A stretch of DNA of 37,279 bases from Gammaproteobacteria bacterium (GTDB taxonomy: Bacteria > Pseudomonadota > Gammaproteobacteria > GRL18): assembly GCA_026196615.1 (NCBI GenBank), contig JAPHSW010000098.1:1-37279 (forward strand). Direction: 5' to 3'. The notes beneath the pieces were generated by a model that was given only the letters and a program-made list of their open reading frames with translations, was not told the DNA's origin and did not search any database. A program made the translations under genes and the position numbers. Every line of letters starts with the position of its first letter. Positions within the stretch are counted from its first letter, which is position 1. Positions 1-37,279 of this stretch are shown one piece after another.

Positions 1-920
<920 letters not shown>

Positions 921-1017
921 TTAAAACTAAGAGCATATACAATAAGAGCTTAACTATGAGAAAATCTTAGCAAGCTAATATCTCTGCTTTAATACCAAAA
1001 TATGTTTGCTTAACTTT

Positions 1018-1929
1018 CTATACCGCTGCAGCGCCTGCAACAATCTCTGAAAGTTCTTGTGTAATGGCTGCTTGTCTACTTTTGTTATAAACAAGCTGCA
1101 GATCATCAATCATGTCACCAGCATTATCGGTTGCACTCTTCATTGCAATCATTCTGGCTGCCATTTCACAGGCCATGTTTTCTACCACACCCTGATAAAC
1201 CAGTGATTCGATATAACGCATTAGCAATGCATCAATAACCGTCTCAGCATCTGGTTCATACAAATAATCCCAGTGATATTTCATATTTTCACCAGAATCA
1301 TCTTCTGCAATTTCGTGGTATTTAGCCTTGCTGTTAGCTTCGGCTTGACTTGCACCAATTGGTAACATTTGTGCAGCAATAGGCTGTTGTGTCATCGTAT
1401 TAACAAATTTGTTAAATACAACAAACAAGCGATCAATTTTTCCTTCATTGTAAGCATCAAGCATAACTTTAACACTACCAATTAAGTCTTCGAGGCTTGG
1501 TTCATCACCTAAATGTTCCGCATGTGAAACAACATTACCGCCAATACGCTTAAAAAAGCCACTGGCTTTTGAGCCGATAACACAGATATCAATTTCAATA
1601 TCCTGTTCATTCCAGGCTTTCATGCTAGTGACTGCTTCTTTAAATACATTCGTATTTAAGCCACCACATAAGCCCTTATCTGAAGATATTACAATATAGC
1701 CAACACGCTTTGCTTCACGATCAATAAGATACGGATGTTTGTATTCAGTATGCGCATGCGCAAGATGACGAACAACATCAATCATCTTTTCTGCGTAAGG
1801 TCTGGATGCAGACATGCGATCCTGAGCTTTGCGCATTTTACTTGCAGCAACCATCTCCATAGCTCTGGTGATTTTTTGCGTATTTTTAATACTGCTGATC
1901 TGACTGCGAATCTCTTTTCCGCTTGCCAT
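1018..1929 (-). CDS. atpG: ATP synthase F1 subunit gamma
   Basis: Central rotating shaft of F1 that couples proton flow through Fo to conformational change in the alpha3beta3 ring. The 303-residue product has the diagnostic N-terminal helix ([20 protein letters not shown], then [16 protein letters not shown]) and C-terminal helix ([20 protein letters not shown]), which form the coiled coil inside the ring. It is slightly longer than the E. coli protein (287 residues) because of an acidic insert around residues 205-220 ([20 protein letters not shown]). AGGAGG eight bases before the ATG fixes the start. It lies 15 bases after atpA and 112 bases before atpD. The stop codon is TAG, which shows that amber is used as an ordinary stop in this genome. 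Confidence 0.97.
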
Positions 1930-1944
1930 ACTCAGAGCCTCCTA

Positions 1945-3486
1945 TTACCAGCTACTATTGGATTTGAAATTTTTAATAGCTTCATGCATTGTGTTACCGA
2001 TGTCATCATTATAATCACCGCTTTCACTAATATCTTGCATGAAGTCCGCGTGATTGGATTTCATGTAATCTTGCAATGCATTTTCAAAATCAACAATCTT
2101 AGTCACTTCAACATCATCTAAATAGCCTTTATTTGCAGCAAACAGTGAAATTGCCATTTGAGCGATGCTATATGGAGTATATTGAACCTGCTTCATCAAT
2201 TCTGTAACACGTTTACCACGTTCAATCTGGTTTCTTGTAATTTCATCCAGGTCAGATGCAAACTGGGCAAATGCTGCCAATTCACGATACTGAGCTAAAT
2301 CGAGACGAATACCACCACCTAATTTCTTAATGATCTTAGTCTGAGCAGCACCACCAACACGAGAAACTGATAAACCAGCATTAATCGCTGGGCGAATACC
2401 AGAGTTAAATAAGTCGGTTTCCAGGAAAATCTGGCCATCAGTAATAGAAATTACGTTGGTTGGTACGAATGCAGATACGTCACCAGCCTGTGTTTCAATG
2501 ATTGGCAGAGCAGTTAAAGAACCCGTTTTGCCCGTTACTTTACCGCCTGTTGCTTGTTCAACAAAATCGGCATTAACTCTCGAAGCACGTTCCAGTAAGC
2601 GTGAATGTAAATAGAACACATCACCCGGATAAGCTTCACGTCCTGGTGGACGACGTAAGAGTAATGAAACCTGACGGTAAGCCCATGCCTGTTTAGTCAA
2701 ATCATCATAAACAACTAATGCATCTTCACCACGGTCACGGAAAACTTCGCCCATGGCACAACCTGAATAAGGTGCAATATATTGCATAGCCGCTGCATCA
2801 GAAGCAGTCGCTGCAACTACAATAGTATTTTCCATAGCGCCAAACTCTTCCAGCTTACGAACAACTGACGCAATACTCGATGCTTTTTGACCTACAGCAA
2901 CATAAATACATTTGATACCAGAATCTTTCTGGTTAATGATGGCATCAACAGCTACGGCTGTCTTACCTGTCTGACGGTCACCAATAATTAATTCACGTTG
3001 ACCACGACCAATTGGCACCATAGCATCAATTGATTTCAAGCCTGTTTGTACAGGTTGGTCAACTGATTGACGTGCGATAACGCCTGGGGCAATTTTTTCA
3101 ATCGGTGAACTTTCTTTTGAATCTATAGGTCCTTTACCGTCAATCGGATTACCCAGTGAGTCAACAACTCGACCCAGCAGAGCATCGCCAACTGGTACTT
3201 CTAAAATTCGACCTGTACATTTAACCTTGTCACCTTCAGTAATGTGCTTGTAGTCTCCTAAGACAACTGCGCCCACTGAGTCACGTTCCAGGTTAAGTGC
3301 CATACCGAAAGTATTACCAGGAAATTCAATCATTTCCCCTGACATGACATCACTTAAACCGTGAATCAAGGCAATACCGTCACGTAGACTAACAACTGTC
3401 CCTTCGGTAGTTGCTTCGGTTTTAGCATCAAAACTTTCAATTCGACTTTTTATTAAGTCGCTGATTTCTGATGGATTTAACTGCAT
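1945..3486 (-). CDS. atpA: ATP synthase F1 subunit alpha
   Basis: Non-catalytic nucleotide-binding subunit of F1 that alternates with beta in the hexamer. At 513 residues it has the usual length. The N-terminus [20 protein letters not shown] is typical for proteobacteria. Walker A is GDRQTGKT near residue 170, followed by [17 protein letters not shown] and the arginine-finger region ([12 protein letters not shown]). The C-terminal helical domain is complete. A GAGGA ribosome site precedes the ATG. It lies 73 bases after atpH and 15 bases before atpG in the canonical order. Confidence 0.98.
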
Positions 3487-3559
3487 TTTTTAATCCTCTG
3501 TGATCTGAATCACTTAGCATTTTTTCTTTACTTTCAATAAAAGTAAAAATCTATTATGG

Positions 3560-4096
3560 CTAGCTAAGCAGGGAGTGTGTAATTTTTTCCAGTTGTGTTT
3601 TTACTGAACCATCAATTACGATATCACCTGCACGAATAATGACACCACCTAACAATGACTTGTCTGTTGTGGTTTTAATTGTCACTTCACGACCGAGCTT
3701 CTCTTTCAGTGCTGCTGCAATGTTTTTCTTTTGTGTCGCATTAACAGCATAAGCTGAAATCACCTGAGCTTCGATACTGCCACCTTCTTCAGCACATAGT
3801 GCTTCAAAGCTTTCTGCAATATGCGGAATCACTTCCAGGCGATCATTCTCAGCCGCCAATTTTAGAAAGTTAATTCCCTGTTCATCCAGGTTATCCTTAC
3901 AGATATCAATAAACAGTGAAACAGTTTGTTCACTGGTGACATCCGGATTATGAATCACTTCGATCATGCCTTCATTCGCAGCCACTTCTGAAAGAAGTGC
4001 CAGTGTGTCAGACCATGTTTTAAGAGTGTTATTGGCATTTGCCAGATTGAAGATTGCCTGAGCATAAGGTCTTGCTAATGTGCTTATTTCTGCCAT
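3560..4096 (-). CDS. atpH: ATP synthase F1 subunit delta
   Basis: Peripheral-stalk subunit that ties the top of the alpha3beta3 ring to the b dimer. The product has 178 residues, a normal length, and starts MAEISTLARPYAQAIFNLA, the OSCP/delta signature. The C-terminal half ends with the conserved LLGGVIIRAGDIVIDGSVKT segment. It starts ten bases after the atpF stop, which indicates translational coupling. The stop codon is TAG. Confidence 0.97.
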   Translation of the reverse strand: MAEISTLARPYAQAIFNLANANNTLKTWSDTLALLSEVAANEGMIEVIHNPDVTSEQTVSLFIDICKDNLDEQGINFLKLAAENDRLEVIPHIAESFEALCAEEGGSIEAQVISAYAVNATQKKNIAAALKEKLGREVTIKTTTDKSLLGGVIIRAGDIVIDGSVKTQLEKITHSLLS

Positions 4097-4106
4097 TATA
4101 AATTCC

Positions 4107-4577
4107 TTATATTTGTCCTACGACATCTTTTAACAACTCGCCATGTGCTTTAGCATCGATCTCTTTCTTAACGATCTTACCTGCCGCTGCAATAGTGATA
4201 TCAACCACTTGTGCACGCAGTGCTTCTTTTGCACGATTGACTTCTTGCTCAATCTCAGCATTTGCTGCTGTAATTAAACGCTCGCCTTCTGCCTTTGCGT
4301 CACCTTTAGCGTCTTCAACAATTTCAGCACCACGCTTCTGCGCTTGAGCAAGAATTTCAGCTGCTTGCTCTTTTGCTTCTTTAATATGTTGCATCGCTTT
4401 TTGTTCCGCCAGTTCCTGCTCGTGTAAACCACGTTCAGCAGCTGCAAGACCATCGGCAATACGCTTCTTACGATCATCCATCATCTGAGTCATTGGACCC
4501 CAGAGATATTTGCCTATGAACCAGACTAATATCGCGAACGTTATCATCTGGCCTATAAGAGTTGCGGTAATGCTCAT
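4107..4577 (-). CDS. atpF: ATP synthase Fo subunit b
   Basis: Peripheral-stalk subunit: one N-terminal membrane helix (about residues 5-25, ATLIGQMITFAILVWFIGKY) followed by a long charged coiled coil reaching up to delta. The 156 residues match E. coli b exactly in length, and a single copy of b is expected to act as a homodimer. It follows atpE after a 125-base spacer that contains two hairpins (listed separately), and atpH follows closely. Confidence 0.97.
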   Translation of the reverse strand: MSITATLIGQMITFAILVWFIGKYLWGPMTQMMDDRKKRIADGLAAAERGLHEQELAEQKAMQHIKEAKEQAAEILAQAQKRGAEIVEDAKGDAKAEGERLITAANAEIEQEVNRAKEALRAQVVDITIAAAGKIVKKEIDAKAHGELLKDVVGQI

Positions 4578-4625
4578 CGCCTAATTCCTATTGTTTATCT
4601 TTTGTTATCAAGATGTTAATTATTT

Positions 4626-4683
4626 TGCTTAAATTAAATTAAGCAGATTAACAGCTCATACTGCTTTACAGCAGCCTTGAGCT
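4626..4683 (-). promoter_or_regulatory. Paired stem-loops in the atpE-atpF intercistronic RNA
   Basis: In the operon transcript (minus strand), atpE is followed by a hairpin with outer arms AGCTCA/TGAGCT (4678-4683 and 4653-4658) and inner arms CTGCT/AGCAG (4670-4674 and 4661-4665). These close a GTAA loop, a GNRA-type tetraloop. A second perfect 7-bp stem, TGCTTAA/TTAAGCA (4626-4645), lies just downstream. Neither is followed by a T-run, so they do not look like terminators. By inference they could protect or process the mRNA so that more c subunit is made than b; no function is shown by the sequence itself. Confidence 0.5.
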
Positions 4684-4702
4684 TCTTTAAAACAAAAGTG
4701 AA

Positions 4703-4984
4703 TTAACCACCAACAGAGGCTTGAACTGCAGCAGCAAATGGGTTTGCAAAGACAAACCACATAGCCATACCTAGAACGATCATAGGGAAAGCTTCCATCA
4801 GACCACCAGTGAATAACATCTGACCCATTAATTGCGGGCGCATTTCAGGTTGACGGGCAATACCTTCAAGGAATTTAGAACAAATAAGTCCCCATCCTAA
4901 AGCTGAACCCAAACCTGCTGCCGCCAGAATAATACCGACAGCTATTGCAGTTGAACCATAAACTGTAGCCATTGCTGCTTCCAT
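4703..4984 (-). CDS. atpE: ATP synthase Fo subunit c
   Basis: Proteolipid of the rotating c-ring, a two-helix hairpin in the membrane. The first helix carries the glycine-rich GIILAAAGLGSALGWG stretch, the polar loop is ARQPEMRP, and the second helix holds the ion-binding carboxylate as Glu in GGLMEAFPMIVLG. The 93 residues slightly exceed the 79 of E. coli because of extra residues at both ends. I see no clear sodium-binding signature, so proton coupling is assumed. AGGAG seven bases before the ATG supports the start; a second in-frame Met lies at residue 5. Confidence 0.97.
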   Translation of the reverse strand: MEAAMATVYGSTAIAVGIILAAAGLGSALGWGLICSKFLEGIARQPEMRPQLMGQMLFTGGLMEAFPMIVLGMAMWFVFANPFAAAVQASVGG

Positions 4985-5071
4985 TAGTTTCTCCTAATAT
5001 TTACTATAAATTAAAATGTTTAAAAATTGGTTGTTGTTAATGCGTTTGTTACAAATACTGCTGTTCTTAAA

Positions 5072-5908
<837 letters not shown>

Positions 5909-6027
5909 TTAAATAATTCTTTATATCCATTTCTCTTAATTTATATCCACTCACCTGAGTGTTCCTACAAATTATTCAGCCTATTCGACAACACTTCTTT
6001 CACTATAATAAAAAGAAATCTTGCTTT

Positions 6028-6438
6028 TTAATTAAGAGTTGGACTGGTATCCACTTTATTCGCAATAAAACTCATTTGAGTTAAGGCAAACCCAATAAGA
6101 GTTGCCAATGGGTCTAATTTTAAATAACCCATTCCAAAAGCCATTAAAACCAATGTTAAAACAAACTTTTGTATCGCACCGATATATATTTCAATATACC
6201 CCTGTTGTTTATCTCCCCCTGTTTTTTTCCCAGGTAGAGCAACCTCACCAGCACGACTGATGCGCCAGGCCATAAGTACAGTACCTGACAGCGTAATACT
6301 TCCACCAAACAAGGCGGCAAAAAATCCATTTATGTTTTGAAATGCAAGATAGCCAAGTGCGACCATGAGTGTCAGAACAAGCTGAACAATGATTAGTCGG
6401 TATACAACTCTGCGCATGACGACGGCTGCAAAGCTCAT
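6028..6438 (-). CDS. atpI: ATP synthase accessory protein I
   Basis: Small membrane protein encoded first in the atp operon; in other bacteria it assists c-ring assembly or ion supply. The 136 residues contain four hydrophobic segments (about 12-30, 35-55, 85-103 and 108-125). The sequence MRRVVYRLIIVQLVLTLMVALGY and the FFAALFGGSITLSGTVLMAW block match the AtpI/UncI family. Position alone would support the call: it is directly upstream of atpB, with the operon promoter about 100 bases ahead of its start. Confidence 0.9.
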   Translation of the reverse strand: MSFAAVVMRRVVYRLIIVQLVLTLMVALGYLAFQNINGFFAALFGGSITLSGTVLMAWRISRAGEVALPGKKTGGDKQQGYIEIYIGAIQKFVLTLVLMAFGMGYLKLDPLATLIGFALTQMSFIANKVDTSPTLN

Positions 6439-6540
6439 CTACCTGTCTCCTAGTATCAAACGCTCTTTTTTAGTGAATCTCTCTTCCAATAAAGATTCAT
6501 AAAAGTATTGTTAAATACACACTTATTTAATCCGAGGCAA

Positions 6541-6569
6541 ATTATAATAATAAACTTGCTTTAGATCAA
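6541..6569 (-). promoter_or_regulatory. Sigma-70 promoter of the atp operon
   Basis: On the minus strand, TTGATC (6564-6569) and TATAAT (6541-6546) are separated by exactly 17 bases, a near-consensus promoter about 100 bases upstream of atpI. The remainder of the 326-base gap 6439-6764 contains no credible gene. Downstream of parB I see only a weak 6-bp stem (TATGCT/AGCATA, 6718-6737) and a second weak stem (GGATGA/TCATCC), neither with a good T-run, so the parB terminator is not identified. Confidence 0.75.
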
Positions 6570-6764
6570 TGAAAATAACGATATTCTAATATTTATCCCA
6601 TAATAGGTAGGGGTAATACATATTATACTTCTCTCTTGCAGGGTACTTATCTCCTTGTGAATAGTACATCTGGGTAAGTATAGCGGATGATATTTATTTG
6701 TCATCCTTTAAATTAGATATGCTTGATCTTGAGCATATTTCTGAAAATTTGTAACTATATATAG

Positions 6765-7697
6765 TTATTTTATATGAGCAAGAATGCCTTCTAATTCATC
6801 CACCGTATTATAATGAATAACCATTTTTCCTCGTCCCTTGCTTCCATGTTGGAAAATCACTCGTGCACCAAGCTTATCCGTCAGATTTTGTTGTAAATTA
6901 AGAATATTGGGATCGTCTTTCTTTTCTATTTTTTCTTTAGGATTTAATACTTTTTTAATAAGACTTTCAGTTTCACGAACCGACATCCCCTTGCTCACAA
7001 CATGACGAGCAGTATAACTTTGTTGCTCACCTTTAAGAGCAAGTAAAGCACGGGCATGACCCATTTCTAAATCACCATTTTCAAGTAAGCGTCGAGTTGC
7101 ATGCTCCAACTCAAGTAAACGTAGCAGGTTAGATACTGAAGCTCTTGAACGTCCCACAGCATCAGCAGCCTGTTGATGAGTCATTTTGAATTCATCAATC
7201 AGTCTACGTAAAGCACCAGCTTCTTCAATTGGATTAAGTTCTTCGCGCTGAATATTTTCTATCAATGCCATGGCGATAGCAGCCTGATCAGGCACATCAC
7301 GAATTACAGCAGGAATTTCAGGAATACCAGCCATTTGAGTCGCTCGCCAACGGCGTTCACCGGCAATAATTTCGTATTTTTGATCACCACTGTCAGTGGA
7401 TTCACCGATAGGTCGAATAACAATTGGTTGTACAACACCCTGCGCTTTTATAGAATCTGATAATTCTTCAAGCGCTTCAGGATGCATGTCAATACGTGGC
7501 TGATAAACACCTGGCTGAATAAATTCAACAGGCACATTGTGTAGTTCACCATCTAATCGCTTTCTTTCAAATGCTTCAGCTGCCTCTGAGTTTGAAACTG
7601 AACTGGAGTCAGAATTTGGATCCTGCTTTGCTTTTTTAGCACTGCCGCCCAACAAAGCATCCAGGCCACGACCTAAGCCACGTTTTTTAACTGCCAC
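6765..7697 (-). CDS. parB: Chromosome-partitioning protein ParB
   Basis: CTPase/DNA clamp that loads at parS and, with ParA, segregates the chromosome origin. The product contains the N-terminal ParB/Srx domain with GERRWRA and the IENIQREELNPIEEAGALR motif, then a central helix-turn-helix (HQQAADAVGRSRASVSNLLRL) and a C-terminal dimerisation segment. I place the start at the GTG at 7695-7697 (310 residues; MAVKKRGLGRGLDALLG), because AAGGA lies seven bases before it. An in-frame TTG two codons upstream touches that Shine-Dalgarno sequence. Unusually, parA is not its direct neighbour: a PEP-CTERM gene on the other strand lies between them, and parB has its own promoter. Confidence 0.96.
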   Translation of the reverse strand: MAVKKRGLGRGLDALLGGSAKKAKQDPNSDSSSVSNSEAAEAFERKRLDGELHNVPVEFIQPGVYQPRIDMHPEALEELSDSIKAQGVVQPIVIRPIGESTDSGDQKYEIIAGERRWRATQMAGIPEIPAVIRDVPDQAAIAMALIENIQREELNPIEEAGALRRLIDEFKMTHQQAADAVGRSRASVSNLLRLLELEHATRRLLENGDLEMGHARALLALKGEQQSYTARHVVSKGMSVRETESLIKKVLNPKEKIEKKDDPNILNLQQNLTDKLGARVIFQHGSKGRGKMVIHYNTVDELEGILAHIK

Positions 7698-7739
7698 TGC
7701 CAATTCCTTAATATATGTTTAATTCCTGATAGATTTTTC

Positions 7740-7768
7740 ATTATAAGGAAATTGCCTGTCTGGTACAA
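7740..7768 (-). promoter_or_regulatory. Sigma-70 promoter of parB
   Basis: Minus-strand TTGTAC (7763-7768) and TATAAT (7740-7745) with a 17-base spacer place transcription start about 35 bases before the parB GTG. This is consistent with parB being transcribed independently of parA. The 364-base gap 7698-8061 holds this promoter, the divergent sigma-54-type promoter of the PEP-CTERM gene, and no other gene. Confidence 0.7.
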
Positions 7769-7926
7769 AGGAAATAAACAGAAGTCATTAAGTGTGTCAG
7801 TGTAAAAAAAGCTGACGCAATATTATCCAATAGGCATTTTAATGCATTCATAAGCTCAATATACTTACTTTTATTAAGGTTAATTATCAAATAAATCTAT
7901 TTTTCTAACGTTTTCAATTATATATG

Positions 7927-7943
7927 TCAACTTTCTTTACATA
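7927..7943. promoter_or_regulatory. Imperfect dyad, possible activator site
   Basis: The sequence TGTCAACTTTCTTTACA is an imperfect palindrome (TGTMAA-N5-TTKACA) centred at 7935, about 70 bases upstream of the -24 element. That is where an enhancer-binding protein normally sits for a sigma-54 promoter. Calling it a PrsR-type site is inference from the PEP-CTERM context; I do not know the local regulator. Confidence 0.3.
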
Positions 7944-8004
7944 TCATCATTTACAGAAATAAAAAAAACCTATAAACACTTGTATTTAAAGAACAATTAA
8001 TTAT

Positions 8005-8020
8005 TGGCCCGGGTTTTGCT
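8005..8020 (+). promoter_or_regulatory. Sigma-54 (-24/-12) promoter of the PEP-CTERM gene
   Basis: TGGCCCGGGTTTTGCT matches the consensus TGGCACG-N4-TTGCW with one mismatch. The invariant GG (8006-8007) and GC (8018-8019) are exactly ten bases apart. The expected start site is near 8031, about 31 bases before the ATG. Sigma-54 control of PEP-CTERM genes through the PrsK/PrsR pair is known in exosortase-bearing bacteria such as Zoogloea. Confidence 0.75.
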
Positions 8021-8061
8021 TTGTATTAATTATAAACAATAAATTTCATATAGGTACCCAA

Positions 8062-8889
8062 ATGAATCATTCAACTCTAATCAAGACAACTGCTGCAATT
8101 TGTCTTTCACTTTGTTTTTCTTCCAGTGCTTTTGCAACCACAATTACTGATGGCTATATTGGCGGTGATGATCATGGCTATGGTGATGTGATTGGCGCTA
8201 CAAGTAAATTTGGCATTGATCAAGCGAACATAACTCAAACCAGTTCTAGTCTAACTATTGATATCACAACAAGTTTTGTTAGTGGCAACGGCCTCGGTAG
8301 TTTTAGTTCTTTAACAGGAGGCTCTTCATATAGTGCTGGTAGAGGCATAGGAATGGGTGATTTGTTTTTAACCACAAACTGGGCTCCAGCTGGTAATGCA
8401 GGTAATGGCTATATTACAGATAATTTACTGAACACTGGAACAACCTGGAATTATGTCTTATCACTTGGAAACAATGTGAATAAAACATCTGGTGTTGATG
8501 ATCGTTGGGATACTTCTGGTGATGCAATATTATATAGAATATTGAATGAAGACGCCTACTTAACCAGTAATGACTTTTTATCAGGTGGCGTTTATAGAAG
8601 TGACCAATTGATTGCTGTTGATAGAAGTATTACTTCTGGTCTACAAGCAGTAGGTACAGGCTCCTGGAGTGATATCGGAAACGGTATTAGCTTCAATATA
8701 AATGATTTTGAAAGCATCACTGGTATTGGAGCACTGGATCAACTTGGTATGCACTGGGCAATGACTTGTGGTAATGATGTTATTGAAGGTCAACGTGCAG
8801 CCATTCCAGAACCAGCAAGTTTATCTTTAATTGGTCTTGGTTTATTAGGAATGGGTGCGGTTAGAAGACGTCGCAACAAAAACGCTTAA
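8062..8889 (+). CDS. PEP-CTERM sorting domain protein
   Basis: Exported protein of 275 residues. It has a Sec signal peptide (about residues 1-25, hydrophobic core AAICLSLCFSSSAFA). The passenger is rich in Gly, Ser, Thr and Asn (starting near DGYIGGDDHGYGDVIG). The C-terminus is a textbook PEP-CTERM signal: IPEPASLSL, a short hydrophobic helix (LIGLGLLGMGAV), then RRRRNK. Such tails are recognised and cleaved by exosortase (EpsH/XrtA type), so the protein is expected at the cell surface or in the exopolysaccharide matrix. The HWAMTCGNDVIEG block just before the tag resembles a family of PEP-CTERM proteins I recall, but the passenger function is unknown. It sits between parB and parA on the opposite strand, with a sigma-54-type promoter and its own terminator. 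No exosortase lies in the window. Confidence 0.92.
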   Translation: MNHSTLIKTTAAICLSLCFSSSAFATTITDGYIGGDDHGYGDVIGATSKFGIDQANITQTSSSLTIDITTSFVSGNGLGSFSSLTGGSSYSAGRGIGMGDLFLTTNWAPAGNAGNGYITDNLLNTGTTWNYVLSLGNNVNKTSGVDDRWDTSGDAILYRILNEDAYLTSNDFLSGGVYRSDQLIAVDRSITSGLQAVGTGSWSDIGNGISFNINDFESITGIGALDQLGMHWAMTCGNDVIEGQRAAIPEPASLSLIGLGLLGMGAVRRRRNKNA

Positions 8890-8910
8890 TTACCAACTCC
8901 TTTCATTATT

Positions 8911-8945
8911 TATGCCCCTTCATGAGTCATCATACAAGGGGCATA
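8911..8945. terminator. Bidirectional terminator between PEP-CTERM gene and parA
   Basis: Perfect 10-bp stem TATGCCCCTT/AAGGGGCATA (8911-8920 and 8936-8945) around a 15-base loop that itself contains ATGA-G-TCAT. It lies between the convergent ends of the PEP-CTERM gene and parA. T-runs are short, so efficiency is uncertain. Confidence 0.65.
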
Positions 8946-8957
8946 TTTCAATAATCA

Positions 8958-9740
8958 CTAAGCAGGTTCAGAAAGAGCCTCTTCTCTTCGTAACATCTCT
9001 CCAGCCAAAGCTAAATAAGCACGAGCACCTTTTGATGAACGATCATAACTGATCACAGGCATTCCATGACTGGGTGCTTCTGCAAGACGGACATTTCTGG
9101 GAATAATAGTGCGATACACTTTTTCATCAAAATGTTCTAACAACTGACGAGATACTTCAATAGCTAAGCGATTACGAGGATCAAACATGGTTCTTAAAAT
9201 ACCCTCGATTTCAAGTTGAGGATTCAATGACTCTTTGATACTGGCAATAGTGTCACTCAATGCCGTAAGACCTTCCAATGCATAGTATTCACATTGCATT
9301 GGAATGATGACACTATTGGCTGCTGCCATGGCATTCACTGTTAGCATATTCAGCGATGGCGGGCAGTCAATAATAATGTAATCATAATCATCAGCAACTT
9401 CTTTAAAGCGGTAGCTTAATTGCCGTTCACGATCAAATTTGGTCATTAATTCAACTTCTGCAGCCGTTAAATCACCATTACCTGGAATCAAATCGTAACC
9501 AGCCTCTTCCACAGACACTTTCACATCTTTGACTGGACTTCTGGAAATCAATAAATCATAACCACTGAATTCGACATCATTTTTATCGATACCGCTACCC
9601 GTTGTGGCATTACCCTGCGGATCCATGTCAACCAATAAAACATTTCGTTTTGTAGCAGCCAGTGATGCAGCCAGATTAATACTGGTGGTGGTTTTACCAA
9701 CACCGCCTTTTTGATTGGATATGGCGATAATTTTTGCCAT
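8958..9740 (-). CDS. parA: Chromosome-partitioning ATPase ParA (Soj)
   Basis: Deviant-Walker ATPase that binds DNA non-specifically when ATP-bound and moves ParB-origin complexes. The 260-residue protein begins MAKIIAISNQKGGVGKTTTS, containing the signature KGGVGKTT. It also has VDMDPQGNATTG and IIIDCPPSLNMLTVNAM (Walker B), the chromosomal Soj pattern. It follows rsmG by 70 bases in the mnmG-rsmG-parA series. The normal downstream partner parB is displaced by the inserted PEP-CTERM gene. Confidence 0.97.
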   Translation of the reverse strand: MAKIIAISNQKGGVGKTTTSINLAASLAATKRNVLLVDMDPQGNATTGSGIDKNDVEFSGYDLLISRSPVKDVKVSVEEAGYDLIPGNGDLTAAEVELMTKFDRERQLSYRFKEVADDYDYIIIDCPPSLNMLTVNAMAAANSVIIPMQCEYYALEGLTALSDTIASIKESLNPQLEIEGILRTMFDPRNRLAIEVSRQLLEHFDEKVYRTIIPRNVRLAEAPSHGMPVISYDRSSKGARAYLALAGEMLRREEALSEPA

Positions 9741-9810
9741 GATATATTTGCCTGCTTATTTTTATACAGCTAGCTTTTATATAGCCCGCTTCGATTTAAT
9801 CCGTTTTTAT

Positions 9811-10494
9811 TTAAACCTGAGGTGCGTAAGCAATCTGAATCAAATGACGCTGAGCATTTAACCCTGATACTTTAAGTTCGTTGATTTGTTCTATTCTAAA
9901 GCCTTCTGGCAGTTGTGCAATCTCTTCTTCCGGAATTTGTCCTTTCATTGCCAAAAAGAGACCTCCATCTCTGGAATTATCACCTTTGTGACAAAGATGC
10001 TGGCAAAAATTCAACATATCTTCAAGCGAAGCAAAAGCTCTTGATACAATACGATCAAACTTTTCACTTCCCTCCACATGAAATTCTTCTACCCGTGAAT
10101 GAACTGCTGTAACATTCTTTAAACCCAACTGAGCAACAGCCGTTTGAATAAAACGAATTTTTTTTCCTCTAGCATCCATCAATACAAAATCAATTTCTGG
10201 GAAACAAATTGCCAATGGAATGCCAGGAATACCTCCTCCTGTACCTACATCAAGTACTCGTTTAATGCTTTTTTCATCTGAACAGCTTGTTGAAAAAAAA
10301 GGTAACATCACCAAGCTATCCAATAAATGAAGAGTAATCATTTCTTCTGGTTGACGAATAGAGGTCAAGTTGTAGACCTTATTCCATTTATTCAGCAGTT
10401 CAACAAATTGAATGAGTTTTTTCTGTTCTGCATGACCAATATCCTGACCTTGATTTTGCAAGCCCTCAGAAAGTAATGAAGCAAGTGAAGACAT
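9811..10494 (-). CDS. rsmG: 16S rRNA (guanine-527-N7)-methyltransferase
   Basis: RsmG (GidB) methylates G527 of 16S rRNA using S-adenosylmethionine. The 227-residue protein has the SAM-binding motif VLDVGTGGGIPGIPLAI near residue 80, preceded by NLTSIRQPEEMITLHLLDSL, and followed by RIVSRAFASLEDML, all diagnostic. Only one base separates its ATG from the mnmG stop codon, so the two are co-transcribed and probably translationally coupled. Confidence 0.97.
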   Translation of the reverse strand: MSSLASLLSEGLQNQGQDIGHAEQKKLIQFVELLNKWNKVYNLTSIRQPEEMITLHLLDSLVMLPFFSTSCSDEKSIKRVLDVGTGGGIPGIPLAICFPEIDFVLMDARGKKIRFIQTAVAQLGLKNVTAVHSRVEEFHVEGSEKFDRIVSRAFASLEDMLNFCQHLCHKGDNSRDGGLFLAMKGQIPEEEIAQLPEGFRIEQINELKVSGLNAQRHLIQIAYAPQV

Positions 10495-10495
10495 G

Positions 10496-12370
10496 TTAGT
10501 TACCTGCCTTTTTTATGAACACAAGTAATAACGAAATTGCAGCCGGAGTCACACCAGGTACGCGACTGGCCTGTCCTATAGTTTCTGGTCTTGCCTTTTG
10601 AAGTTTTTCACGAACCTCCGAAGACAATGAACTGATTTTCTGATAATCAAAATCATCAGGAATTACTTTATTTTCATAGCGTTTATGTTTTTCAATTTCT
10701 TCCAGTTGACGCTTTATATACCCAGAGTACTTAGTTTGAATTTCCACCTGTTCTGCCGCAATGGGATTCGCCAGCCTTTCACCCGCAATATTCAGACTGG
10801 TGAGCGAATCATATGTCACTTCTGGGCGCCTGAGCATATCGTATAAGCTAGTATCTTTACTTAAAGGTGTTTTAAGCACCTGCATTGCCTCTTCCTGGGT
10901 TAATGCATTTGGACCAATACGTGTTGTTTGTAAACGTTTAATTTCTGCCTCAACTTGTTCCTGTTTCTCACTAAAAGATTGCCAGCGCTTATCATCAACC
11001 AGACCGAGTTCTCTTCCTTTTTCAGTGAGTCGTAAGTCAGCATTATCTTCTCTTAAAATTAAACGATACTCGGCTCTTGAAGTAAACATTCGATAAGGTT
11101 CAGAAGTGCCACGAGTGATTAAATCATCAATCATCACACCAATATAGGCTTCCTCACGTCCCGGGGACCAGGCAGCTTTTTCCTGAACAAATAAGGAGGC
11201 ATTAGCACCAGCAATTAAACCTTGCGCTGCAGCTTCCTCATAACCCGTTGTTCCATTGATTTGTCCTGCAAAAAACAAACCTTTAATAAATTTAGTTTCC
11301 AATGATGACTTTAAATCTCTGGGATCAAAAAAATCATATTCGATAGCATATCCTGGACGAACAATATTGGCATTTTCAAACCCCTTCATTGAACGAATAA
11401 AAGCCATTTGGATATCAAAAGGCAAACTGGTTGAGATTCCATTAGGATACACTTCATGAGTTTTCAAGCCTTCAGGTTCAACAAATATTTGATGAGAATC
11501 TTTATCGGCAAAACGGTTTATTTTGTCTTCAATTGAAGGGCAATATCTTGGCCCTATCCCTTCAATAACTCCCGTAAACATGGGAGAACGTTCAAATCCA
11601 GAACGAATAATATCGTGGGTCTTTTCATTGGTATGAGTAATATAACAACTGATTTGTTCGGGATGATCACTGGCCTTACCCAAAAATGAAAAGGTCGGAA
11701 TCGGTACATCACCCGGTTGTTCCTGAAGTACTGAAAAATCAATCGTTCGACCATCGAGTCGTGGTGGCGTACCTGTTTTTAAACGATCTACATTAAACGG
11801 TAAATCTCGCAGACGTTGTGACAATTGATTGGAAGGTGGATCACCGGCACGACCACCCTGATAGTTTTCCAGGCCAATATGAATCAAACCACCTAAAAAA
11901 GTACCTGTAGTTAAAACCACTGATTTTGCTCTAAACTTAAGCCCCATTTCAGTTTCAACACCGACAACCTGTTCATTTTCAATAATCAGATCGGTGACAG
12001 CCTGTTGAAAAAGTTGAAGATTTTCCTGATTTTCCAAAGCATATCGAATCGCAGCTTTATATAAGACACGATCCGCTTGAGCACGAGTTGCTCTCACTGC
12101 TGGCCCTTTTGAGGCATTAAGACGACGAAATTGAATACCACCTAAATCGGTGGCTTTTGCCATCAGACCACCCAAAGCATCAATTTCTTTAACCAGATGA
12201 CCTTTGCCAATCCCACCAATAGCGGGATTACAGGACATTTGACCTAGAGTTTCAATATTATGTGAAATCAGTAAAGTATTGGAGCCCATACGACTGGCAG
12301 CCATTGCAGCTTCTGTACCTGCATGACCTCCGCCTATAACAATGACATCAAATTGATCGGTATAAAACAC
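10496..12370 (-). CDS. mnmG: tRNA uridine 5-carboxymethylaminomethyl modification enzyme MnmG
   Basis: FAD-dependent partner of MnmE in forming cmnm5U34 in tRNA anticodons. The 624-residue product opens with the dinucleotide fold [19 protein letters not shown] and contains [28 protein letters not shown]-like and [14 protein letters not shown] segments, ending in the tRNA-binding helical domain ([19 protein letters not shown]). The start codon is GTG at 12368-12370, supported by GGAG eight bases upstream. It is the promoter-proximal gene of the mnmG-rsmG-parA series. I found no DnaA-box cluster in the short upstream spacer, so the replication origin is not in this gap. Confidence 0.97.
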
Positions 12371-12545
12371 TTAATCGACTCCAAACTAAAGCAAAAGACT
12401 TTTTAAAAAATATTGGACATTATAAATCATTCACTTTGTTTGTAGTATGATAAATTTTATTTAGAAATAAATAGCTTTAAGATTAGTTTGCCATTTATGT
12501 AATGTTTAGACATGAATAAGCATGACTTCAGAACAATCATCATAT

Positions 12546-13751
12546 TTAGCTCGCATCAAACACCATATTAGCCCAGCTGACAGCTTCAATATGAGCGACA
12601 AAAATGTCATTCTGAGTGAGATTTTTAAAATGATTGTTTTCAAAATCTGATACTTCATACGCCATAACACATTGAATGGCTTCGCCACAATCTCCCTCAT
12701 GACTTATCAATGCATTCACTATATCCTGATTTAATGGTAACGGTTTAAGCAGATCTGATAACTCTCTTTCCATTAAGATATCCAGTCCTGAAAACAAACC
12801 AACAGTAAAAAAACTTTCCTGATCTTGTAAGCCTGCAGCTTCAGAAAGAAGCTCACACATTTTGGCTCTCACCATGGTTAAATGGAGAATTTCTGAGGGG
12901 CGATCATCCAGACTAGACAAAGCTAATAATGAAGCCCAGGAACGTAACCTCTTTCGTCCTAAAATAACGATCGCCTGACGAATTGAATCAATTTTACGAT
13001 TTAAATTAAAGAGTGCAGAATTAATTAGTTTCAACATTTTATAACTAAATGAAACATCAAAACCAATTGCTTCTTCAATTTCATCCATATCCGACTCTGG
13101 GTTCATTAAAATGGATAATAAATTCAGTACAGCCATTTTGTTAGAAGCCAGAGTTTTTTTCTTTATAACTCTTGGCTTACTTAGAAAATACCCTTGAAAA
13201 TACTCAAAACCCAAACGGTGACATAGAAAAAATTCATCCATTGTTTCAATTTTTTCAGCCAGAAGTTTGACATCAAATGTTTTTAAAATATTGACATGGT
13301 CAACAAGTTCTTCTTCTGATAATTGCATTATGTCAATTTTAACAATATCAATATACGGCATCAGAGGTTTATGATCAGGATTATAAATATAGTCATCAAG
13401 TGCCAATATAAATCCCTGTGATTTAAGTCGTTTTGAAGCTTCAATAATTTCATCAGTAATAACAATGTCTTCCAGAATCTCAAGCACTGCTTGTTTAGGA
13501 CTGATAGGCAATGAGTTCTCGTTTAACATGAATTGCTCGGTCAGATTAATAAAGGCTAAGCGATTACCAACCAGTTTTTCCAAACCAATTTCCAGATAAG
13601 AATTAATTATTGTTGTTGAAGTTGCACCATCAGCACCAATTGCCTGAAAAGCATTAGCAGGACTACCATCGGAACGAAAAAGCAGCTCATATCCATAGAT
13701 TTTAAGTTGCTTATTATAAATAGGTTGTCGACCAACAAATATCTCAGGCAT
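12546..13751 (-). CDS. EAL-HDOD signalling protein, degenerate EAL
   Basis: Cytosolic regulator of the YuxH/CdgJ type, 401 residues. The N-terminal half is an EAL fold (MPEIFVGRQPIYNKQLKIYG, YELLFR in place of EAL, INLTEQF, VLEILED). The catalytic DDFGTGYS loop is replaced by DDYIYNPDHKPLM, so c-di-GMP hydrolysis is unlikely although ligand binding remains possible. Residues from about 195 form an HDOD domain (SYKMLKLINSALFNLNRKID, then IVILGRKRLRSWASLLALSS). Family members affect motility and biofilm formation through protein contacts. It is the first of several c-di-GMP genes here and is encoded just upstream of mnmG on the same strand. Confidence 0.88.
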   Translation of the reverse strand: MPEIFVGRQPIYNKQLKIYGYELLFRSDGSPANAFQAIGADGATSTTIINSYLEIGLEKLVGNRLAFINLTEQFMLNENSLPISPKQAVLEILEDIVITDEIIEASKRLKSQGFILALDDYIYNPDHKPLMPYIDIVKIDIMQLSEEELVDHVNILKTFDVKLLAEKIETMDEFFLCHRLGFEYFQGYFLSKPRVIKKKTLASNKMAVLNLLSILMNPESDMDEIEEAIGFDVSFSYKMLKLINSALFNLNRKIDSIRQAIVILGRKRLRSWASLLALSSLDDRPSEILHLTMVRAKMCELLSEAAGLQDQESFFTVGLFSGLDILMERELSDLLKPLPLNQDIVNALISHEGDCGEAIQCVMAYEVSDFENNHFKNLTQNDIFVAHIEAVSWANMVFDAS

Positions 13752-13987
13752 TAAACGTTCTCATGATGATTTTGTAATAACTTTTTTATTACAAAAGTAT
13801 AGCAGTGATTTTAAATAAATCGTAACTAATCAATAGGATTTAAAACAAATGAACAAAGTACTATAACCCTATAAAATCTCCTGGATTTCATACCAACCAA
13901 CAAGAGGCTACAGAATATTCAATCATTCGAATTCTATACTTTTTTAGGCTATTATTAAGATATGTATAATTCAGAAAAAAATTAAAT

Positions 13988-15601
13988 ATGTTTTCTTTTC
14001 GAAACAAGTTGGTTATTGCATTTTTTTTATTTGGAGCTTTACTTATAAGTATTTCTTCTCTGCTGATTTTCACAATGCAGGAATTATCATTAAAAGCCAC
14101 CAGTATTGAAACCGCACAGCAAACACATCAAAAACTGGATGAAGATATTGGTTCTTACATCCATAAGTTTGAAAATTCACTCAATGCATTAGAAAAATCT
14201 AAAGCATTTCAACAATACCTAAACAATCCTTCTGCTAATAAGGCTATTGTTAATGATCTTTTCTCTTCATTTATTTCTTCATCTGACAATATCTATCAAT
14301 ACCGTTATATTGATATAAATGGCATGGAAAAAATACGTGCTGACAGGAAAGATTTTGGTGAAAATGTGTTTTTTACAGCAGAGGATAAATTACAAAGTAA
14401 ATTAACACGTTACTACTTTCGTGAAACAATTAAAACAGATAAAGAGATCTTTTATTCAAAAATTGATCTCAATATAGAACATGGAAAAATTGAAAATCCC
14501 ATTAAACCCGTTATAAGAATTGCTAAAAAAGTGGTCTTAAATGGTAAAACCGCTGGAATTCTTATTATCAATGTTCTAATGGACAGATTTATAGAAAGGT
14601 TATCTTCATCCGCTATTTTCGATATTTATTTAATTGATAAAAATGGTTTTTTTCTTGCTCATCCGGAAAAAGATAAACGTTGGAGCCTCTATTTAAATAC
14701 AAACCATAATGCTAAGGATATATTTTCTGATAAAACAGAATGTATTTTAAACAATACACAATGCCAGACTAAAGAATTTTATTCCAGAGATATTCAAAGT
14801 TTACGTAATCCAGATCACTTAAAATTAATTATTCAACCCCGTTTACTAAAAATTCATAAACAAATGGAAAAACAATTTTCTGATATGTTACTTATTTCCT
14901 TCGCTGTTTTGCTACTATCATTTCCTATTGCTTATCTTTTTGCAATAACACCCACCAGGCTTAAATCTAGTGTTGATCAACTCAATGCTTCTCTAGAAAG
15001 AAAAATTAAAGAAAAAGTGGATGAATTAAAAAATAGTAACTTAAAATTAGAACAAAAAGTTCTGGAGCGAACTCAGGAACTTGAAGAGTCTAATACAAAA
15101 CTTTATTTACAGGCCACTATTGATCCTTTAACTCAAATCCCAAATCGACGTTATTTTTTCGAAATGAGTGACCGCTATCTGCAACTATCTCATCGTAAAC
15201 GTCAATTATTGACATTTATTATTTTTGATATTGATTTTTTCAAAAAAGTAAATGATTCCTATGGCCATAATACAGGCGATCAGGTACTGAAATTTATTAC
15301 TGAAAAAATCAGCTTACAATTACGCAGAAGTGATATTTTTGGTCGAATTGGTGGTGATGAGTTTGCTATTGCACTATTGGATACAAACATAGAAGAAGCC
15401 ACTGAAATTGCTGAAAAATTAAGAACAACAATACAGGAAGCTCCCTATTCAAATAAGAGTATCACAGTTGAGTTATCAATCAGCCTTGGTATCACTGAGG
15501 CCAAAGAAAATGAGCAAGAGGTGTCGTTTATTCTATCAAGAGCTGATGTTGCACTATATCAAGCTAAAAATAATGGTCGAAATCAGGTTGCTGTTAGTTA
15601 A
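13988..15601 (+). CDS. Membrane diguanylate cyclase with periplasmic Cache-like sensor
   Basis: Makes c-di-GMP from two GTP. The 537 residues comprise a membrane helix (about 10-32), a periplasmic sensor (about 33-295, with YRYIDINGMEKIRADR and IYLIDKNGFFLAHPEKD typical of dCache domains), a second helix (about 300-322), a coiled coil (about 330-370) and a GGDEF domain. The active site is intact as GGDEF at residue 455, with an RRSD inhibitory I-site five residues before it, so product feedback is expected. A TATAAT at 13965-13970 is the likely -10, with a poor -35. The gene is divergent from the EAL-HDOD gene and convergent with the GGDEF-EAL gene 60 bases downstream. Confidence 0.92.
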   Translation: MFSFRNKLVIAFFLFGALLISISSLLIFTMQELSLKATSIETAQQTHQKLDEDIGSYIHKFENSLNALEKSKAFQQYLNNPSANKAIVNDLFSSFISSSDNIYQYRYIDINGMEKIRADRKDFGENVFFTAEDKLQSKLTRYYFRETIKTDKEIFYSKIDLNIEHGKIENPIKPVIRIAKKVVLNGKTAGILIINVLMDRFIERLSSSAIFDIYLIDKNGFFLAHPEKDKRWSLYLNTNHNAKDIFSDKTECILNNTQCQTKEFYSRDIQSLRNPDHLKLIIQPRLLKIHKQMEKQFSDMLLISFAVLLLSFPIAYLFAITPTRLKSSVDQLNASLERKIKEKVDELKNSNLKLEQKVLERTQELEESNTKLYLQATIDPLTQIPNRRYFFEMSDRYLQLSHRKRQLLTFIIFDIDFFKKVNDSYGHNTGDQVLKFITEKISLQLRRSDIFGRIGGDEFAIALLDTNIEEATEIAEKLRTTIQEAPYSNKSITVELSISLGITEAKENEQEVSFILSRADVALYQAKNNGRNQVAVS

Positions 15602-15660
15602 TAATTATCTTAAACCAAAATCAACCTTATAAGTTGAGTTCAATAATTAAAGCTCAACAA

Positions 15661-17739
15661 TTATAGTTCAACAATAAATTCATCAGGTTTTCCAAAAAAG
15701 TAGCCTTGCACATGAGTAACTCCTAACTCACTTAGAATTTGTGCACTGGCTTCATCTTGAACAAATTCAGCGATACTCTCTACATCCATTTCATTGACTA
15801 AACTCATAATTGCCTTTACCGTTTTAAAGTGTTCAGGCGAATGATTTATTTCCTTGATTAATGAACCATCAATTTTTACTGCATCTAAATTGAGCTCAGT
15901 CAGATTTGAAAAATTTGAATATCCACTACCAAAATCATCTATTGATATACCACAGCCCAATTTTTTTAATTCAAAAATGAAGTTTTTAACTTTATCCATA
16001 TCGGTCAGCATCTCACTTTCCAATAACTCAATATCCATACGTGACACAATATCAGGATAAGTTGTAAAATGGTCTATCAACGTATTAATAATACCCTCAT
16101 CTTCTAGATCTGACATACTAAAATTTATTGAAAAGCGATATGTTTTATCTGAAAAATAAGCAATTGTTTTGCTGATCATTACACGGGTAATTTCATGATA
16201 GAGCGGTGTTTGTTGAGCAACGGGTAAAAACTGTATTGGCGATAGAATTGTTCCATCTTTTAGTTTGAGTCTAACCAGTGCTTCATACTTTACAATTTCA
16301 CGAGTCTTCAGATCAACAATTGGCTGATAGTATGGAATAATGCGATTTTCATTTAACGCATCATGAAGGATTTGAGTAATCTCAATATTGGAACGTATTT
16401 TCTCTTTTACATCCAGCTCTTTAGAGTAATGAATAAGGTTTCCAATTGGCCTTAATTTAAGTTGTTTAAGAGCCATATCAGCTGTTTCCAATAGCGGTTT
16501 AGTATCACTAATCGCCATATTAATACTAATGATTTGTTCAACATCGGCAATAATATAATTTCTATTGGTTAATAGCTCACTCACACCATTCGCAATTTTT
16601 CCAACTTCTTGAGTCTTAAGCCCTTCAAAAACGATAGCGAACTCATCACCACTAATTCGATAACAAGTCCCAGCTTCTTGATTAAATTTATTAATTAAAA
16701 TATTAGAGATTTCAATCAAAAGCTTATCCCCAGAATCCACGCCATAAAAATCATTAATCAATTTAAATCGACTGATATTAAGAAGTAAAATCACTGGCTT
16801 ATCCAGCTGGCTCACTGAAATTTCATAACTGTGACGATTTAATAGTCCGGTTAAAACATCATGTTGTAGAGTATAATTTAACTGTTCATGAAGATTGACA
16901 AGCTTAATATTCTCTTTTTGCAACCGATACAGCAAGATAGTAATAGTTAGTATTGCCATAAAAATCAGAACAAATAGTGATATTGCCAGAGTATTTAGAT
17001 AGGTAATGTCATCCTCTGATAATTGTTCAAATTGCTGCTGAGCTTTTTCCAGGTTATTGCGCAGAGACGAATTCATGATCTTTGAAAAGATATTGATATA
17101 AAGTGAGTAGTTTTTTTGCAAATATTTAAAGTGTATTAGTAGTTGAGCCACATATTCAGCTTGTTCCTTTGTATAGGATTCACTTTCAAATTGCTGGATA
17201 CGTAAAGACAAAGTTTCTAAATAACTATCATCCAATAAGCGTTTTGCTTGTACGACGCTATCAATAATATCATGTATGGCACGAACCGATTTTGAACCTG
17301 GCTGGAAATATTCAAGTGATTTTACTTCATGTGAGGACAAAAAAACCATTGAATTTTTTATACCTGCATTAATCATCAAATAATGTTCAACCAGCTCAAT
17401 ATATGTCTCTATTTCAATTTTGAGGTGAGATATTGTCTCTTTTAATGGTTCATAATGCTTCTCTGTTTGGATTAAAGGATGTTGATATAAAGAAAAAACA
17501 ACTGTTTTGATGCTGTTTCTATCTCTGGCAATGGAATCCTGATTGTAATAGGCAAACAGTGCACCTTGTAAAACACCGTAGCTGATATGCTCTTGCTGTT
17601 TTTGCAAAGAATTAAATTGTGCACTAATCGTTTTGAAATTTTGCCTGAAATCCTTTTCAACACTATAGTAATAAACAAGCATTATTATTGATATGATGCC
17701 AACCGTGAGTGCTGCTATTGTTGAGTAACTAAATCGCAT
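15661..17739 (-). CDS. Membrane GGDEF-EAL protein, probable c-di-GMP phosphodiesterase
   Basis: I choose the ATG at 17737-17739 (692 residues, MRFSYSTIAALTVG), because GAGGA lies just before it. An in-frame ATG 18 codons upstream would overlap the preceding gene and adds only a poorly hydrophobic basic tail. Order: membrane helix (about 5-25), a helical periplasmic region, a second helix (about 250-272), GGDEF domain, EAL domain. The cyclase motif is SGDEF (about residue 363), one substitution from GGDEF, so cyclase activity is doubtful. The EAL half keeps EALVRLK (about 486), SINFS, ELLESEM, DDFGSGYS, VKIDG, IAEFV and VQGYFFGKP, the complete metal and substrate set, so hydrolysis is expected. 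It begins 28 bases after the broken cytochrome peroxidase gene, on the same strand. Confidence 0.9.
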   Translation of the reverse strand: MRFSYSTIAALTVGIISIIMLVYYYSVEKDFRQNFKTISAQFNSLQKQQEHISYGVLQGALFAYYNQDSIARDRNSIKTVVFSLYQHPLIQTEKHYEPLKETISHLKIEIETYIELVEHYLMINAGIKNSMVFLSSHEVKSLEYFQPGSKSVRAIHDIIDSVVQAKRLLDDSYLETLSLRIQQFESESYTKEQAEYVAQLLIHFKYLQKNYSLYINIFSKIMNSSLRNNLEKAQQQFEQLSEDDITYLNTLAISLFVLIFMAILTITILLYRLQKENIKLVNLHEQLNYTLQHDVLTGLLNRHSYEISVSQLDKPVILLLNISRFKLINDFYGVDSGDKLLIEISNILINKFNQEAGTCYRISGDEFAIVFEGLKTQEVGKIANGVSELLTNRNYIIADVEQIISINMAISDTKPLLETADMALKQLKLRPIGNLIHYSKELDVKEKIRSNIEITQILHDALNENRIIPYYQPIVDLKTREIVKYEALVRLKLKDGTILSPIQFLPVAQQTPLYHEITRVMISKTIAYFSDKTYRFSINFSMSDLEDEGIINTLIDHFTTYPDIVSRMDIELLESEMLTDMDKVKNFIFELKKLGCGISIDDFGSGYSNFSNLTELNLDAVKIDGSLIKEINHSPEHFKTVKAIMSLVNEMDVESIAEFVQDEASAQILSELGVTHVQGYFFGKPDEFIVEL

Positions 17740-17767
17740 CGTTTTCCTCAAAAGATATTTGCATGAC

Positions 17768-18709
17768 TTACTCCAAAATAGCAGGTTTTTCACCTGTCAG
17801 TGTATTTAAGAAAGCATGCAGCATATCAACCTGCTCATCAGAAATAACATAGCCAAGGTTGTGATAACTCATTGATTTTATTGCATCACGAAGATTTTTT
17901 TCAGATGCATCATGAAAATAAGGGGCAGATAAGGCAATATTTCTTAAAGTCGGTACCTTAAAAACATTTTTATGATAATCTTTTTTTGTCAATGAATAGC
18001 GATCAGGATAACCTTCCTGATAGCTATAGGGAATGATTGTTCCCATTTTTTGAAAGGAATTACCACCAATATTGATACCATTATGGCAAGTAATACATCC
18101 CAGCTCTTTGAATTTTCTATACCCCTGTTCTTCAAGAGGGCTTAACTGTTCTTCACCACGTAAATAACGATCAAATTTACTATTCGGTGTGACCAGCGCT
18201 TTTTCAAATTCAACAAGCACTTCGATTACCATAAAAAAAGTAATTTTATCTGTAGTATTCTCAACATTGAAAAGTGTACGATACTTATTACTAGCATTAA
18301 TTCGCACTTCCACATCCTGCGCATTCATAGCCATTTCAGCAGGATTATGAATAGGCCCATTGGCCTACTCCTCAAGCGTAGTAACTCGTCCATTCCAGAA
18401 TTGTTTAAAATTAAATCGGGCATTTAATACTGTCGGTGACTGGATATTTCCTGCTATACCATTAACGCCCACAGAAACGTTTCTACTATCAGCTCCTCCA
18501 GCATTTAAATCATGGCAACTAACACAAGCCACACTCCTGTCATGTGACAAAATAGGATCAAAAAAAAGAGCTTTTCCAATATTAGCCTTTATTGGGTCAT
18601 AATCAGCCTGAACAGGCAAAGGCTCAATTGGTTCTCTTGCCAAAGATAAATTGGCGTATGTAAAACAACATAATATTAAAAAGAAATCTAAATAACGTAT
18701 ACTCATCAA
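17768..18709 (-). pseudogene. Di-heme cytochrome c peroxidase, interrupted by in-frame TAG
   Basis: CcpA/MauG-type periplasmic peroxidase that would reduce H2O2 with electrons from cytochrome c. A short hydrophobic N-terminus (possible signal) precedes GKALFFDPILSHDRSVACVS, with the first heme motif CVSCH at residue 62. The sequence continues NARFNFKQFWNGRVTTLEE and then meets TAG at 18365-18367. The same frame continues beyond the stop as ANGPIHNPAEMAM, the family's usual continuation, where Gln normally follows LEE. The second heme motif CITCH is near residue 205, followed by VPTLRNIALSAPYFHDA. The break is thus a single CAG-to-TAG change, not a frameshift. Start: ATG at 18704-18706 or the TTG before it. 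TAG is an ordinary stop elsewhere here (atpG, atpH), so recoding is unlikely. A reinitiated fragment from the ATG at 18332-18334 would lack heme 1 and the signal. Confidence 0.88.
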
Positions 18710-18844
18710 CTAAGTCTAGCATTTTTTCACAAAATTGAAATCTAAGCTTTTCATTGAACATGAATATTATTTAACAGGTTTATTTCTGATCATTCAGAGC
18801 TATAATCGTTAACAAACTCAATTGATAAGATAATATGGATAGAT

Positions 18845-19909
18845 ATGTCATTAATTAAGCGTCAAAATAACTTTCTCATTTCTTTTGCTGCTATTGTGAT
18901 CATTCTTACAGGCATAAAATTTGCTGAATCAATCATATCACCGTTGTTAATTGCACTTTTTATTACCGCAATCAGCGGACCTGCAATGTTCTGGCTACTC
19001 AACAAAAAAGTACCTTCAGGTCTTTCTGTAACCATCATTATTTTAACCATCACTTTTTTTGGCTTCTTTATCAGTTCAATTCTCAGTACTTCTCTACATG
19101 ATTTTTCTGAAAATATACCAACTTATCAAGCTCGTTTGCTAGAAATTACCAGTGGTATTACAACATCACTTAATGAATTAGGCATAAATCTTCAAATTGG
19201 TGAAATAACTCATTTATTAAATATGGGTAAATTTATGAGTGTTGTGGGATCTACCTTTAACCAGGTATTAGGTACTCTGACAAATATCTTTTTAATTTTG
19301 ATGATGGTCATATTTTTATTATTGGAATTGACTTCTTTTCGATTAAAGCTCAGCCTTATTTCTAACGAACCAACCAAGACAATGGCTCGTTGGGCTAATA
19401 TTTCAGAGACCATTAGCAGTTATTTTAAAATAAAAACATTAACCAGTTTATTAACTGCAGTGCCAATTATTATTGTATTAAGTATTATGGGAATCGATTT
19501 CCCAATACTATGGGGTATCATCGCTTTTTTACTTAATTTTGTCCCTAACATTGGTTCTATTATTGCAGCGGTCCCTGTCATACTTCTCGCTCTTATTCAA
19601 TTCGGCTTTATTGCTGCAGGAGAAGTTATCATACTCTATTTGCTCATGAATAATATTATAGGTAATTTCGTTGAACCCAAATTAATGGGCCGCAGCCTTG
19701 GATTATCCACACTGGTCGTATTCCTTTCCTTAGTTTTTTGGGGTTGGTTACTTGGACCAATTGGCATGCTCTTATCAGTACCACTCACCATGACATTTAA
19801 AATCATCATGGGTAGTAATGAAAACACGCAGTGGATAGCCACTCTTTTAAGCAATGAAAATGATGAGTTAATTACCAAAAGCTTAAATAATGAAGCAGGA
19901 CAAGCATAA
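18845..19909 (+). CDS. AI-2E family transporter (PerM/YdiK type)
   Basis: Polytopic inner-membrane protein of 354 residues with roughly seven to eight hydrophobic segments. The N-terminal pair is around 12-55 and a third at 58-80. A soluble stretch at about 85-145 precedes the C-terminal set, which includes the family hallmarks GIIAFLLNFVPNIGSIIAAVP and GRSLGLSTLVVFLSLVFWGWLLGPIGMLLSVPLTM. Family members export AI-2 or act as ion/proton antiporters; the substrate cannot be told from sequence. The TAA stop is immediately followed by the ATG of the MoxR gene, so the two are very likely translated from one mRNA. Confidence 0.9.
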   Translation: MSLIKRQNNFLISFAAIVIILTGIKFAESIISPLLIALFITAISGPAMFWLLNKKVPSGLSVTIIILTITFFGFFISSILSTSLHDFSENIPTYQARLLEITSGITTSLNELGINLQIGEITHLLNMGKFMSVVGSTFNQVLGTLTNIFLILMMVIFLLLELTSFRLKLSLISNEPTKTMARWANISETISSYFKIKTLTSLLTAVPIIIVLSIMGIDFPILWGIIAFLLNFVPNIGSIIAAVPVILLALIQFGFIAAGEVIILYLLMNNIIGNFVEPKLMGRSLGLSTLVVFLSLVFWGWLLGPIGMLLSVPLTMTFKIIMGSNENTQWIATLLSNENDELITKSLNNEAGQA

Positions 19910-20812
19910 ATGTTTAGCTCTCTTTTAAAAACGGCCAATACCATCATCTATGGTAAAGAAGATCAACTCAAACTGGCTATTGCCTGCCTATTATCCAGAG
20001 GACATTTACTGATTGAAGACTTACCAGGCATGGGTAAAACAACACTGGCTCATCTATTAGCCAAACTCTTCGGTCTGGATTATTCACGCATTCAATTTAC
20101 CAGTGACATGCTACCCGCTGATATAATTGGTGTTTCTATTTTTGATAGAAACACCACTGAATTTCGTTTTCACCCTGGTCCTGTTTTCAGCCAATTAGTC
20201 CTGGCCGATGAAATTAATCGTGCCACAGCCAAAACTCAAAGTGCTCTACTTGAAGCAATGGAAGAGCAGCAAATTACAATGGATGGTGAAACTTATCCTC
20301 TAGCTGATCCATTTTTTGTCATTGCCACTCAAAACCCACAAACACAAACTGGTACATTTCCTTTGCCAGAATCACAATTAGATCGTTTTTTAATGCGAAT
20401 TGTCTTAGGTTATCCTAATCGCCAAACTGAAAGAGGCATATTAAGTGGTGCTGATAGACGAGAATTATTAAAGGACATCACACCAGAATTCAGTACAGAA
20501 CAATTGCTCAAAATGCAGCAACAGATCCGTGAAGTCCATATTTCCTCTGCTTTATTGGATTATGTTCAGGATATTCTACAATTTTCACGGCATAGTCAAT
20601 ATTTCCTGACAGGCCTGTCACCCCGAGCTGGTATTTCATTATTAAGATCAGCACAGGCATGGGCATTTATACACAATCGGGAGATGGTTATACCCGATGA
20701 TATCAAAGCGGTCTTACCTTCAATTATATTACACCGTCTTGTTGTGAGAGACGATCAAAGTCGTAATGAACAACAAATAATGAACTTATTTGATGAGTTA
20801 CCCATTCCATAA
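19910..20812 (+). CDS. MoxR family AAA+ ATPase
   Basis: Chaperone-like AAA+ ATPase of 300 residues. Walker A is DLPGMGKTTLA (about residue 40), Walker B is LVLADEINRATAKTQSALLE, sensor 1 is FFVIATQNP, and the arginine-finger/sensor 2 region includes LSPRAGISLLRSAQAWA. MoxR proteins usually lie beside a DUF58 protein and VWA/transglutaminase genes and help mature metalloenzymes or envelope complexes. None of these partners is present; the gene abuts the AI-2E transporter upstream and is followed by a regulatory region and cytochrome genes. Confidence 0.93.
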   Translation: MFSSLLKTANTIIYGKEDQLKLAIACLLSRGHLLIEDLPGMGKTTLAHLLAKLFGLDYSRIQFTSDMLPADIIGVSIFDRNTTEFRFHPGPVFSQLVLADEINRATAKTQSALLEAMEEQQITMDGETYPLADPFFVIATQNPQTQTGTFPLPESQLDRFLMRIVLGYPNRQTERGILSGADRRELLKDITPEFSTEQLLKMQQQIREVHISSALLDYVQDILQFSRHSQYFLTGLSPRAGISLLRSAQAWAFIHNREMVIPDDIKAVLPSIILHRLVVRDDQSRNEQQIMNLFDELPIP

Positions 20813-20838
20813 TTACACCTCGTGACACGTTTTATTAA

Positions 20839-20932
20839 TTGATATTTGTCATGACAAAACTTTTGTCTTGATCTATGTCATGATCATTTATTGATCTATG
20901 TCATGAAAAGATCATGACACAGATCAATAAAT
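20839..20932. promoter_or_regulatory. Four TTGAT-N4-GTCATGA boxes, two forming a 21-bp inverted repeat
   Basis: Three plus-strand copies of TTGAT-N4-GTCATGA begin at 20839, 20868 and 20891, and one minus-strand copy spans 20912-20927. The last two form a 21-bp inverted repeat (20886-20906 and 20912-20932, one mismatch, five-base loop). A 14-bp perfect palindrome TTTGTCATGACAAA (20845-20858) overlaps the first copy. The half-sites resemble FNR/Anr/Dnr boxes (TTGAT-N4-ATCAA or GTCAA). They lie between moxR and the cytochrome gene, in the 346-base gap 20813-21158, which has no gene. FNR-family binding is inference. Confidence 0.6.
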
Positions 20933-21004
20933 CTAACCTTCTATCTTTTCTCATACTCGCCTATAAGTAAGCAGATATACCACTTATTTCGAATATATTA
21001 ATAT

Positions 21005-21020
21005 TGGCATATAAAATGCT
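21005..21020 (+). promoter_or_regulatory. Possible sigma-54 promoter for the cytochrome/DUF302 pair
   Basis: TGGCATATAAAATGCT keeps the invariant GG and GC ten bases apart and the TGGCA of the -24 element, but deviates at three other positions. The repeated boxes lie about 90-165 bases upstream, a distance suited to enhancer sites. The same stretch could also serve as a sigma-70 -10 (TATAAA), so this is a weak call. Confidence 0.3.
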
Positions 21021-21158
21021 AATAGCTAGCCAGTGCAATTATTTTGTGCAATAAAATCGATAAGGGGGGACTTCATCTTTGGTATATCCAAAAGACTCTT
21101 ATCAAAACTGATTTTTTAAAAATATTATAAAAACCCACAAATATCCAAGGAGAATATT

Positions 21159-21770
21159 ATGAGGTATCGTTTTTTTTATTCCATTATCATCAGTTATTTA
21201 CTTTTTTTCGGATCAAATGCACATTCTGCAGATTTGGAAAATGGTAAAGAGCTATTTAAATTTTGTACTCTTTGTCATGGTAAAGTGGGTCAGGGTGTAA
21301 TAGGAGGCGATTTTCCAAAAATTGGTGGATTACCAGAATATTATATAGCAGATCAAATTGAACGATTCGTCAAAGAAAAACGCTTTAATCCTGCAATGGT
21401 CACAATTGGTCGTCTGGAGACGATGACTAAAAAAGAAAAAGAAGATCTTGCAGCCTATATCGCTTCTATTGATATTCAAGAAGCTGCACCTACATTGACT
21501 ATCCCAACATTTATAGGTGATGCCAAAAAAGGTAAAAAACTCTACAAGGGTGACTGTAAAACTTGTCATGGAAACAAAGCCCAGGGTAAAGCCAAAAAGA
21601 ATGCACCACCAACTGCCTGGCAATATTCTGAATATTTATTGAGACAGATCGATTTCTTTAAAAATAAAGATCGTCACCATGATAATGATCCAGAAGATGA
21701 AACCTTTGATGATTATACAAAAGAAGAAATCATTGATATTCTTACTTTCATTTCAACTCTTGATGACTAA
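21159..21770 (+). CDS. Periplasmic di-heme cytochrome c4-like protein
   Basis: Electron carrier in the periplasm. The 203-residue precursor has a signal peptide (residues 1-24, cleavage after NAHSA) and two class I heme domains. The first CXXCH is C36-T-L-C39-H40 followed by GKVGQG, and the second is C133-K-T-C136-H137 followed by GNKAQG. Both are followed by the PxIGG/PPTAW-type loop of c4 cytochromes. Candidate axial Met residues (such as in RFNPAMVTIGRLETM) are seen for domain 1; domain 2 lacks an obvious late Met, so its axial ligand is uncertain. AAGGAGA six bases before the ATG is a strong ribosome site. The partner gene follows after 24 bases. Donors and acceptors are unknown. Confidence 0.88.
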   Translation: MRYRFFYSIIISYLLFFGSNAHSADLENGKELFKFCTLCHGKVGQGVIGGDFPKIGGLPEYYIADQIERFVKEKRFNPAMVTIGRLETMTKKEKEDLAAYIASIDIQEAAPTLTIPTFIGDAKKGKKLYKGDCKTCHGNKAQGKAKKNAPPTAWQYSEYLLRQIDFFKNKDRHHDNDPEDETFDDYTKEEIIDILTFISTLDD

Positions 21771-21794
21771 GCAACTCAACATAAAGGATATAAC

Positions 21795-22328
21795 ATGAAA
21801 TTTTCAAAACTTATCATTCTCAGCATAAGCCTATTTTCTTCATTCATTATTTTGAGTCAAAATAGCTTTGCTCAAGATATTATTCAAAAAGCTGATCTAA
21901 CACCTGAAATGATCGATGTATCAAATTCAGTATTAAAAATGCCTCTAAATAAAGGTGTCAGCGCTCGTGATGCACACATGTCTATCAACCTTAAAGCTGA
22001 AGAGCTTAATATGAAAAAGGTAGGTTATCTACCTGTTTCAGAGGAATTGAAAGCACGTGGCTTAAACCCACGTCATTTAGAAATTTTTCAATTTTGTAAT
22101 CCAGAAGATGCGATGAAGATGGTAGAATTCAATACACTGTATGCCGCCTATATGCCTTGTCGAATTGCTTTAGTTGAAGATACTAAAGGCAATCTCTGGT
22201 TACAAATGATTAATCTGGATATGATCATTGATAAATACCCTCTGCCAGAAGATCTGAGAAAAATTGCTGTCACTATTAACTCTCAAATGCTAGCAATCAT
22301 TACAGCAGGTGTTAAAGGAAGCTTTTAG
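21795..22328 (+). CDS. Exported DUF302-like protein
   Basis: The 177-residue product has a signal peptide (about residues 1-26, ending NSFA) and a mature domain. The segments FQFCNPEDAMKMVEFNTLYA and YMPCRIALVEDTKGNLWLQM, then NLDMIID, match the DUF302 fold, a small alpha/beta domain of unknown biochemical role often encoded near respiratory or sulfur-metabolism cytochromes. The two cysteines of FCNP and MPCR are the only ones in the mature part and could form a disulfide or bind a ligand; this is inference. An AAGGA site precedes the ATG, and the gene is expected to be co-transcribed with the cytochrome. Its TAG stop lies inside the first of the downstream tandem repeats. Confidence 0.75.
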   Translation: MKFSKLIILSISLFSSFIILSQNSFAQDIIQKADLTPEMIDVSNSVLKMPLNKGVSARDAHMSINLKAEELNMKKVGYLPVSEELKARGLNPRHLEIFQFCNPEDAMKMVEFNTLYAAYMPCRIALVEDTKGNLWLQMINLDMIIDKYPLPEDLRKIAVTINSQMLAIITAGVKGSF

Positions 22329-22468
22329 GACTTTAGAAATCTTGATTTCGTAAAAAGTCATTATCCTAGTGATTAGGACTTTAGAAATCTTGATTTCGTA
22401 AAAAGTCATTATCCTGGTGATTAGGACTTTAGAAATCTTTGATTTCATAGAAGCAGTTATCCTAATAA
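22325..22468 (+). repeat. Three tandem 48-bp hairpin repeats
   Basis: Three head-to-tail units start at 22325, 22373 and 22421. Copies 1 and 2 differ by a single base (CCTAG versus CCTGG); copy 3 is more diverged. Each unit begins TTAGGACTTTAGAAATC and ends with TTATCCT. The outer arms TAGGA/TCCTA and inner arms GAAAT/ATTTC can fold in every copy. Where copy 3 diverges, the inner stem becomes longer and perfect (GAAATC/GATTTC). Unit 1 includes the stop codon of the DUF302-like gene. There are no unique spacers, so this is not CRISPR. Confidence 0.85.
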
Positions 22469-22470
22469 TT

Positions 22471-22513
22471 AAAGCCTCTCATCAAGTATGATTTGATGAG
22501 AGGCTTTTTTTTT
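22471..22513 (+). terminator. Strong rho-independent terminator after the repeats
   Basis: Perfect 15-bp stem, AAAGCCTCTCATCAA with its complement at 22493-22507, a seven-base loop and a run of nine T (22505-22513). It ends the cytochrome/DUF302 transcript and insulates rpsA. Confidence 0.92.
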
Positions 22514-22542
22514 AAAAAAACCAATAATTCTCATATAAGTTT

Positions 22543-22571
22543 TTGATCGTTATAGTAAACACTGATATAAT
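22543..22571 (+). promoter_or_regulatory. Sigma-70 promoter of rpsA
   Basis: TTGATC (22543-22548) and TATAAT (22566-22571) with a 17-base spacer, the same hexamers as the atp promoter. Start of transcription near 22578 would give a leader of about 308 bases. The gap 22514-22885 contains this promoter and the leader hairpins, and no other gene. Confidence 0.75.
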
Positions 22572-22573
22572 AC

Positions 22574-22876
22574 ATGCCCTTCTATTACTGCTTTGCATAT
22601 TAGAAGGGCATAATTTTTCATCTGTTTTGTGACTAGTCATCAGAAACAGAAAATATAAACGTTTGATTTTTAATTAAAATATTCTAAATAACAAGTTTAT
22701 TCTTATTTTAGTTTATTTAGAAACTTAACAATTCAAACACCTTAATCGTCCCTGTTTTTAAATTTAATTATGTCGGGTTATTACTTAACTTGATGCAAAA
22801 ACAGGATTTAAAGATTTATTAACTGTAAAAACATCAGTTTTTACCTCAACATATGATCAGATTTTTTGATCAAGGA
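22574..22876 (+). promoter_or_regulatory. Structured 5' leader of rpsA
   Basis: A series of inverted repeats precedes the S1 start codon. They are ATGCCCTTCTA/TAGAAGGGCAT (22574-22584, 22601-22611; 11 bp, followed by AATTTTTC), TCTGTTT/AAACAGA (22621-22650) around the palindrome TGACTAGTCA, CCTGTTTTT/AAAAACAGG (22751-22759, 22797-22805), and GTAAAAAC-ATCA-GTTTTTAC (22825-22844). The last is TGATCA-N7-TGATCA (22854-22872), which abuts the AAGGA ribosome site at 22872-22876. E. coli S1 represses its own translation through hairpins in the same place; that this leader does so is inference. Confidence 0.5.
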
Positions 22877-22885
22877 TATACCCTA

Positions 22886-24544
22886 ATGAGCGAGAGCTTT
22901 GCTGAATTATTTGAAGAAAGTCTAAAAAAGACGGAAATGAAACCAGGCGCCCTGGTAACAGGTGTTATTGTTAGCATCGACAACGATTTTGTTGTTGTTA
23001 ATGCTGGCCTTAAATCTGAAGGTGTCATTCCTCTTAACCAATTCGCCAATGATGGTGAAATTAACATTGGTGACGAAGTAGAAGTTTCTTTAGATACAAT
23101 TGAAGATGGCTATGGTGAAACACGTTTATCTCGTGAAAAAGCGAAACGTGCTGCTGCCTGGATTCGTCTTGATAAAGCGTTCGACGCCGATGAAACTGTG
23201 ACAGGTACTATTATCGACAAGAACAAAGGTGGTTTCACTGTACAACTTGGTGAAATCAGCGCTTTCTTACCTGGATCACTGGTTGATGTTCGCCCAATTC
23301 GCGATGCTTCTTACCTTGAAGGCAAAGAGCTTGAATTTAAAGTTATCAAGCTAGACCAAAAACGCAACAACATTGTTGTTTCTCGTCGTGCTGTACTTGA
23401 AATTGCTAACTCAGCCGAGCGTGAAAAATTACTTGAGAACCTGGAAGAAGGTCAGACAGTTAAAGGTATCGTTAAGAACCTAACTGACTACGGTGCTTTC
23501 ATTGACTTAGGTGGTGTTGACGGTCTATTGCACATTACAGATATGTCCTGGAAACGCGTCAAGCATCCTAGCGAAATTATCGCTGTTGGTGATGAAATTG
23601 ATGTTAAAGTTCTTAAATATGATCGTGAGCGTACTCGTGTATCTCTTGGCCTTAAACAAACTGGCGAAGATCCTTGGTCGAAGATCAAAGAACGTTATGC
23701 TGAAGGCACTCGCATGAGTGGTAAAGTTACTAATCTGGCTGACTATGGTTGTTTCGTTGAAATCGAAGAAGGCATCGAAGGTCTGGTTCACGTATCTGAA
23801 ATGGATTGGACTAATAAAAACATCCACCCATCTAAAGTATGCAATGTTGGTGATGAAGTTGAAGTGATGGTTCAGGATATTGATCCAGAACGTCGTCGTA
23901 TCTCTCTGAGTATGAAGCAATGTTCACAAAGCCCATGGGAAGTTTTCTCAGCAACTCACGCTAAAGGCGATAAAGTCACGGGTAAGATCAAATCAATCAC
24001 TGACTTTGGTCTGTTCATTGGTTTAGAAGGCGGAATAGATGGTTTGATTCACCTTTCTGATCTGGCCTGGAACGCAACTGGCGAAGAAGAAATCACTGGC
24101 TTTAATAAAGGTGATGAATTAGAAGCAGTGGTTCTTGAAATTGATTCTGAACGCGGCCGTATCTCTCTAGGTATCAAGCAATTAGATCAAGACCCATTCT
24201 CAACTTATGTTGCTGCGAATCCTAAGGGTTCAATCGTAACAGGTACAGTTAAAGAAGTTGATGCACGTGGTGCTATCATTGAACTCGCTGAAAATGTTGA
24301 CGCAAGCTTACGTGTTTCTGAAATTTCTCAGGAAAGAATTGAAGATGCATCAACTGTCTTAAAAGTGGGTGATGAAGTTGAAGCGAAGTTCATCGGTGTT
24401 GACCGTAAGAGTCGCACAATCAACTTGTCTATCAAAGCAAAAGATGTTGCTGAAGAAGCAGAAGTTATGTCTGGATACACCGATGGTGGTTCTGCAACAA
24501 CTTCACTAGGTGATTTATTAAAAGATCAGCTAAGCAAGAAATAA
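22886..24544 (+). CDS. rpsA: 30S ribosomal protein S1
   Basis: RNA-binding protein that delivers mRNA to the 30S subunit. I start it at the ATG at 22886 (552 residues; [20 protein letters not shown]), which aligns with the E. coli start MTESFAQLFEESL and has AAGGA nine bases upstream. An in-frame ATG 11 codons earlier lacks a ribosome site. All six S1 repeats are present; repeats 3-6 have the clear cores [60 protein letters not shown] and the shorter final repeat [20 protein letters not shown]. Codon use looks more ordered than in its neighbours, as expected of a highly expressed gene. The usual neighbours cmk and ihfB are absent: the gene stands alone between terminators. Confidence 0.97.
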
Positions 24545-24614
24545 GCAGTATTTAAGAAAAAGCTTAAGCCTATGTTCTAACAAACAACTTAGGCTTATTA
24601 GTTAAATGCTTTAC

Positions 24615-24649
24615 AAAAAAAGGGAGTGATTTTATCACTCCCTTTTTTT
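24615..24649. terminator. Bidirectional terminator between rpsA and the PAS-GGDEF-EAL gene
   Basis: Perfect 16-bp stem AAAAAAAGGGAGTGAT with its complement at 24634-24649, a three-base loop, and an A-run on one side with a T-run on the other, so it can stop both convergent genes. A second perfect 8-bp stem, TAAGCCTA/TAGGCTTA (24565-24572, 24590-24597), precedes it. Confidence 0.93.
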
Positions 24650-24720
24650 GTAACTATCATATGAGATAGAAAAATTTATCATTCATTGATTTAAATGTTT
24701 CTATTCTGTTACATGTTTCA

Positions 24721-27700
24721 TCAAGGGGTGATTGGATAAGGCCATATACTCCTTCCGTTCTCAATATTGCTATTGAGAAACATAGAAACTTCATCTGCAC
24801 TAACAGGCTTGCTAAATAAAAACCCCTGTGCCGTTTCACATTCAAGCTTTTGTAAGGCATTCAGTTGCTTAGTTGATTCAATTCCTTCTGCAATAATTCC
24901 TTGCTCAAGATTATGACCTATTTCTATCATAGAACGAATTAAAAGTTGCGCATCCTTGTCTGTCAGTATGTCATTTATGAAGTATTTATCAATTTTTAGA
25001 CAATCAGCTGTCAGGTGCTTTAAAGATGCAAAAGATGAATACCCTGTACCAAAATCATCAATTGCCAATAAAACACCAAGTGCTTTCAAGTCTCGAAAAA
25101 CCATAAGATTTTGTTCATCTGTCTGAACCACACTTTCCGTAACTTCTAGCTCCAGTTGAGTTGGGTCCATACCGGTTTCATCAATAATACGCTTAATCAG
25201 TGACACAAAATCTATATCAAGAAAATGCTTAGGAGAAATATTAACAGCCATTCGAAGTACAGGAAAACCAGCATTTTTCCATGTGACAGCTTGATTGCAT
25301 GCTGTTCTCAAGACCCATTCGGTAAGTGGTTTTATCATACCGATCCTTTCAGCAATTGGGATAAATTCAGTTGGTGTAATATGACCTAAACGTGAATCAT
25401 GCCATCTTGATAAAGCCTCAACACCAATAATTTCGCCCGTATTTATTTTTACCTGGGGTTGATAAACAAGTGATAACTGATTTTTTTCAATAGCTTCTCT
25501 TAAATATTGCTCCACTTGAAAACGATATTCTGCCTTCTGAGTAAGCTCCTGATTATAAAAAGCATACTGATTTTTTCCATGTTCTTTTGCAGCATAAAGT
25601 GAAGTATCTGCTGCTTTTAATAGGGTTGATAGGTCTTTTCCATCATCTGGATAGTGTGCAATCCCAACACTGCAAGCAGGTTTAAACTTTCTACCAAGCA
25701 GTTCAATGGGTTTGGCAATACTATCAAGACAACGTTGAGCAACATGAACTGCAGAATAATCATCATCAACATCTTTAGTTATAATGCAAAATTCATCACC
25801 ACCAAGACGTGCAACAAAATCATTTTCTCGACAGACAAATTCCAGACGCTTGGCAATTTCTCTAAGAAGCAAATCACCCGCATCATGACCCAAACTGTCA
25901 TTAACATCTTTAAAATTATCAAGATCAATGTATAAAAGACCAAAGCGACGATGATGTCGATTCGATACTTTTATTAATTCTTCAAGATTTTGATAAAAGT
26001 GGGCACGACTGGAAAGTCCTGTTAATTCATCATTAAAGGCTAATTCACGAATACGCTTCAGATTTTGTTCGCGCTCCATAACAATTCCGGCAAGTCTCGC
26101 AGCAGATTTGAGGTCAAAAGATTCCTCTTCATCTGGAAGGGCGGGATGGTTGTAATACATTCCAAATGCACCTAAGACTTTTCCTGAAGAATTTTTTATT
26201 GGTTCAGACCAACAACAACGCATACCATGTGGAAGTGCAACCTGCTTAATCTTATCCCACTTAGGATCAGTTTCAATATTTTCCACCAGAACACGCTTCC
26301 CGGTATAAGTAGATGTGCCACATGAGCCCACACCAGGACCATTCTTGAGACCATGTATGGCATCACAATATTCCTTTGGAAGGCTTGGAGCTCCACCATG
26401 CATAAGTTTACCATCATGTAATTCAAGCATAGAACATCGTAATCCAGGATGACGTTCCTCATACATTAATGCAATTTCATCGTAAACCTTTGCCACAGGT
26501 ATTCCTGTGGCAATCATTTCCAGGATTTCAGCATTTTTACTATTAAACTTTTCTGCTATTTTTCGTTCGGTTATATCAACATGAGTTCCAACCAAACGAA
26601 TTGGCTTCTCATCAGGCTCTTGATTAACACAAAATCCACGAGATAAAACAAAAACAACATGACCATCTTTATGTTGCATTCGCATCTCAACTTCAAATAA
26701 ATCAGCTTGTCCTTTTAAAAAATCATGAACCTTTTCAAGCACCCAATTCTTATCATCTGGATGAACCAATGATGCCCATGTCTCTAGGGCATCATCAAGT
26801 TCATTTTCTTTATAGCCCAACATGCTTTTCCAGCGAGGTGAAAAATAAACTTCATTTGTTTCCAGGTTCCAGTCCCATAACCCATCATTAGCTCCTTGCA
26901 TAGCAAATGAAAAGCGTTCTTCACTTTTGGCCAGTTCACTGGTCCGCTTTTTAATCTGAGCTTCCATGGTATCAATGGTATGTTTCAGAGATTTTTCAGC
27001 CTGCTTTTTCTCCGTGATGTTCATAGAAACAACCATAAAATAATCAATTTGGTCTTTCTCATTTTTAACTGGAACTATCGTCGATTGATACCATAATTTA
27101 TTGCCTTTTGTATCCTTCACAAAAGCTTCTTGTATAATAATTTTTCCTGTCTCTTTAACCTTAACCAGATTGTTAGTCATAGGAATCTTAAATGAGTCCG
27201 GATAAAAAGACAGAGGATAGGTTTTTCCATAATACTCCGTTATGTCATCAATCTGTAGCTCTCTTATACCAGCGGAACTCATGTATTGCAGTCTAAAATC
27301 AAGATCCACAATTTTTGTACAAACTGGTGAGTTTTCAAGCCAGGCACGACTCTGCCTCTCAGAATCTCTTAGTTTTTCTGCAGCTTTTTTACGTTCATCA
27401 ATATTGCGCCCTTTAGCAGCAAGATGAGTGAGATTTCCTTGATCATCAAATATTGGATGCATACGTACATCAAGCCATACCAATTTATCACGCATTTGGA
27501 CCAAAACTTCACTACTAATAATTTGACCAAGGAGAGTATTTTCACAGGCTTTCTGAATAGAAATTTGTACTTCTTCATCATGGTTAAACCAGAAGCAGTC
27601 CCAAATATATCGACCTAAGACATCCTCTTCTTTAAGCCCTGCCATAAATAATGAAGAGTTATGGATTGCCACTAAAGAACCAGAGGTATCAATAACTACA

Positions 27701-27759
27701 GAAAAAGTGTCTGCATCATTAAATGTTTTTTGGAAATTAAATTTAGAAGGCAATGTCAT
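24721..27759 (-). CDS. PAS-PAS-PAS-GAF-GGDEF-EAL c-di-GMP enzyme
   Basis: Cytosolic multisensor protein of 1012 residues with no membrane segment. Three PAS domains lie at about 15-130, 140-255 and 280-400, the third with GLWDWNLETNEVYFSPRWKS typical of PAS_3. A GAF domain follows at about 410-565 (GPGVGSCGTSTYTGKRVLVE, then HGMRCCWSEPI), then GGDEF and EAL. The cyclase site is intact (GGDEF at residue 653), preceded by an I-site REND five residues before. The EAL half is intact (EALSRWHD near 781, NISPKHF, EVTESVV, DDFGTGYSS, LKIDKYFI, IIAEGIES, AQGFLFSKP). Both activities are therefore possible, and sensor state probably selects between them. The ligand of each sensor domain is unknown. It lies 164 bases downstream of the next large PAS gene, same strand. 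Confidence 0.93.
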   Translation of the reverse strand: MTLPSKFNFQKTFNDADTFSVVIDTSGSLVAIHNSSLFMAGLKEEDVLGRYIWDCFWFNHDEEVQISIQKACENTLLGQIISSEVLVQMRDKLVWLDVRMHPIFDDQGNLTHLAAKGRNIDERKKAAEKLRDSERQSRAWLENSPVCTKIVDLDFRLQYMSSAGIRELQIDDITEYYGKTYPLSFYPDSFKIPMTNNLVKVKETGKIIIQEAFVKDTKGNKLWYQSTIVPVKNEKDQIDYFMVVSMNITEKKQAEKSLKHTIDTMEAQIKKRTSELAKSEERFSFAMQGANDGLWDWNLETNEVYFSPRWKSMLGYKENELDDALETWASLVHPDDKNWVLEKVHDFLKGQADLFEVEMRMQHKDGHVVFVLSRGFCVNQEPDEKPIRLVGTHVDITERKIAEKFNSKNAEILEMIATGIPVAKVYDEIALMYEERHPGLRCSMLELHDGKLMHGGAPSLPKEYCDAIHGLKNGPGVGSCGTSTYTGKRVLVENIETDPKWDKIKQVALPHGMRCCWSEPIKNSSGKVLGAFGMYYNHPALPDEEESFDLKSAARLAGIVMEREQNLKRIRELAFNDELTGLSSRAHFYQNLEELIKVSNRHHRRFGLLYIDLDNFKDVNDSLGHDAGDLLLREIAKRLEFVCRENDFVARLGGDEFCIITKDVDDDYSAVHVAQRCLDSIAKPIELLGRKFKPACSVGIAHYPDDGKDLSTLLKAADTSLYAAKEHGKNQYAFYNQELTQKAEYRFQVEQYLREAIEKNQLSLVYQPQVKINTGEIIGVEALSRWHDSRLGHITPTEFIPIAERIGMIKPLTEWVLRTACNQAVTWKNAGFPVLRMAVNISPKHFLDIDFVSLIKRIIDETGMDPTQLELEVTESVVQTDEQNLMVFRDLKALGVLLAIDDFGTGYSSFASLKHLTADCLKIDKYFINDILTDKDAQLLIRSMIEIGHNLEQGIIAEGIESTKQLNALQKLECETAQGFLFSKPVSADEVSMFLNSNIENGRSIWPYPITP

Positions 27760-27923
27760 TTTATTTATTCCAGTTATTTTCTTAAATCCAACATACGGTT
27801 ACATTTGTGGTATGTACAACAGTATTTAATCATAAAAACAGGGATAACATAGACCCAGTCAATATGTATCTTAATATCATCCTACAATATTTCTGTAAAA
27901 TATAGAATTAGACTAATTCCAAT

Positions 27924-30900
27924 TCATAATTCTATTGTTTTAGATACTAAGAATTTAGTCATTTTTTCAGCTATTACAGGTCTACTATATAAATAACCTT
28001 GAATAGATTCACACTTTTGTTCCTGTAAAAAATCTTTTTGTGCCATGGTTTCTACACCTTCTGCAATCACTTTAAGCCCCATAGATTTTGCCAATGATAT
28101 GATAGCAATCACAATTGCCTTATCATCTTCATTAATTGCAATATCTCGGACAAATGATTGATCAATTTTTAGTTTATCTATAGGCAAACGTTTCAGATAA
28201 GATAAAGATGAATAACCGGTTCCGAAGTCATCAACAGACAGAGAAAAGCCTTTTTGTTTAAGTTGATTAAGGGTTTTAATGGCTTGTTCTGGATTTGCCA
28301 TAAGATAACCTTCAGTAACTTCCAGTTCTATCCATTCAGGTTGGCACTCATTTTCTTCTACTATATTTGTTATAAACTCTACAATATTGTTTTGCATGAG
28401 CTGTTTGACTGAAAGATTGATTGCAAGATGATAATCTCCACCTTGATTTTTCATCCATTTACCCATTTGTTTTGTTGCTATTTTTAGTACTTCTATACCC
28501 AGAGGAACTATCAGCCCTGTATTTTCGGCCAAAGGAATAAATTTAGCCGGCGAAATTAAGCCTAAGTCTGGATGATTCCAACGAACCAGAGCTTCCATGC
28601 CAATAATTTTATGTGTTTGTGCATTCACCTGAGGTTGATAATAAACCACTAATTCATTATTTGTCATCGCATGACGTAAATTCTGTTCCAGAAGAATATG
28701 TTCAAATGCCTTTTCTGTCATGTCCTCTGTATAGTATTGATAGGTATTTCGTCCTTCTTTTTTTGATTTGTACATAGCTGAATCAGAATTTCTTAACAAT
28801 ACTGCAGCAGTATTACCATCATCTGGATACAAACTAATACCAATACTACAGGTAACATAGATTTGTTGTTCTGCAACAGATATAACATTAGCTACTTTAT
28901 CAATAATATCTAAGGCAATATCAATCGCCATATTATTATCATTAATTGCATCAATAAAAATAGTAAATTCATCACCACCTAAACGAGCCACTGTATCTGC
29001 ATCTCGTATACAGGACTGTAATCGAATCGATATCTCTTTTAGAACCTCATCACCAATAGAATGACCAAATGAATCATTGATTTCTTTAAAACGATCCAGA
29101 TCTATAAATAACACAGCAATTTTATATTGATTACGTTGAGCCTGTTTAATCGCTTGTTTTAGTCGGTCAAGAAACAAGATTCGATTTGGAAGGTTAGTTA
29201 GTCCATCATGATGCGCTTGATGATCAAGCTCTATGGAACGCTCTTGTAGTTCTTGCTGTATTTGTAGTAGTGAAGTAATATCATGCACTGATTCAATAAT
29301 GGCATAAGTCTTACCATGACTATCTTTTAATGGTGTTGCATTTAATTCAACATGTGCCACTTTATCTATTCTAACTTCATGCTGATGTATAACAGACAGT
29401 GCTTTACCGTCTTGTAAAACTTGTGTTAAAGGACAGGGATGATCAGCACCATGACATGGCATTTCCTGATGATGTGAGATTTCATAACACTTAGGAGCAT
29501 TGATGTCTTTAATATAGCGTTCATCAATTAAAGCTCTAGCCTTTTCATTCATCATAGAAACTCTATAATCAGATTCAATCACCATAACTGATTCATGAAT
29601 ACCATCCATGACTGATTGGGTAAATTGATTTTTTTCCTCTAATTGCTGTTCTTTTATTTTTCGCTCTGAAATATCACGAACACTTGAAACAAAAATATCC
29701 CTACCACGACTCACTTGAAATATAGTGCTGACCTCTACTGGTATTTTTTGTCCATTTTGATGTATAAGTAAATCTTCAACTGTTTCACCATCAGGGTTAC
29801 TTTTCTCCATTAGTGCAACTTCATGCCACTTATCCATGCTATCAAAAAACAAAGAAATATCAGGGACACTTTTTTCCAATAATTTTTCACGAGAATAGCC
29901 CAGCATTTGGCAAGCACTTTCATTTACATCTAATAATTGTGCAGTCATATAGTCAACAACAAAAAAAGCATCTTTACTTTGATCAATTTGTTTTCGAAAC
30001 AACTTTAGTTGAGCATTTATACGATTTTGTTCTGTTATATCAGTCAATAAGCAATGAGTTTGTTGAAAATTACCTTGCTCATCATTTACTATCCGGCCAT
30101 CAAATGTCACATCAACTGTATGCCCCTCTTTGTGGAGCATTTTAAATTCAATACCATGCACTTCACCAGTACTTTTAAACTTAGGAAAATTTTCTCCAAA
30201 GTGTTCTTTGAAGCCAGGGGCTAATAAATCACCAAACCATTTATTACTTAACTCCTCTTTGTTATAGCCTAAGGTATTTCGCCAAGCCGCGTTAGCTTCA
30301 AGTAGATAACCTTCTTCATCTAATGATTGATAGGGTTGAGGTGCTTGCTCAAAAAAATTCCTGTGTTGATCCAATGTTTTTTGTAATTTTTTTTCTAGAC
30401 ATTTAATTTCACTAATATCATGCCAAACAGAGCGACTACGAATAATATTTCCCTGTTCATCACAAATAGATGAGATATTTAGAGACACATCAACAATGCT
30501 ACCATCTTTTTTTTGAACTTGTAGTTGTTCTCCCAATACATAACCTATTTCTTTTATTACTGGCAAGATATTTTTTTTAGCATAAGCTGCGCTAATTGGT
30601 GTATAAAAATCAAAAACAGAATGCCCTATGACTTCATCTTTTGAAAATCCCAACGTATTAAGTAATGTTTGATTGCACTCAACAATATGAGAGGAGTGAA
30701 CATCGACACTAAGATACATATCAGGTGCATGCTCATAAAGGTCATGATATTTTTCCTGACTTTTCTGTAAGGAAAGTTTGGCATTGTTTTGCTTACTGAT
30801 ATCTAATGCTGTAAAAGTAACCCCTTTAGTTAAATCGTCTACATCTAAGGGGGTTGAACTCAATAATACATCAATAGTATGGCCATCTTTACATTTCCAA

Positions 30901-31574
30901 CGGGTCTCTACTGTTCCCGTCCCAACTTCTTGTATCTGTCGATATTTCTCTTGTCCAACATAATTATAATCTTCATCACAGAGATACAAGATTCGGGAAC
31001 TTTGTTCAATCAGTTCTTCCGGACAATACCCCGTCATATGACAAAGCTTATTATTCACTTCTTTCAATATGCGTTCTTTTACCAGCCCTATCCCAATAGG
31101 AGCAGCTCGAAAAATACTATCAATATAATAATAACTTTTTTTAAGTTTTTCTGATGCTCGCTTATTCTCAGTAATGTCTCTTCCTACGGCATAGACAACC
31201 TCTTCTGAAGGGAATGGCATGGATGTCCATAAAACCCATTTATAGGTACCATCTTTACAACGGTAACGATTTTCAAAATCAATGATAGGCAAACCAAGAG
31301 AAAGCTCATTTAAAACTTTTTGAGTAGATTTTTGATCATCTTCATGAACAAAATAAAGAAAAGGCTGTTCAGTGAGTTCTTCTTTACTATAGCCTAATGT
31401 TTTTTCAAAAGCAGGGTTAACTAACTTAAAATAACCATCAATACCAGCAATACAATGTAACTCAACAGAAAGTTCAAAAAAATTGCTGACCAAATTTTCA
31501 GTGAACTGAGAAAGATTGCCTTTCACCTGTTTAATTATTTGTAAAAGTTCTTTATTGTCTGGCTCTTTTTTCAC
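27924..31574 (-). CDS. Six-PAS GGDEF-EAL c-di-GMP enzyme
   Basis: A very large cytosolic protein, 1216 residues. Six consecutive PAS domains are at about 30-140, 145-265, 275-395, 400-520, 525-640 and 650-775. Most are joined by the PAC-type sequence DIT/DIS-E. They are followed by GGDEF (motif at residue 866, I-site RDAD five residues before) and EAL (EALVRWNHP near 994, NLSVKQL, EVTEGYL, DDFGTGYSS, LKIDQSFV, VIAEGVET, IQGYLYSRP). Both catalytic halves look intact. PAS6 contains a cysteine/histidine cluster (CYEISHHQEMPC then HGADHPCP, about residues 695-715), as seen in redox or metal-sensing PAS domains; this role is inference. The gene lies upstream of, and parallel to, the PAS-GAF-GGDEF-EAL gene; a long operon is possible but the 164-base gap leaves room for a promoter. 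Confidence 0.93.
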   Translation of the reverse strand: MKKEPDNKELLQIIKQVKGNLSQFTENLVSNFFELSVELHCIAGIDGYFKLVNPAFEKTLGYSKEELTEQPFLYFVHEDDQKSTQKVLNELSLGLPIIDFENRYRCKDGTYKWVLWTSMPFPSEEVVYAVGRDITENKRASEKLKKSYYYIDSIFRAAPIGIGLVKERILKEVNNKLCHMTGYCPEELIEQSSRILYLCDEDYNYVGQEKYRQIQEVGTGTVETRWKCKDGHTIDVLLSSTPLDVDDLTKGVTFTALDISKQNNAKLSLQKSQEKYHDLYEHAPDMYLSVDVHSSHIVECNQTLLNTLGFSKDEVIGHSVFDFYTPISAAYAKKNILPVIKEIGYVLGEQLQVQKKDGSIVDVSLNISSICDEQGNIIRSRSVWHDISEIKCLEKKLQKTLDQHRNFFEQAPQPYQSLDEEGYLLEANAAWRNTLGYNKEELSNKWFGDLLAPGFKEHFGENFPKFKSTGEVHGIEFKMLHKEGHTVDVTFDGRIVNDEQGNFQQTHCLLTDITEQNRINAQLKLFRKQIDQSKDAFFVVDYMTAQLLDVNESACQMLGYSREKLLEKSVPDISLFFDSMDKWHEVALMEKSNPDGETVEDLLIHQNGQKIPVEVSTIFQVSRGRDIFVSSVRDISERKIKEQQLEEKNQFTQSVMDGIHESVMVIESDYRVSMMNEKARALIDERYIKDINAPKCYEISHHQEMPCHGADHPCPLTQVLQDGKALSVIHQHEVRIDKVAHVELNATPLKDSHGKTYAIIESVHDITSLLQIQQELQERSIELDHQAHHDGLTNLPNRILFLDRLKQAIKQAQRNQYKIAVLFIDLDRFKEINDSFGHSIGDEVLKEISIRLQSCIRDADTVARLGGDEFTIFIDAINDNNMAIDIALDIIDKVANVISVAEQQIYVTCSIGISLYPDDGNTAAVLLRNSDSAMYKSKKEGRNTYQYYTEDMTEKAFEHILLEQNLRHAMTNNELVVYYQPQVNAQTHKIIGMEALVRWNHPDLGLISPAKFIPLAENTGLIVPLGIEVLKIATKQMGKWMKNQGGDYHLAINLSVKQLMQNNIVEFITNIVEENECQPEWIELEVTEGYLMANPEQAIKTLNQLKQKGFSLSVDDFGTGYSSLSYLKRLPIDKLKIDQSFVRDIAINEDDKAIVIAIISLAKSMGLKVIAEGVETMAQKDFLQEQKCESIQGYLYSRPVIAEKMTKFLVSKTIEL

Positions 31575-31764
31575 TGAAAAATTCCACTATTAAACAATAG
31601 GCCCACTCAAGAAGGTTGTTTTTTATTATTTAATCTATAAATTTATAATAGCAAAAAATATTCAGTACTGCTCAAAATAACAGGCAAGGCTTATGATAAT
31701 CCACCTAAATTTCACTCATTTATTATTTAATACCATTACAACCAGTTAAATAAATATAAGCTAT

Positions 31765-32178
31765 TTATTTTTTTGCGGATTTTCGATGTTTAAAATCTGC
31801 AATATCTCGTACAATTTCACCATAGGGAAAATCATCAAAGGAAGTATATTCCTTTAAAATTTGTGTTGAAATACCCGTCACAGAAGGCAATTCATCCAAC
31901 TTCAATTTTAATACTCGTTGCATACCTTCCATACCACCACACTTAATTTTCATATATTGTTGATGGGTTAATTGAGTATCTTTACTACTAATACCCAAGA
32001 TAAAACGGGTATTTTTTTCTAATTGAAGCACTAATTGCTTACAGGTATCCAGATGATTATCAGGGTGTTGGCAATGCATTTTTCCAGCACATCGATCCGA
32101 CAGTCTGGCATATTGACACCTGCACCATTTTCCAATAATCGGCTTGGAAAATGGGCAGAGTTTTTCATCATTACTCAT
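31765..32178 (-). CDS. Small cysteine-rich protein of unknown function
   Basis: I do not recognise a named family. The 137-residue protein has a compact Cys/His-rich N-terminus: C8-P-F, W18-C19-R-C21, C30, C36, H38, H42 and C46, plus one later cysteine in KIKCGGMEG at residue 80. The spacing suggests a zinc site or an iron-sulfur cluster. The rest is mixed alpha/beta without signal peptide or membrane helix and ends in a basic tail (KHRKSAKK). No strong ribosome site is seen before the ATG. The 190-base gap to the six-PAS gene upstream is unremarkable. The gene is divergent from the GST gene. Confidence 0.75.
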   Translation of the reverse strand: MSNDEKLCPFSKPIIGKWCRCQYARLSDRCAGKMHCQHPDNHLDTCKQLVLQLEKNTRFILGISSKDTQLTHQQYMKIKCGGMEGMQRVLKLKLDELPSVTGISTQILKEYTSFDDFPYGEIVRDIADFKHRKSAKK

Positions 32179-32337
32179 AGTTTATTATGTTTAATTAATT
32201 TATTGTATAAACATATGGCTAATAAAAGAGAAAAACAATGCTACAATTTTTAGGGCTATAGAGACTATTTATGTTCAATTCTTTTAATGATTTTTTTAGT
32301 AAGCATTTAAATAACATAAAAATTAGAAATAAAACCT

Positions 32338-32988
32338 ATGTCTGATTTAACATTAATCATCGGTAATAAAAATTATTCATCCTGGTCTCTTAGACCCTGG
32401 TTTTGGATGAAATACCATAACATTGACTTTGAAGAAAAAAGAATCCCGCTGTTTACGGAAACAACCAACACTCAATTGGAAAATTATTATTCAAATTATA
32501 AAGTTCCAGTACTATTAGATGGAGAATTTATCGTTTGGGACTCTATGGCCATTTTAGAGTATTTAGCCGAAAAATTTCCACAACATAAAGGCTGGCCTGA
32601 AAATTCTGAAGACCGTGCAATGGCACGCTCAATGTGTGCAGAAATGCACTCCAGTTTTACTGCCATGAGAGATGAGTTACCAATGAACTGTAGAAAAACA
32701 TTTGCTTCTATAAAACTCTCAAATGATGCTTCAAAGGACATTGAACGTATTACTGCTCTGTGGAGATATTTTCGTAAACGCTATGTAGATAAGGGGCCCT
32801 GGCTATTCGGTCACTTTTCAATTGCTGATGCCATGTATGCGCCTGTAGTCTTAAGGTTCAAAGGGTATGGCATTGCTCTTAATGAAGTAGAACAAAAATA
32901 TTGTGATCATGTATTCTCTCACAAAGCATTTATTAAATGGTATGAATCTGGAAAACAAGAAAGCGAAATTATTAATGCTATGGAGTGA
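32338..32988 (+). CDS. Glutathione S-transferase family protein
   Basis: Cytosolic transferase or glutathione-dependent reductase of 216 residues. The thioredoxin-like N-terminal domain has the motif NKNYSSWSLRPW, where serine or tyrosine would activate glutathione. It also has the cis-proline in KVPVLLDGEFIVWDSMAILE (VP, then D-S for glutathione gamma-glutamyl binding). The C-terminal helical domain contains the N-capping motif FSIADAMYAPVV. The exact substrate cannot be inferred. The gene ends 35 bases from the convergent end of gor, forming a glutathione-related cluster. Confidence 0.9.
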   Translation: MSDLTLIIGNKNYSSWSLRPWFWMKYHNIDFEEKRIPLFTETTNTQLENYYSNYKVPVLLDGEFIVWDSMAILEYLAEKFPQHKGWPENSEDRAMARSMCAEMHSSFTAMRDELPMNCRKTFASIKLSNDASKDIERITALWRYFRKRYVDKGPWLFGHFSIADAMYAPVVLRFKGYGIALNEVEQKYCDHVFSHKAFIKWYESGKQESEIINAME

Positions 32989-33023
32989 AAATTCTCCACA
33001 GCATCGAAAGGTTTATCCCCGTT

Positions 33024-34424
33024 TTAAGCAACACAATCTTGAATAAACTCAGTTTCAGGCCTTTTTAAAGTCACCAGCTCTTCACTACTGGTTGGATGAA
33101 TAGCCATTGTTGCATCAAAATTTGCTTTGGTCGCCCCCATGGTTATTGCCACAGCAAAGCCTTGCAACATTTCATCTACACCATCACCAATCAAATGAAT
33201 ACCCACTACACGCTCTTCATCTCCCACACAAATCAATTTCATTGCAGTGGTACTTTTATGCTTCGAAAGTGCATAACGCATAGGTGTAAAACTGGTTTTG
33301 TATATACACACTTTATGACCATACGTATCACGAGCCTGGCATTCCGTCATACCCATTGTAGCAATCGGGGGATGGCTGAAAACCACACTGGGAATTTTAT
33401 CATAATCCACTTTTGCATATATTTGTCCACCAAATAAGCGAGTAGCTAACTTGCGTCCAGCATCCACAGCCACAGGAGTTAATGCAGGTCTTCCAGTAAT
33501 ATCTCCAATGGCATAAACACCTGGTACGTTAGTATTTTCATAAGCATTCACAGGAATTATTCCATTATCATGGACATCAATACCAGCAGCCGCTAAATTT
33601 AGGCCGCTTGTATTAGGTTTACGACCAATTGCCCAAATAACCACATCATAGGTATTTTTTTGACTACCATTAACCACTTCAATACCATCTTCTTTTTGAT
33701 GTAAAGCTGATATTTTTGCCTGCATATTTAACTGAATCCCCTGATGAGACATTTCCTGCATTAATACTTCACCAACCATAGGATCAAAATGTTCCAATAA
33801 GCGTTCTTCCCGAGCATATAAACTCACATTTGATTCCAGTGTATTCATCACACCACTGAGTTCAACACCAATAAATCCACCACCAATCAAAGCGATTCGC
33901 TTAGGGTGATTATCTAAATTAAAAAACTCATCTGACGTAATACCTAACTCCGCACCAGTAATAGGAGGAATTACAGGTTGACCACCTGTTGCAATCACAA
34001 CATGATCCGCGGTATAGATTTCACCATTCACATTAATACTATGGACTCCTTCATTTGAATCAACAAAAGATCCATAGCCATTAATATGTTCAATTCCACT
34101 ATCATCAACATAGTTATCCCAATAATTCACAATATCATTCACATAGCTTGTTCTTCCTTTCATTAACTGTGACCAATTTATACCTTCATATTGAACATTA
34201 ATACCAAATCCTCCAGCATCATGGCTGGCATGTGCCAAATGTGCGGCATACCACATCACTTTTTTAGGAACACACCCCTGATTGACACAGGTTCCACCCA
34301 TACGAGCAGCTTCAACAATAGCAACTCGCTGACCAAGCTGAGCAGCTGTTTCCGCTACCGCTAATCCACCACTTCCTCCCCCGATAGTGATCAGCTCAAA
34401 ATGTTTGTTTTCTGAATATTTCAT
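33024..34424 (-). CDS. gor: Glutathione-disulfide reductase
   Basis: FAD- and NADPH-dependent enzyme that regenerates glutathione. The 466 residues begin with the FAD fold [20 protein letters not shown], followed by the redox-active pair in [13 protein letters not shown] (Cys46 and Cys51). The NADPH fold is [16 protein letters not shown] with an arginine shortly downstream (YAREERLL). The C-terminal FAD segment is [19 protein letters not shown], and His443 in AIHPTSSEE completes the active site, so the enzyme should work. GAGAG precedes the ATG. Its upstream neighbour on the same strand is the prx-grx remnant. In Neisseria, prx and gor are co-transcribed under OxyR, so this gene may be OxyR-regulated; that is inference. 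Confidence 0.95.
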
Positions 34425-34490
34425 TTTTATACTCTCTTTTTTTTCAATGATATGAATAAGGATTCTGATTTGATAAAGGGTAAAGTCAAT

Positions 34491-34616
34491 TTAATTATTT
34501 TCTGTCAACATTGCTTCCAGCTCTTCTGAGCCGCCAATGTATTCACCTTCAATAAAAATTGTAGTCACATCGACAAACTCACCCTGTTGGCGAGTTTTAA
34601 AAGTTACATTTGGCAC
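34491..34616 (-). pseudogene. In-frame deletion remnant of a peroxiredoxin-glutaredoxin hybrid gene
   Basis: A 41-codon frame (GTG start, TAA stop) with a good AGGAGAA ribosome site eight bases upstream. Residues 1-19, VPNVTFKTRQQGEFVDVTT, are the N-terminus of the Prx5-type half of the Prx-Grx hybrid (Haemophilus PGdx begins with a closely similar stretch). Residues 20-41 (IFIEGEYIGGSEELEAML, then TENN) are the C-terminus of its glutaredoxin half. About 195 residues, including both active sites, are missing. The junction falls near 34557-34562, and the frame is preserved. The gene lies between oxyR and gor, exactly where the intact hybrid is found in related clusters. It may be a dead remnant still translated as a micropeptide, or an assembly artefact. 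Confidence 0.75.
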
Positions 34617-34687
34617 ATTTTTACTTCTCCTGATAATTTATATTTGCCTGAATATCTGTTCATCTGGCTCATTTATTTAAGATGCAT

Positions 34688-34739
34688 ATAGTATCTAAGA
34701 TTTTAACTAATTGTTAAAATCATTTATTTCTACTACACT
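34688..34739. promoter_or_regulatory. Divergent promoters around a 9-bp dyad between oxyR and the prx-grx remnant
   Basis: A perfect dyad GATTTTAAC-TAATT-GTTAAAATC (34699-34721) is flanked by overlapping promoters. For oxyR (plus) these are TTGTTA (34711-34716), 17 bases, then TACACT (34734-34739). For the remnant and gor (minus) they are TTAACA (34712-34717), 18 bases, then TACTAT (34688-34693). The dyad contains a T-N11-A LysR-type core. It does not match the ATAG/CTAT OxyR consensus well, so OxyR binding is only a possibility. Confidence 0.45.
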
Positions 34740-34790
34740 AATAGATATTTTCGATTTATTAATTATCTGAAATTATTAAGGCCATCAATC

Positions 34791-35678
34791 ATGAATTTAC
34801 GAGAATTAGAATATTTAGTCGCTGTTGATGATGAACGTCATTTCAATCGAGCAGCTCAACGGTGTTTCGTCAGTCAGCCAACACTCAGTGGCCAGGTCAA
34901 GAAACTCGAAGATGAATTAGGTGTGCTTTTAATTGAGCGTAATACCCGTCAAGTATCAATGACTGATGTTGGTTTAGCAGTGGCTCAGCAAGCCAGAAAG
35001 ATCCTCACAGAAGTAAAAGCAATCAAAGAAATTACTCAGAGCTTTGAAGATCCCATGGCGGGTGAATTACAAGTTGGCTTAATCCCAACCGTTGCTCCTT
35101 ATTTATTACCTTTAATCATGCCGGCAGTAAACTTAAATTTTCCTAAGTTAACACTCTGGTTACATGAGTACCAAACCGCAGTACTCTTAGATAAGCTAAA
35201 TAAATCAGAACTGGACTTACTTATTCTTGCATTACCAGTTGAAACGGATGAGTTTTCAGAAATTGATCTGTTTGAAGAGTCATTCTGGTTAGCAGTACCC
35301 CATCATGAAGCATTGGGTCGTAAAAAAAATATCCACTTAATCGATTTAGATGAGCAGGAAATGTTATTACTTGAAGAAGGACATTGTTTAAGAGGTCAGG
35401 CTTTAGACGTTTGTTTCAGTGCTGGTGCCACTGAAAACAATCGCTTTCGTGCCACCAGTCTGGAAACATTAAGACATATGGTCAGTGAAGGTCTTGGTAT
35501 GACTTTATTACCCGAGCTCTCCGTACCCAAAAAACGCTCAAAAAAAGATTCAATCCAATACATTCCTTTTAATGATCCTAAACCTCGTCGACGAATTGGA
35601 TTAATCTATCGCAAAGGCAGTTATAGGGAAGAAACTTATCAACAATTGGCAAAAATAATCAAAAAATTATTTTTGTGA
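34791..35678 (+). CDS. oxyR: Hydrogen-peroxide-sensing LysR regulator OxyR
   Basis: Transcription factor activated by a disulfide formed with H2O2. The 295 residues have the LysR helix-turn-helix (MNLRELEYLVAVDDERHFNR, then FVSQPTLSGQVKKLEDELG) and the effector domain. The sensing cysteines occur in GHCLRGQALDVCF at residues 199 and 208, identical in number and spacing to E. coli OxyR. The segment FRATSLETLRHMVSEGLGMT is also typical. It is divergent from the prx-grx remnant and gor, a known arrangement in which OxyR controls both. The intact redox switch contrasts with the broken peroxidase genes in the same window. Confidence 0.95.
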   Translation: MNLRELEYLVAVDDERHFNRAAQRCFVSQPTLSGQVKKLEDELGVLLIERNTRQVSMTDVGLAVAQQARKILTEVKAIKEITQSFEDPMAGELQVGLIPTVAPYLLPLIMPAVNLNFPKLTLWLHEYQTAVLLDKLNKSELDLLILALPVETDEFSEIDLFEESFWLAVPHHEALGRKKNIHLIDLDEQEMLLLEEGHCLRGQALDVCFSAGATENNRFRATSLETLRHMVSEGLGMTLLPELSVPKKRSKKDSIQYIPFNDPKPRRRIGLIYRKGSYREETYQQLAKIIKKLFL

Positions 35679-35872
35679 TGTTATTGAATACATTTTCATG
35701 ACATATGAGCTTCTTTTTTTGTCAAAAACCATAAGTTATCCAAAATAGCCAATTTAAAAAACAAGTATCTATATTTAATGCATTTAACTACGTTTTTTAT
35801 AAACAAACTACTATTATTAAGTTATTAAGAATCATCTCAACATTGTTTTCTGTATGAGCACTTCTATAATCT

Positions 35873-35894
35873 TGATTTTACGAAATCATAGGTG
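35873..35894 (+). promoter_or_regulatory. UNCG-type hairpin abutting the ribosome site of the right-edge sensor gene
   Basis: TGATTT-TACG-AAATCA (35873-35888) is a perfect 6-bp stem closed by a UACG tetraloop, immediately followed by AGGTGG (35889-35894) and the TTG start. It could affect translation initiation; no promoter is evident in the 222-base spacer after oxyR. Confidence 0.35.
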
Positions 35895-35900
35895 GTAATC

Positions 35901-37279
35901 TTGTTTAGACTTGAATTTATTCGCAATAAACTAATAGGTCTTGCCATTACAATGTTTATTGCCGTACTCACTACCTCCGGAACTGGTGTCTATATTCTGT
36001 ACAAAACCTCTCTCTCAGAAAGAGCAGAACAACTCACAGAAATTGCCAAAATCAATGCCCTCATGCTTGAGTCTATTGCACATTTTGATAAAACACACTT
36101 CAGCGAGATGCATTCAGATAAAGATACCTACGATGCAGCACTGAGCCAAATAATAGCAGCACATAAAGTAATGAAGTTTGGTCATAGCGGTGAATTCACT
36201 TTAGCCAAAAAAGAAGGCAACAAAATTATTTTTCTAATGAGAAATCACCTTGCAGGTCTGGATGTTCCTGGATCTGTTTTATTGGATAGGGCAAATATAA
36301 ACACGCCAATGCACAGGGCACTATCAGGTGAATCTGGTTGGATGACAGGGTATGACTTCGAGGGCAAGTATGTAATGGCAGCCTATGAACCCGTCAACAT
36401 TTACAATCTTGGCATTGTAGCAAAAATAGACATGCAAGAAATTCAAGCTCCATTCATTAAAGCAAGCCTGGTGATTATTTGTCTTGCCATTCTGGTTAGC
36501 CTGGCTGCTTTGAGAATCTTTTATCAAACCAGCAAACATATATGCAAGAAATTAGAAGATAGTAACCAGCATATAATCCTACTTGCGAAAAATGCAAAAG
36601 ATATGATCTATCGAATGTCAATACCTGAGGGTATTTATGAGTATGTGAGTCCAGCTTCAACCGAACTATTTGGAGTAGCCCCAGAAGAGTTTTATCAATC
36701 ACCAAAAAAAATCAGAAACTTGATCCATCCAGATTGGCTCTCATATTTTGAAAAGCAATGGCAAAAACTTATAACTGGAGACATGCCTCCAACCTATGAA
36801 TACCAGATTATTACTCCTTTAGGTGAAACAAAATGGATAAATCAGCGAAATGTTCTAATCCTTGATGATGATAACAAACCTGTTGCAATTGAAGGCATTG
36901 TCTCTGATATCACTGAGCATAAAACTTTCATGCAGAAATTAATGCATGAAAAACAAATTGCTCAGAGTTATCTTGATATTGCAGGAGTCATAATGGTGGC
37001 TCTTGACAGCCAGGGCAATATTATTTTAATAAATCAGAAAGCATGTGAACTATTGGGTTGGAGTGAACATGAAGCAATAGGAATGAATTGGTTTGACAAC
37101 TTTCTGCCTAAGGATGCTCGTGAAGATGTTCAAAAGGTCTTTGAACAAATCATGTCAGGCAATATTGAAGCTGTAGAGTTTCATGAGAATACAATTCTGT
37201 CCAGAGATGGTAAGAAGCGCACTATAGCCTGGCACAATAGTATAGTAATGGACAGTGAAGGCAAGACAATCACCGAACT
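35901..37279 (+). CDS. Membrane sensor with periplasmic Cache-like and PAS domains, truncated by window
   Basis: Open frame from a TTG at 35901 to the right edge, 459 residues so far. The start is chosen because AGGTGG lies six bases before it and the next in-frame Met (ATG, residue 18) falls inside the first membrane helix. Order: membrane helix (about 10-32), periplasmic sensor (about 35-188, with HSGEFTLAKKEGNKIIFLMR and GESGWMTGYDFEGKYVMAAY, the sCache/dCache style), a second helix (about 193-213), a PAS domain (about 225-345, ending GIVSDITEHK) and a second PAS (about 355 onward). The output domain is outside the window; GGDEF/EAL or a histidine kinase are both possible. Confidence 0.85.
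   Translation, partial: MFRLEFIRNKLIGLAITMFIAVLTTSGTGVYILYKTSLSERAEQLTEIAKINALMLESIAHFDKTHFSEMHSDKDTYDAALSQIIAAHKVMKFGHSGEFTLAKKEGNKIIFLMRNHLAGLDVPGSVLLDRANINTPMHRALSGESGWMTGYDFEGKYVMAAYEPVNIYNLGIVAKIDMQEIQAPFIKASLVIICLAILVSLAALRIFYQTSKHICKKLEDSNQHIILLAKNAKDMIYRMSIPEGIYEYVSPASTELFGVAPEEFYQSPKKIRNLIHPDWLSYFEKQWQKLITGDMPPTYEYQIITPLGETKWINQRNVLILDDDNKPVAIEGIVSDITEHKTFMQKLMHEKQIAQSYLDIAGVIMVALDSQGNIILINQKACELLGWSEHEAIGMNWFDNFLPKDAREDVQKVFEQIMSGNIEAVEFHENTILSRDGKKRTIAWHNSIVMDSEGKTITE

Follow-up and report, generated by a model that had tools for sequence, protein, structure and literature searches.

The closest described system is that of H. influenzae, where the gene pgdX is transcribed divergently from oxyR and is regulated by OxyR (PMC3511568). 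Its product HI0572 (PGdx/PgdX, PDB 1nm3), a hybrid of Prx5 and glutaredoxin, was matched over its full length with an E value of 9.6e-108 by an intact protein of 246 aa, PGdx1, which is encoded on contig C11 of a genome from the same genus as ours (G008). As in H. influenzae, the PGdx1 gene of G008 is divergent from oxyR. In the window, the whole stretch of 37,279 nucleotides of gammaproteobacterial DNA analysed here, the corresponding place between oxyR and gor is occupied by a 41-codon open frame. Unlike HI0572, this copy lacks approximately 205 of the 246 residues, both active sites and the original start, and it is not an enzyme gene. As detailed below, it is very probably a real deletion pseudogene, the relic of pgdx1 damaged by two deletions, with an intact PGdx2 elsewhere in the genome. 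The features of the locus are as follows.

33024 to 34424, minus strand: gor, glutathione-disulfide reductase, intact (NF004776, 592 bits, cut-off 480).
34491 to 34616, minus strand: PGdx1 relic, a 41-codon open frame, formally GTG-started, matching residues 10-28 and 224-243 of G008 PGdx1.
34491 to 34559, minus strand: PGdx1 3' piece, the C-terminal glutaredoxin tail with the stop codon.
34559 to 34560, minus strand: junction at which 585 nt (195 codons, with both active-site regions) have been lost in frame, from comparison with G008 PGdx1.
34560 to 34616, minus strand: PGdx1 5' piece (old codons 10-28), 15/19 identical to G008 PGdx1.
34604 to 34618, minus strand: ATG TGC CAA ATG TAA, a four-codon dead end following from a 25-nt deletion, its ATG normally spaced from the Shine-Dalgarno sequence (AGGAG).
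34619 to 34631, minus strand: AGGAGAAGTAAAA, the Shine-Dalgarno region, retained here and conserved in G008 and G001.
34680 to 34750, no strand assigned: conserved block between oxyR and (PGdx)-gor, in the intergenic region that they share; G008, G001 and G013 have closely similar sequence, as does G022 over the oxyR-side half.
34791 to 35678, plus strand: oxyR, intact (NF008361, 382 bits, cut-off 329).

Beyond oxyR, positions 35892-37279 contain the beginning of a large sensor-like protein running past the end of the window; judged by eye, it has an N-terminal membrane segment, an apparent extracellular region and then apparent PAS-type domains.

The 41-codon frame reads, on the minus strand, (M)PNVTFKTRQQGEFVDVTT up to the junction and IFIEGEYIGGSEELEAMLTENN after it (19 and 22 residues). 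An earlier note, made from the letters alone, had taken this frame for a PGdx gene between oxyR and gor that lost its middle; the frame, its coordinates, strand and junction, and this identification were borne out by the sequence, by the flanking gor and oxyR genes and by comparison with G008. BLASTP of the 41-mer against the intact G008 protein, the ends of which read MLSNREGQNVPAVVFKTRQNGEFVDVTT...VPQIFIEGRYIGGSEELEAMFNETKS, yielded 15/19 identities (E 1e-8) for the first part and 18/23 identities (E 4e-10) for the second, the latter stretch (residues 221-243) taking in three residues left of the deletion junction. The similarity of both ends to PGdx, also claimed earlier, is thus far above chance. 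The first 19 residues, previously taken for the N-terminus, correspond to PGdx residues 10-28. A DNA search across the genus independently recovered both relic pieces in G008, where the intact orthologue is located at the same place beside an orthologous oxyR (80% protein identity to that of the window), so both ends of the relic share common descent with the PGdx genes of the oxyR-gor locus. PGdx1 also adjoins oxyR in G001, in which the gene is cut by the contig end.

In comparison to G008, 585 nt (195 codons) are absent between VDVTT and IFIEG without a change of frame, and ACA (34560-34562) is followed directly by ATT (34557-34559). The lost residues 29-223 include the peroxidatic Cys region PGAFTPTC of the Prx5-type domain and the glutaredoxin CxxC. 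The last 22 residues are all that is left of the glutaredoxin domain in the relic, which matched TIGR02190 at positions 58-78 of 79 with 20 bits, compared to a cut-off of 99. A clean crossover at the repeat ATTTTTA is insufficient on its own to explain this deletion, as the GAT GAA codons left of the repeat in G008 are also absent from the window.

The genome of the window (G000) is a draft of 288 contigs, and the true genome might hold a full pgdx1 of which the assembler skipped the middle, an option that had been raised earlier. This is very unlikely, because the junction has no repeat in the length range of assembler k-mers: the corresponding sites of G008 have a longest repeat of 7 nt, well under the usual k-mers, and when the 300 nt on either side of the junction were compared for common k-mers of 11 to 21, no exact repeat of at least 11 bases was found. 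Against it also stand a separate, independent deletion approximately 55 nt away and the finding that in the assembly, which is 99% complete, only the diverged PGdx2 corresponds to the missing middle.

This separate deletion became visible in an alignment with G008 and G001. It comprises 25 nt directly behind the Shine-Dalgarno sequence (24 nt relative to G001, which is one base shorter at that site), removing codons 1-8 and shifting the frame; the start region reads AGGAGAAATAAATATGTTATCGAATCGTGAAGGTCAAAACGTACCC in G008 and AGGAGAAGTAAAAATGTGCCA in the window. The ATG now present at 34616-34618 is not in the reading frame of the relic, and the fifth codon counted from it is a stop; the sole possible opening of the 41-codon frame is a GTG, formerly the Val-10 codon, two bases further in. 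Of the earlier statement that ribosome site, start and frame are preserved, the retained Shine-Dalgarno sequence and the in-frame junction stood; the start did not, since the normally spaced ATG is out of frame and the frame can be opened only at the GTG of old codon 10. The 25-nt loss may represent a slipped-strand deletion between short repeats, provided that the lost ancestor had AAAATGT at both ends. Taken together, the relic carries two lesions, of 585 nt and 25 nt, which abolish function and start, and a relative keeps the gene intact, as is usual for a pseudogene.

Differences between the relic and G008 are distributed as 6, 6 and 23 over codon positions 1, 2 and 3 (third position 23/35, binomial P 9e-5). 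Such an excess at third positions could speak for selection on a peptide, but it would also be expected of a gene that stayed functional through most of the period after the two lineages parted. This bias suggests that most of the divergence dates from the functional period and that the deletion is comparatively recent. Among the options considered earlier, it is the recent deletion scar that is supported.

The search for a full-length copy in the genome, also proposed in the earlier note, revealed a complete, diverged paralogue and not the missing middle. This paralogue, PGdx2 (G000:C172:6429-7166; L001, L039), is the sole full PGdx of the genome, is 59% identical to G008 PGdx1 and is divergent from a second OxyR-like LysR gene, which keeps the GHCLRDHALSAC cysteine pair. 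In the tree, PGdx1-type proteins were separated with full support from a family-specific PGdx2 clade, within which the intact copy of G000 falls. In most of the genus, PGdx2 is conserved at 84-95%. The genome also contains two gor-type genes, one in the window (33024-34424) and one at G000:C199:18259-19605; of the two types, that near oxyR is the less common in the genus.

Intact PGdx1 and PGdx2 were found together in none of the family genomes searched, a count limited by drafts such as G001 (76% complete), and the two appear to be mutually exclusive among these genomes. Among them, PGdx2 together with a PGdx1 relic was detected exclusively in the genome of the window. PGdx is followed directly by gor in G032, G037, G042, G049 and S139_76, and this is therefore likely the ancestral order. 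PGdx1 is absent beside oxyR in G004, G012 and G015; in G013 and G022, no PGdx separates oxyR from the gor gene facing it, and the oxyR-side intergenic block is conserved. No relic or scar like that of the window was detected in any of these five genomes. The oxyR-gor spacer of G013 contains a near-perfect palindromic repeat (L010:1205-1350; GTAGGATGTGGTGAGGAACGAACCGCATCAAA...), possibly a MITE or REP-like element. In G008, a second OxyR-like gene occurs without PGdx2 (L137, G008:C107), with an unrelated frame in place of the usual divergent neighbour, which is the mirror image of the situation in the window. The simplest reading is that the paralogue took over and PGdx1 was subsequently lost, and this loss was probably tolerated because the intact PGdx2 is redundant.

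It is extremely unlikely that, as the earlier note had also considered, the collapsed gene is expressed as a 41-residue micropeptide or leader peptide; the proposal that it is still translated from the GTG, so that the peptide or the act of translation tunes gor, we regard as hardly credible. The open frame, the retained Shine-Dalgarno sequence, the in-frame junction and the location in the presumed gor leader speak for such a peptide, and it counts against a mere relic that the 585-nt loss kept the frame, which happens by chance in one case out of three, and that no stop codon has arisen since. Nevertheless, the second deletion put the properly spaced ATG out of frame with a stop after four codons, leaving just the GTG two bases inward; the 41-mer keeps none of the catalytic residues; and with a z of -1.2 the local RNA fold does not stand out, giving no indication of a structured leader RNA at the relic. 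Furthermore, no stand-alone 41-residue gene was found in the genus or in any relative searched, so that the widespread family of this kind, which the earlier note had named as evidence against a collapsed gene, did not emerge, and tblastn of the 41-mer against plasmids gave only weak partial matches to its C-terminal half. Over approximately 40 codons, weak and continued selection on a peptide is still conceivable. If the peptide or its translation did tune gor, this would add a new example of a small gene that arose when an enzyme lost its core.

The deletion pseudogene thus remains the preferred reading, drawing on the homology, the two losses evident against related genomes, the intact paralogue and the neighbouring genes. 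We propose that pgdx1 formerly headed a pgdx-gor unit divergent from oxyR, from which one deletion took 585 nt in frame and another, presumably later, took 25 nt over the first codons, the loss probably being tolerated thanks to the intact PGdx2 beside the second OxyR-like regulator. The block at 34680-34750, upstream of oxyR, is presumed to be an OxyR-controlled divergent promoter; it is strongly conserved both in genomes that kept PGdx1 and in those that lost it. What remains of pgdx1 is most likely an untranslated or barely translated leader between this promoter and gor, without function beyond that of leader sequence, and OxyR control of gor would continue. The locus represents ordinary gene decay, yet provides a clean snapshot in which the stump of a displaced PGdx copy is retained alongside its paralogue in one lineage. 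It also calls for caution, as a frame left open over a deletion junction may be mistaken for a small gene.

Like bacterial pseudogenes formed by internal deletion, the relic has intact flanks, retained ends, functional neighbours and an intact paralogue elsewhere, and loss of the gene is recurrent in relatives. Unlike these, its frame has by chance stayed open across the junction, so that it resembles a small gene.
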